Positions 1 through 64,000 of a stretch of DNA of 64,000 nucleotides are shown piece after piece (position 1 is the first letter of the stretch; every line of letters begins with the position of its first letter). This DNA is from Bradyrhizobium lablabi (lineage in GTDB: Bacteria; Pseudomonadota; Alphaproteobacteria; Rhizobiales; Xanthobacteraceae). The translations under genes were made by a program, and so were the position numbers. Location of the stretch: NCBI RefSeq assembly GCF_018129385.1, contig NZ_JAFCLN010000022.1, positions 1 to 64,000 on the forward strand, read 5' to 3'. The notes under the pieces were generated by a model, which was not told the DNA's origin, searched no databases, and was given only the letters and a program-made list of their open reading frames with translations.

Positions 1-126
1 CGCCTCAAATGCCTCGGCTACCAAGCTCCCATCCAGGCTCTTGCCAATCCCACGGGACCGAACACGTTCGCAGGGACGACGGCGGTGGTTGTTGGGAGAG
101 CCCAGCTCACACGAAACCCCCAAAAA

Positions 127-156
127 CAAAAAGCCGGCGTTGCCGCCGGCTTTCGT
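127..156 (-). terminator. Rho-independent terminator of rpoH
   Basis: A 10-bp GC-rich perfect stem (130-139 with 144-153) with a four-base loop is followed, read on the minus strand, by a T-rich run. It lies about 25 bp past the rpoH stop codon, where an intrinsic terminator is expected. Confidence 0.85.
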
Positions 157-179
157 TTCGATCCGCCTGTAAATTTGTA

Positions 180-1076
180 TCAGTGCGCGGCTTCGAGTGC
201 CGCTTCCTGCTTCGCGATGGTGCCCTTGACCGCCGACTGCACCTTTTCGAAGGCGCGGACTTCGATCTGCCGCACGCGCTCGCGCGACACGCCGAATTCG
301 GCGGCGAGGTCTTCCAGCGTCATCGGCTCTTCAGCGAGCCGGCGCGCCTCGAAGATGCGGCGTTCACGCGGGTTGAGCACGCCGATGGCGCCGTTGAGCG
401 CCTGCCGGCGGTGATCGAACTCCTCGTGCTCGGCCATGATGGCTTCCTGGTTGGGCGAGTTATCGACCAGCCAGTCCTGCCATTCGCCGGCTTCACCGTC
501 GTCGCGGATCGGCGCGTTGAGCGACGCATCGCCGCCGAGACGGCGGTTCATGTCGATCACGTCCTGGGTAGTCACACCGAGCCGCTTGGCAATGATCGCC
601 ACCTGGTCGGGGCGCAGATCACCCTCGTCCAGCGCGTTGATCTTGCTCTTCGCCTTGCGCAGGTTGAAGAACAGCTTCTTCTGGTTCGCCGTGGTGCCCA
701 TCTTCACAAGCGACCAGGAACGCAGGATGTACTCTTGAATCGACGCCTTGATCCACCACATGGCGTAGGTGGCGAGACGGAACCCCTTGTCGGGTTCGAA
801 TCGCTTCACCGCCTGCATCAGGCCGACATTGCCTTCCGAGACGACCTCGGAAATCGGCAATCCGTAGCCGCGATAGCCCATGGCGATCTTGGCCACGAGC
901 CTGAGGTGGCTGGTGACGAGTTTATGCGCCGCGTCGCGATCATCGTGCTCGCGCCAACGCTTGGCGAGCATGTACTCCTGCTGGGGTTCCAGCATGGGGA
1001 ACTTGCGGATCTCGGCGAGGTATCTTGAGAGGCCGGATTCTCCATTGAGAACCGGCAACGTAGCTGTACGGGCCAT
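180..1076 (-). CDS. rpoH: RNA polymerase heat-shock sigma factor RpoH (sigma-32)
   Basis: This is a 298-residue sigma-70-family protein of the RpoH class. It directs core RNA polymerase to heat-shock promoters. Region 2 covers roughly residues 50-120, with the conserved stretch ending RLATYAMWWIK. The RpoH box NQKKLFFNLR sits at 131-140 and separates this class from housekeeping and ECF sigma factors. Region 4 at about 230-285 carries the helix-turn-helix FGVSRERVRQIE. Length is normal for the family. The gene stands alone, with a strong terminator after it and a 216-bp leader region before it. Alphaproteobacteria often carry more than one rpoH paralogue; which one this is cannot be told from this window. 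Confidence 0.96.
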   Translation of the reverse strand: MARTATLPVLNGESGLSRYLAEIRKFPMLEPQQEYMLAKRWREHDDRDAAHKLVTSHLRLVAKIAMGYRGYGLPISEVVSEGNVGLMQAVKRFEPDKGFRLATYAMWWIKASIQEYILRSWSLVKMGTTANQKKLFFNLRKAKSKINALDEGDLRPDQVAIIAKRLGVTTQDVIDMNRRLGGDASLNAPIRDDGEAGEWQDWLVDNSPNQEAIMAEHEEFDHRRQALNGAIGVLNPRERRIFEARRLAEEPMTLEDLAAEFGVSRERVRQIEVRAFEKVQSAVKGTIAKQEAALEAAH

Positions 1077-1207
1077 TCGTGCGCCCTCCAGTGGTTCAGG
1101 CCCCCGATAGCGGCGGGCCCGGCAGGCGGCCGCTTTGTCAAAGCCGGACGCTCTGCGATGTTCCGCGTTGGATATTCAACGCACCCGCAACATACACGAT
1201 CAGGGGT

Positions 1208-1234
1208 CCAATAGGGAAGGATTACTGACGTCAA
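1208..1234 (-). promoter_or_regulatory. Possible rpoH promoter
   Basis: On the minus strand a TTGACG element (1229-1234) is followed by CCTATTG (1209-1215). The pair resembles the CTTG...CYTAT pattern of alphaproteobacterial heat-shock promoters but is too closely spaced for a good sigma-70 promoter. It lies about 130 bp upstream of the rpoH start. Confidence 0.3.
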
Positions 1235-1292
1235 CTCCCCGTGTGGCTGGTATAACTTTTTGTAATGATAGTGCTTTTCCGAAAAGCCTGCG

Positions 1293-2303
<1,011 letters not shown>

Positions 2304-2314
2304 AGAAAAACCTT

Positions 2315-2659
2315 ATGACCGAAGACGCCATTCCCGAGCAGACCCCCGAACAGGCCGCCTTGTTTGCGCGGGTGCGGCGGATGATGCTGATCGCGAGCCT
2401 GACCACGGCGGTTGCCATCGGCGCCGTGCTCGTCGCCATCGGCTACCGCCTTTTCAAGTCGGATGGAAGCGTCACGACCGCGGCCGCCACCACTGAGGTC
2501 ACCGCCACGCTGCCGAAGGGCGCCAAAATCCTCTCCACCGCGGTCGCCGGCGAGCGGCTGGTGGTGACGCTGGACGTCGGCGGGGCGACGGAGATCCGGA
2601 CCTTCGACGCGAAGACCCTGCGGCCGGCAGGTACGCTGAGGTTTGCCAGCGAGCCGTAG
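2315..2659 (+). CDS. Small single-pass membrane protein (DUF6476-like)
   Basis: This 114-residue protein has a short acidic N-terminus, one strong membrane segment at about residues 24-46 (RMMLIASLTTAVAIGAVLVA), then a soluble tail rich in beta-type residues. The arrangement suggests an inner-membrane anchor with a small periplasmic domain. A small membrane protein of this kind commonly lies divergent to rluD in alphaproteobacteria, and I recall the family as DUF6476. The function is unknown. The start codon is supported by its position directly after the rluD start region. Confidence 0.75.
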   Translation: MTEDAIPEQTPEQAALFARVRRMMLIASLTTAVAIGAVLVAIGYRLFKSDGSVTTAAATTEVTATLPKGAKILSTAVAGERLVVTLDVGGATEIRTFDAKTLRPAGTLRFASEP

Positions 2660-2691
2660 CGCCGCGGGCGCTGGGGGTAAGAGCAGCTTCG

Positions 2692-2794
2692 CGTCATTCC
2701 GGGGCGATGCGAAGCATCGAACCCGGAATCTCGAGATTCCCCGGTGCGCAATGCGCACCTGAGGTCTGGTCCGTCGGACCATCCCGGAATGACG
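2692..2794. repeat. Intergenic palindromic repeat, Bradyrhizobium type
   Basis: A block of about 103 bp starts CGTCATTCCGGG and ends with the inverse CCCGGAATGACG. It contains nested hairpins (GATGCGAAGCATC, GGTGCGCAATGCGCACC, GTCCGTCGGAC). I recall this mosaic as a widespread intergenic element of Bradyrhizobium genomes. It follows the 3' end of the small membrane protein gene and may act as an mRNA 3'-end structure. Confidence 0.75.
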
Positions 2795-2813
2795 GCGGAG
2801 CCGCAAATCAGGA

Positions 2814-2858
2814 CCTCATCCTGAGGAGCCCGCCAAAGGCGGGCGTCTCGAAGGATGG
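2814..2858. repeat. Second intergenic hairpin repeat (CCTCATCCTGAGGAG type)
   Basis: A short element with a central stem CCCGCC-AAA-GGCGGG is flanked by CATCCTGAGGAG and CTCGAAGGATG. It resembles a separate hairpin family that is frequent between genes in Bradyrhizobium. It sits between the first repeat and the tRNA promoter. Confidence 0.65.
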
Positions 2859-2898
2859 CCACAATCGCCAAGTCTGACCAAATGCGATTGCCCCGGCC

Positions 2899-2926
2899 TT
2901 GCGAACGGCCCATTTCGCGGCTATTC
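2899..2926 (+). promoter_or_regulatory. Candidate tRNA-Glu promoter
   Basis: TTGCGA (2899-2904) and CTATTC (2921-2926) are separated by 16 bp, which would put the transcription start a few bases before the tRNA at 2939. The position fits a stable-RNA promoter. The -10 match is only moderate. Confidence 0.45.
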
Positions 2927-2938
2927 CCTCTTCCGTAC

Positions 2939-3013
2939 GCTCCCTTCGTCTAGCGGTTAGGACGCGGCCCTCTCAAGGCTGAAACAGGGGTTCGATTCCC
3001 CTAGGGAGCGCCA
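2939..3013 (+). tRNA. tRNA-Glu (anticodon CTC)
   Basis: The cloverleaf can be read directly. The acceptor GCTCCCT pairs with AGGGAGC, the D-arm contains TAGCGGTTAGGA, the anticodon loop CTCTCAA has anticodon CTC, and the T-arm GGGGTTCGATTCCCC is intact. The 3' CCA is encoded. Its 3' end abuts the accessory segment, and tRNA 3' ends are common integration sites. No integrase gene is visible in the window. Confidence 0.95.
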
Positions 3014-3161
3014 AAAAAATCAACGACAAACGCGATGCCGTCGCCGTTCCGAATCAAGCGATGCTTCTCGGATGGTGCTGCTGTCAGGCTGGCATGCCGA
3101 GTCAGGGGGGCGCGGGTGCCCGTCTCCAGGCAAGCGCACGATCGCGGTCGCGCCCACCGAT

Positions 3162-3572
3162 TCACTTTCGCAACATCTGCTTGAGCCGTCCGAACGCCCT
3201 TGCGACGACAATGCGGATCCAGCTTGTCCATGTCTGCAGCTTGGCTTCGCGCTCGACATGCCGAGCGATCTGCCTGCGCATCGTTGACGAGGCCATGGCG
3301 TCCGAGAACGCGGCGAGCCACTGCACTCGGCCGGACGTGATGATGTAGTGGGACTTGCAAGGTGCGTCGCAGACCGAGATCGACGGCCGCACGGTCGCGA
3401 AACCGTTCTGCTGCGACACCTGGTGACTGTCAGGCACCAAGAGCATAACGCGATGTCCGCAGCCGCAGGCGCAGGAAAGCGCAGCGACGTCGAATTCCGG
3501 GGAGTGGTAGAGGACTCCCTGTTCGAGTTGCTTGGGCAGGCGTTCGACGGCCCGATACATGAAGCTCACCAT
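3162..3572 (-). CDS. DUF6527-type Cys-rich protein, third gene of the ubiquitin-like operon
   Basis: This 136-residue protein has the pattern I associate with DUF6527: a CACGCGH cluster (Cys 34, 36, 38), then PSI, then C68, C72 and H75 in PCKSHYII, then GRVQW. The Cys/His spacing suggests a small zinc-binding fold. A basic alpha-helical tail follows residue 95. The start lies 5 bp after the E1-like gene's stop, so the two are almost certainly co-transcribed. Biochemical role is unknown. Because the operon has no recognisable separate E2 or JAB protease, this protein is a candidate for a transfer, adaptor or deconjugation role. That is inference from context only. Confidence 0.75.
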   Translation of the reverse strand: MVSFMYRAVERLPKQLEQGVLYHSPEFDVAALSCACGCGHRVMLLVPDSHQVSQQNGFATVRPSISVCDAPCKSHYIITSGRVQWLAAFSDAMASSTMRRQIARHVEREAKLQTWTSWIRIVVARAFGRLKQMLRK

Positions 3573-3577
3573 GCGTC

Positions 3578-4759
3578 CTATTCCATCTCCATCGTCGCCG
3601 TATCGAAGATGTACGACGTTGCCTCGTCCAGACGATCGAGCAGTTTGAAATGCTGCTTAAACCTGATCACGGCCATGACCGCGTTTAGCGCGTTCAACTC
3701 CGTGATCTGCGCCTGCTTGCGATACTCGTTTTCCTTGGCGTTCTCGACGGGCAACCGCGCGCTGCCGACGTTGTTGTCGTACGCCTTGCGGTCGGTGCCG
3801 GTGACGCGGACGAAACCGCTCAGTCCCACCAGGGACCTGTCCAGCCCCATCCCGCAGTCGATGTAGGGAATTCCTCGCGCGCTCAGCCAATCGACGATCA
3901 GCTTGCGGGCCGGGCCGTCGTCGACCGAGACGAAGACGAACTCGAAGCCGGCCAGGCGGTCGATGTTCGCCGAAGTGATGCGCTCGGGCACCGGCTCCAG
4001 GCCCGAATGCCAGTTGCCATACTGACGCGCCAGCGCATCCACCTTGAAGCCTCCGATCGCATCGGGAATGAACCCCGGGATCCGGAAGATCGTGTGGACG
4101 TGCACCTTGTCGTCGTCGAAGAGCGCGATGAGATCGACATGGGTCCGCGCAACGAAATCGAGGATGTACGAACCGGTCCCGCCCAAGCCGACGATGGCGA
4201 TGCGCTTGCCGCGAAGCAGCGAGGAGACGTCGTTCATGTGATACCTCGAGGACATCATGTCGGGAAACCGCAGCGGACTGCCTTGGGCCGCGGCCTTCAC
4301 CGCTATGCCGCCGAACGGCGTCGCGTCCGGGTACGCCGCCATCGCAGGCGCCGTGATCGCATCGAGATAGGTCTGCACCTTCTCCTCGAACGAGCGGTAG
4401 TCGCGGTTCGCGCCGTTCTCCTGCAGCTTGAACGAGAACGACTGATCGGTGACCAGATCCGGGGCGATGGTCACCTGATGCGCTCCGCCGCCGAGCCTGA
4501 GTTGCCGTTTCTGCTGGTCGAACGGCCGGGTGCCTCGCCACCATGCCTGGTGATTGGAGGGCTTGTCGATCACGGCCCCGTTGAGGTCGAGAGGGCTAGC
4601 CCAATCTCCATGCTTGAGCGCGCCGTGATCGTCGAGATACGGCAGGCCGTAGATGACGAAGTAGCCCCCGACGAAGTCGAGGTGGTAGCCGAGCTCCTCG
4701 AGATCCCTGATGAAGGGGTTATGATTCGCCAGTTCCGGCAACCCTAAAGCGCATGCCAT
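3578..4759 (-). CDS. E1-like ThiF-family adenylyltransferase with N-terminal DUF6791-type domain
   Basis: This is a 393-residue protein. Residues about 1-170 match the N-terminal domain I know as DUF6791. Residues about 180-390 form a ThiF/E1 adenylation fold: the nucleotide-binding loop GLGGTGSY at 191-198, the acidic FDDDKV strand at 214-219 and FVFVSVDDG at about 275-282. E1-like enzymes adenylate the C-terminus of a ubiquitin-like partner. The only cysteines are C3 and C302 (in IDCGMG), so any thioester step must use one of these or another protein. The first 41 bases overlap the multi-ubiquitin gene in another frame, which suggests translational coupling. A GAAGG-type ribosome site precedes the chosen ATG. 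Confidence 0.88.
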   Translation of the reverse strand: MACALGLPELANHNPFIRDLEELGYHLDFVGGYFVIYGLPYLDDHGALKHGDWASPLDLNGAVIDKPSNHQAWWRGTRPFDQQKRQLRLGGGAHQVTIAPDLVTDQSFSFKLQENGANRDYRSFEEKVQTYLDAITAPAMAAYPDATPFGGIAVKAAAQGSPLRFPDMMSSRYHMNDVSSLLRGKRIAIVGLGGTGSYILDFVARTHVDLIALFDDDKVHVHTIFRIPGFIPDAIGGFKVDALARQYGNWHSGLEPVPERITSANIDRLAGFEFVFVSVDDGPARKLIVDWLSARGIPYIDCGMGLDRSLVGLSGFVRVTGTDRKAYDNNVGSARLPVENAKENEYRKQAQITELNALNAVMAVIRFKQHFKLLDRLDEATSYIFDTATMEME

Positions 4760-5171
4760 CCTTCACCTTCACCTTCTCTCCGGGAGCCAAAGTGCCGTTC
4801 GGGTTTTCCGCCGGACCGTGCGAATACTTGACTAGGTATTCGTTCGACGGGCTGCCGCCGCTGCCGAGATAGAGATCGACGACCTGAGCGTAGGTGATGT
4901 GCTTCTTTTCGATCTGGTGCTCGTCAGTGTTCACGAAGATCTCGATCACCTTCTGGCTGTAGAAGTGCTCGTCTTCCTTCAGACGGATGCGCTCGCCGTC
5001 GCGCGGCACCGGCTTGTCTTCCTTGTCGCCGTCGACCTCGCGGTAGAGGCGCTGATGCGCCGGAATTCCCGCCAGGCCATAAAGGGCCTCGCCGGTGGTC
5101 GGGTTCGGCGATTCGTAGGCCTCCCGGTTGATGTGAATGCGCACCCGGTGCGCTGCGACCTCGACAGACAT
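4719..5171 (-). CDS. Multi-ubiquitin-like protein with two ubiquitin-like repeats
   Basis: This 150-residue protein consists of two tandem ubiquitin-like units, about residues 10-73 and 74-150, each predicted to be beta-rich and each ending in an aromatic motif (EHFYSQ; MRFRVAG). It fits the Pfam multi-ubiquitin family (PF14452), which I know from bacterial ubiquitin-like operons. The C-terminus is GTGES rather than a diglycine, so either it needs no maturation or the reactive end is unusual. It is the first gene of the leftward operon, followed by the overlapping E1-like gene. A GGAAAGG ribosome site lies upstream of the ATG. Likely role: the modifier or scaffold activated by the E1-like partner. 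Confidence 0.85.
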   Translation of the reverse strand: MSVEVAAHRVRIHINREAYESPNPTTGEALYGLAGIPAHQRLYREVDGDKEDKPVPRDGERIRLKEDEHFYSQKVIEIFVNTDEHQIEKKHITYAQVVDLYLGSGGSPSNEYLVKYSHGPAENPNGTLAPGEKVKVKDGMRFRVAGTGES

Positions 5172-5226
5172 ATCCAGTACCTTTCCGCGCTTCGGCGCTT
5201 GCGTTTTTCCCGAGCCGGTGTAGGCT

Positions 5227-5244
5227 GGTGTCTAGCCAGACAAC
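5227..5244. promoter_or_regulatory. Operator O1 of the divergent ubiquitin-like/XRE control region
   Basis: GGTGTC-TAGCCA-GACAAC is an 18-bp inverted repeat with one mismatch. It lies 56 bp before the multi-ubiquitin start, and on the minus strand its TTGTC half could serve as the -35 element. It matches O2 in half-site and spacer length. Confidence 0.7.
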
Positions 5245-5292
5245 AGTTGGCCCCGAAAAACGCCCCGTCCGGCACGCTGCCGGAGAGGGCGT

Positions 5293-5310
5293 GTTGTCCA
5301 GCTAGACAAC
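5293..5310. promoter_or_regulatory. Operator O2 of the divergent ubiquitin-like/XRE control region
   Basis: GTTGTC-CAGCTA-GACAAC is a perfect inverted repeat in its half-sites with a 6-bp spacer. It lies 36 bp before the XRE start, where TTGTCC could be the -35 element and a TGTAAAA stretch the -10. Centre-to-centre distance to O1 is 66 bp. It is the likely binding site of the XRE protein. Confidence 0.72.
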
Positions 5311-5346
5311 ATGTAAAAAACGGCAAAATTTTGGCGAGGAGGGACG

Positions 5347-5718
5347 ATGCCGGAAACGGCGCTAGGGACTTGGTTGAAGAATTTGCGCAATCGCCGCAGC
5401 TTGAGCCTGCGGGAACTCGCCGATCGCAGCGGCGTCGACCACGCCTACATCCACCGCCTGGAAGCTGGGGTTAAGGAATCCCCTTCCGAGGAGGTGGTCG
5501 ACAAACTTGTGTCGGCGCTCGCGCCGTCCAAGCGCGATGCCGAGATCCTGCGCTTCCTGGTCGAACACGGCAACATCGACATCAAGCTTGTCGATTTCGT
5601 CCGTGAGGATCCGAACGTCGTATTTGACGAATTTCACATGTTGACGACGGTGGTGAACCGCGGAGCGCGACCCGATTATGCGACCTCGCTCGCCCGCATC
5701 CGGAAATTCATGAAATAG
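5347..5718 (+). CDS. XRE-family helix-turn-helix regulator
   Basis: This 123-residue protein has an HTH_XRE domain at about residues 7-40 (LRELADRSGVDHAYIHRLE) and a C-terminal region of about 80 residues likely to mediate dimerisation or contact with the peptidase. A strong GAGGAGG ribosome site precedes the ATG. It lies divergent to the multi-ubiquitin operon and 11 bp before the peptidase gene. Repressor/ImmA-type peptidase pairs are known as inducible switches, for example in ICEBs1 and CapH/CapP of CBASS. By analogy this protein probably represses both the ubiquitin-like operon and itself through O1 and O2. Confidence 0.9.
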   Translation: MPETALGTWLKNLRNRRSLSLRELADRSGVDHAYIHRLEAGVKESPSEEVVDKLVSALAPSKRDAEILRFLVEHGNIDIKLVDFVREDPNVVFDEFHMLTTVVNRGARPDYATSLARIRKFMK

Positions 5719-5729
5719 GGGCACGGCCT

Positions 5730-6590
5730 ATGTTCGATGAACTCGATATCGCAACGAAGGCGCGGGAGTTCATCAAGCTCTGCGGGCCGCCCGCCTTGCC
5801 CGTCTCGGTCCAAGCGTATGCGGCGCAGATCGGCGGGACGGTAGTCGAAGAGGCGTTGGGGGAGAACGAGGATGCGTGGTCCTTCCGCGACACCGGCGGC
5901 AAGTACCGCATCTGCGTGAACTGCGCGCAGAACCCGAGGCGCCGGCGCTTCAGCGTCTGCCATGAAGTGGCCCACGTCGCCCTCGGAATCGAGGCGGATC
6001 ACTCGACTCCGAGCTGGAGCTATGCTCGCCGGCCGCCGGGCGAGATCGCCTGCGACGTCTTCGCCGCCGAGCTGCTGCTGCCCTATCAGTTGTTCAAACC
6101 TCGGGTCGACAGCGCCGACATCGGGCTGGCCTCGATCGGCGAATTGGCCGACGAGTTCGACGCGTCGCTGCTTTCCACCGGCTCGCGGTTCGCGACGTTC
6201 TCGCGCGAATTGTGTGCGTTCGTCGTCTCGGAAGGCGGCAAGATCCGTTACAGCGCCCGGTCGGCAGGTCTTCGCCAGGCCAAGGGCTGGATCAGACCGG
6301 GCTCGTCTCTGCCGTCCGATTCCTACAGCGCGCGCGTTCGCGCTGGCGAGAGGCCCTCCAGCCCCGAGGAAGCCGAGCCGGACCAGTGGTTCGAGGACTG
6401 GGAACGCGACGGGGTGCTCATTGAGGACACCCGGCATCTGGGACCATGGGACCAGACGCTGACCTTGCTGTGGTTCGACGAGGAGGAATTGGCGCCGCCG
6501 TCCGAACGAAAACATTGGGACGAGGACGCCTATCGGTTGCGGGAGCTCGACGGTGTGCTTCCTTGGCCCGGGCGAAACAAACGCAAGTAG
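5730..6590 (+). CDS. ImmA/IrrE-family metallopeptidase
   Basis: This 286-residue protein has the zinc-peptidase motif CHEVAHVALGIE (H78, E79, H82) and a downstream EIACDVFAAELLLP stretch that supplies the usual third ligand (about E105). This places it in the ImmA/IrrE (DUF955) family. A C-terminal extension of about 150 residues, rich in acidic and aromatic residues, is longer than in minimal ImmA proteins and may sense a signal. Family members cleave a partner XRE repressor; the partner here is the gene just upstream. The expected result is derepression of the ubiquitin-like operon on stress or infection, by analogy only. Confidence 0.9.
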   Translation: MFDELDIATKAREFIKLCGPPALPVSVQAYAAQIGGTVVEEALGENEDAWSFRDTGGKYRICVNCAQNPRRRRFSVCHEVAHVALGIEADHSTPSWSYARRPPGEIACDVFAAELLLPYQLFKPRVDSADIGLASIGELADEFDASLLSTGSRFATFSRELCAFVVSEGGKIRYSARSAGLRQAKGWIRPGSSLPSDSYSARVRAGERPSSPEEAEPDQWFEDWERDGVLIEDTRHLGPWDQTLTLLWFDEEELAPPSERKHWDEDAYRLRELDGVLPWPGRNKRK

Positions 6591-6732
6591 GACGACGGCT
6601 CTACGCGGCGTCTGGGTTAACTTCGAGCCGCATGGCGTTGCGCGAAAGTCGCTCCGGGCGACTGTAACTACTCCGAGGGTTCTTCGGACTTGATCAGGAG
6701 GCTCAACATTATCTAGCTATGGCCCGCAGCCA

Positions 6733-7206
6733 CTATATCCAGTCACGTTCGACGACCCTCGCGTTGCCGAGGGTCCCTTCAAAGCCGAATAGTGCAACGA
6801 AGGAACTGCGCGGATGTGGCTCCATCGCGCGATCCATTTGGCGGACGGCCATCATGAGGGCGTCAGCTTGCTCTTTAGAACGGAAGGCAAGCGCCTTGTT
6901 TTGATCGGCAGTCCACTCAAAATCCGCGCCCCGCTGGACTGCGAGATAGCGCGCTCCGGGAGCTTCAATAAGCCATTGAAAGTCTGCTTTCAGAGGCATT
7001 TCCTCGATCATGTGCCGCACCATGCCGTCAACCTGGCTGGCATCAAAGAGGTTGGTGCCAGACGGTTCATGCTTCATCGGGTGGGCTGTGCGCTCGTTGA
7101 AAGTCTTCTTAAAGCTGATGCCGCCGTCTGGGTTAAAGTTTCCGGGCAGCTTCCAGCCGAGGAAGCGGTCAATCATGTGTTTGATCTGATTTTCAGTTAG
7201 GGACAT
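6733..7206 (-). CDS. Conserved hypothetical protein of phage-like islands
   Basis: This 157-residue protein begins MSLTENQIKHMIDRFLGWKLP and contains FNPDGGISF and GTNLFDASQ. I recall this N-terminal pattern from many rhizobial hypothetical proteins found in prophage remnants and genomic islands. No catalytic motif or membrane segment is seen. The C-terminal half (FEWTADQNKALAFRSKEQAD) looks like a small alpha/beta domain. Function unknown. It transcribes opposite to the peptidase gene and shares no operon with it. Confidence 0.7.
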   Translation of the reverse strand: MSLTENQIKHMIDRFLGWKLPGNFNPDGGISFKKTFNERTAHPMKHEPSGTNLFDASQVDGMVRHMIEEMPLKADFQWLIEAPGARYLAVQRGADFEWTADQNKALAFRSKEQADALMMAVRQMDRAMEPHPRSSFVALFGFEGTLGNARVVERDWI

Positions 7207-7291
7207 CTATATCTAGCTCCGTTGGGTGGTTACCGAATGGTACGATTCAATTTTTCTCTCTTAGTAGCTTCCGCGCTTCTCCTATTGACGC

Positions 7292-7440
7292 CTAGACCCG
7301 CCTCTGCACTTCGACCGCATCCCCGTACAGCCCATGCTTGTGCGCATTGGTGCGCCGAATTTCTGTGCCCCGCCGTGCACGCGGCAGCGCGTCTCGCTTG
7401 CGCACAGCCGACGAGCGGGACGCGTTGCCTCAGCGGGATC
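7292..7440 (-). pseudogene. Decayed HGG-motif small protein gene
   Basis: Read on the minus strand, one frame gives TRCRVHGGAQKFGAP and the next frame gives NAHKHGLYGDAVE followed by a stop. In the intact relative at 8519-8785 the same two blocks (RRCHMHGGARGSGAP, then NARKHGRFTKDAI) are joined with only RANR between them. The block between GAP and NAHKHG is therefore shifted and shortened, and no start codon is apparent. This is a frameshifted remnant of a second copy of that gene family. Confidence 0.65.
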
Positions 7441-7446
7441 TAGAAT

Positions 7447-8430
7447 CTATTTCTTGCACGTCGCCGGACGGATGACGGCGGCCGGGTCCGGCTCCTTATG
7501 GAATCGCGCGAGCAGCGGTCCAAGCGTCTCTCTTGACCAGAATTTCGGCGCTCCGATTTGCTTCAGGCAAACGGCGTTCCAATAGGGGCTGTCGGACGAA
7601 CTCGGCCGGCGCGCCGAGACGGCTTGCGCAACCGCCTTGATGTCCTTCGATTCAGGGTAGATGTAGACCGTCGTCGGATCCTTCAGCAGCGGAATGATCT
7701 TGTCTGCATCGGGTCGCGACCAGCTCGTGCACCCGTTGCTGCGTCCGCCGGCGTAGTCCTCGAGCGTGCCGACCGGAACACACCCGTTTTCATTCGCGTA
7801 GGGACTCTTCGGCATCCATCGATAACGTATCTGTCTCAGCAGGACGGCCGCATGCCCGCCGATATCGCGCTCCCTGGCGTTGGCGGTCTCTCCCTCGCCG
7901 TCGAACTGAACGAATGAGCGCACCAGCACGGCTTCCTGTTTCGCCGAGGCGCGATAATAGCCCTTGAACAAAGTCCTCGTTTCGGCCGTCACATAGGCGC
8001 CGCCGGTCGTCAGATACGAATCCAGCGCATTGCCGAAATTCTTCACGCATTCCTTTCCGTTTCCGAAGTTCGCGACACCCTTGACGTTGCGGCCGCTGCC
8101 GTGACCCGTGCCAGCGGCGCGAAACGTCCGGTCGGCTTCGCAGATCGTGTAAAACCGCTTGCCCAATCCGCCACGGTGGGGGCGCGTCGCGTCCATGGCG
8201 AAGTAGCAGGGATTTTTGACGACGCCCGCGGTCACCTTCTTCAGATAGAGCGCGCGCGCCCGCTGCAACACCACCCGGGCGATCTGGCCTTCGCCGTCGC
8301 CAATATGGCTCCGCAGCCAAGCCGGAATGTCGGGCGCTTGCTCCTGCGCAAGCGACACAGTCGTCCCCCAAACGGCCATCGCGCCGATGAGACAAGGGCG
8401 CTTGATAAGGTGCATTCCTGAGAGCAGCAA
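7447..8430 (-). CDS. Secreted L,D-transpeptidase-like protein (YkuD_2-type)
   Basis: This 327-residue protein has an N-terminal signal-like segment ending near VSLAQ. The core keeps the L,D-transpeptidase layout: YVTAETRTLFKGYY, then GGHAAVLL (H193), then GGRSNGCTSWS with the candidate catalytic Cys at 234, then TTVYIY. This resembles the murein L,D-transpeptidase catalytic domain family (PF13645) that modifies peptidoglycan cross-links. An alternative start at residue 6 (8415) would give a more typical signal peptide. It lies in the accessory segment between phage-like genes. A lysis or cell-wall role there is possible but unproven. Confidence 0.75.
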   Translation of the reverse strand: MLLSGMHLIKRPCLIGAMAVWGTTVSLAQEQAPDIPAWLRSHIGDGEGQIARVVLQRARALYLKKVTAGVVKNPCYFAMDATRPHRGGLGKRFYTICEADRTFRAAGTGHGSGRNVKGVANFGNGKECVKNFGNALDSYLTTGGAYVTAETRTLFKGYYRASAKQEAVLVRSFVQFDGEGETANARERDIGGHAAVLLRQIRYRWMPKSPYANENGCVPVGTLEDYAGGRSNGCTSWSRPDADKIIPLLKDPTTVYIYPESKDIKAVAQAVSARRPSSSDSPYWNAVCLKQIGAPKFWSRETLGPLLARFHKEPDPAAVIRPATCKK

Positions 8431-8518
8431 CGGAACACCTCAAACCCTGTTTGTCATAGCGATACCTCAGGGTTCGCCCATGACCAAGCGGCAAGTCGGA
8501 AGCACAGGCGAGGTCGTC

Positions 8519-8785
8519 TCACTTCATCTCTTCCAGCAACCTCCGCGCTTCACCCAACAGCGCCTGAATCCGCCTTCGCTCGGCGATCGCATCCTTGGTG
8601 AACCGCCCGTGCTTGCGCGCGTTCCGGTTTGCCCTTGGCGCGCCGGATCCCCGTGCGCCGCCGTGCATGTGGCAGCGCCTCTTGCCACGTCCCGCCGGCC
8701 TTCGGCACGAACCGCCGGAGCGGGTCTTGGCGCCACAACGCCGGCTCGCCAGCATCGGGCCGGTGTTGCGAGCGTGATCGCTCAT
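8519..8785 (-). CDS. HGG-motif small basic protein
   Basis: This 88-residue basic protein has RRCGAKTRSGGSCRRPA, then RRCHMHGGARGSGAP and NARKHGRF, and a helical tail. The Cys and His spacing (CGAKT..C...C.MHGG) suggests a small zinc-binding unit. NCBI names such proteins after the HGG motif. They are common in rhizobial islands and near phage genes. The start overlaps the end of the upstream gene by 4 bp (ATGA), so the two are translationally coupled. Function unknown, and a degraded relative lies at 7292-7440. Confidence 0.8.
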   Translation of the reverse strand: MSDHARNTGPMLASRRCGAKTRSGGSCRRPAGRGKRRCHMHGGARGSGAPRANRNARKHGRFTKDAIAERRRIQALLGEARRLLEEMK

Positions 8786-9459
8786 GCTTGTGCTTCCTGC
8801 TCGGTATCTCCGGAATCCGGCCTTCGCGTGGAGCCCGACGCGTTTGCCCTCTTCCGCGCCGCCGCTGCCCGCTTCTTCTCCGAAACAACCACGCTCGCAT
8901 GCTGCGTGACGTTGCCGACGATGGCGTTGCCGCCGTCTTCCACCTTCACGTTCTGCACGGTGATGGCGGGCTCGCCATGGCTGCGGTAGCGGTTGAGCGC
9001 GTCGATCTGGGCGGGGAACGTGCGGGCGAGCCGGCCCAGGGCGCGCGCGGCGCTGTCGTGCTGGGCGAGGTCATCAGCGCTCGCGAGGTGCTCGGCGCAT
9101 CGCATCGCCATCACATGAACCGAAACCATTTGCGCCACCAGCATGGCCTCGACGGAATCCCGCGGGCGAAGGCTCTTCACCATCGAAATCATGAAGGAGA
9201 GGTTGACCTCGTCGGCACTGTCGCCGCTCACGCTGGCCCGCACCAATTGCCGGAGGATGCCGTCCATCGCTTCGCGCTCGGTGACCCCCAGCGCGCTCGC
9301 CATCAACTGTTCGCCGAGCTCCGGATCGGGATGGTCGATGGAGAACCCGTGCGGCGAGAGTTTTATGCGCGGGCAGGCGGCAGGTTTGGCCGGGTCGGTG
9401 GCGGCGACGTTGGGCATGGCGAGATCAGGAGCAGCGTTCATGTCGGGATTCCCTGGCAC
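8782..9459 (-). CDS. Conserved hypothetical protein coupled to the HGG-motif protein
   Basis: This 225-residue protein has a low-complexity N-terminus, a helical middle (FMISMVKSLRPRDSVEAML, MRCAEHLASADDLAQHDSA) and a basic C-terminus (EKKRAAAARKRANA). No membrane segment or catalytic motif is seen. It is followed by the HGG-motif gene with a 4-bp overlap. I recall such pairs from Bradyrhizobium, probably of phage or plasmid origin. The middle region, with QVSVHVMAMRCAEHL-like helices, could be a protein-interaction bundle. Function unknown. Confidence 0.7.
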   Translation of the reverse strand: MPGNPDMNAAPDLAMPNVAATDPAKPAACPRIKLSPHGFSIDHPDPELGEQLMASALGVTEREAMDGILRQLVRASVSGDSADEVNLSFMISMVKSLRPRDSVEAMLVAQMVSVHVMAMRCAEHLASADDLAQHDSAARALGRLARTFPAQIDALNRYRSHGEPAITVQNVKVEDGGNAIVGNVTQHASVVVSEKKRAAAARKRANASGSTRRPDSGDTEQEAQA

Positions 9460-9611
9460 GCGCGCGTCGAGCGCACGCAGTTAGGCCACGCGCAGCGATC
9501 GTTCGCCGTGGCGAGGCGGTGCAAGTTCAATGGTGTGGAGGATTTTCCGGCCGCATAGCAGCCGGCGCGCCCGCTATTGCAGGTGCGACAGGTTGCAGCA
9601 TTTCGGAATAA

Positions 9612-9712
9612 TAGAAAAATACCCGTGATTTGCCCGGCGTGTCAACCCGCTTTCGAGCATCCGCGCCGGCCGCCGGCTACTGTGCATGGGGTTGTTTTCG
9701 ATATTTTGGAAT
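9612..9712. repeat. Candidate dispersed repeat
   Basis: The stretch from ATACCCGTGATTTGCCCGG through CTGTGCATGGGGTTG to TTTTCGATATTTTGG lies between genes and looks like a sequence I have seen repeated in Bradyrhizobium genomes, often near gene ends. Only one copy is in this window, so the identification rests on memory. Confidence 0.4.
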
Positions 9713-9745
9713 CGGGCATGTCGGAAGCGCACTGCGGCGGTTTGA

Positions 9746-10483
9746 CTACGGCGCGCCCGCCAGATGCATGTCGGTGAGCGTGACCGAAAGACTTCGTGTC
9801 AGGAGGTCAACGATCGCAGCCCGCAGTTGCTCGCCTGAATCCGCGCCCTCAAACGTCCCCTCGACCGTCCGGCTTGGGCCGGCAAGCCTGATCATCTCGG
9901 TATTACCGAGCGGAGAAGCCGCTCTTTTGTCGATCACGTCGAAGGTCTTGCCATCGATGACGCGGACCTCGTAAAGCGCATGGACGATGCCATAGGATGC
10001 GAGCAACGTGCGGTACTGGGCAAAGCCAAGCCCCTCGACCTTCCGACCGGTGCCGAGTGTCGATTTCGCACGCGTAATCACGATGTAAGCATCGAGCCCC
10101 TGCGGCAGGACATTCCTGCGAACCAGAACTTTGAACGGGTCCCCACGGGCGAGATTGACGGGACCAATCGCCGACTCCTTGACGGCTGCAAACGCCCCAC
10201 GGGGATAGCCCACCGTCTGCACCTGAAAGCGTCGGCTCATCAAGGCGGTGGCCTGCTGGACGATCAAGTCGTCGAGCTTCCAGGATTGCACCGGCACGCT
10301 CTCGATGCGGTTGTTCAATGGCGTAAGCCCGGCGCGTGTCATGCTTATCTCGTCGCCCATCGCCGAGATAATCCCAACCGTCTTGATCGCTTGCAGCCGC
10401 GTTGCGCGTGTCTCAAAGGCCGCGGCAGCGCTCAGTGACGCAGATGCGATGGCAAGGCCAACACATAGAGTGATCTTGCGCAT
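9746..10483 (-). CDS. Secreted hypothetical protein
   Basis: This 245-residue protein has a clear signal peptide (ITLCVGLAIASASLSAAAAF, cleavage near residue 22) and a periplasmic domain of mixed alpha/beta composition without cysteines after the signal. No known motif is recognised. It follows the MipA/OmpV gene by 6 bp on the same strand, so the two form an operon. A role at the envelope together with the porin-like partner is likely. Control by the divergent two-component system is suggested by the shared intergenic boxes. Confidence 0.75.
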   Translation of the reverse strand: MRKITLCVGLAIASASLSAAAAFETRATRLQAIKTVGIISAMGDEISMTRAGLTPLNNRIESVPVQSWKLDDLIVQQATALMSRRFQVQTVGYPRGAFAAVKESAIGPVNLARGDPFKVLVRRNVLPQGLDAYIVITRAKSTLGTGRKVEGLGFAQYRTLLASYGIVHALYEVRVIDGKTFDVIDKRAASPLGNTEMIRLAGPSRTVEGTFEGADSGEQLRAAIVDLLTRSLSVTLTDMHLAGAP

Positions 10484-10489
10484 GTTTGT

Positions 10490-11383
10490 CTATCGGATCT
10501 TGAAATCGAACGAGTAGGATGCGCCAAGGCCGATGGTGGTCTGGTTTGGCGTACCGCGGAGCTTCACGATCGGACTGTTGGCTGCGTCCCCAAGCAGCTT
10601 CTCGTACTCGACATAGGCGTGCACTTCCCATTGCGGATTGATTCGGTAAGAAACCTGGGCGCCGAATCCGACGGAGTAAGCGCCTCCTTTGGCGTCAAAT
10701 GCCGGCAGGCCCGAAGCCAGTGATTGCGCGGCATCGACATCGAAATAGGGTGCGATCGCTTTCGCGCTCTTCCACGTGAAGCGTGGCCCCGCCGAGATGG
10801 TGAGCCGGTCAATCAGCGGCACGATGAAATCGGAGGAGAAGTCAGCTACCGTCCCCTTGTGGCCGCCTACACCTTGGCGCAGTTCGCTGCGCAGGCGAAG
10901 CCAGTCGACCGCATAATATTCGACGAACCCGCCGAACTCGAAGGCCGCCTTCACGTCGGCCAAGCCGTTCAGCTCGGAATGGTCGCTGCTCTTTCGTTCC
11001 TTCACGTACTTGACGGCGGGACCGGCGCGGAGATCACCAAAGTCGATCAGTGCAATGCTCGGACTATCGCGCGGGCCGCGAAACTCCTTCACCATCCCGG
11101 CGCGGCGAATGGAAAAGATCGGCACGGGACTGAGCATCCAGTTCTTCGATCCCGGGTAGTCTGGCCTATAGTCTCCGCCGATACCGATTGTAGCCGTCCA
11201 GTTGCCGGACGCGGACGGCAATCCGGGCACTTCAAAGGGCGGCGCCGGAAGCGTGAAAGCAGTCTGAGCTTTCGCCGGTTGAAAGCTTGCCACGATGGAG
11301 CCAAGGACAGCGATGGAAGCGGTCAGCAGCCGCGGTTGCACACCGCCCACTTGGCGGAGTGCGGCTTCGTCGAGATCTTTCAT
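10490..11383 (-). CDS. MipA/OmpV-family outer membrane protein
   Basis: This is a 297-residue outer-membrane beta-barrel protein. After a signal region ending near QPAKAQ it has the MipA/OmpV pattern: WTATIGIGGDYRPDYPGS near the N-terminus, VPIFSIRR, alternating amphipathic strands (VKYVKERK, FGGFVEYYAVDW, SAGPRFTW) and a terminal strand TTIGLGASYSFDFKIR. MipA was first described as a scaffold for murein enzymes, and OmpV-like proteins act as porins or adhesins. Neighbouring genes suggest envelope stress. The annotated start includes a short pre-signal segment, so a slightly later start is possible. Confidence 0.88.
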   Translation of the reverse strand: MKDLDEAALRQVGGVQPRLLTASIAVLGSIVASFQPAKAQTAFTLPAPPFEVPGLPSASGNWTATIGIGGDYRPDYPGSKNWMLSPVPIFSIRRAGMVKEFRGPRDSPSIALIDFGDLRAGPAVKYVKERKSSDHSELNGLADVKAAFEFGGFVEYYAVDWLRLRSELRQGVGGHKGTVADFSSDFIVPLIDRLTISAGPRFTWKSAKAIAPYFDVDAAQSLASGLPAFDAKGGAYSVGFGAQVSYRINPQWEVHAYVEYEKLLGDAANSPIVKLRGTPNQTTIGLGASYSFDFKIR

Positions 11384-11457
11384 TTACTGGCCCCTGACCT
11401 CCGATGTCCCGGCAGGTCGGCTGGTGTGGTTCGTGCACACCGTATGTTTCGGCAACG

Positions 11458-11564
11458 TTGCCCGAAGATTGCCCGCCGATCCCCGCGGCCATCGACTCCC
11501 TCTCATGAATGGGATCTTCGGCCGTCGCGACCAACATTGCCCGAACATTGCCCGAGACTGCCCG
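11458..11564. promoter_or_regulatory. Tandem TTGCCCG boxes, candidate response-regulator sites
   Basis: TTGCCCG occurs at 11458-11464 and 11469-11475 (period 11), again at 11537-11543 and 11548-11554 (period 11), with a weaker CTGCCCG at 11558-11564. Tandem 7-mers one helical turn apart are the typical target of OmpR/PhoB-type regulators. They lie between mipA/ompV and the two-component genes. This 334-bp region holds no gene. Confidence 0.6.
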
Positions 11565-11652
11565 CGCGCTAATTTTGCTCGTCGATATCGGTGCGGCCTT
11601 GGATTTGCCCACCTGGCTTGCCTTAAAGGAGGCCGTGCGCGAGCCGAGACGC

Positions 11653-11658
11653 TATAAT
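11653..11658 (+). promoter_or_regulatory. -10 element TATAAT of the two-component operon
   Basis: A perfect TATAAT lies 60 bp before the GTG start. No good -35 hexamer is found 16-18 bp upstream, which fits an activator-dependent promoter. Confidence 0.45.
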
Positions 11659-11717
11659 TCGGCCGGGGAGTGTTTCGATCCAGGTCAATCGCTCCGCAAT
11701 TGCAAAGGACCAGCGGC

Positions 11718-12398
11718 GTGCGCTCCCTCGTGATCGAAGATGAACCGGAGATCGGCCGCTACATCAGCCGGTTGCTCAATCCATTACATGGCATCGTTGA
11801 TGTCGTCGGTTCGATTGCGGACGCCAGGCAGGCGCTCGACGGCTTCAAATATGATCTGGCCATTGTTGACCGGATGCTCCCCGATGGCGACGCCCTGGAG
11901 ATCGTTGCGGCGTTAGGGCAACTGCCCGAACGGCCGGCCATCATCGTGCTGACGGCAAAGGACGCCAAGGAAGACGTCGTGGACGGTCTTAATGGCGGCG
12001 CGGACGACTATTTGGGCAAGCCGTTCGAGCCGCAGGAGTTGATCGCCCGGGTACGCGCCGTGTTGCGGCGTCCCCGTCAGCTCGCGCCGCCGGTGCTTTC
12101 CTTTGGCAATGTCGAACTTCATCTCAGCAGCAGTGAAGCCATCGTCGCGGACGACCGCGTCCTGCTGCGGCGCCGCGAGGCCTTGATCCTTGCCGCGCTC
12201 CTGATGCGCCGGGACCGTATCGTCACGCGCGACGCGCTGATCGAGCAGATATACGGCTTCGACGACGAGATCGAGTCCAACACGCTCGAGGCCCAGGTGT
12301 CCAGATTGCGGAGGAAGCTGACCGAACTCGGCAGCGACATCGAAATCCGGAGCATGCGAGGCATCGGCTACATCCTGCGTATGGCAAAGCGTCGATGA
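11718..12398 (+). CDS. OmpR-family response regulator
   Basis: This is a 226-residue two-component regulator. The receiver domain (about 1-115) has the acidic pocket EDE (7-9), the phosphoacceptor Asp51 in VDRMLPDG and the conserved TAK motif. The C-terminal winged helix (about 125-222) ends with the typical IRSMRGIGYIL wing. The GTG start at 11718 is chosen because the receiver domain starts there and AAAGGA lies at ribosome-site distance; the longer reading frame adds unrelated residues. The stop overlaps the kinase start (ATGA). It probably acts on the TTGCCCG boxes upstream. Confidence 0.9.
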   Translation: MRSLVIEDEPEIGRYISRLLNPLHGIVDVVGSIADARQALDGFKYDLAIVDRMLPDGDALEIVAALGQLPERPAIIVLTAKDAKEDVVDGLNGGADDYLGKPFEPQELIARVRAVLRRPRQLAPPVLSFGNVELHLSSSEAIVADDRVLLRRREALILAALLMRRDRIVTRDALIEQIYGFDDEIESNTLEAQVSRLRRKLTELGSDIEIRSMRGIGYILRMAKRR

Positions 12399-13801
12399 CC
12401 TCGATCGCCCGGACTTTCGCGGTATCGCTCGGCATTGTGGCGACAGCCATCTTCCTTATCCTGCTCGGTATCGTCGTCTGGAGGTATTACACGCATGCTC
12501 GTGACGCCTCTTGCCATGTCGCGGCAGCCATCCTCGGTCGCGCCACTGTGGTCAATGGCCGCACTCTGACCATCCGCCCGACCAGCGCTCTGGAGGAGTT
12601 GAAATCGGGCAGCCCGCAACTTTGGTACGTCGTGTCCGCCGGCGATCTGGTCGACGAGTTCGGCCCCGAACGCAGACCGACTCTCCCCTTCGCGTTCCCC
12701 TACACCGGACCCGCCGGCTTTGCCGCGTTCAACACGCTGGACAGGAACAGAACCGTCTGCCTCTCGGTCGTGCAAAGGGGAGCGTTGCAACTGACGATGA
12801 TGATCGCAGACCCTCAGCCCCGCTTTGGCCAGGAGATAGCGACCTTCATTTCCCGCAATGTCTTTCCCTTCGCACTGCTTGCGCTGGGATTCGCGACGAT
12901 CGTCGGAATCGGTGCAATGCTGGCTGCCCGCTTCGTTTCACGCAGCATCGAACGCGTGACGCGGCTGGCGCTCGCCATTGATCCGGCGGCGCCGCAAGGT
13001 TTGATTTCGTTGTCTCAAGTGCCGCGTGAGTTGAAACCGCTGGTCGAAGCGCTGAACCGCGCTTTCAGCGAGATCGACGCCTATATCAAGATGCAGCGCC
13101 GGTTCCTGGGCAATGCCGCCCACCAACTGCGAACGCCGCTGACGCTGTTACGCGCAAAGATCGAAGAGGTACCCGAACCATCTTTGAAGGCGGCGCTCGT
13201 GAGCGACGTGCGCCGCCTGACTTCGCTCGTCTCGGCCATGTTGGACCTCGCGCGCCTGCAAAATCACGTCATCGAGAAGCGTCCAATCGACCTCTCCGTC
13301 GTGGTGCTGGAAACGCTTGCGGATTTCAGTCCCTCGGCTCTGGATTCCGACATCGAACTTGCGCTGGAGCAGGCCGAGGACGGCCCCTTCATCGTCCAGG
13401 GGGTCGAGGCCGCCATTCGCAGCGCACTCGCTAATCTTGTCGGCAACGCGTTGATCCATGCGCGCGGCGCGCAACGCGTCACGGCCACTCTAAGCCGCGG
13501 CGGCGTTTCCATCCATGACGACGGCGCGGGATTCCCATCTGGCGCCGAGCACAAGCTCATCGAGCCTTTTCAGACCGGTAACGGCGCAAGCGCAGGCGCT
13601 GGCCTCGGGCTTTCGATCGTTAGGGAGATCATGGCCGCTCATGGCGGAGAGCTCGTCATCAACTCGCGCGCCGGGCAGGGAACGACGATGTATTTGCGCT
13701 TTCCCTGCTCAGAGCACCAAGACACGTCAGCACACGCGCCAAATTCGTCCAACAAAAACGTCCAACATGTCGTCGCACATTTGAAAGAATCCTTGTCGTG
13801 A
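12395..13801 (+). CDS. Sensor histidine kinase (EnvZ/PmrB-like architecture)
   Basis: This 468-residue inner-membrane kinase has a first membrane helix at about 9-29, a periplasmic sensor of about 120 residues and a second helix at about 155-178. A HAMP-like linker and a HisKA domain follow, with phosphoacceptor His243 in NAAHQLRTPL. The HATPase domain has an N-box (NLVGNALIHA), a DDGAGF G1 box and a GLGLSIV G2 box. It is coupled to the response regulator by a 4-bp overlap. Ligand unknown. The divergent MipA/OmpV gene suggests an envelope signal. Confidence 0.9.
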   Translation: MTSIARTFAVSLGIVATAIFLILLGIVVWRYYTHARDASCHVAAAILGRATVVNGRTLTIRPTSALEELKSGSPQLWYVVSAGDLVDEFGPERRPTLPFAFPYTGPAGFAAFNTLDRNRTVCLSVVQRGALQLTMMIADPQPRFGQEIATFISRNVFPFALLALGFATIVGIGAMLAARFVSRSIERVTRLALAIDPAAPQGLISLSQVPRELKPLVEALNRAFSEIDAYIKMQRRFLGNAAHQLRTPLTLLRAKIEEVPEPSLKAALVSDVRRLTSLVSAMLDLARLQNHVIEKRPIDLSVVVLETLADFSPSALDSDIELALEQAEDGPFIVQGVEAAIRSALANLVGNALIHARGAQRVTATLSRGGVSIHDDGAGFPSGAEHKLIEPFQTGNGASAGAGLGLSIVREIMAAHGGELVINSRAGQGTTMYLRFPCSEHQDTSAHAPNSSNKNVQHVVAHLKESLS

Positions 13802-13820
13802 GGAAAAATTTCCATTCGTC

Positions 13821-14250
13821 TTGGAGGGTGCCGGACTGCATCTTGCTTCGATCGGGATCATTCGCAGGACGGGCGTCGATTTCGCAAGAATCCTCCATGG
13901 TGAACAGCGGCTGGTCCTGCATCGTCAACTGCAGGTGGCCGCTGAATTGCTGGCGAACTCGCGCATCGCCGCCGTGTACGACAAGGGTGCCGGCAAGGGC
14001 GCCGTGATATTGCGCGAGACCACCGCGCGATCGGCGGCCGATGGCGCGCCGCTCTTTACCTTCGTCATGGCGATTGTGGCGCGCGGCGACGGCGGGTTTG
14101 GCGGACCGCAAGGGTCCGGCCCTGAGCCTCATCAGCAGATGAGATCGCGACCGACATTTGGCGTGACGGCGACATCGTCTCGTTCAGGTGCCGGGTCCCG
14201 TGCGCGACGTCGTCGTTCTCGACCACGGCCGATGTCTCCTTGCAAGGGCT
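13821..14250 (+). pseudogene. Remnant of a two-domain MaoC-like acyl-CoA dehydratase
   Basis: The first part reads GVDFARILHGEQRLVLHR, then AVYDKGAGKGAVILRE and GDGGFGGPQGSGPEPH, which is the N-terminal hot-dog domain of a two-domain MaoC dehydratase. A second frame then gives EIATDIWRDGDIVSFRCRV, and a third gives VRDVVVLDHGRC, both typical of the C-terminal end of such enzymes. The middle, including the catalytic D-x-N-P-x-H segment, is missing, and at least two frame changes occur. It is a deleted, frameshifted pseudogene facing the enoyl-CoA hydratase gene. It accounts for most of the 546-bp region without an intact gene. Confidence 0.65.
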
Positions 14251-14347
14251 CGATAATTCGAGGGAGCTGGCGAGCGGCCTCCGGACCGGGATTCGTTTTC
14301 GGTTCCGGCGGCAATCGCTTGGCGCGTCGGCCTTGAATCTACCGCGT

Positions 14348-15157
14348 TCAAAACGCGCTATGGGTCGGAAATACCGGCTTGCGTCTTTCCTTCACCGCGG
14401 CAATTCCTTCCCTCAGCTCGGGACCGGTGAAGGCATGGAATTCGAACGCGAGCGAAGCATCGAAGATCGGACCGGCCATGCGCAGCCAGTGGTTCATGGT
14501 GTACTTGGTCAGGCGGATCGCGGTGGGCGGTCCCTCCGCGAGCTGCGTCGCGACTTGCAAGGCCTTCGCATCAAGCTCGGCATCATCGACGGCAAGCGAA
14601 ACCAGTCCGATGCGTTCCGCCTCCTCGCCGGTGATGGTGTTGCACATCAACAGATGATATTTGGCGCGCGCCATGCCGCACAGGATCGGCCAGATGATCG
14701 CCGCATGGTCGCCGCAGGCAAGCCCGATGCGGGTGTGGCCGTCGATCAGCTTGGCGGTCCTGGCAACGATTGAAATGTCCGCCAGCAGGGCGCAGACCAG
14801 CCCGCCGCCGACAGCGGGTCCACGGACCGCGCTAATGATCGGCTTGGTGCAATTGATCATGTTGTAGACGACGTCACGTGCTTCGCGCAGGTTCTTCATG
14901 CGCACGTCGAAATTGTCCACCATCTCCTGCACCATATCGAAATTTCCGCCGACGCAGAAGGCATCCCCTGCGCCGGTCAGGATCACGCAGGCGACGCTGT
15001 CGTCGCCGCTGATGTCGTGCCAGACGCGGACCATTTCGGGATGCATCACTTCGTCGATCGAATTCATTTTGCCCGGATTGTCGATCGTGATCCGCAACAC
15101 CCGTGGGTGCGGCCGGTCGAAGCGAAGGCGGCGGTAGCCGGCATAGAGGTCGGACAT
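14348..15157 (-). CDS. Enoyl-CoA hydratase/isomerase family protein (crotonase)
   Basis: This 269-residue crotonase-fold protein has the oxyanion-hole segments CVGGNFDMV and GPAVGGGLVCA. The two glutamates used by classical enoyl-CoA hydratase are not at their usual places: GGGLVCALL replaces the GGG-x-E type motif, and GHTRIGLACGDHAA replaces the second. The reaction may therefore be isomerisation, hydrolysis or another thioester chemistry. Two CTAAGC-type operators lie between this gene and the divergent P450 operon, so it probably belongs to the same TetR regulon. Confidence 0.85.
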   Translation of the reverse strand: MSDLYAGYRRLRFDRPHPRVLRITIDNPGKMNSIDEVMHPEMVRVWHDISGDDSVACVILTGAGDAFCVGGNFDMVQEMVDNFDVRMKNLREARDVVYNMINCTKPIISAVRGPAVGGGLVCALLADISIVARTAKLIDGHTRIGLACGDHAAIIWPILCGMARAKYHLLMCNTITGEEAERIGLVSLAVDDAELDAKALQVATQLAEGPPTAIRLTKYTMNHWLRMAGPIFDASLAFEFHAFTGPELREGIAAVKERRKPVFPTHSAF

Positions 15158-15223
15158 CGCGTTTCCTTTGTCAGTTTGCTTGCCGGATGGCTTGTCGCCT
15201 TCAGGGAAATCGGCAGTGAGGGT

Positions 15224-15288
15224 TGACCAGGTGAGGGAAGCATCCTAGACATAAGCAACCGCTTAGTAAAGACTAAGCGACTGCTTAT
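15224..15288 (+). promoter_or_regulatory. P450-1 promoter with paired TetR-type operators A and B
   Basis: TTGACC (15224-15229) and TAGACA (15246-15251) form a 16-bp-spaced promoter. Operator A (ATAAGC-AACC-GCTTAG, 15251-15266) overlaps the -10 and operator B (CTAAGC-GACT-GCTTAT, 15273-15288) lies 22 bp downstream, centre to centre. The arrangement recurs at 19889-19947 and 28060-28124. Confidence 0.75.
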
Positions 15289-15330
15289 GAAGGGCTGATG
15301 CGCTCTGGGCCCTGTCTTGGAGAGAAATTG

Positions 15331-16545
15331 ATGTCCGCGGTGAATGACGACCTGCTTGATCCGGAAATCGTCCAGAACCCTGCGCCCTATTATCAGTTGT
15401 TGCGCGAGCATCATCCGTGTCACTGGAACGAGCGTTGGCGCGGTTGGGTGCTGTCCCGCTACGAAGACGTCTACAACGCCCTGCACAGCAGCCAGATGCT
15501 GGCCGACCGCATCACGCCGTTCTTCCAGACCCGGCTTTCGGAGGAGGAACGACGGCACTTTGCGCTGACTTACGAGGTGCTGCATTCCTTTGTCGTGTTC
15601 CGCGATCCGCCTGATCACACCCATCTGCGCCGGATTTTTGCCCGCGCATTCATGCCAAAATCGAGCGCGACAATGCGCGATGTGGTTGCAGGCTATGTGA
15701 AGGATTTTTTCGACGAATGGGAAGGGCGCGACATCGTCGATCTTAACCGCGACTTCGCCTATCCGTTTCCGGCCAACGTCATTGCCTCGATCATCGGCGC
15801 CCCCCGTGAGGACGTGCACCGCTTCCATGCCTGGGCGGACGCCTTGACAACTCTGTTGCTCGCTGGCGTCGGCGAAGAGCAGCGAATGGATCGCGCCCAG
15901 AACGCGCTGATCGAGTTCAAGGACTATCTCGCCGGGCTTTATGAGGAGCGCCTCAGGAAGCCGCGAAACGACATGATGAGCTGGCTGATGGAGGTGCAGC
16001 GCAACGATTCCGCGCTAACCCGCGATGATGTCCTGCATTCCTGCATCCTGCTGGTCAATGCCGGCCATGAAACCACGCAGGACCTGATTTGCAACACGCT
16101 GACGACACTGCTGAAAATGCCGGAGCAGCTCGATCTGCTTCGTGAAAATCCGGCCTATATGAAGACCGGGATCGAGGAGGGGCTGCGCTTCAACGGCCCG
16201 CTCAAGGGCACCATGCGGGTGGCCGGCGCCGATATGAGCATTGCCGGCAAGTCGGTGCGCGAGGGCGATCGCATCCTGCTCCTGATGGGCGCGGCCAACC
16301 GCGATCCGGCCAAGTTCAGGGATCCCGAGACCTTCGACGTCACGCGTAGCCCCAATCCGCATCTCTCCTTCAGCCATGGTATCCATTTCTGTCTCGGCGC
16401 GCCGCTGGCGCGGATGGAGATGGAGATCGCCTTCAACGAGATGCTGCGGCGCTTCCCGAAAATGCATCTGACGAGCGAAATCAAATGGGATCCGCGGATC
16501 CTCGGGCGCAGCATCGCCCCTCCGATCAATCTCATGCTGGGATGA
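15331..16545 (+). CDS. Cytochrome P450 (first copy)
   Basis: This is a 404-residue soluble bacterial P450. The I-helix has AGHETT, the K-helix an E-x-x-R in EEGLRFNG, and the heme loop is FSHGIHFCLGAPLAR with the axial cysteine. P450s insert oxygen from O2 into unactivated C-H bonds and need electrons from a ferredoxin; the next gene supplies one with a 1-base frame overlap (ATGA). The ATG at 15331 has a GGAGAG ribosome site, whereas the upstream in-frame ATG at 15298 lies almost in the operator. It is clearly related to the second P450 at 28158. Substrate unknown. Confidence 0.93.
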   Translation: MSAVNDDLLDPEIVQNPAPYYQLLREHHPCHWNERWRGWVLSRYEDVYNALHSSQMLADRITPFFQTRLSEEERRHFALTYEVLHSFVVFRDPPDHTHLRRIFARAFMPKSSATMRDVVAGYVKDFFDEWEGRDIVDLNRDFAYPFPANVIASIIGAPREDVHRFHAWADALTTLLLAGVGEEQRMDRAQNALIEFKDYLAGLYEERLRKPRNDMMSWLMEVQRNDSALTRDDVLHSCILLVNAGHETTQDLICNTLTTLLKMPEQLDLLRENPAYMKTGIEEGLRFNGPLKGTMRVAGADMSIAGKSVREGDRILLLMGAANRDPAKFRDPETFDVTRSPNPHLSFSHGIHFCLGAPLARMEMEIAFNEMLRRFPKMHLTSEIKWDPRILGRSIAPPINLMLG

Positions 16546-16763
16546 ACGGGATGAATGACCGCAAGTTGATCCGGGTCGAGGTCGATCCCAATCTCTGCGT
16601 CGGCTCGGGCATGTGCGTGAACTTCAACCCGGACCTGTTTCAAATTCAGCCCGACGGGCACGCTGCCTATGTAGGCCGGAAGCTGGATGAAATGGCCGCG
16701 CTCGATGCGGCGGAACTCTGTCCGGTTTCGGCCATCAATCTGATCTACGAAGAGCAACAATGA
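16542..16763 (+). CDS. Small ferredoxin, P450 electron donor
   Basis: This is a 73-residue ferredoxin with one cluster-binding set: CVGSGMC (C-x5-C), then C-P in LCPVSAI. The missing second cysteine of a CxxC motif indicates a [3Fe-4S] cluster, as in many P450-associated ferredoxins. The start overlaps the P450 stop by the ATGA arrangement; a second ATG at 16551 is also possible. No ferredoxin reductase gene is present in the window, so the reductase must be encoded elsewhere. Confidence 0.92.
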   Translation: MNGMNDRKLIRVEVDPNLCVGSGMCVNFNPDLFQIQPDGHAAYVGRKLDEMAALDAAELCPVSAINLIYEEQQ

Positions 16764-16788
16764 ACAAGAAGATACAGGGGAAACGTCG

Positions 16789-17577
16789 ATGGCCACGAAA
16801 GGGCGCTGGAAGACGGCGCTGACCTATGGCGACAAGCAGTCCGTGGTGATCCGCGGCTACAGTCTGGGCGAACTCGTCGGCAAAGTCTCGTTTGCGGAGG
16901 CGTTCCTGCTGCTCGCCCGCGGCGAGCTGCCGCCGCCGGGACACGCGAAAACGCTGGAAGCGATGCTGGTATCGGTGCTCGACCACGGCATTGTGCCTTC
17001 CAGCATCGTCACGCGCTACCTCGCTTCATCCGGAACGCCGATCCAGGCCGCAGTGGCCGGCGGCATCCTGGCTTTTGGCGACATCTATGGCGGCGCGTGC
17101 CAGCAACTCGCCGAGCGGCTGGTTCATCACCGCCCGCTGATCGATTCCGGCAAGCAGTCGCTGGAGGAAGCCGCCCAGGAGATCGTGCGGCACTTTTCGC
17201 TGCGCAAGGAAAGGGTGCCCGGATACGGGCATGCACTGCATCCCGAGGGCGATCCGCGGGTGCCGAAGCTCTATTCCATTGCCGACGCAAATGGAGTGAC
17301 CGGCAGTTACTCGAAGCTTGCCTTTGCCGTACAGGACGAACTCGGCCGCGCCAAGAAACGTCCGCTGCCGATGAACCAGGATGGCGCGCTCGCCGCGCTC
17401 GGCCTCGACATGGGCCTCAACTGGCAGATCGTCCGGGCGCTCGCCTTCGTTCCGCGCAGTGCAGGACTCGCGGTTCATGCCGTCGAAGAAATGACCCGCG
17501 AGGATGGCTGGCGCCATGTGCCGGACGACGAGGTCGACTATGACGGGCCGCCGCTTCGTCCGCTTGGCAGGGGTTGA
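16789..17577 (+). CDS. Citryl-CoA lyase / citrate-synthase-like protein
   Basis: This 262-residue protein has the citrate synthase fold signature VPGYGHALHPEGDPRVP. This covers the acyl-CoA-binding and one active-site histidine. The position of the other catalytic His of citrate synthase is DIYGGA, with Tyr instead of His. I recall that lyases such as the citryl-CoA-lyase domain of ATP-citrate lyase also lack this His (Phe there). This favours cleavage of a 3-hydroxy-3-carboxyl type CoA thioester over synthesis. A ribosome site AGGGGAAA lies before the ATG. In this operon it could cut a branched tertiary-alcohol intermediate into two CoA-related parts. Confidence 0.8.
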   Translation: MATKGRWKTALTYGDKQSVVIRGYSLGELVGKVSFAEAFLLLARGELPPPGHAKTLEAMLVSVLDHGIVPSSIVTRYLASSGTPIQAAVAGGILAFGDIYGGACQQLAERLVHHRPLIDSGKQSLEEAAQEIVRHFSLRKERVPGYGHALHPEGDPRVPKLYSIADANGVTGSYSKLAFAVQDELGRAKKRPLPMNQDGALAALGLDMGLNWQIVRALAFVPRSAGLAVHAVEEMTREDGWRHVPDDEVDYDGPPLRPLGRG

Positions 17578-17579
17578 CC

Positions 17580-18683
17580 ATGGCCGGTGTGCTGCAAGGC
17601 TTGAAGGTCGTGGAGTTCACCCACATGGTGGCCGGTCCTGCCTGCGGTCAGGTGCTCGGCGATTTCGGCGCCGAGATTACCAAGGTCGAGCCGCCGCAGG
17701 GCGATATCACCCGCCGCATCGGCCCGAAGGCCGGCGACGTGGCGGCGCTCTATGCGTCCACCAACCGCAACAAGAAGGCGGTGTGCATCGACATCACCGA
17801 TCCCGCCGGTGCGGCCAAGGCGCGGCAACTGGCGTTGCAGGCCGACGTCGTGATCTCCAATCTCGATACGGCCATGCTCAAGCGCGCGGGTCTTGATGGG
17901 GCGTCGCTGCGCCGCGATGAACCGAGCCTGATTTGTGTCGAGATTACCGGCTTCGGGCAGGGCGGGCCCGCCGGCACCGACGGCCTCGCCCAGGCCGCCA
18001 TGGGTCTGATGGCGACAACCGGCGCCGTTGAAGGGCCGACCTTCCGCACCGGACCGTCCGTCGTCGACGTGTCGACCGGCGTCTGGGCGGCGCTTGGCGT
18101 GATGGCCGCATTGGAAAACCGCCGCGTCACCGGGCAGGGTGATTTCATCCAGGCTTCGCTGGCCGATGTCTGCCTGTACATGCAGTATCCGCACATCACC
18201 ATGTATGGCGCTGCGCCCGAAATGGTCCGCCGCAACGGCAATCATTCGGTGGTGTCCTGCACGCCCAAATTCGAGGTGGCCGACGGCATGATCCAGGTCA
18301 CCGTGCTGCATCAACGGCACTGGCAGGCATTGTGCCAAAAGGTCGGGGCGCCCGAACTGGCCGACGATCCGCGCTTTGCCGGCAACGACCAGCGCTGCGA
18401 TGCGCAGGGCCTGATCGAGCAATTGCTCAATCCCTTGATGCGCAAACGCCGCCGCCATGAATGGGTCGAGTTGCTGCGCGCCGCCAAACTGCCTTGCGGA
18501 CCCGAACGCGACTATTCCGAAGTAACCGTGGATGCGGAGCTGCACGCGCGCGGCATGCTCTACCATCTGCCATCCGGCGATGGCGGCAGCTTACAGGTAC
18601 GCATGCCGCTCGAGTTTGCCACCACCCAGCGCGCCGAGCCGCAAGCGCCGCCACCGCTCGCAATGACGCCGGAGCAGGGTTGA
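17580..18683 (+). CDS. CaiB/BaiF-family CoA-transferase
   Basis: This 367-residue protein belongs to the class III (CaiB/BaiF/Frc) CoA-transferases. It has GLKVVEFTHMVAGPACGQVL and LGDFGAEITKVEPP near the N-terminus, NKKAVCIDI, and the catalytic aspartate in SVVDVSTGVWAA. It moves CoA between carboxylic acids, here probably activating or recycling an intermediate of the pathway. The ATG at 17580 follows a GGCAGGGG ribosome site. An upstream TTG overlaps the preceding stop and is less likely. The next gene begins one base after its stop codon. Confidence 0.9.
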   Translation: MAGVLQGLKVVEFTHMVAGPACGQVLGDFGAEITKVEPPQGDITRRIGPKAGDVAALYASTNRNKKAVCIDITDPAGAAKARQLALQADVVISNLDTAMLKRAGLDGASLRRDEPSLICVEITGFGQGGPAGTDGLAQAAMGLMATTGAVEGPTFRTGPSVVDVSTGVWAALGVMAALENRRVTGQGDFIQASLADVCLYMQYPHITMYGAAPEMVRRNGNHSVVSCTPKFEVADGMIQVTVLHQRHWQALCQKVGAPELADDPRFAGNDQRCDAQGLIEQLLNPLMRKRRRHEWVELLRAAKLPCGPERDYSEVTVDAELHARGMLYHLPSGDGGSLQVRMPLEFATTQRAEPQAPPPLAMTPEQG

Positions 18684-18684
18684 T

Positions 18685-19833
18685 ATGCCGTCCGGGGCGC
18701 TGCCGAGGTTCGAGCTTTCGGCCGGCGAGCTGGAGCTGCTTGCCTTTGCGCGGGCGGTGACCGCGCCCTATGCCGCGCGCGAGCAAGGTCCGCTGCCGCT
18801 CGCGACGCTCCGGGAGATCTTCCGCAAGCTGGAGCCGTCGGGCTATCTCGGTTCAATCCTGCCGCTCGCGGCCGGCGGGAAGGGCCTGTCGCCGCTGGCG
18901 TTCGCAGCCCTGGTCGAAGGACTGTCGCCGAGCCTTCCGCTGCTCGGCAACCACAGTGTGCAGCGTTATCTCCACGATTTCGGATCGCCCGCGCAGCGCA
19001 AGCGGTTTCTGCCGGGCTTGCTGTCGGGCGACGACATCGGGGCGATCGCCATCAGCGAGACCCAGGCCGCCTCCGATTTGTCGCGCATCGAAACCGTCGC
19101 AAGACGTCATGGTCGCGGCTGGAAGATCACGGGACGCAAGACCTGGGTTACCCATGGCATGGTGGCTTCCCTCTTCATCGTGTTGGCGCGGAGCGGCGAG
19201 ACGCCGGAGCATTTCACGCGCTTCATCGTTACGCCCGACATGGCGGGCTTCGCGCGCCGTCCTCTCGAGCCGATCGGATTGACGCATCTCAGCTTCGCCG
19301 AGCTCGAATTGAACGATTGCGAGGTCTCGGACGAGATGCGCCTGGGCGGTGAAGGCGAGGGCGCAAGCGGGGCCAAGACGGCGTTTCCGATCGCGCGCGT
19401 GCTCGCCGCCTTGCAGGCGCTGGGCATCGCGCGGGCCGCGATCGATATCGCCGCCGATTATGCCCGGCAGCGCATCGTTGCGGGGGTCGCCCTGGCGGAA
19501 CGCAGTCTCGTTCAGCGTGGCCATGCGGAATTGTGGGCGCGGATCGAGGCGGCCAGGCTCTTGAGCTACCGCGCCGTCGCCGGCCTCGGCAGCTCCGATG
19601 CGAACATGCTGGCGTCGGGCGCCAAGGCGATCGGCGGCGAGCTCGCGCTGGAGGCGTGTCAATGGGCGGCCGACTGCCTTGGTTCGTCGGGATTGCCGGC
19701 AACGCACCATTTGCACCGGCTCCAGAACGACGCGCGAATGATGTCCGTTGTCGACGGTACTTCGCTGCTCAATCATCTCGTGGTGGCGCGCCGCGGCATC
19801 GCACGCGGATTTTCTCCGAGCGCAAGATACTGA
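18685..19833 (+). CDS. Acyl-CoA dehydrogenase
   Basis: This 382-residue flavoprotein has the acyl-CoA dehydrogenase domain order. An N-terminal helical part is followed by the beta-domain with IAISETQAASDL and GRKTWVTHG. The C-terminal helices include RVLAALQALGIARAAIDIAADYARQR and the terminal DGTSLLNHLVVARR segment. It oxidises an acyl-CoA to the enoyl-CoA and passes electrons to an ETF. The reading frame starts one base after the CoA-transferase stop. It shows moderate similarity to fatty and cyclic acyl-CoA dehydrogenases. The position of the catalytic base was not identified with certainty. Confidence 0.88.
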   Translation: MPSGALPRFELSAGELELLAFARAVTAPYAAREQGPLPLATLREIFRKLEPSGYLGSILPLAAGGKGLSPLAFAALVEGLSPSLPLLGNHSVQRYLHDFGSPAQRKRFLPGLLSGDDIGAIAISETQAASDLSRIETVARRHGRGWKITGRKTWVTHGMVASLFIVLARSGETPEHFTRFIVTPDMAGFARRPLEPIGLTHLSFAELELNDCEVSDEMRLGGEGEGASGAKTAFPIARVLAALQALGIARAAIDIAADYARQRIVAGVALAERSLVQRGHAELWARIEAARLLSYRAVAGLGSSDANMLASGAKAIGGELALEACQWAADCLGSSGLPATHHLHRLQNDARMMSVVDGTSLLNHLVVARRGIARGFSPSARY

Positions 19834-19888
19834 TGCGCGAAAAATGAAAGGACCTGTTGCATGATGCAGTGCAGCGACTGCCTGCCAG

Positions 19889-19947
19889 TTGACTTCGATC
19901 AGGCGACGAATAAGCTGTCGCTTACTAAATACTAAGCGGGTGCTTAT
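19889..19947 (+). promoter_or_regulatory. Acyl-CoA ligase promoter with paired TetR-type operators C and D
   Basis: TTGACT (19889-19894) is followed 16 bp later by TAAGCT. Operator C (ATAAGC-TGTC-GCTTAC, 19910-19925) covers the -10 and operator D (CTAAGC-GGGT-GCTTAT, 19932-19947) lies 22 bp downstream, centre to centre. D ends five bases before the start codon at 19953, so the message has little room for a ribosome site. Confidence 0.72.
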
Positions 19948-19952
19948 CTCGT

Positions 19953-21497
19953 ATGTCGTACGGTCCGAATGTCGCTTGTCTCGCCGACCTCGTCGGTATT
20001 GCCGTTCGCCGCAATCCCGGCGCGGTGGCGATCGAGTTCGAGGACGGCAGCCGCACCTACGGGCAGTTCTGGGAGCGCGCCAATCGTTGCGCGCAGGCGA
20101 TGCTCGCTTTGGGACTCGATGCCGGCGACCGTATCGTGCTGTTCGCCGACAACAGCCCGGAATATCTCGAGACCTATGTGGGCTTGCAACTGGCAGGTCT
20201 GGTGGCCGTTCCCGCCAATTACCGGCTGACCGCGGAAGAACTCGCCTATCTCATCAACAATTCCCGTTCGAGCGCGCTCGTGATCGGCGAGGAATACCTG
20301 CCGCTGCTCGCGGCCCTGCGAACCAGGATTCCGTTCGGATCCGGCAGGATCGTGGTGATCGGCAACGCGAGAGATCACGCCATGGCTTACGAGCGGCTAA
20401 TCGCCGCAGCGCCGTCAAGCGGGATCGTGAGCCGTGCGCGCCCGCACGATCCGGGTGCGATCTTCTATACGTCCGGCACCACCGGCTTCCCCAAGGGCGC
20501 GATGATGAGTCATCTGACGATGCTCACTCGTTTCAGCTCATGGGGATGGCGGTTCGGCATCACCGAGGACGCGGTGACGCTGGTGCCCGGGCCGATCTTC
20601 CATCAATCCTTCGGCTCCGTCGCGATTGTCTCGCTGTGCGTCGGGGCGCGGGTGATCCTGCGCTCCGAATTCAGAGGCGAGGAGATCCTGAATGACATCG
20701 ATCGTTGCGGCGTGACCTGGTGTTTCCTAGTGCCGAAGATGATCTCGACGCTACAGGAGGCGGCGGCCCAGGGGGCGCGGGTCGGCGAATGCAGCGCGTT
20801 GCGCGGCATCATGAGCTCGGGCGCGCGCCTGCCGACACCGCTGATCGACGGCTTCGAGCAGATGTTCCCGAAAGCGCGGCTCTCGGACGCGTATGGCTGG
20901 ACCGAAAGCGGCTGGCTCACCTATTGCCGTCACGAGGACCTTATCGCCAGCAATCGCTCGCTTGGACGCGCCTCTTTCGGTTGCGAAGTCGCGATCCTGG
21001 ACGAGGAGGGCAAGCGATTGCCTCCAGGGGAGGCAGGTCAGATCTATGCGATCAATCCGGTGCCCTTCATGGGCTATTTCGACAATCCCGAGGCGACGGC
21101 CGCGATGCGCGTCGGCAAATGGGAGACCGGCGGCGATGTCGGCGTGATGGACGAGCAGGGATTCCTGCATATCCTCGACCGCAAGCGCGATACCATCATC
21201 AGTGGCGGCGAGAACATTTATCCGGCCGAGATCGAGCGCGTGCTGGTGGAGCATCCAAAGATCCTCGAAGTCGCCGTCGTCGGCGTCCAGGACCGGACTT
21301 GGGGCGAGTCGCCGCGCGCCTGCGTGGTGCTTCGCGACGGCGAAGCGATCACCGACGAAGAGGTGTTCAGCTTCTGTGTCGGCAAGCTTGCGAAATTCAA
21401 ACATCCGAAATCGATGGTCGTGCTTGACGCCTTGCCCCGCAACAGCATGGGCAAGGTGCTGCGGCGCGAACTCAGGGAACAGTTCTGGACTCAGTAG
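19953..21497 (+). CDS. AMP-dependent acyl-CoA synthetase (first copy)
   Basis: This is a 514-residue ANL-superfamily ligase. It has the P-loop FYTSGTTGFPKGAMM, the adenylate motif YGWTESG, the hinge LDRKRDTIISGGENIYPAEIE and the catalytic lysine region NSMGKVLRREL. It activates a carboxylic acid to its CoA thioester through an acyl-AMP. It leads a unit of eight genes that continues through a transporter to a hydratase/dehydrogenase fusion. The start sits 5 bp after an operator and lacks a good ribosome site. Confidence 0.92.
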   Translation: MSYGPNVACLADLVGIAVRRNPGAVAIEFEDGSRTYGQFWERANRCAQAMLALGLDAGDRIVLFADNSPEYLETYVGLQLAGLVAVPANYRLTAEELAYLINNSRSSALVIGEEYLPLLAALRTRIPFGSGRIVVIGNARDHAMAYERLIAAAPSSGIVSRARPHDPGAIFYTSGTTGFPKGAMMSHLTMLTRFSSWGWRFGITEDAVTLVPGPIFHQSFGSVAIVSLCVGARVILRSEFRGEEILNDIDRCGVTWCFLVPKMISTLQEAAAQGARVGECSALRGIMSSGARLPTPLIDGFEQMFPKARLSDAYGWTESGWLTYCRHEDLIASNRSLGRASFGCEVAILDEEGKRLPPGEAGQIYAINPVPFMGYFDNPEATAAMRVGKWETGGDVGVMDEQGFLHILDRKRDTIISGGENIYPAEIERVLVEHPKILEVAVVGVQDRTWGESPRACVVLRDGEAITDEEVFSFCVGKLAKFKHPKSMVVLDALPRNSMGKVLRRELREQFWTQ

Positions 21498-21518
21498 GAC
21501 AGTAGGGAGGGGAGCGCC

Positions 21519-22673
21519 GTGACCGTTTCTGGATTAAAACTTTGGTTGCTTGCCGCGGCGGCAAGCGTCGCCTTGAATGCCGCCGCGTCGGCGCAGACGG
21601 TCAAGATCGGCATGGTCAACAGCTTGACCGGCCCGCATGCGAGCTTCGACCTGCCCGCGGCCGAAGGCGTCCAGATGGCTTTCGACGAAATCAACAAGAA
21701 GGGCGGTATCACCGTCAAGGGGAAGAAATACACCTTCACGCTGGTCTCGGAGGATGCGCAATCCAAGCCCGAGCTCGCGGTAAGCGGCGCGCAAAAGCTG
21801 CTGCGGGACGACGACATCAAGGTCGTCTTCGGCATTCTGACCAGCGGCCCCGGAATGCCTGCCGCAACACTGTTCGGCAAGAGCGATATTCTCTATTTCG
21901 GCGGTTTCACCCTGCTGGACACGTTGCTCGGCAAGCCCGGCTTCGAACTGGCCTTCCGCACGCTGGATGCCGATTCCGTGGTGTCAAAGTCGTTCGTGCC
22001 GACCAGCGTGAAGGAATTGGGCGTCAAGAAGGTCGGCATCCTGCTTCCCAACGAGGACGTCAGCCGCTCCATCGTCGCTGCCTACAAGCCGCTGCTCGAA
22101 GGCGCGGGCGTGACCGTGCCCATCGTGGAATATTTTCAGCCCGACACATCGGATTTCGCGCCGGTGCTGCGCAAGTTCCAGAACATGGAGCTCGACGGGC
22201 TGCTGACCGGCACCAATGACGCGATGGTCGAGGCCATCGTCCGCCAGAGCACTGAACTTGGAAACCTTCCGAAAAAGTTTCTCTACCGCGGCGGCTCCGG
22301 CGCCCCGGGCATCAAATATTCGAAGCAGATCGATGGGTTCGTCTGGCAAATCCTGACCCGCGACCTCGATTACGCCAGCGAGAACAAGGTCAAGGAATGG
22401 ATCGAACGCTACAAGGCTTTCACCAAGAAGGACATGTCGCCAAACACCTATTGGGCCCTGACCTTCTACGACACCGTGTTCATGATGGCGAAGGCCATGG
22501 AGCAGGTCGGGTCGGTGACGGATTTGAAGGCGATCGCCGCCAGCATCAAGGGCATGCGCTATGACGGCGTGCGCACGATGCGTTTTGACAAGGATGGCCG
22601 CGCGCAAGCCGACATCGACATCGGCATCCTGAAGGACGGCAAGATTTCCTCGGTCCGCGCTCCCTTTGAGTAG
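21519..22673 (+). CDS. Branched-chain-type ABC transporter substrate-binding protein (first set)
   Basis: This is a 384-residue periplasmic binding protein of the LivK/HAAT type (type I fold). It has a signal peptide ending near AASAQ, then KIGMVNSLTGPHASFDLPAAEG. GTG start at 21519 with a GGGAGGGGA ribosome site. It is co-directional with the permease and ATPase genes that follow with overlaps or short gaps. The family binds amino acids and also aromatic or small organic acids; the CoA-pathway context favours an organic acid or its conjugate. Confidence 0.9.
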   Translation: MTVSGLKLWLLAAAASVALNAAASAQTVKIGMVNSLTGPHASFDLPAAEGVQMAFDEINKKGGITVKGKKYTFTLVSEDAQSKPELAVSGAQKLLRDDDIKVVFGILTSGPGMPAATLFGKSDILYFGGFTLLDTLLGKPGFELAFRTLDADSVVSKSFVPTSVKELGVKKVGILLPNEDVSRSIVAAYKPLLEGAGVTVPIVEYFQPDTSDFAPVLRKFQNMELDGLLTGTNDAMVEAIVRQSTELGNLPKKFLYRGGSGAPGIKYSKQIDGFVWQILTRDLDYASENKVKEWIERYKAFTKKDMSPNTYWALTFYDTVFMMAKAMEQVGSVTDLKAIAASIKGMRYDGVRTMRFDKDGRAQADIDIGILKDGKISSVRAPFE

Positions 22674-22685
22674 ACGAGGGAGTCC

Positions 22686-23555
22686 ATGCTGCTTGACATC
22701 GCCCAGACCGCCGTCGACGGATTGATGGTCGGCGGCCTCTACGCCACCGTTGCCGTCGGGGTGACGCTGGTGTTCGGCATCATGGGCATCCTGAATTTCG
22801 CCCATGGCCAGATGGTGATGCTCGGTGCCTACGTCGCCTTCTACAGCGTGACGACGGGCCTCGGCTTCTGGCCGGGGCTCGCGCTCGCCGCCCTCAGCAT
22901 GGCCCTGTTCGGTCTGATCCTGGAGCGCCTGATCTTCCGTCACACCCTGACCGACCACATGGCCGGTCTCACGGTGTCGCTCGGCATCATCATGGTGGTG
23001 GAACATCTGGCTTCCGCGGTCTTCACGCCCGATCATCGCACCTTCGATCCGCCGCTCGCGGGCAGCGTCCGGTTCGCGGGCATGACGCTGTCGGCGCAGC
23101 GACTGCTGGTGCTCGCCCTCGTGCTGCTCCTGGTTGGCGCGTTCTATTTGTTCCTGCAAAGGACGCGCTTCGGCAAGGCGATTCGCGCGATGGGGCAGAA
23201 TCGCACCGGCGCCGCGCTGGTCGGCGTGCAGATCACGCACGTTACCGCCGCGGTATTCGCGATCGGCAGCGCCATGGCGGGAGCCGCCGGCGCGCTCTAT
23301 GGCAGCCTGTTTGCGATCACGCCCTATATGGCCGCGGCGCCGTTGATGAAGGGCTTGATCCTCACGGTGCTCGGCGGGCTCGGCAGCGTGCCGGGCGCCG
23401 TCGCGGCCGGATTTCTGCTCGGCCTCGCCGAGAGTTTCGGCTCGCGTTACCTCTCCGCCTCGTTCCGCGACGGTTATGGCTTCGTGCTGATGATCGTGGC
23501 GCTGCTTTACTTCCCGACCGGCCTGTTCGGCGTCCGCGGAACGGCGCGCGTATGA
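22686..23555 (+). CDS. LivH-type ABC permease (first set)
   Basis: This 289-residue inner-membrane permease has eight or more membrane segments. It carries the LivH pattern VAVGVTLVFGIMGILNFAHG near the N-terminus and a cytoplasmic coupling loop TRFGKAIRAMGQN. The last bases overlap the LivM-type gene by 4 bp. It forms the pore with the following permease. It is full length for the family. Confidence 0.92.
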   Translation: MLLDIAQTAVDGLMVGGLYATVAVGVTLVFGIMGILNFAHGQMVMLGAYVAFYSVTTGLGFWPGLALAALSMALFGLILERLIFRHTLTDHMAGLTVSLGIIMVVEHLASAVFTPDHRTFDPPLAGSVRFAGMTLSAQRLLVLALVLLLVGAFYLFLQRTRFGKAIRAMGQNRTGAALVGVQITHVTAAVFAIGSAMAGAAGALYGSLFAITPYMAAAPLMKGLILTVLGGLGSVPGAVAAGFLLGLAESFGSRYLSASFRDGYGFVLMIVALLYFPTGLFGVRGTARV

Positions 23556-24550
23556 AGCCGATAGCTCTCGTCGCGCGGGCCCTGCCGTATGTTGGTTGGC
23601 TGCTGCTGGCGGCGCTGATCTTCGTTCCGGCATATGGCGGATCGCGCTATCTCGTCTACATAGGCACGCTGATTGCGCTACAGGCTGCGCTCGCCACGTC
23701 GCTCAATCTGATTGTCGGCTATGCCGGCCAATTCGCGATGTCGCATGCCGCCTTCTATGGATTCGGCGCCTACGCTTCCGCCATCCTGATCAACAGCGCG
23801 GGCCTGACATTCTGGTGGTCGATTCCGGCGGCCATGCTGGCGGCTGCCGCCATTGCCGCGATCATCGGCTATCCGGCGTTGCGTTACACCGGCGGCGTCT
23901 ATCTCGCGCTCATCACCTTTGCCTTCGGAGAGCTGGCGCGGCTGACCGCCGCGAACTGGCAGGACGTGACCGGCGGCCCCATGGGCATGCGCATCACCTA
24001 CGCACCGGAGGCACTGTTCGGTTTCAACTTCGCAAACAGCCGCGGCATGTACTGGATCGCGGTCGCCATGCTGCTGGTCACCCTTGCGGTCGTGTTCTTC
24101 ATTCAGCGTTCCCGCTTCGGCCGCGCCTTGATCGCCGTCCGCGAGGACGAGGTGCTCGCCTCCTTCCTCGGCATCGACGTGATGCGTCACAAGATGATCG
24201 CCTATGTGATCAGCTCAGCCCTCGCCGCGATGGTCGGCACGCTATACGCGCCGATGATGAGCTTCATCTCGCCGGAACTGCTTTCGGTCCATGAAACGAT
24301 TTCGCTGGTCGGCATCGTCATCCTCGGCGGTGCAGGCACGCTGGCAGGGCCGATCGTCGGGACCTTCGTGTTCCTCGGCATTCCCGAGCTTCTCCGGATC
24401 GAGAGCCTGTATCGCCTCGTTGTTCTCGGCGTGGTGATCGTGCTGGTCGTGCTCCTGATGCCGCAGGGCATCGTCGGCGTCGCAAACCGCGTCCTGAAGC
24501 GATGGCAACGCCCGAAGCCGGCCCCGCCGCCGGCCGAAGCGGAGAACTGA
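23552..24550 (+). CDS. LivM-type ABC permease (first set)
   Basis: This 332-residue membrane protein has the LivM signature LNLIVGYAGQFAMSHAAFYG and the coupling motif SRFGRALIAVREDEVLASFLGI. It ends with a proline-rich basic tail. ATGA overlap with the preceding permease indicates coupled translation. The ATPase gene begins 1 bp after its stop. It is the second pore subunit of the transporter. Confidence 0.92.
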   Translation: MKPIALVARALPYVGWLLLAALIFVPAYGGSRYLVYIGTLIALQAALATSLNLIVGYAGQFAMSHAAFYGFGAYASAILINSAGLTFWWSIPAAMLAAAAIAAIIGYPALRYTGGVYLALITFAFGELARLTAANWQDVTGGPMGMRITYAPEALFGFNFANSRGMYWIAVAMLLVTLAVVFFIQRSRFGRALIAVREDEVLASFLGIDVMRHKMIAYVISSALAAMVGTLYAPMMSFISPELLSVHETISLVGIVILGGAGTLAGPIVGTFVFLGIPELLRIESLYRLVVLGVVIVLVVLLMPQGIVGVANRVLKRWQRPKPAPPPAEAEN

Positions 24551-24551
24551 C

Positions 24552-25274
24552 ATGCTGCGCATCGACAATGTCAGCAAGCGCTTCGGCGGCCTGGTGGCGC
24601 TGCGCAACATCACGCTCGAGATCCGCAAGGGTGAGCTGAGCGGATTGATAGGCCCGAACGGCGCCGGCAAGACCACGCTGTTCAACGTGGTGAGCGGCTT
24701 CCTGCGGCCGACCGAGGGGCAGATCTTCTTTGACGGCAAGGACATCTCCGGCTTGCCGCCGCACGAACTGGCCATGCGCGGCCTGGTGCGCACCTTCCAG
24801 GGCGCGCGGGTGTTTCCAAAGCTCACCATCCGCGAGAGCCTGCGTATCGCAGGCCATTTGCCGCTCGGGCGCGGCGCGCGGCGGCAGCCGGTCATTCCGG
24901 ACGTGCTGCATGAATTCGGATTCGAAAAATACGCCGACGAGCCGGCGGGCTCGCTGCCGAGCGGAGTAATGCGCGAGCTGGGCATCGCCATGGCGATTTC
25001 GACCGGCGCCTCGATGCTGCTGCTCGACGAGCCGGCGGCAGGGCTGAGCGCGGAAGAGGTTGCCAATCTCCAGCGCGTGATCCGCCGTGTGCATGCGGCC
25101 GGCGTTACTGTCTGGGTGATCGAGCACAATCTGCATTTCCTGATGGGGCTGGTCGAGCGTGCCGTGGTGGTGGACGCCGGCGGCATGATTGCCGACGGCC
25201 TGCCGGGCGAGGTCACGCGCGACCCGCGGGTGATCGAGGCCTATCTCGGAGCCGAAGCCCATGCTGCGGGTTGA
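24552..25274 (+). CDS. LivG-type ABC ATPase (first set)
   Basis: This 240-residue ATPase has Walker A GPNGAGKTT, a divergent signature SLPSGVMREL instead of LSGG, and Walker B LLLDEPAAGLS. The divergent signature may be compensated by the partner ATPase. It overlaps the LivF-type gene by 14 bp. It powers import together with the next gene. Confidence 0.9.
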   Translation: MLRIDNVSKRFGGLVALRNITLEIRKGELSGLIGPNGAGKTTLFNVVSGFLRPTEGQIFFDGKDISGLPPHELAMRGLVRTFQGARVFPKLTIRESLRIAGHLPLGRGARRQPVIPDVLHEFGFEKYADEPAGSLPSGVMRELGIAMAISTGASMLLLDEPAAGLSAEEVANLQRVIRRVHAAGVTVWVIEHNLHFLMGLVERAVVVDAGGMIADGLPGEVTRDPRVIEAYLGAEAHAAG

Positions 25275-25959
25275 AGATCTTCACGTGTCCTATCAAAGCG
25301 TGGCCGCTGTGCGCGGCGTATCGCTCGAGGTGCCCGATGGCGCGATTGTCGGTCTGGTCGGCGCCAATGGCGCGGGAAAGACCTCGACGCTCAATGCGAT
25401 CACCGGTCTGGTCGCGCGCCGCGGCACGACCGTCTTTGACGGGTACGACATCAGCCAGCTCTCGACCGCCAACATAGTCCGGTGCGGCGTGGTGCAGGTA
25501 GCGCAGGGGCGTCAGCTCTTTCCCGACATGACCGTGCTCGAGAACCTGGAAATGGGCGGTTTCCTGCATCCCGCGTCGAAAGTGCAGGAGCAGCTTGAAA
25601 AGGTCTTTGCGCAATTTGTCGTGTTGAAGGAGCGAGCCGCGCAGCGTGCAGGCACGCTGAGCGGCGGCGAGCAGCAGATGCTGGCGGTCGGGCGGGCCTT
25701 GATGTCGGATCCGAAGATACTCCTGATCGACGAACCCTGTCTCGGCCTGTCGCCGAAGATGGTCGGACGCCTCGGCGAGATCGTTCGCGAGGTCAATGCG
25801 CGCGGCATTGCCGTGCTGCTGGTCGAACAGAACACCGCCTTTGTGTTCGGCCTCGCCGGCTTTGCCTATGTGATCGAAAACGGCCGGGTCGTCCTGTCCG
25901 GCACGCCCGAGCAGTTGCGCAGCGACGACAGGGTCCGCAGCGCCTATCTGGGAATTTGA
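25261..25959 (+). CDS. LivF-type ABC ATPase (first set)
   Basis: This 232-residue ATPase has Walker A GANGAGKTS, signature LSGGEQQML, Walker B ILLIDEPCLGLSP and the LVEQN H-loop region. It belongs to the LivF branch of the branched-chain type importer. The next gene starts one base after its stop, so transport and catabolic genes share a transcript. Confidence 0.92.
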   Translation: MLRVEDLHVSYQSVAAVRGVSLEVPDGAIVGLVGANGAGKTSTLNAITGLVARRGTTVFDGYDISQLSTANIVRCGVVQVAQGRQLFPDMTVLENLEMGGFLHPASKVQEQLEKVFAQFVVLKERAAQRAGTLSGGEQQMLAVGRALMSDPKILLIDEPCLGLSPKMVGRLGEIVREVNARGIAVLLVEQNTAFVFGLAGFAYVIENGRVVLSGTPEQLRSDDRVRSAYLGI

Positions 25960-25960
25960 A

Positions 25961-28042
25961 ATGACGGCAGCAATTTCGGTCGAAGTCGGCCCGGACGCGA
26001 TCGCGGTCGTTACGTGGCAAGCGGCCCGGCTCGATCCGGGGGCGATCGGGGACTTTGCCGGGATCGTCGACCGCCTCGTCGCCGACGACCGCATCAAGGG
26101 TGCGATCATCACCGGTCGCGATGGCAGCTTCGCGCCGGCGCTGGATATCGAGTGGCTGTTGGAGGCGACCGCTCCGGGGCGTGACAGCGGAGACCTGAAC
26201 CGCGCCGTCAGCCTTTTGAATTCGGCGTTGCGGAAGATCGAAGTTGCGGACCGTCCCTTTGTCGCGGCCATCAATGGCAACGCTTGCGGAGCAGGATACG
26301 AAACTGCCTTGGCCTGCCGCCGGCGCATTGCCGCATCTGGCGCCGGCATCCAGATCGGATTGACCGATCTGCGGCTTGGACTGCCGCCCGTTGCCGGAGG
26401 CGCGTTCCGGCTCGCGAGGCTGGTTGGCGAAGCCGCCGCCCAGGCGCTGTTGCTTGCCGCCCAGCCGATGATCCCGCCGCAGGCGTTACAGCGCGGGCTG
26501 ATCGACGAACTAGCGGGCCACGACGCGCTGCTCGAAGCTGCGCGGCGCTGCATCCTGGACGAGCCGTCCCCACTGCCGGACAGGTCGGGCGGACCGATGT
26601 CCCCGGTCAAGGCCGCCATCAATCAGCCTGCGGCGCTCGCGATCCATGAGGTGCTCAGGGATGGCCCGGGTGCGGGCCGAGAAGCCGCGCTGGAGATGGC
26701 GGCCCGGCGCTTTGTCGAGATCGCCAATGGGTCGGTCGCGCGCAACATGATGCGGACGCTTGGCGTCAGCGTAGCGAAGGCAAACGAACTGGTGCGCCGT
26801 CCGGCCGGTTACCCGAAGCGCAGTTTTCGCAGAGTGGGCGTACTGGGGGCAGGATTGATGGGCGGCGGCATCGCGCTCGTATGTGCCCGCGCGGGCCTTG
26901 ACGTCGTGCTGCTCGATGTCAGCCAGGAAGCTGCCGCGCGCGGGCTGGAACGCCTGCGGCGGCAGGAAGAGGCGGCGGTCGCCGCGGGGCGGGCCGACCC
27001 CGGCGCGGCGGACGCGACGTTGAAGCGCATCGTGCCGGCGGGCGACTACAGCGCGTTGCGCGATGTCGATCTCGTCGTCGAAGCGGTGTTCGAGGATCGA
27101 GCGGTAAAGGCGGAGGCGACGCGCCGGGCGGAAGCGGAGTTGGCCGCTGACGTGGTCTTCGCTACCAACACCTCGACGCTGCCGATCACCGGACTCGCTG
27201 CCGCCTCGCGGCGCCCCGAACGATTCATCGGTCTGCATTTCTTCTCGCCGGTTCCGCGGATGCCGCTGCTCGAAATCATCCGCGGCGAACGCACCAGCGA
27301 CGAGACGCTCGCGACATCCATGGATTTCGCCCAGGCGATCGGCAAGACGCCCATCATCGTCAGCGATGCGCGCGGCTTTTACACCACGCGGGTGGTGATG
27401 GCCTATCAGGCTGAAGCCTTCGATATGCTGGCGCAGGGGATTTCGCCCGAACTGATCGAGAAAGGCGGCGAGGCCAGCGGCATGCCCGTCCCGCCGCTCG
27501 CATTGTCCGATGCCGTTGCGCTCGACCTGATCCATCAGATCAACGTGCAGACCCGCAAGGACCTCGGCGAGGCCTACCGGCAAAGCCCGGGCTACGACCT
27601 CATCGGTCGACTGGTCGAGCAACTAGGGCGCACCGGAAAGAAGAGCGGCAAGGGCCTTTATGACTATGCCGACAACGGCGAGAAACAGTTCTGGCCCGGC
27701 CTTGCGGAGGCGGCTGGCGGCAGCGTCATGTCCTCCACGGTGGAAGACGCGCGCGATCGCCTGCTTGCGGCCCAGGCCCTGGAGACAATCCGGGCGCTGG
27801 AGCAAGGGGTCATCACTGATCCTTCCGAAGCTGACGTCGGCGCAATCCTCGGCTGGGGTTTTGCGCCCTGGACGGGCGGACCGCTCTCCTATGTCGACAC
27901 ACAGGGCACCGCAGCATTCGTAGCGCGGTGCGATGAACTGGCCGATCGCTACGGCAGCGAGCGGCTACAGCCACCGCGGACATTGCGGCGGATTGCCTCG
28001 CACGGTGGCACTGTTTACGGCGCGATCTGGCCGCCGTCCTGA
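25961..28042 (+). CDS. Bifunctional enoyl-CoA hydratase / 3-hydroxyacyl-CoA dehydrogenase (FadJ/FadB-like)
   Basis: This 693-residue fusion has an N-terminal crotonase domain (about 1-230) with INGNACGAGYETALAC, then a 3-hydroxyacyl-CoA dehydrogenase part with the NAD-binding GAGLMGGGIALV at about 300 and the catalytic HFFSPVPRMPLLEI. A C-terminal helical domain follows. It hydrates an enoyl-CoA and oxidises the product to the 3-ketoacyl-CoA. The second catalytic glutamate of FadB-type hydratases is replaced by Asp (IGLTDLRLG). It is the last gene of the acyl-CoA ligase unit. No thiolase gene is seen nearby. Confidence 0.9.
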   Translation: MTAAISVEVGPDAIAVVTWQAARLDPGAIGDFAGIVDRLVADDRIKGAIITGRDGSFAPALDIEWLLEATAPGRDSGDLNRAVSLLNSALRKIEVADRPFVAAINGNACGAGYETALACRRRIAASGAGIQIGLTDLRLGLPPVAGGAFRLARLVGEAAAQALLLAAQPMIPPQALQRGLIDELAGHDALLEAARRCILDEPSPLPDRSGGPMSPVKAAINQPAALAIHEVLRDGPGAGREAALEMAARRFVEIANGSVARNMMRTLGVSVAKANELVRRPAGYPKRSFRRVGVLGAGLMGGGIALVCARAGLDVVLLDVSQEAAARGLERLRRQEEAAVAAGRADPGAADATLKRIVPAGDYSALRDVDLVVEAVFEDRAVKAEATRRAEAELAADVVFATNTSTLPITGLAAASRRPERFIGLHFFSPVPRMPLLEIIRGERTSDETLATSMDFAQAIGKTPIIVSDARGFYTTRVVMAYQAEAFDMLAQGISPELIEKGGEASGMPVPPLALSDAVALDLIHQINVQTRKDLGEAYRQSPGYDLIGRLVEQLGRTGKKSGKGLYDYADNGEKQFWPGLAEAAGGSVMSSTVEDARDRLLAAQALETIRALEQGVITDPSEADVGAILGWGFAPWTGGPLSYVDTQGTAAFVARCDELADRYGSERLQPPRTLRRIASHGGTVYGAIWPPS

Positions 28043-28059
28043 AACACAGGGGAAAGCGT

Positions 28060-28124
28060 TTGACAGTGCAAAACGGCCGGGTCTAGACTAAGCACGTGCT
28101 TAGTTTTACTAAGCGAACGCTTAT
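28060..28124 (+). promoter_or_regulatory. P450-2 promoter with paired TetR-type operators E and F
   Basis: TTGACA (28060-28065) and TAGACT (28084-28089) form an 18-bp-spaced promoter. Operator E (CTAAGC-ACGT-GCTTAG, 28088-28103) is a perfect 16-bp palindrome over the transcription start. Operator F (CTAAGC-GAAC-GCTTAT, 28109-28124) follows at 21 bp, centre to centre. Confidence 0.78.
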
Positions 28125-28157
28125 AACCGGCGCGCGGATGGGAGCGAAACCAGCAAG

Positions 28158-29381
28158 ATGACGGCCGTAAAATCCGCAAATGACGATCTTCTGGAGCCTG
28201 GCCTGATCAACGATCCGTTCCCGTATTACCGGGAACTGCGCGAACACCGGCCCGTGCAATGGAACGAGCGCTGGCGCGGCTGGATCGTCGCCCGTTACGA
28301 CGACGTCTATGCCGGCCTGCACGATCCGCGCATGATGGCTGACACGGTGACGCCGTATTTTGAGACACGCCTGTCGGCTGCCGAGCGCGGGCGTTTTCGG
28401 CAGACCTACGAGGTCCTCAACAGTTGGTCGGTCTTCGTCGACCCGCCGAAGCACACGCGGCTTCGCCGCATCTTCAGCCGTTCCTTTACGCCAAAATCGG
28501 TCGAGACCATGCGGCGTGTGGTCGAGCGCTTTGTCGACGAATTCCTCGCCGTCTGGCAGGGCCGCGACGATGTCGATCTGATCAGCGAGTTCGGCTTGCT
28601 GATGCCGGCGAATGTGATCGCGACCATTATCGGCGCGCCGGCCGCCGACCTGCACCGGTTCCATCGTTGGTCTTCCCAGCTCAACGAACTGTTGCACGGC
28701 GGCGTAGGCAATCCGAAGCGCATGGACCTCGCCCAGCAGGCGATCATCGAGTTCAAGGCATACTTGCAGGAGCTCTATGACGAACGCATCGATCGTCCGC
28801 GCGACGACATGATGAGCTGGCTGATGGAGGTGCAGCGGGCCGATCCCGAGATGAACCAGGACGACGTCCTGTATTCCTGCATGCTGATGCTCAATGCCGG
28901 TCACGAGACCACTCAGATTCTGCTCGGCAACACGATCGCATCGCTCCTGGGAGCGCCGGATCAGTTGCAGCGCTTGCGCGACGAACCCGGATTGGTGCGG
29001 AGCGCGATCGAGGAGTGCCTGCGCTTCAATGGACCGATGAAGGGCACGATGCGGGTAGCGTCCGACGATCTGACCATCGGCGATGTCGCGGTCAGGAAGG
29101 GCGAGCGCGTCATGCTGCTGATGGCGTCCGCAAATCGCGATCCGGCGAAGTTCGAAAAACCCGATTCGCTCGATATCGCCCGTTTTCCCAATCCGCATCT
29201 TGCCTTCGGCCATGGCATTCATTTCTGCCTGGGGGCGCCGCTGGCGCGCCTGGAAGTCGAGATCGCCTTGCGCGAGATCGTGAAACGCTTCCCGCGCATC
29301 GCGCTGAGCGGGGAGATTCGGTATCAACCGCGCATCCTCAGCCGCAGCATCGCGGCGCCGATGCGCTTGAGCGTCGCCTGA
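28158..29381 (+). CDS. Cytochrome P450 (second copy)
   Basis: This is a 407-residue P450 closely similar along its whole length to the first (shared NERWRGW, ISTYSKHTRLRRIF-type segments, MMSWLMEVQR). I-helix AGHETT and heme loop FGHGIHFCLGAPLAR are intact. No ferredoxin gene follows it, so it may share the one at 16542. It leads the second operon: acyl-CoA ligase, crotonase, SDR and a second transporter. A divergence of substrate or position of oxidation between the two P450s is likely. Confidence 0.93.
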   Translation: MTAVKSANDDLLEPGLINDPFPYYRELREHRPVQWNERWRGWIVARYDDVYAGLHDPRMMADTVTPYFETRLSAAERGRFRQTYEVLNSWSVFVDPPKHTRLRRIFSRSFTPKSVETMRRVVERFVDEFLAVWQGRDDVDLISEFGLLMPANVIATIIGAPAADLHRFHRWSSQLNELLHGGVGNPKRMDLAQQAIIEFKAYLQELYDERIDRPRDDMMSWLMEVQRADPEMNQDDVLYSCMLMLNAGHETTQILLGNTIASLLGAPDQLQRLRDEPGLVRSAIEECLRFNGPMKGTMRVASDDLTIGDVAVRKGERVMLLMASANRDPAKFEKPDSLDIARFPNPHLAFGHGIHFCLGAPLARLEVEIALREIVKRFPRIALSGEIRYQPRILSRSIAAPMRLSVA

Positions 29382-29383
29382 CC

Positions 29384-30937
29384 ATGACGATCGCCGAGTG
29401 GATCAGGCGTTGCGCCATTCGACACGCGAAGTCGCTCGCCTGCGTCGATGGGGCGCGCCGGTTCACTTACGCCGAGTTCAATGAACGCGTGAATCGTCAG
29501 GCCAATGGTCTGTCGGCGATGGGGCTGAAGAAGGGCGACCGCGTCGCGGTCCTGCTCAACAACGGCGTCGAAGCGATCGAGGCCGTCGCGGCCGCAGCGA
29601 AGGGCGGCTTCGTCCATGTGCCCGTCAATTTTCGCAGTGTGCCGCGCGAGATTGCTAATGTGCTACAGCACTCCGGTTCGACCGTGGTCTTGGTCGACGC
29701 CGAGTACAAGGGGCGGCTGGACCAGGCCAACCTGCCCGACGTGCGCACGGTCGTGGTGAAGCCCGGCCAGCCGGACTCGCCTTACGAGAAATGGCTGGCC
29801 GGACAGTCCGGTGCCGAGCCGACGACCGATGTCACCGGCGACGACGACTTCATGATCTGCTACACGAGCGGCGCCACCGGAACGCCGAAGGGCGTCCTGC
29901 ACAAGCATCGCCAGAGCGTGGCGCATGCGCCCGTTGTGATCGTACAATACGAGATCGATGCGGCAAGCAAGCTGTTGCTGGTCTATCCGCACAACTCGAT
30001 CGCGTCGATCAACATGTTCTACGTTCCGGCGTGGCTCGTCGGCAGCGCGCTGGTGACGACGGACCAGCGGCATTTTGATGCCGAGCGCTGGCTTTCGCTG
30101 GTGGAGCGGGAGCGCATCACCCACTGCCATCTCGTGCCGACCATGCTGTTTCGCGTGCTGGAAAGCCCGAAGCTGGCGACGACCGACTGTTCCAGTCTGC
30201 GCACCATCGGCTATGGGTCGGCGCCAATGCCCACCGAGCGGGTCGAGCGGCTGATGCAGGTGTTCGGCAACATTCTGATCCAGGGCTACGGCATGACCGA
30301 GGTGTCGTCGATCGCGGCCGTGCTCGACAAGGCCGATCATCTTGCCGCGATGAAGGGCGACCGCGACCGCCTCAACTCCTGCGGCCGGCCGGCTTTTGGT
30401 ACCGAACTGCGCGTGGTCGATGACAATGGTCGCGACGTCGCGCCGGGTGAGGTCGGCGAGATCATCTTTCGCGGGCCGCAAGTGATGAGCGGTTACTGGA
30501 ACGAGCCGGAGAAAACCGCCGAAACGATCCGCGAGGGATGGCTCTACAGCGGCGACATGGCCAGGGTCGACGCCGGCGGCTACCTCTACATCGTCGACCG
30601 GAAAAAGGATCTCATCATCAGCGGCGGCGCGAATATTTCGAGCCGCGAAGTCGAGGAGGTCCTGTACTGGCATCCGTCGGTGCGCGAAGCGAGCGTGATC
30701 GGAAGGCCAGACGAGCAGTGGGGCGAGCTCCCGCACGCCTTCGTGTCGTTGCTGCCGGACAAGCCCGCCCCGACACCGGCAGAGTTGATCGCCTTCTGCA
30801 AGCAGAGGCTCGCCAACTACAAATGTCCTCAGCAGATCGAGATCATCGCCGACCTGCCCAAGAGCGCGATGGGCAAGATCCTCAAGACCGAGCTGCGGGC
30901 CAAGTTCTGGGAAGGCATGAAGAAGAAAGTCAACTGA
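29384..30937 (+). CDS. AMP-dependent acyl-CoA synthetase (second copy)
   Basis: This is a 517-residue ligase with P-loop CYTSGATGTPKGVLH, YGMTEVS, the YSGDMARVD hinge, IISGGANISSREVEEVL and KSAMGKILKTELR with the catalytic lysine. The ATG at 29384 lies 2 bp after the P450 stop; the longer in-frame extension upstream is the P450 gene in another frame. It is in the second operon and probably activates a different acid from the first ligase. Confidence 0.92.
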   Translation: MTIAEWIRRCAIRHAKSLACVDGARRFTYAEFNERVNRQANGLSAMGLKKGDRVAVLLNNGVEAIEAVAAAAKGGFVHVPVNFRSVPREIANVLQHSGSTVVLVDAEYKGRLDQANLPDVRTVVVKPGQPDSPYEKWLAGQSGAEPTTDVTGDDDFMICYTSGATGTPKGVLHKHRQSVAHAPVVIVQYEIDAASKLLLVYPHNSIASINMFYVPAWLVGSALVTTDQRHFDAERWLSLVERERITHCHLVPTMLFRVLESPKLATTDCSSLRTIGYGSAPMPTERVERLMQVFGNILIQGYGMTEVSSIAAVLDKADHLAAMKGDRDRLNSCGRPAFGTELRVVDDNGRDVAPGEVGEIIFRGPQVMSGYWNEPEKTAETIREGWLYSGDMARVDAGGYLYIVDRKKDLIISGGANISSREVEEVLYWHPSVREASVIGRPDEQWGELPHAFVSLLPDKPAPTPAELIAFCKQRLANYKCPQQIEIIADLPKSAMGKILKTELRAKFWEGMKKKVN

Positions 30938-31893
30938 TGCAGGATTATCGGACCTTTGACGTCGCCTACGAGGACATCACGTTCATTCAGCGCGGTTACG
31001 CTGCCTGGATCACCATCGACCGCGAGAAGCGTGGCAATTCCTTCCGTCGCAAGACGCTGGACGAGATCATCGATGCGCTGGTCCGCGCCGGCGAGGGTCC
31101 CGGGGTACGCAGTGTCGTGATCACGGCTGCCGGCGGCCGCTTCTTCTCGACCGGCGGCGATGTCGGCGACTACCATCAGAAGTACAATGACGACATGATC
31201 GGCATGCGCTCCTACGAGCGCGCGCTGGAGCGCGTGTTCTGGGAAATGATCCATTGCCCGAAGCCCGTGATCCATCGCATCAATGGCGACGTCGTCGGCG
31301 GCGCCAACGCATTCCATCTCGCAGCCGATTTCGCCGTGATGGCAAGCACGGCCAAGCTACAGCAGGTCGGCGTCGGCATCGGCAGCGTGGCCGGCTTCGG
31401 GCCGACGCAATGGTGGCCGCTCGCGATCAGCGACAAGCGTGCCCGCGACGTGCTGATGGCGCTGAAGCCGGTGACGTCGGACCTTGCGCTGCAATGGGGC
31501 GTCGTCAATACGGTCGCCGAACTGGGTGCGCTCGATGCCGAGGTCGACGCGTTGGTCGATGTTCTGGCGAAGAAGTTTCCGGACGCCTTGCGCTACACCA
31601 AGGTCGCACTGAACGCGCAGAAGGAACTGGCGTTTCGCGAGATGACCCAGGCGCGCGAGTGGCTGACGCTGCACTTCCCCTCGATGGAATCGCGCGAGGG
31701 TTTTGGGGCCTTCTTCAACAAGCGCGCCATCACGGCCGAGCCGAGCTGGCGCGCCGCCGATACGGGCCACATGACGGTCGCGCCTTATGGCGGATATAGC
31801 GTGACCTGCACTTCCTGCGGCGCCGATTATCTGCCGGAGGACCACAGGTTCTGTGGTCTGTGCGGGGCGGCCTTCACAAAGGGGGCGGCATGA
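30937..31893 (+). CDS. Crotonase-family protein with C-terminal zinc ribbon
   Basis: This 318-residue protein has a crotonase domain at about 1-265. It has oxyanion segments RFFSTGGDVGDY and NGDVVGGANAFHLAADFAV. The pattern resembles BamA/Oah-type 6-oxocyclohex-1-ene-1-carbonyl-CoA hydrolases. A C-terminal extension carries CTSCGADYLPEDHRFCGLCG, a four-cysteine zinc ribbon. Such a ribbon is unusual on this fold and may bind a partner or position a substrate carrier. The start overlaps the ligase stop (TGATG). A ring-cleaving hydrolase role is plausible, but simple hydration is not excluded. Confidence 0.82.
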   Translation: MQDYRTFDVAYEDITFIQRGYAAWITIDREKRGNSFRRKTLDEIIDALVRAGEGPGVRSVVITAAGGRFFSTGGDVGDYHQKYNDDMIGMRSYERALERVFWEMIHCPKPVIHRINGDVVGGANAFHLAADFAVMASTAKLQQVGVGIGSVAGFGPTQWWPLAISDKRARDVLMALKPVTSDLALQWGVVNTVAELGALDAEVDALVDVLAKKFPDALRYTKVALNAQKELAFREMTQAREWLTLHFPSMESREGFGAFFNKRAITAEPSWRAADTGHMTVAPYGGYSVTCTSCGADYLPEDHRFCGLCGAAFTKGAA

Positions 31894-32657
31894 GCCACGC
31901 CGGGCGCGCCTATGTCGTGACGGCGGCCGCCGGTGGGATCGGCACCGAGCTCGTCGGTCTGCTGCTTACCGGAGGAGCGCAGGTGTTCGCCTGCGACATC
32001 AGCTCGCGCAGGCTTGCCGCGCTGGCGGAACGCTTCCCGAAGCAACAGACCCAGCTCAAGACCCTGAAGGCCGATACGGCCGACGAGGCCGGGGTCGAGA
32101 GCGTGCGGCAGGCGGCGCAGAGCGAATTCGGTGAGATCCACGGTCTGGCCAACATCGCCGGCGGCATTGTCGGGATCGGGGAAGACCTGATCGACAGGCC
32201 GCTGGAAAAGATCACCCTCGATGAATTCCAGCAGACCTACCGGCTCAATCTGCAAGGCGCCTTCCTGATGATTCGCGCCTTTGCGCCGCATTTCCGGCAA
32301 CGCCGCTACGGCAAGGTCGTCAATGTCGCCTCGCTCGCGGCCTTCGGCAATTTCGATCACATGGGAAATGCGGCCTATGACGCCGCCAAGGCTGCGGTCG
32401 TGGGCCTGACGCATACGCTGTGCCGCAGCCTCGGGCCCGACGGCATCAGGGTCAACGTCGTGGCGCCGGGCTCGGTCTTTACCGAGCGCGTGAAAGCGGC
32501 CTTCAGCCACGAGTTCAACGAACGGCAGCGCCAGCGCATTCCGTTGCAGGTTCACACGGGACCGCGCGACGTCGCCGAAGCGCTGGCGTTCTTTCTATCG
32601 CCCCTGTCCGACCAGATCAGCGGAGAACTGATGCGGGTCAGCGGCGGACTACGCTGA
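31890..32657 (+). CDS. Short-chain dehydrogenase/reductase
   Basis: This 255-residue SDR has the nucleotide-binding TAAAGGIGTEL, the NNAG-type motif as LANIAGG and an active-site YDAAKAA with catalytic Tyr and Lys; Ser lies in VNVASLAA. It probably oxidises a hydroxyl made by the P450 or a hydratase. ATGA overlap with the zinc-ribbon gene gives the start at 31890, which is preferred over an upstream in-frame ATG. Confidence 0.9.
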   Translation: MSHAGRAYVVTAAAGGIGTELVGLLLTGGAQVFACDISSRRLAALAERFPKQQTQLKTLKADTADEAGVESVRQAAQSEFGEIHGLANIAGGIVGIGEDLIDRPLEKITLDEFQQTYRLNLQGAFLMIRAFAPHFRQRRYGKVVNVASLAAFGNFDHMGNAAYDAAKAAVVGLTHTLCRSLGPDGIRVNVVAPGSVFTERVKAAFSHEFNERQRQRIPLQVHTGPRDVAEALAFFLSPLSDQISGELMRVSGGLR

Positions 32658-32672
32658 AAACGGGAGGATCAG

Positions 32673-33833
32673 ATGAAGTGCTTTTCGAGGGGAATGCTTG
32701 TCGGCGCCGCCTTGTTGCCGCTCGTGATGGCGTTCGCGCCGTCGCGCGCGATTGCGCAAGGTGGACAGCCTGTGAAGATCGGTGTCGTCCTGAGCCTGAG
32801 CGGGCCGGCGGCCGTATTCGGCTTGCCGGAGCGCAATGCGATCATGGCGATCGAGAAGGAAATCGCCGCTGCCGGCGGCGTCAAGGGCAGGAAGCTCGAG
32901 CTGGTCTTCTTCGACGACAAGACCAATCCGACCGAAGCCGCGCGTGGCGTCACGCAACTCATCAACGACGAGAAGGTCGTGGCGATCATCGGACCCGGTA
33001 CCGGCGGCACGATCCTGGCGGCTGGCCCGATCGCCGAGCGGCTGAAGGTGCCGCTGCTTGGACCTGCCGGAACGGTGGCGGTCACCGCCAAAACGAACAG
33101 CTTTGCACCGTGGGTCTTCCGCGTCGCGATCAACGACATGGTGGGCGTGCAGACGCTGCTCCAGAGCGCGGTCAAGAAGGGCGCCAAGCGCATAGGCATC
33201 ATCTATCAGGAAGATGCCTATGGGAAGTTCGGCGCCGAATACGCGCAAAAGCTGAGTGCTGAACACGGCTTCACCGTCGCCGAGACTGTCAGCGCGGCAT
33301 ACACGGCGACCGACTTGACGTCGCAGGCGACCAGACTGCGCAACGCCAATGTCGATGCCGTTTTCATCCAGATGTCGATCTCGTCGCTGGGGGCGGCTTT
33401 CCTCAAGGCCGCCAACGACGTCGGTCTCAAGGTCCCGTTCTTCGCCAACAGCGGCCTCGCGCAGAAATCGTTCATCGATGCCGCAGGTTCGCTGGGCGAG
33501 GGCGTTCATGTGCTGAGCATCGGCAATCTGCCCTATGATCCGACTCCTGCCGAACAGAAGCTGGTGGCGCTGCTCAGGAAAAACGGCAACGAGCCGCAGG
33601 GCTGGGGCGAGATCATCGGCGGCAACGGCCTCATGACGGTGGTGGCGGCGCTGAAGGCGATCGACGGTCCGGTCACGGGCGAGAAGATGCGCGACACCAT
33701 CGAGGGCCTGTGCGGTTTCGAGACCTATTCGATGGGAAAGCCTTGCTTCAGCAAGGACAATCATGACGGCTGGGGCGCCGATGCCCTCGTCGTCACGACC
33801 ATCCGCGGCGGGCAGTTCCGCTCGGCGCCGTGA
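32673..33833 (+). CDS. Branched-chain-type ABC substrate-binding protein (second set)
   Basis: This 386-residue periplasmic binding protein has a signal peptide ending near RAIAQG, then KIGVVLSLSGPAAVFGLPERN. GGGAGGA ribosome site. It is distinct from the first binding protein in sequence, so the two transporters probably take up different compounds. It leads a complete second set of permease and ATPase genes. Confidence 0.9.
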   Translation: MKCFSRGMLVGAALLPLVMAFAPSRAIAQGGQPVKIGVVLSLSGPAAVFGLPERNAIMAIEKEIAAAGGVKGRKLELVFFDDKTNPTEAARGVTQLINDEKVVAIIGPGTGGTILAAGPIAERLKVPLLGPAGTVAVTAKTNSFAPWVFRVAINDMVGVQTLLQSAVKKGAKRIGIIYQEDAYGKFGAEYAQKLSAEHGFTVAETVSAAYTATDLTSQATRLRNANVDAVFIQMSISSLGAAFLKAANDVGLKVPFFANSGLAQKSFIDAAGSLGEGVHVLSIGNLPYDPTPAEQKLVALLRKNGNEPQGWGEIIGGNGLMTVVAALKAIDGPVTGEKMRDTIEGLCGFETYSMGKPCFSKDNHDGWGADALVVTTIRGGQFRSAP

Positions 33834-33868
33834 AGTATGCCGTGCGGCGCGCGACCTGGAGATTCTGA

Positions 33869-34711
33869 ATGATCGAATACGTCATTCGCGGTCTGATCAA
33901 CGGCGCCGTCTACGGCATTCTGGCGCTGCCGATGAGCCTGCTGTTTGCGACCGCCGGCACGGTCGACTTTGCGATCGGCGCTTACGCGCTGATCGCGGCG
34001 GCGGTCGCCACCAGCGTGGCGGGTACGCTCGGTCTCGTGGCCGGCGTGCTGAGCGCGCTGCTCGCCTCGGCTGTCATGGCCGGCATCTTCGCGCTGCTCA
34101 AGCGGAGCGGGGAGGAGGGCATTCGCGTCGCGCTCGCCAGCTTCGGCCTGTCGGTTGCGATCGCCTCGATCGTCTTGCTGATCTGGGGCACGCAGCCCTT
34201 TGTGCGTCCTACCTTCAGCAGGATGCTTGAGATCGGCGGGTTGCGCATCAATCCCCAGGGCCTGATCAATGTGGCTATCAGCGTCGGTCTCGTCGCGCTC
34301 ACCTACTATCTGCTGCGCGCCACCAGCCTCGGGCGAATGATGCGCGCCGCCGCCGCCAATCCGGTCGGGGCCGAGCTTGCCGCTATCCCGGTGCTCGGTG
34401 TCCAATGCGGAACCATCCTGGCGGGCGGGCTGCTCGGCGGGCTTGCCGGGCTCCTGATCCTGCACAGTGCCGGGCTCGATTTCACGGCATCGCTCAGTCT
34501 CACCTTCATCGGTTTCGCGGCCGCCATCATCTTCGGTATCCAGACCCCGCTTCGCAGCCTGTTTGGCGGATTGGCCATGGGCGTCGTAGAGGCGCTCAGC
34601 GCGGGCTTCACCTCCGGCATGGTCACGTCGATGATTCCGTCGGCCTTCATGCTGGTGGTGCTGATGACGGGATTGCTCGGGTCGAACCGTTTCGCCGGAG
34701 ACCGCCCGTGA
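33869..34711 (+). CDS. LivH-type ABC permease (second set)
   Basis: This 280-residue membrane protein has LivH pattern NGAVYGILALPMSLLFA and coupling segment SLGRMMRAAAANPVGAELA. GGAGATTC ribosome site. The stop overlaps the GTG of the next permease. First pore subunit of the second transporter. Confidence 0.9.
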   Translation: MIEYVIRGLINGAVYGILALPMSLLFATAGTVDFAIGAYALIAAAVATSVAGTLGLVAGVLSALLASAVMAGIFALLKRSGEEGIRVALASFGLSVAIASIVLLIWGTQPFVRPTFSRMLEIGGLRINPQGLINVAISVGLVALTYYLLRATSLGRMMRAAAANPVGAELAAIPVLGVQCGTILAGGLLGGLAGLLILHSAGLDFTASLSLTFIGFAAAIIFGIQTPLRSLFGGLAMGVVEALSAGFTSGMVTSMIPSAFMLVVLMTGLLGSNRFAGDRP

Positions 34712-35694
34712 TCGGAAAACGCAGGCCGAATACACTGGTGATGCTGGCGCTTGCTGCCGCGTCCTGCGCCGTGACCTCTTCCAATCCCGTCTGGCTCGAC
34801 ATCTCCATTCTGACCGGAATCCTGTCGCTGATCTCGCTGTCGGCGGGCTTGAGCTACGGCCAGGCCGGCATCCTGTCGATGGCGCAAGGGGTATTCGCGG
34901 CGATCGGCGCCTATGCCAGCGCGATCGCCACCACCCGATTCGGGCTGTCGCCCTTCGCCGCCCTTGTGTTCGCGCTGGCGCTGCCTGCCCTGATGGCATG
35001 GAGCGTGGCGCGTGCGGTGACATGGATGGCGCCGCTTGCGACGGCGCTCGCGACGCTGGCGCTGGGCACGCTGGTCGAGATCGTCGCGCGCAACTGGGAT
35101 GACGTGACCGGCGGTTATATCGGTATCAGCGGTGTGCCGCCGATCCCGGGCTTCGAGAAGCCGGTCGTATTCAACATCCTGGTGTGGGGTTTTGTCTGCG
35201 TCGCCGTGCTGCTGTACGAGAACCTGATGGACTCCGCCTGGGGCCGGGCGCTCAACATCATCAGGCATGATCGTACCCGCGCCATCGCCGATGGCGTCGC
35301 GGTCGCTCCGCTGCTGAGCGCGATGCTCGCGTTCTCAGCTGCGATGGCCGGGGCCGGCGGCTGGCTTTACGTTCACTACATCACCTATATGAGCCCGCAA
35401 TCGCTGGACACCCAGACCTCGATCTCGGTGTTGCTGATGGCCGTGGTCGGCGGCGCGGACTTCATCCTGGGTCCCGTCATCGGCACGCTGTTGCTGAACA
35501 TGCTGGGCAAGCTGCTGCCGGCGCAGGAAGCGCAGGGGCTGTTCTATGGCGGCGCCCTGATCGTCATTCTGCTGGTTGCACGCGACGGCCTGCTCGGCCG
35601 CATTGGCTACCTGCTGTCCCTGCTTCGCCGCAAGGAGCCGGCCGAACCGAAGCCGGTGCCGTCTGCGGTCACGGCGCCCGAGGTCGCGCCATGA
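34708..35694 (+). CDS. LivM-type ABC permease (second set)
   Basis: This 328-residue membrane protein has the LivM pattern LSAGLSYGQAGILSMAQGVF and IIRHDRTRAIADGVA. The GTG start at 34708 overlaps the LivH-type stop by 4 bases (GTGA). The reading frame extends further upstream within livH, but that part has no permease similarity. It overlaps the next ATPase start by 4 bp. Confidence 0.88.
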   Translation: MIGKRRPNTLVMLALAAASCAVTSSNPVWLDISILTGILSLISLSAGLSYGQAGILSMAQGVFAAIGAYASAIATTRFGLSPFAALVFALALPALMAWSVARAVTWMAPLATALATLALGTLVEIVARNWDDVTGGYIGISGVPPIPGFEKPVVFNILVWGFVCVAVLLYENLMDSAWGRALNIIRHDRTRAIADGVAVAPLLSAMLAFSAAMAGAGGWLYVHYITYMSPQSLDTQTSISVLLMAVVGGADFILGPVIGTLLLNMLGKLLPAQEAQGLFYGGALIVILLVARDGLLGRIGYLLSLLRRKEPAEPKPVPSAVTAPEVAP

Positions 35695-36482
35695 GTGCCG
35701 CGCTTCAGGCTTTCGATGTCAGCATCTCCTTTGGCGGCGTGCAGGCGCTGGACAGGGCCAGCGTCGAGGTGACGCCGGGCCGTGTGGTCGGCCTGATCGG
35801 GCGCAACGGCTCCGGCAAGAGCACGCTGTTCAACTGCGTCACCGGATTCCTGAAACCAGCAACCGGCCGTGTCCTGATCGACGGCCGCGATGTCGCCGGC
35901 GAGGCCCCGCACCGGATCGTGCGCGCCGGCGTCGCCCGCACCTTCCAGACACCGCGCGTCGATCTGAAAACCACCGTTCGCCAGGCCGTGCTTTGCGGAT
36001 TGTTTCCGACGGTCAAGCGCAGCCTCATGTCGGCGCTGTTCGGACTGGCCGGCGCCCGCGCCGAAGAGCGTGAGCTACAGCGCCGCGCCGAAGCGGTGAT
36101 GCGTGAGCTCGATATGATGCCGCTTGCCGACATCGAGATCGGAAAACTATCGATGGGGCGCGTGCGCATGGTCGAGGTGGCGCGCGCCATCGCGGCGAAC
36201 GCGACCTACCTGCTGCTGGACGAACCGGCGGCCGGTCTCAGCCGCGCCGAGCAGGAGGTGCTGGCGCGTGAAATCCGCAAATTGGCCGGCCGTGGCATCG
36301 GCGTGCTGCTGGTCGAGCACAATTTCAGCCTGATCCGCCTTCTGTGCGACCGCGTCACGGTGCTCGATGCCGGCCGCGTGCTGTTCGAGGGAACGCCGGC
36401 AGAGGTCGAGTGCGACGCCCAGGTGTTGCAGGTCTATCTTGGCGCTGCCGCGGAAACATCGGCGATCGGCGGGGAGGCGTGA
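35691..36482 (+). CDS. LivG-type ABC ATPase (second set)
   Basis: This 263-residue ATPase has Walker A GRNGSGKST, Walker B LLLDEPAAGLS and the LLVEHN H-loop. The signature is LSMGRVRMVE instead of LSGG, another divergent LivG. Overlaps the permease by the ATGA arrangement. Confidence 0.9.
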   Translation: MSAALQAFDVSISFGGVQALDRASVEVTPGRVVGLIGRNGSGKSTLFNCVTGFLKPATGRVLIDGRDVAGEAPHRIVRAGVARTFQTPRVDLKTTVRQAVLCGLFPTVKRSLMSALFGLAGARAEERELQRRAEAVMRELDMMPLADIEIGKLSMGRVRMVEVARAIAANATYLLLDEPAAGLSRAEQEVLAREIRKLAGRGIGVLLVEHNFSLIRLLCDRVTVLDAGRVLFEGTPAEVECDAQVLQVYLGAAAETSAIGGEA

Positions 36483-36486
36483 GGCA

Positions 36487-37203
36487 ATGGCGCTGCACGT
36501 GGAACATCTCAGTGCGCGTTACGGCCGGATCGAGGTTTGCCGCGACGTGTCCTTCACCGCGGCGGACGGCGAGTTCCTTGTCGTGCTCGGGCCGAACGGC
36601 GCCGGCAAGAGCACGCTGCTCGGCGCGCTTGCCGGCACGGTCGCCGGCGGCGGCGACATCGGTATAGCCGGCCGGATGCTGCAACGAACGTCGGCCCGGC
36701 AGCGGGCGCGGATGGGGCTTGCGCTGGTGCCCGAAGGACGCCGCAACCTGTTCTCGCCGCTCACCGTCGAGGAGAACCTTCAGCTCGGCCTGCGCTTGCT
36801 GCCGGCGGCGGAACGAGCCGCCATGCAGGCATCGCTGCATTCGATGTTTCCCATCCTCTCCGAGCGCGCGCGCCAGACGGCGGGCCTGTTGAGCGGCGGC
36901 GAGCAGCAGATGCTGGCGATTGCGGTGGCGATTGCGCGGCGCCCTTCGGTGCTGTTGCTGGACGAGCCGTCGCAGGGGCTGGCGCCCGTCATCCTCGATC
37001 GGCTGGTGGAAGTCATCTCCGCCTTGCGTGCAATCGGCCTCATCGTGGTGCTGGCCGAGCAAAATCATCGATTTGCGGCGCGCCTCGCCGATCGCTATGT
37101 GGTGCTGCAAGGCGGCGATATCGTCGGCAGCGGTCCGGGCGCGGAGCTCGCCGATCAGGAGCGTGCGGCCGACGCTCTGCTGTCGCGTCCGCCGCTGCAC
37201 TGA
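36487..37203 (+). CDS. LivF-type ABC ATPase (second set)
   Basis: This 238-residue ATPase has Walker A GPNGAGKST, signature LLSGGEQQML, Walker B VLLLDEPSQGLAP and the LAEQNH H-loop. ATG at 36487 lies 4 bp after the LivG stop; the in-frame extension upstream has no ABC similarity. Last gene of the second operon before tetR. Confidence 0.9.
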   Translation: MALHVEHLSARYGRIEVCRDVSFTAADGEFLVVLGPNGAGKSTLLGALAGTVAGGGDIGIAGRMLQRTSARQRARMGLALVPEGRRNLFSPLTVEENLQLGLRLLPAAERAAMQASLHSMFPILSERARQTAGLLSGGEQQMLAIAVAIARRPSVLLLDEPSQGLAPVILDRLVEVISALRAIGLIVVLAEQNHRFAARLADRYVVLQGGDIVGSGPGAELADQERAADALLSRPPLH

Positions 37204-37247
37204 GGGAGAGGCTGCGGGCCTGGATTTTCGCTGTGAATGCGTCTCCG

Positions 37248-37263
37248 CTAAGCGTTTGCTTAT
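37248..37263. promoter_or_regulatory. TetR-type operator G before tetR
   Basis: CTAAGC-GTTT-GCTTAT is the same palindrome as at the three catabolic promoters, in a single copy 30 bp before the tetR start. It suggests autoregulation by the TetR-family protein. Confidence 0.72.
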
Positions 37264-37293
37264 CGAAGCGCGACTAATTACCATGACTGGACC

Positions 37294-37980
37294 ATGGGGC
37301 TTGGCATCAAGAAGCGAACGATCGTAGAACGATTGACGGCTGAATCGTCGATGAATTCCGGAGGCGTGGTCCGGAATCTCGCCGACCTGTTCAACCGTCG
37401 AATCGAAAGCCCGTCGATTCGCCGCATTCTGCTGGCGGCCGTCGACAGCTTTTCCAAGACCGGCTTTCATGCCGCCAGCACCCGCGATATTGCCAGGAAG
37501 GCCAAGCTCAGTCCGGCTGCGGTCTATGTTCACTTCCACTCCAAGGAGGAACTGCTCTATACCGTCGTGACCCTCATGTCCGAGTGGGTATTCGACCAGG
37601 TCAGTGCCGCCGCGCGCGAGCGGGGGCGGCCGGCGGAGCGGCTGCGGCGAGTGGTCCAGGTGCACGTCGCTTCGCACGCGGCGATGCGCACGGCCATGTT
37701 TGTCTCCAATTTCGAGTTTCATTCGTTGAATGCAGCCCAGCGCAAGAAGATTCTCCGATATCGCGACGCCATCGAAAAATTGTTCGAGGACTGCATTCGT
37801 GCGGGTTGCGAGGATGGCAGCTTCCACGCGGCCGATATCGGCATAACCAAGGTGGCCGTGGTCTCGCTCTGCGTTTCCGTGCTGAACTGGTTTTCCCCGG
37901 GCGGCAGGCTCTCGCCCGAGCAGGTCGGCGACTACTACGCCGATTTGGTGCTGTCGATGCTGCGCGCGGACCCGACTTGA
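37294..37980 (+). CDS. TetR/AcrR-family regulator of the catabolic cluster
   Basis: This 228-residue regulator has an N-terminal extension of about 35 residues, then the TetR HTH at about 42-88 (FHAASTRDIARKAKLSPAAVYVHF). The C-terminal part is a ligand-binding helical domain. The palindrome CTAAGC-N4-GCTTAT before its own gene and the cluster promoters is the likely site. Ligand is probably a pathway CoA thioester, by analogy with other TetR regulators of acyl-CoA catabolism. The start lacks a clear ribosome site, so a downstream ATG at 37351 is possible. The last 45 codons are duplicated at 44520. Confidence 0.88.
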   Translation: MGLGIKKRTIVERLTAESSMNSGGVVRNLADLFNRRIESPSIRRILLAAVDSFSKTGFHAASTRDIARKAKLSPAAVYVHFHSKEELLYTVVTLMSEWVFDQVSAAARERGRPAERLRRVVQVHVASHAAMRTAMFVSNFEFHSLNAAQRKKILRYRDAIEKLFEDCIRAGCEDGSFHAADIGITKVAVVSLCVSVLNWFSPGGRLSPEQVGDYYADLVLSMLRADPT

Positions 37981-37993
37981 GAAACGAATGGCG
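37836..37993 (+). repeat. Left direct repeat, 3' end of tetR
   Basis: This 158-bp segment runs from the last codons of tetR past its stop. It matches 44520-44677 at a constant offset of 6684 bases with about a dozen mismatches by eye (roughly 92% identity). It marks the left border of the hydantoinase cassette. Confidence 0.85.
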
Positions 37994-38024
37994 TATCTGT
38001 GCGCTCGCAAATTCCTGCATGGAT

Positions 38025-38939
38025 TCATCCGCCGCTGCGTGCCGCGCGTTGGCGCAGCAATTTGACGAACGCCTCCGCGGGCGGTGAGAGCACGAGCCCG
38101 CGCCGCTGATAGATATAGTAGCGGCGCTGGATTTCCGGGGCGCGCAGCTTGATGAAGCGCACGCCGAAATTCGGCGCGAACACGCGTCCGTAGTCGGGAA
38201 CGGCTGCCAGGCCGGTACCTACGCCCACCAACGCCAAAGCGGTCGTGAGATATTTGACCTCGACGGCGGTCTGCATGGAAAGCGAGCTGTCGTGCTCATG
38301 CAGCAGGCGCTCCAGGTGCCGGTTGAACTCGCTGGAATAAATGACCCAGCGCGCGTCGCGCAGTTTCTTCCATGAGACGGCGCGTTGCTGCGCCAGCGGG
38401 TGCCGCGCCGAGCAGACCACTCGGATCGGGACATCCATCAGGAATGTGCTGGTTACATCCTCGCCGGTGGCGCGCTCGGGGCCAACGCCCAGTTCCGCCT
38501 CGCCCCGGCGCACGATGCTCACCACTTCGTCCGCCATGGCGTCGGCGACGCGGAGGCCGACGTCGGGATGAGCCGCCTCGAACTCGCCCAGCACTGCCGC
38601 CACCCACGTGCACGCCAGCATCTGCGGCGCCACCACGCGCAACAGGCCGGTGCGAAGGGAGCGAAGGTCCGAAGCGCCCTCTGCGATCTGTTGCAGGTCA
38701 TCCAGAATGCGGCGCGCCAAGGGGAGCAACTGCTGGCCGGCCGCCGTCAACAACACGACCGCGCCGCGGTCGAACAGTTTAAGGCCGAGCGTCTCCTCGA
38801 GCTGCTGGATCAGCATGCTGACGGCCGATTGCGTCAGGTTGATCTGTCGCGCTGCCGCCGTGAAGCTGCCCGCCCGAGCGACTGCGACGAAGGCGCGCAT
38901 CTGGCGCAGGCTGAGGGTGGAAAGAATTGCGGGCCGCAT
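38025..38939 (-). CDS. LysR-family transcriptional regulator
   Basis: This 304-residue regulator has an N-terminal winged HTH (about 8-66: FTAAARQINLTQSAVSMLIQQLE) and a C-terminal effector-binding domain. It is divergent from the FAD-oxidase operon with an 89-bp intergenic region, the classic LysR arrangement, so it probably controls that operon. It belongs to the inserted cassette. Confidence 0.9.
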   Translation of the reverse strand: MRPAILSTLSLRQMRAFVAVARAGSFTAAARQINLTQSAVSMLIQQLEETLGLKLFDRGAVVLLTAAGQQLLPLARRILDDLQQIAEGASDLRSLRTGLLRVVAPQMLACTWVAAVLGEFEAAHPDVGLRVADAMADEVVSIVRRGEAELGVGPERATGEDVTSTFLMDVPIRVVCSARHPLAQQRAVSWKKLRDARWVIYSSEFNRHLERLLHEHDSSLSMQTAVEVKYLTTALALVGVGTGLAAVPDYGRVFAPNFGVRFIKLRAPEIQRRYYIYQRRGLVLSPPAEAFVKLLRQRAARSGG

Positions 38940-38960
38940 CGAGTATCCTCGCGTATCAGA

Positions 38961-38978
38961 AATACTGATGACGGTATT
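38961..38978. promoter_or_regulatory. Candidate LysR operator
   Basis: AATAC-N8-GTATT is an inverted repeat in the LysR/oxidase intergenic region, with further GTATC copies just upstream at 38943 and 38953. Dyad symmetry and AT-rich half-sites are typical of LysR binding sites. Confidence 0.4.
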
Positions 38979-39028
38979 AAAAGAATTGGCTTGTGTGATG
39001 AAGGAATTATTTTCCAGAATTCCCCGCC

Positions 39029-40267
39029 ATGCACATTGTCGTCATAGGGACCGGAATCGTCGGCGCTTGCACCGCGGCATGGCTGCAGCGCGATGGTCAT
39101 GCCGTGACTTTCGTCGACCCGCTGGACGCGGGCGAAGCCTGCTCCTTCGGCAATGCCGGCTCCCTTTCGCCCAGCGCCTGCCTGCCGGTAGGCATGCCGG
39201 GCATGTGGAAGAAGGTGCCGCGCTGGCTGCTGGATCCGCTCGGCCCGCTGACGGTACGTTGGGCCTATGCGCCGCAAGTGGTGCCGTGGCTGCTGCGCAT
39301 GCTCCGTCATTCGTCGCGCGAAGAGGTGACACGTATCGCCACCGCGTTGCGTTCGCTGCTGGCGCCGATCTTCGACTGCTACGGTCCGCTGCTCGCCCAT
39401 GCCGATGCCCGGGAGCTGGTGCGGCGTAGCGGCTGCCTGTACGTGTTTTCCTCCCGCGAGACGGCGGCACAGTGGGCCTGGGGCATGAACCTGCGGCGAT
39501 CGCTGGGCGTGCGGATGCAGGACGTGGAACAGGACGAACTGGAAAGTCTCGAGCCCGACCTGAAGGGGCGTTTTCGCTTCGGCATTCTGGCGCCCGAGAA
39601 CGGCTCTACTTCCGACCCGTCCGCCCTCGTCAAGGCGCTGTACAATCGCTGCATCGGTGACGGCGCGCGCCACGTACGCGACCGCGTCCGCGGTTTCGAG
39701 CGTCGGGGCGGGCGCGTAACGGCATTGATGCTGGAGCAGGGCGAGCCGCTGCCGGTGGATGGCGTGGTGGTCGCGGCCGGCGCCTGGTCGGGCGCATTGG
39801 CAGCGGCGCTCGATAGCCCGGTGATGCTGGAGACGCAGCGCGGTTACCACATCACCGTGCAGAGTTCGAACCTGACGCTACGCCACACCGTGATGGCGGT
39901 GGAGCACAACCTGATGGTCAACCCGATGGCCATGGGCCTTCGGTTGGCCGGCACGGTGGAGTTCGCCGGCCTGAAAGCGGCGCCCAACATGGCGCGCGCC
40001 GACGCGCTGCTTCGTCAGGGACAGCAGTTATTCCCGCACCTGGACACATCGTCCTTCACACGCTGGATGGGCCATCGTCCCTGTCTTCCCGATAGTCTGC
40101 CTGTAGTCGGTCCCGTGCGCGCGGCCGATAACGCCTGGCTCGCCTTCGGCCACGGCCATATGGGCATGTGCATGGGGGCGGCCACCGGCCGCGAGATCGC
40201 GCATCTGGTCGCCGGACGCCCGACGCAGGTGGACCTGACGCCCTTTTCGCCGGAGCGATTCAATTGA
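39029..40267 (+). CDS. FAD-dependent D-amino-acid dehydrogenase/oxidase-like protein (DadA-type)
   Basis: This 412-residue flavoprotein has the dinucleotide-binding GTGIVGACTA (7-16) and the DAO-family C-terminal segment MGHRPCLPDSLPVVGP, followed by GHGHMGMCMGAATG. It resembles DadA-type D-amino-acid dehydrogenases. It likely oxidises a D-amino acid or N-substituted derivative. The start lies 89 bp from the LysR gene. The stop overlaps the hydantoinase A start, so the operon is tight. Confidence 0.88.
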   Translation: MHIVVIGTGIVGACTAAWLQRDGHAVTFVDPLDAGEACSFGNAGSLSPSACLPVGMPGMWKKVPRWLLDPLGPLTVRWAYAPQVVPWLLRMLRHSSREEVTRIATALRSLLAPIFDCYGPLLAHADARELVRRSGCLYVFSSRETAAQWAWGMNLRRSLGVRMQDVEQDELESLEPDLKGRFRFGILAPENGSTSDPSALVKALYNRCIGDGARHVRDRVRGFERRGGRVTALMLEQGEPLPVDGVVVAAGAWSGALAAALDSPVMLETQRGYHITVQSSNLTLRHTVMAVEHNLMVNPMAMGLRLAGTVEFAGLKAAPNMARADALLRQGQQLFPHLDTSSFTRWMGHRPCLPDSLPVVGPVRAADNAWLAFGHGHMGMCMGAATGREIAHLVAGRPTQVDLTPFSPERFN

Positions 40268-41892
40268 ACGCTCCCTGGTCCGTCGCCGTGGACATGGGCG
40301 GCACCTTCGTCGACGCCGTGGCCCTGCATGGCGACGGGCGCATCGCGGCGCTCAAATATCCGCGCGCCGGACGCCGGCTGGCGGAGCCGGTCGTCGAGGC
40401 CCTCGATCAACTGTGCGCGCAGGCAGGCATCGTGTCCGGCGACATCGACCGCGTGGTGCACGGCTCCACCGTCATCACCAACTTGCTGCTGGAGTTGAAC
40501 GAGCCGCCGGTGGCCCTTGTCCTGACGCGCGGCATGCGCGACGTGCCGGTGCTGGCGCGCCAGGACCGCAAGGAACTGTATGAGCCGGTGATCATGCCGG
40601 CCGTGCCCGAAACAAAGCTGTTTCCGGAATCGCTGCGTTTCGAAATAGGCGGGCGCATCGATGCCGAGGGTCGTGAGGTGGAGCCGCTCGAACTGTCGGC
40701 GGTGGACGCTATTGCGGATGCCGTGAGCGCCGCGGGCGTGCGCGCGCTGGCGATCGGTCTGTTGTTCTCGCATCGCAATCCGGTACATGAGCGCGCGCTG
40801 CGTGCTGCGCTGCATGCGCGCCTTCCGGGCCTGTACGTTTCCCTGTCCAGCGAGGTCGATCCGCAAGTGCGGGAGTTCGAGCGCTGGCTGACCACGGCGC
40901 TGGACGCCTATGCCAAACCGTTGGCAGCAGATTATTTGCACGCGCTGGCCGCCGCACTGAGAATGCGCGGTCTGCCGATGCTGCATCTGATGCGATCGGC
41001 GGGCGGCACCGCGCCCTGGCGTGATCTGGCCGAGCAGCCGATCGGCCTTGCCATGTCGGGTCCCTGCGCGGCGCTACAGGGCGTGGCCGCTTGCCTCGGA
41101 GCATGCCGTTCCGGTGCCGCGATCAGCCTGGATGTCGGGGGCACCAGTGCCGACATCAGCCTCCTCCTGGACGGCCGGCCGACCTTTGCCGAAGCGCTGG
41201 AATGCGGAGGCTTGCCGATCCGCCAGCGCTGCGCGGATATCACCTCCATCGGCTTCGGCGGCGGCAGCGTCGTGTCGGTGCTGCCGGGCGGCGCGCTGCG
41301 CCTCGGCCCGCGCTCGCAGGGCGCCTGGCCCGGGCCGGCTGCCTTTGGTCTGGGCGGTGACTTGCCCACGCTGAACGATGCGCTGTGCGTACTGGACCGC
41401 TTGCCGTCCCGACTGGCCGGCGGGATCGTACTGGACCGCGCCGCCGCCGAGATCGCGCTCAGCGATGTGGCCGGCGCGCTCGGTCTTTCGGTGCCTCGAA
41501 TGGCCGAGGCCGTCGTGAGCGCGGCCGCAGCCGGGATGGCGGAGGCGCTCAAGACTCACGCCTTCCAGCGCAACCTGGATCCGGCAGATGCGGTGCTCGT
41601 CGCGATAGGCGGCGGCGGCGCGCAGCATGCGGCCGAAGTCGCCGAGCTGGCCGGCATGCGCCGCGTGCTGGTGATGCCGCACGCCGGCGTGATGGCGGCG
41701 CTGGGCATGCTCTGTAGTCCGGACGAGGGCGACGTCCGCGTGGTGGCAAACGAAAGCCCGTGGGATTCGCTGCCACCGCAAGGCGAGGGACCACATTCGT
41801 TGTTTGCGCCGATGACCACCGTCTGGGTCCCGGCAGGCTGGTCCTGGCGGCTGACGCCGGACCGGATGCTGACGCTGGAGGCGCAGGCATGA
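40264..41892 (+). CDS. Hydantoinase/oxoprolinase-like protein A (HyuA-type), short form
   Basis: This 542-residue protein starts with the HyuA signature VDMGGTFVDAVAL and has VVHGSTVITNLLLE, LDVGGTSADISLL and GFGGGSVVSV. The family uses ATP to open cyclic amides. It is about 140 residues shorter than usual HyuA proteins, lacking the usual C-terminal part. A TTG start at 40264 overlaps the oxidase stop (TTGA); a GTG at 40288 is less likely. It is coupled to hydantoinase B by an ATGA overlap. Confidence 0.85.
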   Translation: MNAPWSVAVDMGGTFVDAVALHGDGRIAALKYPRAGRRLAEPVVEALDQLCAQAGIVSGDIDRVVHGSTVITNLLLELNEPPVALVLTRGMRDVPVLARQDRKELYEPVIMPAVPETKLFPESLRFEIGGRIDAEGREVEPLELSAVDAIADAVSAAGVRALAIGLLFSHRNPVHERALRAALHARLPGLYVSLSSEVDPQVREFERWLTTALDAYAKPLAADYLHALAAALRMRGLPMLHLMRSAGGTAPWRDLAEQPIGLAMSGPCAALQGVAACLGACRSGAAISLDVGGTSADISLLLDGRPTFAEALECGGLPIRQRCADITSIGFGGGSVVSVLPGGALRLGPRSQGAWPGPAAFGLGGDLPTLNDALCVLDRLPSRLAGGIVLDRAAAEIALSDVAGALGLSVPRMAEAVVSAAAAGMAEALKTHAFQRNLDPADAVLVAIGGGGAQHAAEVAELAGMRRVLVMPHAGVMAALGMLCSPDEGDVRVVANESPWDSLPPQGEGPHSLFAPMTTVWVPAGWSWRLTPDRMLTLEAQA

Positions 41893-43526
41893 TGCCGCGC
41901 GCGCGCGACATCGCACGCGATCCAGCCATCGCCCTGTGCATGGAGCCGCTGCGCCTGGCGCTGCAAGGCACGGCCGACCGCATGCAGGACGGCATGATGC
42001 GCGCTGCGGTTTCTTCGATCGCCCGCGAGAGCGGCGACTGTGCCGCAGCGTTGTTTCTGCCGGACGGACGCCTGCTTGCCCAGGCGCGCTCGCTGCCGCT
42101 GTTGCTGGGATCGCTGATCCCCGCCGTTGCCGGTGTGCTCGCGCGTTTTCCGCTCGCAGCGATGTCCGAAGGAGACGCCTATCTGCTCAACGATCCCTGG
42201 TCCGGCGGCACTCATTTGCCGGACCTCGCCCTGGTACACCCCGTTTTCCATGATGGCGAAGTGATCGCCTTGGCCGCGGCCAACCTGCATCATCAGGACG
42301 TGGGTGGCATGGCCGCCGGCTCCATCCCGCCCGACGCCAACGAAGTGTACCAGGAGGGCCTGCGTTTGCCGCCGGTGCGCTGGCGCAGCGCAGAGGGCGT
42401 GTTGCCCGACATCGACGCCATACTGGCCGCCAACTCGCGCACGCCAGACAATTTGCGTGGCGACCTGCAAGCGCAGTGGACGGCGCTGACGCAAGGCGCG
42501 CGCGAGCTGAGGCAGATCGCGCGTCACACCGGATCTCGTTTTGCCGAGGTTTGCGATGCCTTGATCGCGCAGACCGAATGCATGACCCGCGCCGCCCTTG
42601 CGGCCGCGCCCGACGGCGAATGGACCTGGCACGATCAACTCGACGGCGACGGCGTCGACACCGCGCCGGTGAGGATCGCCGTGAGGCTATCCAAGCAAGG
42701 TGACGCGCTGGTGATCGACTTCGACGGGACCGCGCCGCAGGTGCGGGGGCCGCTTAACGCCTCGCCGGCGGCGATGCTGTCGGCGGCTCTCTTCTTCATG
42801 CGCACGCTGGCGCCGGACGCCCCCAACAATGCCGGCTGCCTGGTGCCGTTGACGCTGAAGCTTCCACCCGGCAGCCTGGTCAATCCGGCGCTGCCGGCGG
42901 CGGTCAATGCGCGAACGGCTACCGTGAAGCTGGCCTGCAACGCCATTCTCGGCGCCTGGTCGCAGTCGGCAAGCGGCACCGGCGTGGCGCCGCATGCCGG
43001 CGTGGCCACCGTGCTCGCGCTGAGCGGCACGCGGATGGACGGGCGGCGCTGGATGTTCACCGAGATCATCGCCAGCGGCGCTGGCGCCGGTGTCCACGCG
43101 CCCGGCCGCGCCGGCGTCTCCACCGACGTAGGCAACGCTCGCAATACCCCCGTGGAGGTGATCGAGGCCGAAGCGCCGCTGCGTGTCGAATGCTACGAGA
43201 TCCGCCGCGGCAGCGGCGGCGCCGGCATGCAATGCGGCGGCGACGGCGTGCGGCGCATCTATCGCCTGCTCGAAGGAGAGGGCTCGATCGCCTATCGCGG
43301 CGAGCGCCATGTCGGCCGTGCGCGCGGCGCTCGAGGCGGCGGGGCCGGCGCAACGTCCGTGGCCCGGATTTTGCGTGTGGACGGCGCGGTCGAGATCTTG
43401 CCTGCGCGCGCCCGCATCGCATGGTCCACGGGCGACCGGCTGATCATCGAAACCGCTGGCGGCGGCGGCTGGGGTTGTCCCGCTCCAATTGCATCCGCGA
43501 ACCCACTCGCAAGGAGTTGCCCATGA
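41889..43526 (+). CDS. Hydantoinase/oxoprolinase-like protein B (HyuB-type)
   Basis: This 545-residue protein has SSIARESGDCAAALF, DAYLLNDPWSGGTHLPDL and HHQDVGGMAAGSIP, the HyuB pattern, and a GGGGWG-type C-terminus. HyuA and HyuB act together in ATP-dependent hydrolysis of hydantoin- or oxoproline-like rings. Overlap with both neighbours indicates one transcript. The substrate is unknown; the oxidase upstream suggests a modified D-amino acid. Confidence 0.9.
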   Translation: MMPRARDIARDPAIALCMEPLRLALQGTADRMQDGMMRAAVSSIARESGDCAAALFLPDGRLLAQARSLPLLLGSLIPAVAGVLARFPLAAMSEGDAYLLNDPWSGGTHLPDLALVHPVFHDGEVIALAAANLHHQDVGGMAAGSIPPDANEVYQEGLRLPPVRWRSAEGVLPDIDAILAANSRTPDNLRGDLQAQWTALTQGARELRQIARHTGSRFAEVCDALIAQTECMTRAALAAAPDGEWTWHDQLDGDGVDTAPVRIAVRLSKQGDALVIDFDGTAPQVRGPLNASPAAMLSAALFFMRTLAPDAPNNAGCLVPLTLKLPPGSLVNPALPAAVNARTATVKLACNAILGAWSQSASGTGVAPHAGVATVLALSGTRMDGRRWMFTEIIASGAGAGVHAPGRAGVSTDVGNARNTPVEVIEAEAPLRVECYEIRRGSGGAGMQCGGDGVRRIYRLLEGEGSIAYRGERHVGRARGARGGGAGATSVARILRVDGAVEILPARARIAWSTGDRLIIETAGGGGWGCPAPIASANPLARSCP

Positions 43527-44509
43527 TCCGTTTCCCGTTTCCGCGCTGTGCCACGCTGGCGTTGGCCTGCGTTGCGGTGCTCCTGCCTGCGCAGGGTCAT
43601 TCGCAAGCACCCTATCCGAACAAGCCGATCCGTATCGTCGTTCCTTTCGCGCCCGGCGGCAGCACCGACGTGCTCGCGCGGCGCCTGGGAGACAAGCTCG
43701 CCGCGGCCTGGGGCCAGCCGGTGGTGGTCGACAATAAGCCCGGCGCCGGCGGCACCATCGGCGCCGACTTCGTGGCCAAATCCGCGCCCGACGGCTACAC
43801 GCTGCTGGCGGGCGTCACCGGCAGCAACGCCATCGCGCAGGCGCTGTACGCGAAATTGCCCTACGACGTGCTGAAGGATTTTGCGCCGGTGTCGAGGATG
43901 GTGAGTGCCCCGTTGGTGCTGGCGGTCAACCCCGACGTGAAGGCGAACAGTGCGGCCGAGTTTCTCGCTCTGGTCAAATCGAAACCCGATGCGCTGAGTT
44001 ACGGCTCGGCCGGCAACGGCACGTCGATGCATCTCACCGGCGAGATGTACAAGCAGGCCACCGGTGTCTCGATGGTGCACGTTCCCTATCGCGGCAGCGC
44101 CGGCATGCTCACCGACCTGATGAGCGGTCAAATCCAGGTCACGTTCGGCGACGTGTTGGTGCTGTTGCCGCAGATCGAGGCCGGCAAGGTTCGCGCGCTG
44201 GCCGTCACCTCGAAGGCAAGGCTTCCCAAGCTGCCGAACGTGCCGACTCTGGATGAAATAGGGCTGACGGGCTTCGAGGCGCTTTCATGGCAAGGCCTGT
44301 TCGCGCCGGCCGGCACGCCGCCCGAGGTGGTGGAAAAGCTGAGCGCGGAAGCGAACAGGGCCATGCAGTCTTCCGACATCAAGGATTACTTTGCGGCGCA
44401 GGGCTTCATCGTCGAAGGCACGACGCCCGAGGTGTTCAAGGCCTTTGTCGCGAGCGAGGTGAAGAAGTGGACGCCGATTGTGAAGACCTCGGGCGTCCAG
44501 GCCGATTGA
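43523..44509 (+). CDS. Bug/TctC-family tripartite transporter substrate-binding protein
   Basis: This is a 328-residue periplasmic receptor with a signal peptide ending near GHSQA, then YPNKPIRIVVPFAPGGSTDVLAR, GAGGTIGADFVAKS and VPYRGSAGMLTDL. It is typical of the Bug family, which is greatly expanded in Burkholderiales. No TctA or TctB membrane subunits are nearby, so it must work with a transporter encoded elsewhere or act as an orphan receptor. AAGGAG ribosome site; ATGA overlap with HyuB. Confidence 0.92.
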   Translation: MIRFPFPRCATLALACVAVLLPAQGHSQAPYPNKPIRIVVPFAPGGSTDVLARRLGDKLAAAWGQPVVVDNKPGAGGTIGADFVAKSAPDGYTLLAGVTGSNAIAQALYAKLPYDVLKDFAPVSRMVSAPLVLAVNPDVKANSAAEFLALVKSKPDALSYGSAGNGTSMHLTGEMYKQATGVSMVHVPYRGSAGMLTDLMSGQIQVTFGDVLVLLPQIEAGKVRALAVTSKARLPKLPNVPTLDEIGLTGFEALSWQGLFAPAGTPPEVVEKLSAEANRAMQSSDIKDYFAAQGFIVEGTTPEVFKAFVASEVKKWTPIVKTSGVQAD

Positions 44510-44519
44510 ACGAGCGCCG

Positions 44520-44677
44520 TATCGGCATAACCAGAGTGGCCGCGGTCTTGCTCTGCGTTTCCGTGTTGAACTGGTTTTCCGCGGGCGGCAGGCTCTCGCC
44601 CGAGCAGGTCAGCGACGACTACGCCGAATTGGTGCTACCGATGTTGCGCGCGGACCCGACTTGAGAAACGAATGGCG
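44520..44677 (+). repeat. Right direct repeat, tetR 3'-end fragment (pseudogene piece)
   Basis: This copy translates as IGITRVAAVLLCVSVLNWF and continues to MLRADPT and a stop, matching the tetR C-terminus. It has no promoter or HTH part. It differs from the left copy by about a dozen bases and forms the right border of the hydantoinase cassette. Confidence 0.85.
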
Positions 44678-44770
44678 GATCGCGCTTGCGGTTCGATGAG
44701 GCGATTGGCTGAGAGAGAGCTATTGCCCAGAGTGGATGCGCCGATCAACGCGCGGGAATGGACAGATCGT

Positions 44771-45817
44771 TCATGGCTGCTCCCGGATGGCGGCGGTGGA
44801 GCCGCGCACCACGAGCGCCGGCTGCAACTGGATCGATCGCTCGCCGTCGTCCTCGTTCATGCCGGACCGGCCTTCGGAGATGCGTTTGAGGAGGGTTGAA
44901 ACGGTTGTCTCGGCGATTGCCTCGGACGGTTGGGTCACGACGGTCAGGCCGGGGCGCACGAGGCCGGCCCACGGCAACTCGTCGACCGCGATGACGGAGA
45001 GCTCGTCGGGAATGGACAGGCCGCGTTCGCCGACGGCGCGCAGCAGCCCGAGAGCCAGATGGTTGTTGGTCGCGAAGATTGCCGTCGGCCGGTCGGAGCG
45101 CGACAGCAGCCGAAGCGTAGCCGCATGGCCGGCCATTTCCGAAAAGTTGTTCTTCTCGATCAGCCGCTCGTCGAGCGTCACGCCGCGTTCGGCGAACCCT
45201 GTCCGAAAGCCATCCAGGCGATGGCGCGCGATCTGATGCTCGGGTGAACCCATGATCACGCCGACGCGTCGATGGCCGAGATCGCCTAGATGCTCCGCCG
45301 CCAGCCGCCCGAGCGCAACATTGTCGGTGGTGACGGAATCGAGATCGAGCCCCTCGATCCGCCGGTCGACCAGGATGCCGGGCATCGGCAGACTCGACAG
45401 CGCAGCGAGGCGCCCGTTCCAGCCGCGGCGCGTCGGAATGACGATGGCGCCGTCGGCACGCTGCGACAGCAGCATCGCCAGATGCCGCTCCTCCCGTGCC
45501 GGATCCTCGGCGCTGTTGCAGAGAATGACCGAATAGCCGGCGGCGCTCGAAAGCCGTTCGATGTTCTCGACCAGCCTCAGGAAATAGGGATTGGCGAGGT
45601 CCGCAACGAGCAGGCCGAGGATGCGCGTCGCGCCGCTCCGCAAGCTGCGCGCACTGGCATGCGGTGCATAGCCGAGCTTCTGCGCTGCGGCGTTGACGCG
45701 TTCCTGAAGGACCTCGCTCACTTTGCCCGAGCGGTTCAGCGTCTTCGATACTGTGGCGACTGAAACGCCGGCCAGCCGCGCGACCTCGTGGATGGTGGGC
45801 AAAGGCCCTGCGGACAT
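44771..45817 (-). CDS. LacI-family transcriptional regulator
   Basis: This 348-residue regulator has an N-terminal LacI HTH (TIHEVARLAGVSVATVSKTLN, about 8-28), the hinge helix region and a periplasmic-binding-like ligand domain (ILGLLVADLANPYF, then DRPTAIFATNNHLALG). ATG at 45817 has a GAGAGG ribosome site; a GTG at 45823 is possible. It is divergent to the peptide transporter operon and probably represses it through the two AAACGTT sites. Confidence 0.9.
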   Translation of the reverse strand: MSAGPLPTIHEVARLAGVSVATVSKTLNRSGKVSEVLQERVNAAAQKLGYAPHASARSLRSGATRILGLLVADLANPYFLRLVENIERLSSAAGYSVILCNSAEDPAREERHLAMLLSQRADGAIVIPTRRGWNGRLAALSSLPMPGILVDRRIEGLDLDSVTTDNVALGRLAAEHLGDLGHRRVGVIMGSPEHQIARHRLDGFRTGFAERGVTLDERLIEKNNFSEMAGHAATLRLLSRSDRPTAIFATNNHLALGLLRAVGERGLSIPDELSVIAVDELPWAGLVRPGLTVVTQPSEAIAETTVSTLLKRISEGRSGMNEDDGERSIQLQPALVVRGSTAAIREQP

Positions 45818-45832
45818 CAGCACCCTCTCTTC

Positions 45833-45850
45833 TGTTAAACGTTTTTTTAT
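45833..45850. promoter_or_regulatory. LacI-type operator 1
   Basis: TGTTAAACGTTTTTTTAT contains the AAACGTTT palindrome with the central CG typical of LacI-family sites. It lies 16 bp before the lacI-type gene. Confidence 0.65.
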
Positions 45851-45930
45851 CGGGCAGATGCGCGATCGACAAGCCCCATTTCCATAGCTTATTAAAAGGG
45901 TATTGCGGATGATGTCAGACCGTGCTTACT

Positions 45931-45950
45931 ACAAAAAACGTTTAACATAA
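45931..45950. promoter_or_regulatory. LacI-type operator 2
   Basis: ACAAAAAACGTTTAACATAA is the inverse of operator 1 (TGTTAAACGTTTTTT). Its centre is 99 bp away and 37 bp before the permease start. Paired sites suggest looping repression of both divergent promoters. Confidence 0.65.
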
Positions 45951-45976
45951 GAAAAAGGGGGAGCGGGAGGTACGGC

Positions 45977-46918
45977 ATGACCCATTACGTCCTGGGCCGT
46001 TTGCTCGCAGCCATTCCCGTGCTGCTCGCGGTCGCGGTGTTCGTCTTCCTGCTGCTCAGTCTGGCGCCCGGCGATCCGGCCGTGCTCATTGCCGGTGACT
46101 TTGCCTCGCCGCAGCAGGTGGAGGCGGTGCGCCAGGCGCTCGGGCTTAATCTGCCGCTGCTACAGCGGTTCCTTACCTGGATGGGGCGCATGCTGAGCGG
46201 TGATTTCGGCCTGTCGCTGTTCAGCCGCATCCCGGTTTCGCAGCTCATCGCGCAGCGCATCGAGCCGACGCTGATCCTCTCACTGATGACGATCATGATC
46301 GCGGTTGTCGTTGCGGTCCCGCTCGGTCTGGTGGCGGCCTATCGTCCCAAGGGGTTCATTGCACGCCTGACAATGGCTGGCGCCGTGCTCGGCTTCTCGG
46401 TGCCTGTCTTTGTTGTCGCGTTTGTTCTCGTCTACACACTGGCGCTCGGCCTGCGCTGGTTTCCGGTGCAGGGTTACAGGCCACTGTCCCATGGCGTGTT
46501 AGGTTCGCTCCACTCGCTCGTGCTGCCGGCGATCTCGCTGTCCTTCCTCTATATCGCGTTGATCGCGCGGGTTACGCGCGCGGCGGTGCTGGAAGTCCTG
46601 CGCGAGGACTATGTTCGCACCGCACACGCCAAGGGACTCGCGGGGCGCAAGATCATTTCGCGATACGTGCTCAGTAACGCCGCCGTGCCGATCATCACCG
46701 TCGTCGGCATCGGGTTCGCGGCGCTGCTCGGCGGCGTCGTCGTCACCGAAACGGTGTTCAGCATTCCAGGTCTCGGCCGGCTCACCGCCGACTCGATCCT
46801 TCGGCGCGACTATCCGGTGGTACAGGCGCTCATCCTGCTTTTCGCCGGGGTCTATGTCGTCGTGAATCTCGTGGTCGACATCCTCTATGCCGTCGTCGAT
46901 CCGCGGATCCGGTATTGA
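45977..46918 (+). CDS. DppB/OppB-type ABC permease
   Basis: This 313-residue membrane permease has the DppB-type N-terminal helix VLGRLLAAIPVLLAV, six predicted membrane segments and the EAA coupling loop region DYVRTAHAKGLAGRKII. It is the first subunit of an Opp/Dpp-type importer. The stop overlaps the DppC-type start (TGATG). Confidence 0.92.
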   Translation: MTHYVLGRLLAAIPVLLAVAVFVFLLLSLAPGDPAVLIAGDFASPQQVEAVRQALGLNLPLLQRFLTWMGRMLSGDFGLSLFSRIPVSQLIAQRIEPTLILSLMTIMIAVVVAVPLGLVAAYRPKGFIARLTMAGAVLGFSVPVFVVAFVLVYTLALGLRWFPVQGYRPLSHGVLGSLHSLVLPAISLSFLYIALIARVTRAAVLEVLREDYVRTAHAKGLAGRKIISRYVLSNAAVPIITVVGIGFAALLGGVVVTETVFSIPGLGRLTADSILRRDYPVVQALILLFAGVYVVVNLVVDILYAVVDPRIRY

Positions 46919-47826
46919 TGGAACGGCGGCAGATGACGATCACCTCGACCGCAGGCGGGATCGAGAAGCCGGATATCGGCAGCGGCCGGCCCGGCCGCAT
47001 CGCAAGCTTCCCGCTGCGCCAGCCGATGTTGACCGCGAGCTGCGGCCTGCTTCTCGCCTTCGGCGTGCTCGCTCTGGTGAGCCCCTGGATTACCCCGGAT
47101 CCGGCGGCGCTCGATCCGCTTGCCCGACTGAGCCCGCCGTCGCTCGATCAGCCGTTCGGCACCGATCAGGTCGGCCGTTCGGTCTTCGCCCGCGCGCTGT
47201 GGGGAACGCGCGTGTCGCTTTCGGTCGGGATGGCCGTTGCTGTTGTTACAACCCTCGTCGGCGTGACGATCGGTGTCATCGCCGGCTATTTCCGCGCGGT
47301 CGATACGGTGGCCATGCGGGCCATGGACGCCGTCATGGCGATCCCTGCAATCCTGCTCGCGATCGCGCTCGTCGCGTTGATCGGCGCCTCGCCCTTCGTG
47401 ATCGTCACCGCGATCAGCGTGCCGGAAATTCCGCGCATGGCGCGCGTGGTGCGCGCGAGCGTCCTGACACTGCGCGAGCGGGTCTATGTCGAGGCGGCGA
47501 TCACCTGCGGCGGGCGCGCGACGACAATCCTTCGCCGGCACATCCTGCCCGGCGCGGCGGGGCCGATCATCGTGCAGACGACCTATGTCTTTGCGTCGGC
47601 GATGATCCTTGAATCGATCCTGTCCTTCCTCGGTGCGGGTACGCCGCCTGACGTGCCGAGCTGGGGCAACATGATGTCGGAGGGCCGGCAGTTCCTACAG
47701 ATAGCGCCGTGGATTCTCGGCTTTCCCGCGCTGATGCTCGCCGTCACCGTGCTCGCCGCCAATCTCCTTGGCGATGCGCTGCGCGACCTGCTCGACCCGA
47801 GCCTTCAGGGAGGTGAGGTGCGATGA
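46918..47826 (+). CDS. DppC/OppC-type ABC permease
   Basis: This 302-residue permease has an N-terminal cytoplasmic extension, a membrane helix near 45-65, GTDQVGRSVFARALWGTRVSL and the EAA loop YVEAAITCGGRATTILRRHIL. ATG at 46918 is chosen from the TGATG overlap; an ATG at 46933 is possible. Second membrane subunit. Confidence 0.9.
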   Translation: MERRQMTITSTAGGIEKPDIGSGRPGRIASFPLRQPMLTASCGLLLAFGVLALVSPWITPDPAALDPLARLSPPSLDQPFGTDQVGRSVFARALWGTRVSLSVGMAVAVVTTLVGVTIGVIAGYFRAVDTVAMRAMDAVMAIPAILLAIALVALIGASPFVIVTAISVPEIPRMARVVRASVLTLRERVYVEAAITCGGRATTILRRHILPGAAGPIIVQTTYVFASAMILESILSFLGAGTPPDVPSWGNMMSEGRQFLQIAPWILGFPALMLAVTVLAANLLGDALRDLLDPSLQGGEVR

Positions 47827-48812
47827 GCGCTCCGCTTCTCTCCGTCGAGAATCTCGGGGTCACGCTCAATGCGGGAGCCGTCCCGGTTTCGTTGGTCCGC
47901 AATGTCTCCTTCTCGATCGATCCGGGCGAAACGCTATGCCTGGTCGGTGAAAGCGGCTGCGGCAAAAGCCTGACGGCGCTGTCCATCATCGGCCTGCTCA
48001 ACCGCAAGGTCATGCAGGTCTCCTCCGGCCGAATCCTTTTCGAGGGGCGTGATCTCCTCTCGCTTCGCGCCGAAGAAATGCGGCGGCTGCGCGGCGACCG
48101 CATCGCGATAGTGTTCCAGGAGCCGATGACGTCGCTTAATCCGCTGCAGCGGATAGGTCAGCAGATCGCCGAGGTGATTGTCGAACACCGCGGCGTCTCT
48201 GAAGCCGACGGGCTGCGGCAGGCGCTGCAACTCCTCGACCTCGTACGCATTCCGGACGCGCGGCGGCGGGCAGAGGAGTTTCCGCACCAGCTCTCCGGCG
48301 GCATGCGGCAGCGGGTGATGATCGCCATGGCGCTGGCGCTTCGTCCGGCCTTGCTGATCGCCGACGAACCCACGACAGCGCTCGACGTCACCATCCAGGC
48401 GCAGGTTCTGACGCTGATCGACGATCTTCGCCGCGAGTTCGGCACGTCGGTGCTGCTCATTACGCACGATCTGGGCGTGGTTGCAGAAATGGCCGATCGG
48501 GTCGTCGTGCTCTACGCCGGCACCGTCGTGGAGCAGGCGAGCGCCAACGATCTCTTCGACCGCGCGGCGCATCCTTATACGCGCGGCCTGCTTGGCGCGA
48601 TCCGGCAGCTCAACAGCGGCAGCCGGGATCGTCTCGCGGAAATTCCGGGCAATGTCCCGAGCCCGGCATCGCTCGGTACGGGTTGCTCGTTCCGTCAACG
48701 CTGCGCCTCCGCCATGCCGGTCTGTCATTCCGAAATGCCGCCGCTGTCCGGCGCAGGCCCGCATCAGGCGGCCTGCTGGCTTGGCAGGATTGACGAGGAG
48801 ATGCCGGCATGA
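47823..48812 (+). CDS. DppD/OppD-type ABC ATPase
   Basis: This 329-residue ATPase has Walker [10 protein letters not shown], signature [10 protein letters not shown], Walker [13 protein letters not shown] and the C-terminal oligopeptide extension with a cysteine cluster ([15 protein letters not shown]), which in this family may bind an iron-sulfur cluster. ATGA overlap with the permease and with the next ATPase. Confidence 0.92.
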
Positions 48813-49843
48813 GCGCGGTGCTGGAAGTCTCCGGCCTGACGCAGGTCTTCACATCGCAGAAAGGTCCATTCGGACTCTTCGGCCGGCGCGAATTGCGGGC
48901 TGTCGACGGCGTCAGCTTCGCAGTCGGACGCGGCCGCACGTTCTGTCTCGTCGGCGAGAGCGGCTGCGGCAAGACGACGATCGGCCGGCTGGTCGTGCGT
49001 CTCCTGAAACCGACCGCCGGCTCCGTCCGCGTCAACGGCGAGGATTTCACTGACCTCGCCGGTGAGACGCTGCGGCGCAAGCGCCGGCAGATCCAGATGG
49101 TGTTCCAGGATCCGTTCGCCTGTCTCAATGCGCGCATGACGGCCGCCGAGATCGTCGAGGAGCCGCTCCTGAACTTCGGCATCGGCGATGCCGTCTCGCG
49201 CCAGCGCAAGGTCTTGCGCCTGTTCGATCAGGTCGGCCTGCCGCAGCATTTCCATTCCCGCCTGCCGCACCATCTATCCGGCGGGCAACGCCAGCGCCTC
49301 GGCATCGCCCGGGCGCTCGCGGCGGAGCCGTCGCTGATCGTCGCCGACGAGGCCGTCGCCGCGCTCGACGTCTCGATCCGTTCGCAGATCCTCAATCTGT
49401 TGAAGGACGTGCAGCGGGAGATCGGGATTTCCTATCTCTTCATCTCGCACGATCTGTCCGTGGTGCGTTATCTCGCCGACGACGTCGCGGTGATGTATCT
49501 CGGCGCGATCGTCGAGCAGGCGCCGGCAGAGGCGATGTTCGCTGCGCCGGCGCATCCCTATACGCGCGCACTGATCGATTCCGTGCCGGTGACCCATCCG
49601 CGCAATCGCCGCCGCCGTTTGCCGCTCGAAGGGGAGATACCGAGCGCTGCTGCGTTGCCTTCCGGTTGCCGTTTCCGGACGCGCTGTCCCTTCGCCACGG
49701 ACATCTGCGCGCAGCAGGCGCCGCCGATGACCGAGATCGCGGCCGGCCACTTCGTCGCTTGCCATCATTCGCAATCACTGCCGCCGCCGAACGTCTCGCG
49801 CCCCGGCGCGGCCGAAGACATTGCAGTCGTTCAAAAACAGTGA
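48809..49843 (+). CDS. DppF/OppF-type ABC ATPase
   Basis: This 344-residue ATPase has Walker A GESGCGKTT, signature HLSGGQRQRL, Walker B LIVADEAVAALD (Ala instead of the usual Pro) and the C-terminal cysteine motif CRFRTRCPFATDIC. Pairs with the preceding ATPase. Confidence 0.92.
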   Translation: MSAVLEVSGLTQVFTSQKGPFGLFGRRELRAVDGVSFAVGRGRTFCLVGESGCGKTTIGRLVVRLLKPTAGSVRVNGEDFTDLAGETLRRKRRQIQMVFQDPFACLNARMTAAEIVEEPLLNFGIGDAVSRQRKVLRLFDQVGLPQHFHSRLPHHLSGGQRQRLGIARALAAEPSLIVADEAVAALDVSIRSQILNLLKDVQREIGISYLFISHDLSVVRYLADDVAVMYLGAIVEQAPAEAMFAAPAHPYTRALIDSVPVTHPRNRRRRLPLEGEIPSAAALPSGCRFRTRCPFATDICAQQAPPMTEIAAGHFVACHHSQSLPPPNVSRPGAAEDIAVVQKQ

Positions 49844-49861
49844 AACGGGAGGAGTACCGAA

Positions 49862-51427
49862 ATGAAAGCGCCGAATAGACTGTTTGCCGTCGTCGTCGCG
49901 GCAGGCTTGCTGGGTGCCGTGTCGCCCGCCCGCGCCGAGACGGTTCTGAAGATCCGGCCGTTCGGCGATCTCAAGCAGATCGATCCCGTCATCACGTCCG
50001 ACTATATGGTGCGCAACCACGGCTACATGGTCTACGACACGCTGTTCTCGCTGGACGAGCAACTGGCCGCACAGCCGCAGATGCTTGAAGCGTGGTCGGT
50101 CAGCAATGATCAGCTCACCTACACATTCACATTGCGTGGCGGCCTGACCTTCAGCAACGGTCAGCCGGTGACTGCGGAAGATGCGGTCGCTTCGTTGAAG
50201 CGCTGGTGGCAGCGCGACGGCCTCGGCCAGCAGCTTGCCTCCGTCAGCGACGGCCTGACCGTCAAGGACGAAAAGACTTTCGAGCTGAAGCTCAAGCGTC
50301 CGTGGGGCCTGGTGATCGAGGCGCTCAGCAAACCGAGCTCCAACGTGCCGTTCATCATGCCGAAGGCAATCGCCGCAACCCCGGCTGATACCGCGATCAC
50401 CGATGCGACCGGCTCGGGTCCCTTCATCATGAAGAAGGACGAGTGGGTCCCGGGCTCCAGGGTGGTTTATGTGAAGAACCCGGATTACAAGCCGCGTCAG
50501 GAGCCGGCGAACGGCCTGGCCGGCGGCAAGATCGCCAAGGTCGATCGCGTCGAATGGCACTACATTCCGGATGCGCAGACTGCGCTCAACGCGCTGCAGG
50601 CCGGTGAGATCGACCTCTTCGAGGAAGTGCCGCCGGACTTTTTGCCGACGCTCGCGGGCAATCCCGACATCAAGACCATGCCGCAGGATACGCTGGGCAT
50701 GCAGATGGTGTTCCGCATGAATACGGCGGTGCCGCCCTTCAACAACCAGAAGGTCCGTCAGGCGATCAGCTACATGATCGATCAGGAGAAGTTTGCGCGG
50801 GCCTATGTCAGCGATCCAAAACTCTACAAGAACTGCCCGAGCTTCTTCATGTGCTCATCGCCCTACTTCACGGCAGAGGGCTGGGTGAAGCCGGATCTCG
50901 AGAAGGCCAGGAAGCTGATCGCCGAGAGCGGATATGACGGTACGCCGGTCGTGGTGCTGCACGCCACTGAAAGCGGCCCGACCAACACGTTCAGCCTCGT
51001 CGCCGAGCAATTGATGCGGCAGATCGGTCTCAAGGTCGAACCGCAGGCGATGGATTGGGGCACGCTGGTCGGACGCCGCGCCTCGAAGGAGACCGTCGAC
51101 AAGGGAGGCTGGTCGCTTTTCATGTCGGGGCCGACGGGCGCGGACATGTTCGAGCCGGTAGGCCATCTCGCCCTTCGCGCCAACTGTGAGAAGGCATGGT
51201 TCGGCTGGCCCTGCGACGAGACGATCGAGAAGCTGCGCAGCGACTTCGCACTGGCGACCGACGCCGGGCAGAAGAAGAAGATCGCGACCGAACTCCAGCT
51301 TCGGGCAGTGGAATACGTGCCCTATTGGCCAGCGGCGCAGCTTTACCTGGTGCGTGCCGTGCGTAGCAACGTCGACGGCATCCTGAAGGCGGCGGTCCCG
51401 GTCTATTGGAACATCGCCAAGAAGTGA
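49862..51427 (+). CDS. Extracellular solute-binding protein family 5 (peptide/nickel-type)
   Basis: This 521-residue binding protein of SBP_bac_5 type has a signal peptide ending near SPARAE and typical segments: EAWSVSNDQLTYTFTLR, GLTFSNGQPVTAEDAV and VRQAISYMIDQEKFA. It delivers peptides or related solutes to the transporter. Last gene of the operon, followed by a strong hairpin. Confidence 0.92.
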   Translation: MKAPNRLFAVVVAAGLLGAVSPARAETVLKIRPFGDLKQIDPVITSDYMVRNHGYMVYDTLFSLDEQLAAQPQMLEAWSVSNDQLTYTFTLRGGLTFSNGQPVTAEDAVASLKRWWQRDGLGQQLASVSDGLTVKDEKTFELKLKRPWGLVIEALSKPSSNVPFIMPKAIAATPADTAITDATGSGPFIMKKDEWVPGSRVVYVKNPDYKPRQEPANGLAGGKIAKVDRVEWHYIPDAQTALNALQAGEIDLFEEVPPDFLPTLAGNPDIKTMPQDTLGMQMVFRMNTAVPPFNNQKVRQAISYMIDQEKFARAYVSDPKLYKNCPSFFMCSSPYFTAEGWVKPDLEKARKLIAESGYDGTPVVVLHATESGPTNTFSLVAEQLMRQIGLKVEPQAMDWGTLVGRRASKETVDKGGWSLFMSGPTGADMFEPVGHLALRANCEKAWFGWPCDETIEKLRSDFALATDAGQKKKIATELQLRAVEYVPYWPAAQLYLVRAVRSNVDGILKAAVPVYWNIAKK

Positions 51428-51435
51428 TGCTTGCA

Positions 51436-51468
51436 GACCTGAGCGTCGGGTTTCGCGGCGCTCAGGTC
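51436..51468 (+). terminator. 3' hairpin after the peptide transporter operon
   Basis: A perfect 10-bp stem GACCTGAGCG / CGCTCAGGTC with a 13-base loop begins 9 bp past the stop of the binding protein. There is no T-run, so it may be a processing or stability element rather than a true intrinsic terminator. The rest of the 301-bp stretch to 51728 holds no gene, only the repeat noted separately. Confidence 0.45.
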
Positions 51469-51578
51469 GCCCGGCTCGTTGCCTTGGCGCGCGCGGCCGT
51501 AACGAAGATAATTGATAGTCAGATCAATCGGCCAAACCGACGGCCGAGATACCTTTGACGCGGCTTCTCCAGCTTGAT

Positions 51579-51599
51579 GGTGGTATACCCAGGTGGTAT
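51579..51599. repeat. Tandem GGTGGTAT direct repeat
   Basis: GGTGGTAT occurs at 51579-51586 and 51592-51599, a 13-bp period, about 130 bp before the start of the winged-helix regulator. It is a possible autoregulatory site. Confidence 0.3.
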
Positions 51600-51728
51600 C
51601 AGTCTCCTGGCAATCAAGCCGAGTTGTGCTTGTATGATCTGCGCTTTTCCTTGAGCCGTCGATTTCCTCAGGGAGCGCCATCTGCTTTTGGCCCCGAGCA
51701 TCGATCTCAGGATACAAGGGACGTGCGA

Positions 51729-54569
51729 ATGCGTGGTGCTGAGAACGTCGTCCGCTTTGGTCCCTTTCGACTCTTCCTTCACCAGCGCTTGCTGCTTGAA
51801 GGTGACCGAACGCTGCGCGTTGGAAGCCGTGCCCTCGATACCTTGATCGCACTTGCCGAGCGTTCCGGTGAGCTTGTCAGCAAGGGCGAGCTCATGGAAC
51901 GGGTGTGGCCGAACGCCCGTGTTGATGAGGGCAGCCTCAGGGTGACTATTTCGGCGCTCCGTCGGGCGATTGGCGACGGGACCGGCGGCCGGCGATATAT
52001 CCTGTCGGTCTCGGGGCGCGGCTACAGTCTTGTCGCATCGACGTCGTCCGACAGCCTGGACATTCCACCACCGAAAGAAAGCTCCGCCAGAGGCGCGCAT
52101 AACCTGCCCGTGGCGCCGGCAAGACTGGTCGGGCGGGGTGCCGCCTCTGCCGAATTGGTCGGGCAGATCGGTCAGCACCGCTTGCTCACCATCGTTGGCC
52201 CCGGAGGGATTGGAAAAACGTCGGTTGCGCTGGCTGTAGCCGAAGATTTGCTGGCCGACTTCCAGCACGGCGTCTGGCTGGTTGATCTTGCTTCGATCGC
52301 GGATGGAAACTTTGTGCCCAATGCGCTCGCGAGCACTCTGGGTATTCCGACGCAGGAAAGGAATCCGCTTCCGGGCCTCGTCAAGGCTTTGCAGAATAAA
52401 GAGCTGCTTGTCATACTCGATAATTGCGAACACCTGATTTCGGATGCAGCGCGTTTGGCATCTGCGCTGCTGCAAGGCGCGCCTGGTGTAAAACTACTGG
52501 CGACCAGCCGTGAGCCCCTGATTACCGAGGGCGAGCACGTCTACCTGTTGACGCCCCTCAACATGCCGGACTCGTCGCGGCACTTGACGCTGCCGGATCT
52601 GGACGGCTACGCGGCGGCCCAGCTATTCATCGAACGCGCAACCGCCCATTCGGGCGAATTCAAGCTCGAAGAATCGGACGCCGATGTGGTCGGCGAGATT
52701 TGCCGCAAGCTTGACGGAATTCCGCTGGCCATCGAGTTCGCCGCGGCTTACGTCGCGATATTTGGATTGCGCGGGTTGGCCGCGCACCTGGAGGACGGGC
52801 TCAGGCTGCCGTCGCTGCACAGGCGCACGGCTCCCGACCGCCATCGGACACTGCGCGCCACGTTCGACTGGAGCGTCGGGCTCCTTGGTCCATCCGAGCG
52901 GACTATCCTGCGGCGGCTCGCCATATTTGCCGGTCATTTTACGTTGACTGCGGCGATCTCCGTAGCGGAGGACGGTGGAAGCACGGAGGCCGAGTTCCTC
53001 GATCATCTCGGAAATCTGGTTTTCAAATCGCTTGTTTCAGCCGACATCAGCGGAAGTGTCGCGCGTTATCGGCTGCTGGAAACGACCCGTATCTATGCCA
53101 TGGAAGAGTTGCGCGCAGCCGGCGAGTATGTTCGAGCGGCAAGAGCGCATGCGGAATATTTTGCTGGCTCGCTCGACGATATGTGGTCCGACAAGGACAA
53201 GACCTTTGCCGAAGGAGGGTATCCGGCCCAGAAGGATCAGATCGGCAACGTGCGCGCGGCGCTGCAATGGGCATTTTCGGAGGATGGTGACACTGCGTTG
53301 GCCATTCATGTCGGCGCCGGAGCCTCCATGTTTTTCATGCAACTCGGGTTGATGGCCGAAGCTTACGAATGGTCTTCACGCGCCTTGGATGCGATGAACG
53401 CCACGCAGCGCCGTACTCGCCAGGAGCTGATGCTGCGATCCGCCTACGCTCAATCCTGTGTCGTGATGCTCGGAAACACCGACACGTCTCTTCGCGCCAT
53501 CGACGCGTTGATCGCTCTCTCCGCCGAGCTGAAGGACCAGTATGCGCAGATCAGGGCGCTCGGCGGCCACCATATCTACTTGACCCGGACCGGAAAGCAC
53601 AAGGCGGCCATGCCGGTGGCTGTGCAAGTCTTGCAGATTGCCGAAGAACTGGACGATGCAGTCGCGCGCGCCATGGCGAACGCAATGCTGAGCCAGTCCT
53701 TTCATTACGCCGGAGACCAGGCGAAGGCCGGAGCCTGCTTCCGGGCCGTTCTGCAAAACGCTCCGCTCGACCAAAAGATCAACACGCTGAAATATGGTCT
53801 GGATCAGCGCGTCCGATCGGTCGCTGTTTCGGCCCGTATTCTGTGGCTTCTTGGCCAGCCAGGCGAAGCCGCCGCGTCCACGCGCCGGCTGCTTGATTTT
53901 TCGGAACGCCAGAGCGACCCGATCATCATCGTCATGGCCTGTTATCAGGCATCCGTCGTGACCTCGTGGCTCGGCGATTGGGAGTGGGCCCGGAAAATCG
54001 CCGCACATCTGAAAAAGACGAGCGTCGCGCATGCGATACGGCCATTTCCTGAACTCGCAGATTCCTTTGAGGCCGACTTGTTATTCCGGACTGCGGGTGC
54101 AGGTCCCGCCTTACCGGCGCTGGAGGCAAGCTTCGAACGGGTGCGTCTGTCCGGCTACAATCCGGCCTATCATGCGCTCGGCCTGATCGAAGCCCTTGTG
54201 GGCGTTGGCCGCCATGAGGATGCCAAACGCCATATCGACGAGCGCGTTGCGGACATGCATCAAAACGGTCAAACGATGTTCATGCCGGAATATTTGCGCC
54301 TCGAAGCCGAAATTCTCAACGCAAAGGGGCAAGCAGGTGCAGAAGCGGCGTATCTCCGCGCGATCGATCTGGCGAAAAGCCAATCGGCCCTGGCCTGGGA
54401 GCTTCGGGCAACGCTCGGACTCGCTCGCCTCTATCGCAGTCAGCATCCCGAGAAAGCCTGGGCGGCGTTGTCATCCGTGTATGGCCGGTTCAGTGAGGGG
54501 CTCGAGACGGTGGATCTGAAAACGGCAAGACGATTTCTGGAAGAATCCTTGGCATCCAGCGCAAGCTGA
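51729..54569 (+). CDS. Winged-helix regulator with NTPase and TPR-like domains
   Basis: This 946-residue regulator has an OmpR-type winged-helix domain (about 8-103: VGSRALDTLIALAERSGELV, ending RGYSLVAS) without a receiver domain. A STAND-like NTPase follows at about 130-430 with Walker A GPGGIGKTS and Walker B LLVILDNCEHL. A long helical TPR-like region makes up the rest. ATG at 51729 has an AAGGG ribosome site at 8 bp; the longer upstream reading frame has no similarity. Such proteins act as signal-driven ATP switches. Ligand and targets are unknown. Confidence 0.85.
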   Translation: MRGAENVVRFGPFRLFLHQRLLLEGDRTLRVGSRALDTLIALAERSGELVSKGELMERVWPNARVDEGSLRVTISALRRAIGDGTGGRRYILSVSGRGYSLVASTSSDSLDIPPPKESSARGAHNLPVAPARLVGRGAASAELVGQIGQHRLLTIVGPGGIGKTSVALAVAEDLLADFQHGVWLVDLASIADGNFVPNALASTLGIPTQERNPLPGLVKALQNKELLVILDNCEHLISDAARLASALLQGAPGVKLLATSREPLITEGEHVYLLTPLNMPDSSRHLTLPDLDGYAAAQLFIERATAHSGEFKLEESDADVVGEICRKLDGIPLAIEFAAAYVAIFGLRGLAAHLEDGLRLPSLHRRTAPDRHRTLRATFDWSVGLLGPSERTILRRLAIFAGHFTLTAAISVAEDGGSTEAEFLDHLGNLVFKSLVSADISGSVARYRLLETTRIYAMEELRAAGEYVRAARAHAEYFAGSLDDMWSDKDKTFAEGGYPAQKDQIGNVRAALQWAFSEDGDTALAIHVGAGASMFFMQLGLMAEAYEWSSRALDAMNATQRRTRQELMLRSAYAQSCVVMLGNTDTSLRAIDALIALSAELKDQYAQIRALGGHHIYLTRTGKHKAAMPVAVQVLQIAEELDDAVARAMANAMLSQSFHYAGDQAKAGACFRAVLQNAPLDQKINTLKYGLDQRVRSVAVSARILWLLGQPGEAAASTRRLLDFSERQSDPIIIVMACYQASVVTSWLGDWEWARKIAAHLKKTSVAHAIRPFPELADSFEADLLFRTAGAGPALPALEASFERVRLSGYNPAYHALGLIEALVGVGRHEDAKRHIDERVADMHQNGQTMFMPEYLRLEAEILNAKGQAGAEAAYLRAIDLAKSQSALAWELRATLGLARLYRSQHPEKAWAALSSVYGRFSEGLETVDLKTARRFLEESLASSAS

Positions 54570-54598
54570 GTTCGGTGTTGGCGCGGGAGTCATGCTCC

Positions 54599-55498
54599 CT
54601 ATTCTCGCTGTCTCAGCCTGAAATGCCCGAACGCCGTAGCAATTGGCTTCGTCGCATCCTCCTGCCAAGCCTGCGCCTGGAACGCGACGATGCGCTGGCC
54701 CTGCCGGACGATGGAGACGTTCGCAAAACTGTCCAGCGCGCGGCCGGAACGCAGATAGTTGATGGTGAGGCCAATCGGCTTGGGCGGTGTCGCGATGCCG
54801 AGTTCGCGTGCGACGCCGACGATCGCTGTGGTCTCCAGGAAGGCGCCGGTAATGCCGCCGTGGATGGCGGGCAGAACGGGATTGCCGATGATCCTTTGCG
54901 AAAAGGGCATGTGCAGCACGCCGTCCTCAGTGACGCGGATGCCGAGGCAGCGGGCGAACGGGCTGTTGGCGAACGGGCCTGAATTGTCCTCGGGCGCGTC
55001 GAGAACCGGTACCTCGTAGGCCGATCTGTCGCGCAGCATGTTGGCGCGGTTGGCGCCGACCATGAAGCAGGCGGCGGCGGTGGCGACCGGATCCTGCTCA
55101 GTCTCCTGGTAGGCGGTCGCGCGCACGAAGGCGATCGAGCGCGTGACGTGATAGCAGATCGAATGCGCCTTGATGTCGAGCCCGGGTTTGGCGGGCTTCT
55201 GGTAGTCAATGCGCAGATCGAGGGTCGCGATCGCGCGGCTGCCGTCGAGCGCGAGCTGCACGGCCATGCCGCAGCTTTCATCCAGCATGGCGGTAACCAC
55301 GCCGCCGTGGATCACGCCGGAACCGGTGTCGCCGGCGAAGACGGATTGGTAGGGCAGGCTGGACCAGGCTTCGCCGCGTTCCGCACGGTCGATGCGAAGT
55401 CCGCTGGCGCGGCCATAGAGCGACCGGCGTTCCCCGATCGCTTTCGCGAGTTGTTCGAACGGCAGCGGTTGCCCGTCATAGGTCGAGATTTCAGACAT
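54599..55498 (-). CDS. Tandem hot-dog (PaaI-like) thioesterase family protein
   Basis: This 299-residue protein contains two PaaI/4HBT hot-dog domains: residues about 50-150 (GSGVIHGGVVTAMLDESCGMA) and about 185-295 (AIHGGITGAFLETTAIVGV). Both carry the HGG-x-x-x-x-x-x-[DE] active-site type motif. It probably hydrolyses an acyl-CoA. Tandem fusion of two domains in one chain replaces the usual homodimer. Convergent to the regulator gene. Confidence 0.85.
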   Translation of the reverse strand: MSEISTYDGQPLPFEQLAKAIGERRSLYGRASGLRIDRAERGEAWSSLPYQSVFAGDTGSGVIHGGVVTAMLDESCGMAVQLALDGSRAIATLDLRIDYQKPAKPGLDIKAHSICYHVTRSIAFVRATAYQETEQDPVATAAACFMVGANRANMLRDRSAYEVPVLDAPEDNSGPFANSPFARCLGIRVTEDGVLHMPFSQRIIGNPVLPAIHGGITGAFLETTAIVGVARELGIATPPKPIGLTINYLRSGRALDSFANVSIVRQGQRIVAFQAQAWQEDATKPIATAFGHFRLRQRE

Positions 55499-55628
55499 GG
55501 CAGCCGTTTAGCATGTTCCCGCGATGGATTGTGTAGCCTTGCGCATGCGACATCAGCATCGGTGGAGGTGGTTGTGGTCAGGAAAATCTGCCTCTATTGG
55601 ATTCGCGGCGGCTTGCGGGAGTGACGAC

Positions 55629-57119
55629 ATGGGCGGCTTGGTGATCAGCGGCGGCCGGGTGGTGGATCCGGCCAGCGGGATGGATGCCATCGGCGATGTG
55701 GCACTGGTGGATGGACAAATCGCCGCCGTCGGTACGGGCCTCGGCAGCGCCGAGCGCGTGATCGACGCGACCGGGCTCGTGGTGGCGCCGGGCTTCATCG
55801 ATCTGCACGCGCACGGCCAGTCGATCCCGGCCGATCGCATGCAGGCGTTCGACGGCGTGACGACGACGCTCGACCTCGAGGCAGGCGTGTTGCCGGTTGC
55901 GTCCTGGTATCGGCGGCAGGCCGAAAAGGGCCGCGTGCTCAATTACGGCGCCGCCGCCAACTGGGCCTTTGCGCGCATCGGCGCGATGACCGGTTCCAAC
56001 GCGGAAAGCTCGCTGGAGGCATTCGGCAATGCCATGCGCGATCGCCGCTGGATCGACAATGTCGCCAGCGACAAGGAAATCGCCGGCATCCTGGATCGCC
56101 TGGCGGGCGGACTGAACGAGGGCGGCATCGGCATCGGCATTCTCAACGCCTATGCGCCCGGCGCCGGAGTGCAGGAGCTGACCGCGGTGTGCCAGCTTGC
56201 GGCCGCACATAATGTCGCAACCTTCACCCATGTCGCCTACATGTCCCGCATCGATCCCGAGAGCGCGGCCGAGGCTTATATCCGTCTGATCGGCTATGCG
56301 GGCGCCACCGGCGCGCACATGCACATCTGCCACTTCAACTCGTCCAGCAAGACGGACGTGGAGCGTTGCGCGGCGCTGATCAAGAAGGCGCAGGCCCAGG
56401 GCCTTCCGATTACGGTCGAAGCCTATCCCTACGGCACCGGCTCGACTGTGCTGGCCGCGGCCTTCTTCAGCGACCCCAAGTTCGAGGAACGCAACGGCCT
56501 TGGCTACGATTCGGTGCAGCGGGTGACCGATGGCCGGCGCTTTCGTGATCGGCAGGAACTGCTGGCGGCGCAGAAGGAGGAACCATCGACGCTGGTGCTG
56601 TGGCATATCCTGGACACCGAGAACAATCCGCATCATCGCGACCTGCTCGACATGTCGGTGCTGTATCCGGGCGGCGCGATCGCGTCTGACGCGATGCCCT
56701 GGACGCTGTCGGACGGCAAGGCCTACACCGGCGATGCCTGGCCGCTGCCCGATGATGCCACCTCGCATCCGCGCTCGGCCGGCTGCTTCACGCGCTTCAT
56801 CCGAGAGTGGGTGCGCGAGCGCCGCGCGCTGTCGCTGCTGGAAGGCGTGCGCAAATGCGCGCTGATCCCGGCGGAGATTCTTTCCGCCAGCACGCCCGCG
56901 ATGCGCGCCAAGGGCAGGCTCCAGCCGGGCGCCGATGCCGACATCGTCGTGTTCGATTTCGAGACCCTGAGCGACCGCGCGACCTTCTCGGCGATGAACC
57001 GTCCGTCAGAAGGCGTGCGGCATCTCATCGTCAGCGGCCAGCCGCTGATATCAGACGGCGTGCTGGATGTGGCGGCAAGGCCCGGCCGGCCGGTGCGCCG
57101 GCCCATTGTCGCGGATTGA
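55629..57119 (+). CDS. D-aminoacylase-like amidohydrolase
   Basis: This 496-residue amidohydrolase has the metal motif DLHAHG (H60, H62), THVAY, CHFNSS and SDAMPW (Asp). It resembles N-acyl-D-amino-acid deacylases, but the position of the bridging Cys of D-aminoacylase (NCG type) is LDLEAG, with Glu. ATG at 55629 has a GGGAG ribosome site; an upstream in-frame extension is unlikely. The next gene starts at the TGATG overlap. Substrate could be an N-acyl-D-amino acid or a related amide. Confidence 0.85.
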   Translation: MGGLVISGGRVVDPASGMDAIGDVALVDGQIAAVGTGLGSAERVIDATGLVVAPGFIDLHAHGQSIPADRMQAFDGVTTTLDLEAGVLPVASWYRRQAEKGRVLNYGAAANWAFARIGAMTGSNAESSLEAFGNAMRDRRWIDNVASDKEIAGILDRLAGGLNEGGIGIGILNAYAPGAGVQELTAVCQLAAAHNVATFTHVAYMSRIDPESAAEAYIRLIGYAGATGAHMHICHFNSSSKTDVERCAALIKKAQAQGLPITVEAYPYGTGSTVLAAAFFSDPKFEERNGLGYDSVQRVTDGRRFRDRQELLAAQKEEPSTLVLWHILDTENNPHHRDLLDMSVLYPGGAIASDAMPWTLSDGKAYTGDAWPLPDDATSHPRSAGCFTRFIREWVRERRALSLLEGVRKCALIPAEILSASTPAMRAKGRLQPGADADIVVFDFETLSDRATFSAMNRPSEGVRHLIVSGQPLISDGVLDVAARPGRPVRRPIVAD

Positions 57120-58054
57120 TGGTGCCGGTCCCGATCCTGCTGGTGACTGGTTTTCTCGGCGCGGGCAAGACCACGGTCGTCAACCATTTGCTGGCGCATG
57201 CGGAAGGCAGGCGCATCGCCGCCGTCGTCAATGATTTCGGCGCGATCAACATCGATGCCGAACTCATCACCGGGGCCAGCGATGGCGTGGTGAGCCTCGC
57301 CAACGGCTGCATCTGCTGCTCGCTGGAAGGCGATCTCCTGCGTACGCTCGCCGCCCTGCTGCGGCGCGACCCGCGGCCGGAGTTCATCGTGATCGAAACC
57401 AGCGGGGTCGCCGATCCCGCGGATATCGTGCGCAACCTGATGGATCCCCTGATCTGGCAGGAAGCGCCGCTTGAAACCGTGCTGTGCGTGCTCGACGCGA
57501 CGACACGCGCGGAGACACTGAATGACGATGCGCTGTTGCGATCTCAGTTGCGCGCGGCCGATGTGGTCGCTCTGAACAAAGTGGATCTGGCGGACGCAGT
57601 CACTCGCGCGCAACTGCGCGATGCCGCCCGCGCGCTACGCCCTGCCGCTGTGGTGGTCGACGCGCTGCACGGCGAGGTCCCAACTGCGCTGCTGTTTCCC
57701 GTGGATGCAGATCGCGTGCCGGCGCCGCGCGAAGTGGGGCCGCGACGGCCGGCGGCTGACAGCTTCGAGACGCTGAGCTGGACATCCGACCGGCCGGTGT
57801 CGCTCCCGCGATTGCAGCAGGCGATCGGGCTGCTGGCGCCAAAGCTCGCGCGGGCGAAGGGATTGTTCGAGACAGCGGAGCAGCCCGGGCGGTTGATGGT
57901 GTTCCAGCTCGCCGGCGGGCGCGCGACGCTGGCGCCAGGCGAGGCGCTGGCGCCCGGGGTGCCGCGCGCGCGGATCGTGTTCATTGCCGAGCTCGGAGTT
58001 CTCTCGAAGGCCGAGATCGACAAGGTCATGGAAGCGTGCACCGAGGCCGCGTGA
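57119..58054 (+). CDS. G3E-family GTPase (CobW/UreG-type metallochaperone)
   Basis: This 311-residue GTPase has Walker A GFLGAGKT (11-18), the metal motif GCICC (63-67), the NKVD guanine motif (ALNKVDLAD) and a shorter CobW C-terminal domain. This family delivers metals using GTP. Its translational coupling to the zinc-dependent amidohydrolase suggests it inserts or supplies the metal of that enzyme. Start at 57119 from the TGATG overlap. Confidence 0.9.
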   Translation: MVPVPILLVTGFLGAGKTTVVNHLLAHAEGRRIAAVVNDFGAINIDAELITGASDGVVSLANGCICCSLEGDLLRTLAALLRRDPRPEFIVIETSGVADPADIVRNLMDPLIWQEAPLETVLCVLDATTRAETLNDDALLRSQLRAADVVALNKVDLADAVTRAQLRDAARALRPAAVVVDALHGEVPTALLFPVDADRVPAPREVGPRRPAADSFETLSWTSDRPVSLPRLQQAIGLLAPKLARAKGLFETAEQPGRLMVFQLAGGRATLAPGEALAPGVPRARIVFIAELGVLSKAEIDKVMEACTEAA

Positions 58055-58075
58055 GAGGCCGATCCATTCTGTGAT

Positions 58076-59380
58076 CTACTTGGCGCCTGTCACGCGCCAG
58101 ATGACGTTGCCGACATCGTCAGCGACCAGCAGCGAGCGATCGGGACCAAGCGTGACGCCGACCGGCCGTCCGTAGGACACCTTCTCGTCCGTCGCGAGAA
58201 ATCCCGTCAGGATATCGCGCGCGGGTCCTGACGGCTTGCCATTCTCGAACGGCACGAACACCACGGCGTAGCCGCTCAGCGTGCTGCGGTTCCAGGAGCC
58301 GTGCTGGCCGATCGCCATGCCCTCGGGAAAGCCGGGCAGAGTGCCCGCCGGCATCCAGCACAGGCCGAGCGAGGCGGTGTGGCCGCCGAGCGCGTAGTCG
58401 GGTGTGATGGCTTTGGCCACCAGCGCGGAATCCTGCGGCACGCGATCGTCGACGGTCTGGCCCCAATAGCAATAGGGCCAGCCGTAGAAGCCGCCCTCGC
58501 GCACGGAGGTCAAATAGTCCGGCGGTGTCTCGTCGCCGAGACCGTCGCGCTCGTTGACGACGGTCCAGAGCACCGACGTCTTCGGCTCCCATGCAAGCCC
58601 CACGGCGTTGCGCAGGCCGCTGGCAAAAATGCGGCTGGTGCCACGCTCCAGGTCGAGCTCGTAGATCGCTGCGCGGCCTTCCTCGGCCTCCATGCCCAGC
58701 TCGCCGATATTGCTGAGCGAGCCGACGCCGGCATAGAGCTTTTTGCCATCCGCGCTCGCCAACAGGCTGCGCGTCCAGTGCCCGGCGGGTTTGAAGGTGA
58801 TCAGCTTCTTGCCTGTGGCGGTGATGCGATCCGCGCCGGCCGTATACGGAAAGGCCACCACGCCGTCGGTGTTGCCGACATAGAATGTGCTGCCGACCAG
58901 CGCCATCCCGAAAGGCTGGCTCAGTCCTTCCATGAAGATACCGCGCTCCTCGGCAACGCCGTCACCGTCGCGATCGCGCAGCCGCGTGATGCGGTTGGCG
59001 CTGACGCCAAGCGCGGCGGCACGGCGCATCGTCGCCTGCATCGCATAGTGGAACACGTTGCGCGGCGTTCCCGCGATCTGCGTCGACTCGGCGATGAGGA
59101 CGTCGCCATTGGGCAGCACGTCGATCCAGCGCGGATGGTCGAGATCGCTAGCGAACGCGTTGACCTGAAGCCCAGGCGCGGCGACCGGTTTCTGCCCCTC
59201 GCTCCAGCCCTTCGCGGTCGGCATCTTGAGCGTCGGGATGGCGCCTTGCGATTTTGCCGCCGGAATCACCGGCGCGCTGCCCCAGGCCGGCTTGGGCGCA
59301 TCGCCCTGCATCCGGCGCCACAGCAGCGCGACGCCGCCGATCAGCGCGACCAGCCGCGCAAAGAGGCTTGAAAATGTCAT
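58076..59380 (-). CDS. PQQ-dependent sugar (sorbosone-type) dehydrogenase-like protein
   Basis: This 434-residue secreted protein has an N-terminal membrane anchor (LVALIGGVALLW), then the beta-propeller pattern: HPRWIDVLPNGDVLIAEST, GLSQPFGMALVGSTFYVGN, SGLRNAVGLAWEP and GFYGWPYCYWG. The family oxidises sugars with PQQ, and several blade motifs match sorbosone dehydrogenases. ATG at 59380 follows GGAGAATTGC. PQQ-binding residues were not checked one by one. Confidence 0.85.
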   Translation of the reverse strand: MTFSSLFARLVALIGGVALLWRRMQGDAPKPAWGSAPVIPAAKSQGAIPTLKMPTAKGWSEGQKPVAAPGLQVNAFASDLDHPRWIDVLPNGDVLIAESTQIAGTPRNVFHYAMQATMRRAAALGVSANRITRLRDRDGDGVAEERGIFMEGLSQPFGMALVGSTFYVGNTDGVVAFPYTAGADRITATGKKLITFKPAGHWTRSLLASADGKKLYAGVGSLSNIGELGMEAEEGRAAIYELDLERGTSRIFASGLRNAVGLAWEPKTSVLWTVVNERDGLGDETPPDYLTSVREGGFYGWPYCYWGQTVDDRVPQDSALVAKAITPDYALGGHTASLGLCWMPAGTLPGFPEGMAIGQHGSWNRSTLSGYAVVFVPFENGKPSGPARDILTGFLATDEKVSYGRPVGVTLGPDRSLLVADDVGNVIWRVTGAK

Positions 59381-59548
59381 GCAATTCTCCTGTCGCGCAC
59401 ACCGCCCGCCGCCATATGTGTCGGCCTTCGCGTCAAATGTCCACCATCGCGACCTCAAGTGACCGTGTATCATGGCTGCCGAGGTCTGGAATTACGGCAG
59501 AATCTCGTTTACACGAGCACTCGTCATTTCATTGCGAGTGGCTCTGCA

Positions 59549-60643
59549 ATGTCCTTTCGTGGCCCGACTATGTTGGCGTTGTCTCTTGCCGTCGTTCTCG
59601 CATCGGCCGGCGGTGTCGGCTTCATATCAGCTGCCGTGGCGCAGCCTGCTGCGGCCGAGAACAAACAGCCGGACGCGCTCGCTGCCTATAACAGTGCGCT
59701 CAGCCGCTTCAAATCGATCCTGCGCGAGCGGCGCGCGCAGATCGATGCGAAGCAGGCGCTGCCGAACCTGCCGGGGCAGGCGGTCTATCTCGCGCGCAAC
59801 GACGTGATCAGCAGCTACAAGGATCTAACGGATGCGCAGCCGTCGCGGATCGGAAGGTCCAACAAGTTCGGAATGCCGCCGGCCTATTTCGACGCGGACA
59901 ACGAGCCGCTGATCGACGAGTATCTGAAGGTTTTCGAGGTCATGCAGGCGCCGCCTGCCAATGCGCAGAACTCAGCCACGCCGATCAAGGATGTCGCTGA
60001 TCTCGCGAGAGCCATCGCACGGGCAAAAGGGCTGGACGCCGCCAACGCGGAGATCGCGGCGCGGATCAGCGTCGGGATGTTCTATGCCGAAACCAACGGC
60101 TACCAGAACATCGGCAATGCGCGTTCGAACAAGTACAAGGGCAGTTACCAGACCGGCGTGCCGGAGGATCAGAGCGGCCAGCGGAAATGGGCGGCCATCA
60201 AGAGCTCGATTGCCGCCTTCGATCCGCAATTGATCGCGCGCGACGACAAGGAAGAGGCGCGCGCCGGCAGTATGGACCGCCGGTACAATCATTGGACCGG
60301 CGTGCGCAACGGCCTGATGAATGCGCATGCCGAGCTGTTCACGCAGATTCCGGGTATCGTAAAGACGCTGCCCGATCCGATCGACCAGATGAAGTTCTTC
60401 GAATTGATCCAGATCGTTCCCTCGCCGACGAAATCGGCGCTGCGGTCGGGCAATCTTCTTGCCTACCGGATTTCCGATCCCACCGTGATGGGATATCTGC
60501 GCAATAACAGCGTCTTCACCTTTGGAAAATCCGATCGCGCCAGGACGTCTGCGACCATGCGTGAAATCATGGACGGGATGTGGCTGTTCAACAAGAAGTT
60601 CGAGACCGCGCTGTCGAAATACGAGGAAACGAAGACGCGATAG
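59549..60643 (+). CDS. Secreted hypothetical protein
   Basis: This 364-residue protein has a signal segment (MLALSLAVVLASAGGVGFIS) with cleavage near AAVAQP. The mature part is helical and polar, with no motif that I recognise. The ATG at 59549 is preferred because it starts the signal region; one at 59570 is possible. It is followed by a serine hydrolase gene after 15 bp and may share its transcript. Function unknown. Confidence 0.7.
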   Translation: MSFRGPTMLALSLAVVLASAGGVGFISAAVAQPAAAENKQPDALAAYNSALSRFKSILRERRAQIDAKQALPNLPGQAVYLARNDVISSYKDLTDAQPSRIGRSNKFGMPPAYFDADNEPLIDEYLKVFEVMQAPPANAQNSATPIKDVADLARAIARAKGLDAANAEIAARISVGMFYAETNGYQNIGNARSNKYKGSYQTGVPEDQSGQRKWAAIKSSIAAFDPQLIARDDKEEARAGSMDRRYNHWTGVRNGLMNAHAELFTQIPGIVKTLPDPIDQMKFFELIQIVPSPTKSALRSGNLLAYRISDPTVMGYLRNNSVFTFGKSDRARTSATMREIMDGMWLFNKKFETALSKYEETKTR

Positions 60644-60658
60644 GATCTGGTGCACGGG

Positions 60659-61933
60659 ATGCGATCGGTATCATGGCTTAGCCGTCGTCAGATGATGCTG
60701 CAAAGCGCGGCCCTTGCCTCGGCGGGGATGTTGCCGTCCGTGCATTCGCCGGCCTTGGCGGCGCGGTCGCGCAAGCCGGTTCAAACCGGCGAAATCGACG
60801 CCGCGCTACGAGCCAGGGTCGACGCGAAGGAAGTCCCCGGCATTGTGGCGATGGCCGCGAGCGAGCAATCGGTGATCTACGAAGGGGCATTCGGCCTGCG
60901 CAGCATGGCGACGGCGACGCCGATGTCGACGGACACGGTTTTTCGCATCGCCTCGATGGTCAAGCTGCTCACCTCGGTCGCGGCGCTTCAGCTTGTGGAG
61001 CGCGGCAGGCTGAAGCTGGACGAGCCCGCCGGCAATATCGATCCGGCGCTGGCTTCCCCGAGAATCCTCAGCGGTTTTGACGCGAAGGGCGCGCCGCAAT
61101 TGCAGCCGGCGCACAAGCCGGTCACCTTGCGTCACCTGCTGACGCACACGTCGGGCCTGAGCTATCCGCTGTGGGACGCCAACGTCGTGCGCTACCTCAA
61201 GGCCGCGCGCGGCAAAAAGGACCTGCCGCGCATGCCGCTGATGTTCGAGCCGGGCACGCGCTGGGCCTATGGCGGCAGCATCGACCGCGTCGGCCGCATG
61301 GTGGAGATCGCGAGCGGACAACCGCTCGACCGCTACATTCGCGAGAACATCACCGGTCCGCTCGGCATGAACGACACGTCGCCGACGATCACGGAAAAGC
61401 AGCGCGCGCGGCAGGCGAGCCTGCACCGGCATGGCGCGGACGGAAAGCTGGTAGCGCAGCCGTTCGAAAAACTGAACGAGCCGATCTCGTTCTCCGGTGG
61501 CGGCGGCATTTATTCGACCGCGCCGGACTATCTCACGCTGCTGCAGGCGCTGCTCAACGGCGGAAATTTTCGCGGCGCCGGCATCCTGCGGCCGGAGACC
61601 GTTGCACTGATGGGCAAGAACCAGATCGGCAACATCGAGGCGGGGCGCCTGAAGACGGAAAATGCAGCGCTTTCGAACGACGTTGATTTTTTCCCGGGCG
61701 TGCATCTGCGCTGGGGCCTCGGCGGCATGATCAACATCGATCCGGTGCCCGACGGACGCAGGGCAGGCAGCCTGACTTGGGCCGGCCTGTACAACACCTA
61801 TTACTGGATCGATCCGACGTTGCGGGTGGCCGGTGTGATTATGATGCAGGTTTTGCCATTTGCCGACAGGCAGGCGCTTGCGGCTTATCGGCAATTCGAA
61901 CGCGGCGTGTGTCACGCATTCAAACCGGCATGA
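60659..61933 (+). CDS. Serine hydrolase, beta-lactamase/esterase family, with export signal
   Basis: This 424-residue exported hydrolase has an RR-containing signal (SRRQMMLQSAALASAG), then the class C-type S-x-x-K motif SMVK (S99-K102), the second motif region SGLSYPLWDAN and a GGGGIYSTAPDYL segment. It belongs to the beta-lactamase/PBP-like serine hydrolases (EstB type), acting on esters, peptides or beta-lactams. ATG at 60659 is chosen; a GTG three codons upstream is possible. Confidence 0.85.
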   Translation: MRSVSWLSRRQMMLQSAALASAGMLPSVHSPALAARSRKPVQTGEIDAALRARVDAKEVPGIVAMAASEQSVIYEGAFGLRSMATATPMSTDTVFRIASMVKLLTSVAALQLVERGRLKLDEPAGNIDPALASPRILSGFDAKGAPQLQPAHKPVTLRHLLTHTSGLSYPLWDANVVRYLKAARGKKDLPRMPLMFEPGTRWAYGGSIDRVGRMVEIASGQPLDRYIRENITGPLGMNDTSPTITEKQRARQASLHRHGADGKLVAQPFEKLNEPISFSGGGGIYSTAPDYLTLLQALLNGGNFRGAGILRPETVALMGKNQIGNIEAGRLKTENAALSNDVDFFPGVHLRWGLGGMINIDPVPDGRRAGSLTWAGLYNTYYWIDPTLRVAGVIMMQVLPFADRQALAAYRQFERGVCHAFKPA

Positions 61934-62093
61934 AACCTCTGCGGGAAAATAGCACGAGGCCGATCAGCGTATAACTCCGCTGCCAGCTTCTTATTCCCGA
62001 AAAATTTATCCCTTCCCGGAAAACTACGCATATCCGCAGGCAGAACCTTTTCGCCCGAAGCGCAGACTAATTTGCGCTACGGGGATTTTTTCC

Positions 62094-62384
62094 ATGACGT
62101 CGTTTCGGCTTACGGACATTGAACAGCTCGCCATCCAGGCAAAGCTCAATCTTTCGCTCGGACGGGAGATATACGACGCCGTTTTCCTGGGGTTTGAGGT
62201 GCTGGAGATTGTCGGCGACGAACTCCGGGGATGGGCCCGGTCGGAATATTGCGCGGCGACCATCGACATCCATTTCTCGCGCGAGGTGGCCTTGGCCGCG
62301 CAGGCGGTGCTCAAGCAATCCGTGCGTCGCACCAGTTTCCTCATGCGTGGGTTGAAACACGACACCGATGAGCAGCCGGCGTAG
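62094..62384 (+). CDS. Small conserved-looking hypothetical protein
   Basis: This 96-residue reading frame begins MTSFRLTDIEQLAIQAKLNL and is alpha/beta with no membrane segment. Codon use looks coding-like and it occupies an otherwise empty 470-bp stretch between the hydrolase and the GH1 gene. No family recognised. The ATG at 62094 follows a purine-poor leader, so the start is uncertain. Confidence 0.5.
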   Translation: MTSFRLTDIEQLAIQAKLNLSLGREIYDAVFLGFEVLEIVGDELRGWARSEYCAATIDIHFSREVALAAQAVLKQSVRRTSFLMRGLKHDTDEQPA

Positions 62385-62402
62385 AGCGCGGGGCGCGAGC
62401 CT

Positions 62403-63878
62403 TTACACGCCGATGGCGTTCTTCGCCACCACGTCCCGGTAGAAGGCTGCGCTGAGCTTCGGGACCCGGGCTTGGGTCTCGAAATCGACGTGGTACACAC
62501 CAAAGCGTTTCTCAAAGCCGAAAATCCACTCGAAATTGTCCATCAGGCTCCAGAGGAAATAGCCGCGCACCGGCACGCCCTCTGCGGTCGCGCGCTGCAA
62601 CTGCAACAGGTAGTTGCGCAGGAAGCTGATGCGGTCGAGGTCATTCACCTTGCCGTCGGCGGTGAGCTTGTCCTCCGAGGAGGTGCCGTTCTCGGTGATG
62701 AAGATGTTTTCGATGTTCCAGACTTTTGCAGCAAGCCGCGGCGCCCAGTAGATCACCTCCGGGCCGATGCGCAGCCATTCCGAGTTCATGTGCGGGAACG
62801 AGGCCGGAAAGGGCAGCACACTCCAGCCCGGTTTCTTGTCGGAGGCGGCGATGTAGAATTGCGGTGCGTAGATGTTCAGCCCGACGAAATCGTTTTTGGA
62901 GCCGATGATCTTCAGTTCGTCGGCGGTGAACTTTGGCGCGTCCTTGCCGGAATAGGCCAGAAAGCCGTCGGTGTATTTGCCCTCGAGGATCACGCCCAGA
63001 AATCCGGCATTCAATTCGCGCGTCGCCATTTCGGTGGCGCGGATATGTTCCGGCGTCGCGAACGCCGGCACGCAGGCGGCGATGTTTTCGGCGATGCCGA
63101 CCTTGGTACCCTTGCGGGCGCTGGCGCGGATCGCCTGCACGGCGAGGCCGTGCCCCAGCACGGTGTGGTGGCGCGCCTGGTTGAGCTCGGCGGTCGGCAG
63201 CTTCAGCCCGGGCGCATCGATGCCCCAGCCGTAGCCGAAATTGAGAAAGCGCCCGGCCTCGTTGAGCGTGAAGAAATATTTGACGCGGTCGCTCAGGCGC
63301 TCGGCGACGTAGCCGGAATACTCTGCGAATGCCTTCGAAGTTTCGCTGGATTGCCAGCCGCCGACCTTGTCCTGTAGCGCCTGCGGCAAATCCCAATGAT
63401 ACAGCGTCGCATATGGCTCGATGCCATTGGCGAGCAGCTCATCGAGCAGGCGGTTGTAGAAGTCGAGCCCCTTGGGATTGGGCTTGCCGGTGCCTTCCGG
63501 AAATACCCGCGGCCAGGCGATCGAGAAGCGATAGGCCTTGACGCCGAGATCCTTGATGAGGCGGACGTCTTCCTTGTATCGATGATAGTGCTCGTTGGCG
63601 CGGTCGCCGTTAGTGCCGTCGCCGATCTTGCCGGGCGTGTGCGAGAACGTATCCCAGATCGACGGACCGCGGCCGTCTTCCTTGACCGCGCCTTCGATCT
63701 GATAGGACGACGTGGCGGTGCCCCAGACGAAATCCTTCGGAAATGGCGCGGGCGCGTGGCGGTCCTTGCCCTGCTTCGCCTTGCTTTCGGCGGCCTCAGT
63801 CGGCGATGCGGTCAGGCCGAGCGCGGCAAGGCCGGCAAGCTTTGCAAAATGCCGGCGCGAAAAGCTGGAAAACATCAA
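62403..63878 (-). CDS. Glycoside hydrolase family 1 beta-glucosidase with Tat-like signal
   Basis: This 491-residue GH1 protein has a Tat-like signal (SRRHFAKLAGLAALGL) and the family pattern FVWGTATSSYQIEGA, RFSIAWPR, YHWDLPQAL. The acid/base motif reads TLNEAG (E207), where Ala replaces the usual Pro of the T-x-N-E-P motif. The nucleophile is E396 in ITENGTS. C-terminal NFEWIFGFEKRFG is typical. It would act in the periplasm on beta-glucosides. Alternative start one codon later. Confidence 0.93.
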   Translation of the reverse strand: MMFSSFSRRHFAKLAGLAALGLTASPTEAAESKAKQGKDRHAPAPFPKDFVWGTATSSYQIEGAVKEDGRGPSIWDTFSHTPGKIGDGTNGDRANEHYHRYKEDVRLIKDLGVKAYRFSIAWPRVFPEGTGKPNPKGLDFYNRLLDELLANGIEPYATLYHWDLPQALQDKVGGWQSSETSKAFAEYSGYVAERLSDRVKYFFTLNEAGRFLNFGYGWGIDAPGLKLPTAELNQARHHTVLGHGLAVQAIRASARKGTKVGIAENIAACVPAFATPEHIRATEMATRELNAGFLGVILEGKYTDGFLAYSGKDAPKFTADELKIIGSKNDFVGLNIYAPQFYIAASDKKPGWSVLPFPASFPHMNSEWLRIGPEVIYWAPRLAAKVWNIENIFITENGTSSEDKLTADGKVNDLDRISFLRNYLLQLQRATAEGVPVRGYFLWSLMDNFEWIFGFEKRFGVYHVDFETQARVPKLSAAFYRDVVAKNAIGV

Positions 63879-63893
63879 ACGCTCCCGAACAAC

Positions 63894-64000
63894 TTACGGA
63901 TCGATCTGGAAGGCGGAAATCCGGTCGATCTCGAATGCGACCGTTGCCGGGGATTCCGCGCTGACGAATCCGACGCCCTGAAAATTCTTTGCGCCCATCG
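63894..64000 (-). CDS. C-terminal end of a gene cut by the window edge
   Basis: On the minus strand the last 34 codons of an open frame read GAKNFQGVGFVSAESP, then TVAFEIDRISAFQIDP and stop. It lies 15 bp upstream of the GH1 gene on the same strand and may be co-transcribed with it. Family cannot be judged from this fragment. Confidence 0.55.
   Translation of the reverse strand, partial: MGAKNFQGVGFVSAESPATVAFEIDRISAFQIDP

What the first reader, a model, noticed from the sequence alone, without database searches (positions are those of the whole stretch)
3162..6590. Ubiquitin-like conjugation module under a repressor/peptidase switch
A multi-ubiquitin-like protein, a DUF6791-ThiF E1-like enzyme and a DUF6527-type protein form one overlapping operon. 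Divergent to it is an XRE repressor with an ImmA/IrrE peptidase. Bacterial ubiquitin-like (Bil/Bub) operons defend against phages, and XRE/peptidase pairs (CapH/CapP) control CBASS. The combination seen here, two-repeat modifier plus E1 plus DUF6527 plus switch, is not one I can name as a characterised system. Each component family is known; the assembled operon and its control are the candidate novelty.
Basis: partly seen in the sequence, partly recalled or inferred. Interest (0 to 1): 0.9.

Follow-up and report, generated by a model that had tools for sequence, protein, structure and literature searches.

The report
DNA-damage-switched ubiquitin-like tagging operon
A small bacterial operon that probably tags proteins with a ubiquitin-like protein sits beside a repressor/protease switch of the DNA-damage type; it looks like a compact, mobile variant of the recently described Bub pathways, with two predicted repressor sites and a candidate fused E1-E2 enzyme.

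Summary
Window 3162-6590 holds DUF6527, DUF6791-ThiF (E1) and a multiubiquitin-type modifier on the minus strand, and a divergent XRE gene plus M78 peptidase gene on the plus strand. PADLOC models call the pair CapH and CapP (CapP 173.8 bits). The adjacent triad occurs in 74 of 80 loci, from Proteobacteria to a Nitrosopumilus contig. An M78 peptidase lies within 2.5 kb upstream in 60 of 98 unique loci, against 2 of 98 downstream. Between the divergent genes lie two TGKTGTC-N6-GACAACA palindromes, the only two in the 7.24-Mb genome at up to one mismatch, kept in all nine compared loci whose CapH is 60% or more identical. The novelty claim is only partly right: Bub operons with CapH+CapP are in print (PMC13373217). 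This is a compact form without a Prok-E2_E protein or JAB domain. DUF6791 may replace the E2; the sequence evidence is weak, but the two families shared no locus examined. DUF6527 is the candidate deconjugase. Conjugation, DNA-damage induction and any phage phenotype are inferred, not shown.

The parts
3162..3572 (-). DUF6527 protein, 136 aa; candidate deconjugating Ser/His hydrolase with a Cys-rich (perhaps zinc) site; S64 (3381-3383), H75 (3348-3350), C34/C36/C38/C72
   Evidence: PF20137 57.5 bits; C34, C36, C38 and S64 in 94 of 94, H75 and C72 in 93 of 94 unique homologues; AF2 model pLDDT 89.6; no useful match among solved structures
3578..4759 (-). DUF6791-ThiF protein, 393 aa: E1 adenylyltransferase with an N-terminal candidate E2-like domain
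   Evidence: PF20590 81.4 + PF00899 60.2 bits; model pLDDT 77.1; Citrobacter BubCD heads the fold list, Z 23.2, over the ThiF part, SUMO E1 and ThiF close behind at 22.1
4433..4435 (-). codon of S109 in the FSxK motif of DUF6791, candidate oxyester nucleophile
   Evidence: Ser in 63 of 65, Cys in 2 of 65 aligned DUF6791 domains (the two Cys rows read LCSR, so their alignment is ambiguous)
4719..5171 (-). ubiquitin-like modifier, 150 aa, probably two beta-grasp repeats, ends TGES with C-terminal Ser
   Evidence: PF14452 54.6 bits; PDB 9cd2 profile match E 1.1e-24; 96 of 96 unique homologues end in Ser (gene-overlap caveat)
5226..5245 (.). predicted CapH operator 1, modifier side: TGGTGTC-N6-GACAACA
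5292..5311 (.). predicted CapH operator 2, capH side: TGTTGTC-N6-GACAACA
5347..5718 (+). capH-type XRE repressor, 123 aa
   Evidence: HTH_31 45 bits; PADLOC capH 44.6 bits, E 5.9e-12
5730..6590 (+). capP-type M78 (ImmA/IrrE) metallopeptidase, 286 aa, HEVAH
   Evidence: PF06114 48.2 bits; PADLOC capP 173.8 bits, E 1e-51, residues 6-250 on profile 4-242 of 242
2939..3013 (+). tRNA-Glu(CUC) bordering the module; likely island boundary, not part of the mechanism
   Evidence: present with rluD in 11 of 11 relatives (adjacent in 7, about 6 kb apart in 4); homology to the window ends within 23 bp of the tRNA 3' end in all 11

Best explanation
A compact, mobile, Bub-like protein-tagging operon held off by a CapH repressor. 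CapH binds two palindromes between the divergent genes and silences the modifier operon and probably itself. When ssDNA appears (DNA damage, infection, incoming DNA), CapP is activated and cleaves CapH, and the operon is expressed. The ThiF domain adenylates the modifier's C-terminus (Ser). The modifier passes to the conserved Ser of the fused DUF6791 domain, used as an E2-like oxyester station, and then to target proteins. DUF6527 removes or edits the tag. Shown here: gene content, conservation, CapH/CapP model matches, a unique conserved palindrome pair, E1 family and fold. Inferred: CapH binding, ssDNA triggering (from CapP and PprI literature), the E2 role of DUF6791, the hydrolase role of DUF6527, targets and benefit.
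For: Adjacent triad in 74 of 80 loci across phyla. CapH/CapP PADLOC matches; in 10 M78 proteins that I picked from related loci, capP was the top PADLOC model in 8. M78 within 2.5 kb upstream in 60 of 98 unique loci versus 2 of 98 downstream. Two palindromes, alone in the genome, present in all nine compared loci with CapH 60% or more identical. BubCD heads the E1 fold list (Z 23.2). Prok-E2_E-like ORFs in 0 of 98 DUF6791 loci, DUF6791 in 0 of 35 Prok-E2_E loci. DUF6527 also occurs in the four strong Prok-E2_E operons fetched with long flanks. PMC10904395 (passages) says that ssDNA activates CapH cleavage by CapP.
Against: No experiment. DUF6791 versus Prok-E2_E is statistically weak: hhalign E 0.043-0.051, 5 of 200 column shuffles score as high, and as a control the unrelated DUF6527 profile scored higher (20.3, E 0.012, but 44 columns only). 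No PDB sequence match for DUF6791 at E below 0.38. DUF6527 has no useful fold match and is absent from 5 of 9 other multiubiquitin-type loci. 38 of 98 unique loci have no M78 gene found upstream (7 of them with under 2.5 kb of upstream DNA). L095, with a capP-type peptidase, has none of the palindromes, so the operator is not general. The C-terminal Ser overlaps the E1 gene in 94 of 96 loci, and the modifier of one Prok-E2_E operon (L084) also ends in Ser. No promoter-like hexamers in 5100-5400.
Confidence: 0.58

Rival explanations
1. The DUF6791-ThiF protein is an E1-only enzyme (MoeB/MccB/PaaA-like): DUF6791 is a substrate- or modifier-docking domain, not an E2, and the activated modifier reacts directly with targets, with a small molecule or with a sulfur donor.
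For: No significant sequence match of DUF6791 to a solved E2; the Prok-E2_E comparison is weak and a control profile scored higher; fold matches of the protein include MccB, PaaA and ThiF; no invariant Cys in alignment A2.
Against: Collinear 104-column alignment to Prok-E2_E, longer than in any of 200 shuffles (longest 65), pairing the conserved Ser of both families; the two families shared no locus examined; predicted order helix, strands, Ser, helix.
Confidence: 0.33
2. CapH/CapP regulate the operon, but it is a general stress or plasmid/island-maintenance system rather than phage defence.
For: [quoted passage not shown] the E1 is on 110 plasmid records, 38 conjugative and 42 mobilizable; the module lies at a tRNA-Glu with variable DNA behind it.
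Against: Bil relatives are anti-phage (recalled; also said of these systems in general in PMC12687455, passage); on the B. barranii plasmid the neighbours include AbiEii-type genes and a caspase-helicase.
Confidence: 0.35
3. The XRE/M78 pair is a chance neighbour and the triad is constitutive.
For: The pair is missing beside the closest E1 relative L055 and beside L060.
Against: 60 of 98 upstream versus 2 of 98 downstream; paired palindromes between the divergent genes, conserved with CapH; L060 has an HTH-M78 fusion upstream instead, and L055 keeps one palindrome.
Confidence: 0.03

Closest known systems
Bub (bacterial ubiquitination-like) operons, e.g. Citrobacter BubA, BubB, BubCD (PDB 9ea4, 9eae, 9eav, 9ea8)
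   Same: Multiubiquitin-type modifier, ThiF E1 (BubCD heads the fold list, Z 23.2); CapH+CapP, CapW and CapK+CapS are reported beside Bub operons (PMC13373217, passages), and CapH/CapP, WYL and HATPase/winged-helix genes were found beside the triad here.
   Different: No Prok-E2_E protein and no JAB domain on the E1; DUF6791 in their place.
CapH + CapP controller (CBASS and other immune operons)
   Same: PADLOC capH and capP matches, adjacent pair, HExxH peptidase.
   Different: Sits beside a Ubl operon; HTH-M78 fusions and M78-UvrD-PDDEXK fusions occupy the same place in relatives.
PDB 9cd2, 'ZDHYS365 multi-ubiquitin domain protein'
   Same: Modifier family, E 1.1e-24, C-terminal Ser.
   Different: 222 residues against 150; its operon could not be checked.
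Type II CBASS Cap2 (E2-E1 fusion) and BilABCD
   Same: Bacterial Ubl conjugation; Cap2 is a fused E2-E1 (recalled); weak PADLOC E1-E2 matches to the ThiF part.
   Different: No cyclase or separate E2 gene in the window module; different modifier family.
PprI/DdrO of Deinococcus
   Same: M78 peptidase that binds ssDNA and cleaves a repressor (PMC10904395, abstract start and passages).
   Different: Global DNA-damage response rather than one adjacent operon (recalled).

Membership tests
Bub operon | Ubl modifier | tested here: met
   PF14452 54.6 bits; 9cd2 profile match E 1.1e-24
Bub operon | ThiF-type E1 | tested here: met
   PF00899 60.2 bits; BubCD heads the fold list, Z 23.2
Bub operon | E2 enzyme (PMC12687455, passage, lists UBL, E1, E2 and a protease), here taken as a separate Prok-E2_E protein | tested here: not met
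   PF14462 has no match in the window's genome; no Prok-E2_E-like ORF in 98 of 98 DUF6791 loci. Whether DUF6791 is itself an E2 is a separate row
Bub operon | JAB domain fused to the E1 as in BubCD | tested here: not met
   Pfam finds DUF6791 + ThiF and no Prok-JAB in the 393-aa protein; the JAB-ThiF form is seen in L084
Bub operon | specific deconjugating protease (Ser/His dyad recalled from the Ye et al. abstract) | tested here: inconclusive
   DUF6527 keeps Ser64 in 94 of 94 and His75 in 93 of 94; no sequence or fold match to a solved protease
CapH+CapP controller | CapP M78 peptidase with HExxH, full-length model match | tested here: met
   PADLOC capP E 1e-51, residues 6-250; HEVAH
CapH+CapP controller | CapH HTH repressor adjacent to capP | tested here: met
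   PADLOC capH E 5.9e-12; genes 11 nt apart
CapH+CapP controller | CapH binding to the promoter region of the controlled operon | tested here: inconclusive
   two conserved palindromes at 5226-5245 and 5292-5311, alone in the genome; binding not tested
CapH+CapP controller | ssDNA-activated cleavage of CapH by CapP | not testable with these tools
   needs biochemistry
E2 (UBC) fold for DUF6791 | UBC fold / homology to an E2 | tested here: inconclusive

The most novel reading that the evidence does not exclude
A minimal ubiquitin-like conjugation cascade made of three genes, found from bacteria to Nitrosopumilus: one DUF6791-ThiF polypeptide acts as E1 and, through a Ser (rarely Cys) in its DUF6791 domain, as an oxyester E2; the modifier ends in an invariant C-terminal serine; DUF6527 is the matching Ser/His deconjugase; and metallopeptidase switches that sense damaged DNA were recruited repeatedly (split CapH+CapP, HTH-M78 fusions, M78-UvrD-nuclease fusions).
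Probability: 0.35. Interest if true: 0.75.

Novelty: new variant of a known kind. Interest (0 to 1): 0.52.

Why it matters
It would define a very simple bacterial ubiquitin-like cascade (one enzyme, one modifier, one deconjugase) and make the E1-to-E2 hand-over within one chain, serine oxyester chemistry and the use of a serine C-terminus directly testable. It also gives a concrete, predicted CapH operator for a Ubl operon that moves on plasmids and islands.

Tried and rejected
Idea that the XRE/peptidase pair is incidental: rejected by the upstream/downstream comparison and by the palindromes. The M78 model was home-made and seeded with nine proteins, eight of them from triad loci, and hits had to carry HExxH; this biases detection but not the side on which hits fall. 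Of the 98 loci, 88 have 2.5 kb upstream and 83 have 3.7 kb downstream.

Idea that the invariant C-terminal Ser is by itself proof of function: weakened. In 94 of 96 unique loci the modifier's stop lies inside the E1 gene (26 nt in 70 of 96), and the Ser codon overlaps E1 codons for a mostly [SND][RH][NS] stretch; only L117 and L159 have no overlap, and both still end in TGQS. For the window's subfamily the figure (41 or 23 nt) depends on which E1 start codon is chosen. The modifier of L084, a Prok-E2_E operon, also ends in Ser; the other ten listed modifiers of such operons do not.

DUF6527 fold: no useful match (Foldseek best E 0.98; VIA best Z 5.8, on the C-terminal helix). DUF6791 alone: no PDB sequence match (best E 0.38); the fold lists for the full protein are filled by the ThiF domain, so they did not test that domain's fold.

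Search for a repeat of the tRNA-Glu 3' end marking an attachment site: none found elsewhere in the window at 14-20 bases. No promoter-like or terminator-like site in 5100-5400. A phylum-wide search for Prok-E2_E gave too little diversity to sharpen the E2 comparison (4 of 299 genomes). Rows L180, L182, L183, L187, L190 and L195 were dropped from the E2 alignment (26 distinct rows before, 20 after) because phmmer had picked a wrong or cut ORF.
Full report
WHAT IS THERE. The five genes are present at the stated coordinates and match the stated families above Pfam cut-offs. The minus-strand order is modifier (4719-5171), DUF6791-ThiF (3578-4759), DUF6527 (3162-3572). Modifier and E1 ORFs overlap by 41 nt; E1 and DUF6527 are 5 nt apart. 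Divergent on the plus strand are an XRE gene (5347-5718) and an M78 peptidase gene (5730-6590). The genome is 7.24 Mb in 63 contigs. Contigs of genus mates have the same lengths as named Bradyrhizobium records (G147:C3 and NZ_AXAZ01000013.1, 157125 bases; G201:C4 and NZ_CP086139.1, 140264 bases), so the genus is very probably Bradyrhizobium (inference).

THE SWITCH. PADLOC models call the pair CapH (44.6 bits, E 5.9e-12) and CapP (173.8 bits, E 1e-51, residues 6-250). Of 10 M78 proteins that I picked from related loci, capP was the top PADLOC model in 8; the two HTH-M78 fusions (L161, L172) scored best with other models. In 98 unique E1 loci scanned with a home-made M78 profile plus HExxH, an M78 protein lay within 2.5 kb upstream in 60: 30 with a separate HTH gene, 13 fused to an HTH, 6 in fusions of over 900 aa (the one scanned, L070, is M78-UvrD-PD-(D/E)XK), 11 with no HTH found. 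Downstream within 3.7 kb there were 2 of 98; 88 of 98 have 2.5 kb upstream and 83 of 98 have 3.7 kb downstream. By distance, in 107 loci before removing duplicates: upstream 45 hits in the first kb (105 loci reach that far) and 22 in the second (102); downstream 0 (102) and 0 (98). The other 38 of 98 are 7 with short upstream DNA, 5 with an HTH only and 26 with neither. Nine upstream proteins from eight of those 26 loci were scanned: WYL regulators (L169, L117), an HATPase gene with a winged-helix gene as in CapK/CapS (L114), a RES domain (L116), an Xre antitoxin (L103), an AAA ATPase (L121), a sigma-70 region 4 protein (L132) and one without match (L143). [quoted passage not shown]

THE PALINDROMES. 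Aligning the modifier-XRE intergenic region of six relatives shows two conserved palindromes of the form TGKTGTC-N6-GACAACA in otherwise diverged sequence (L061 has one mismatch in each). In the window with up to 2 mismatches only these two places match, on both strands; shuffles give 0.27 matches on average. In the whole genome with up to one mismatch they are the only two places. Of 23 loci compared, all nine whose CapH is at least 60% identical to the window's have two sites with at most one mismatch (L056-L059, L061, L083, L096, L109, L222; L083 is the window itself). A Pseudomonas aeruginosa plasmid with a 34% identical CapH (L221) has three sites with one mismatch, one of them inside the 5' end of its HTH gene; Trinickia (L097, 41%) has two with one mismatch and two with two. 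L095 (CapH match 33% over 72 residues) has none. L060, with another regulator, has none; L055 and its named twin L220, without capH/capP, keep one site. This is the strongest direct evidence that CapH acts on this operon; binding was not tested, and no sigma-70-like hexamers were found.

THE CONJUGATION MODULE. Adjacent, same-strand modifier and DUF6527 genes were found in 74 of 80 (modifier missing in L110 and L156, a decayed copy and a contig end; DUF6527 missing in L111, L138, L155, L166). By record titles the hosts include Alpha-, Beta- and Gammaproteobacteria, Bacteroidota, Nitrospira, Acidobacteria, Actinomycetota, Bacillota, Armatimonadetes and a 1.86-Mb Nitrosopumilus contig (L158). 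In the genus, 25 of 195 genomes, the window's own included, have a near-full-length match (my count's list). The E1 model (pLDDT 77.1, pTM 0.56) has Citrobacter BubCD at the head of its fold list (Z 23.2, 3.1 A, 212 residues), with SUMO E1 and ThiF at 22.1, all over the ThiF part. BubCD is a JAB-E1 fusion by comparison with L084, whose JAB-ThiF protein matches 9ea4 over residues 48-421 of 469 (E 9.4e-37) and is encoded with a Prok-E2_E protein, a multiubiquitin protein and DUF6527. The window's protein has DUF6791 where BubCD has JAB, and no Prok-E2_E is found in the window's genome.

WHY DUF6791 MAY BE THE E2. First, the predicted order is helix, four strands, the conserved FSxK, helix, as in a UBC fold (recalled). 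Second, a profile alignment to Prok-E2_E runs collinearly over 104 columns and pairs the Ser of FSxK with the Ser of the WSRH motif; the score is weak (E 0.043-0.051; 5 of 200 column shuffles reach it), though no shuffle reaches the length (longest 65). Third, the residue is Ser in 63 and Cys in 2 of 65 domains, but the two Cys rows read LCSR, so the alignment there is ambiguous. Fourth, the two families shared no locus examined: 0 of 98 DUF6791 loci hold a Prok-E2_E-like ORF and 0 of 35 Prok-E2_E loci hold DUF6791, although 31 of the 35 are only about 3 kb long. Five genomes (G014, G016, G033, G162, G212) carry both families at separate places. Against: the DUF6527 profile, used as a control, scored higher against DUF6791 (20.3, E 0.012, 44 columns), and no PDB sequence matches DUF6791. 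That Bub enzymes work through oxyesters and that Bub operons contain a Ser/His protease is recalled from the abstract of Ye et al.; that paper is not held.

DUF6527 AND THE MODIFIER. DUF6527 keeps C34, C36, C38 and S64 in 94 of 94 and C72 and H75 in 93 of 94 unique sequences. It also sits in the four strong Prok-E2_E operons fetched with long flanks (L084, L087, L088, L090) but not in five other multiubiquitin-type loci (L085, L086, L089, L091, L092), so it is shared with part of the Bub-like operons only. All 96 unique modifiers end in Ser. In 94 of 96 this end overlaps the E1 gene, which may help to fix it; the two loci without overlap also end in Ser, as does PDB 9cd2. Of the modifiers of Prok-E2_E operons seen, ten listed rows (five of them alike) end otherwise and L084's ends in Ser.

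MOBILITY. At E 1e-20 the E1 is found in 110 plasmid records (43 Acinetobacter; 38 conjugative, 42 mobilizable, 30 non-mobilizable by MOB-suite) and at E 1e-10 in none of 50,697 phage records. A B. diazoefficiens plasmid matches 93% of window 3000-6700 at 86.5% identity; a Sinorhizobium numidicum plasmid has the five genes with a tyrosine recombinase next to DUF6527. In the window the module follows tRNA-Glu. In 11 of 11 relatives rluD and tRNA-Glu are present (adjacent in 7, about 6 kb apart in 4), homology to the window stops within 23 bp of the tRNA end, and no match to the module was found in the 15-kb stretches compared. L062 and L063 are decayed copies.

WHAT IS KNOWN AND WHAT IS NOT. PMC13373217 (passages) refers the definition of Bub operons to two papers that I could not read, reports CapW or CapH+CapP at 219 of 544, and says that protection against phage has not been demonstrated. 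PMC12687455 (passages) lists UBL, E1, E2 and a protease for Bub. In PMC1779556 (passages only) I saw no description of this operon. DUF6791 and DUF6527 return no paper in the held library. So the controller-plus-Ubl combination is in print in general; the compact DUF6791 form and the palindromes were not found in the searches made here, which cover open-licence papers only and mostly showed listings.

Noticed in passing
L068, L070, L073-L080 upstream of the modifier (e.g. L070:9571-12966): A protein of about 1130-1290 aa with an M78 domain lies directly upstream of the modifier, in the same direction; the one scanned (L070) is a fusion of M78 peptidase, UvrD helicase and PD-(D/E)XK nuclease, possibly a DNA-damage sensor fused to the protease.
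   Followed up: partly
L055:10047-13064 and L076-L080 downstream of DUF6527: A ~1000-aa protein follows DUF6527 in two distant subfamilies of the triad; the L055 copy is a caspase (C14)-DEAD helicase fusion. Candidate effector.
   Followed up: partly
L111, L138: The two DUF6791 domains with Cys at the S109 column are in loci in which no adjacent DUF6527 was found.
   Followed up: no
window 3014-55550: About 52 kb lie between tRNA-Glu and the point (about 55.6 kb) where homology resumes in 4 of 11 relatives' 15-kb stretches; genes in 11.6-40 kb look like regulators, transporters and acyl-CoA/P450-type enzymes (named by eye).
   Followed up: partly
L062:7784-9221 and L063:8646-9219: Decayed copies of the triad (broken E1, DUF6527 kept) in two genus mates.
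   Followed up: no
L064:2274-5738: A distant copy of the triad is divergent from an HTH-M78 fusion followed by what look like PIN-domain and SIR2-like genes (the last two named by eye).
   Followed up: no
L085:8558-9855 and L086:9501-10803: Multiubiquitin-type loci of another kind (separate ThiF of about 300 aa, no DUF6527) also carry a divergent XRE-type gene and an M78 gene.
   Followed up: no
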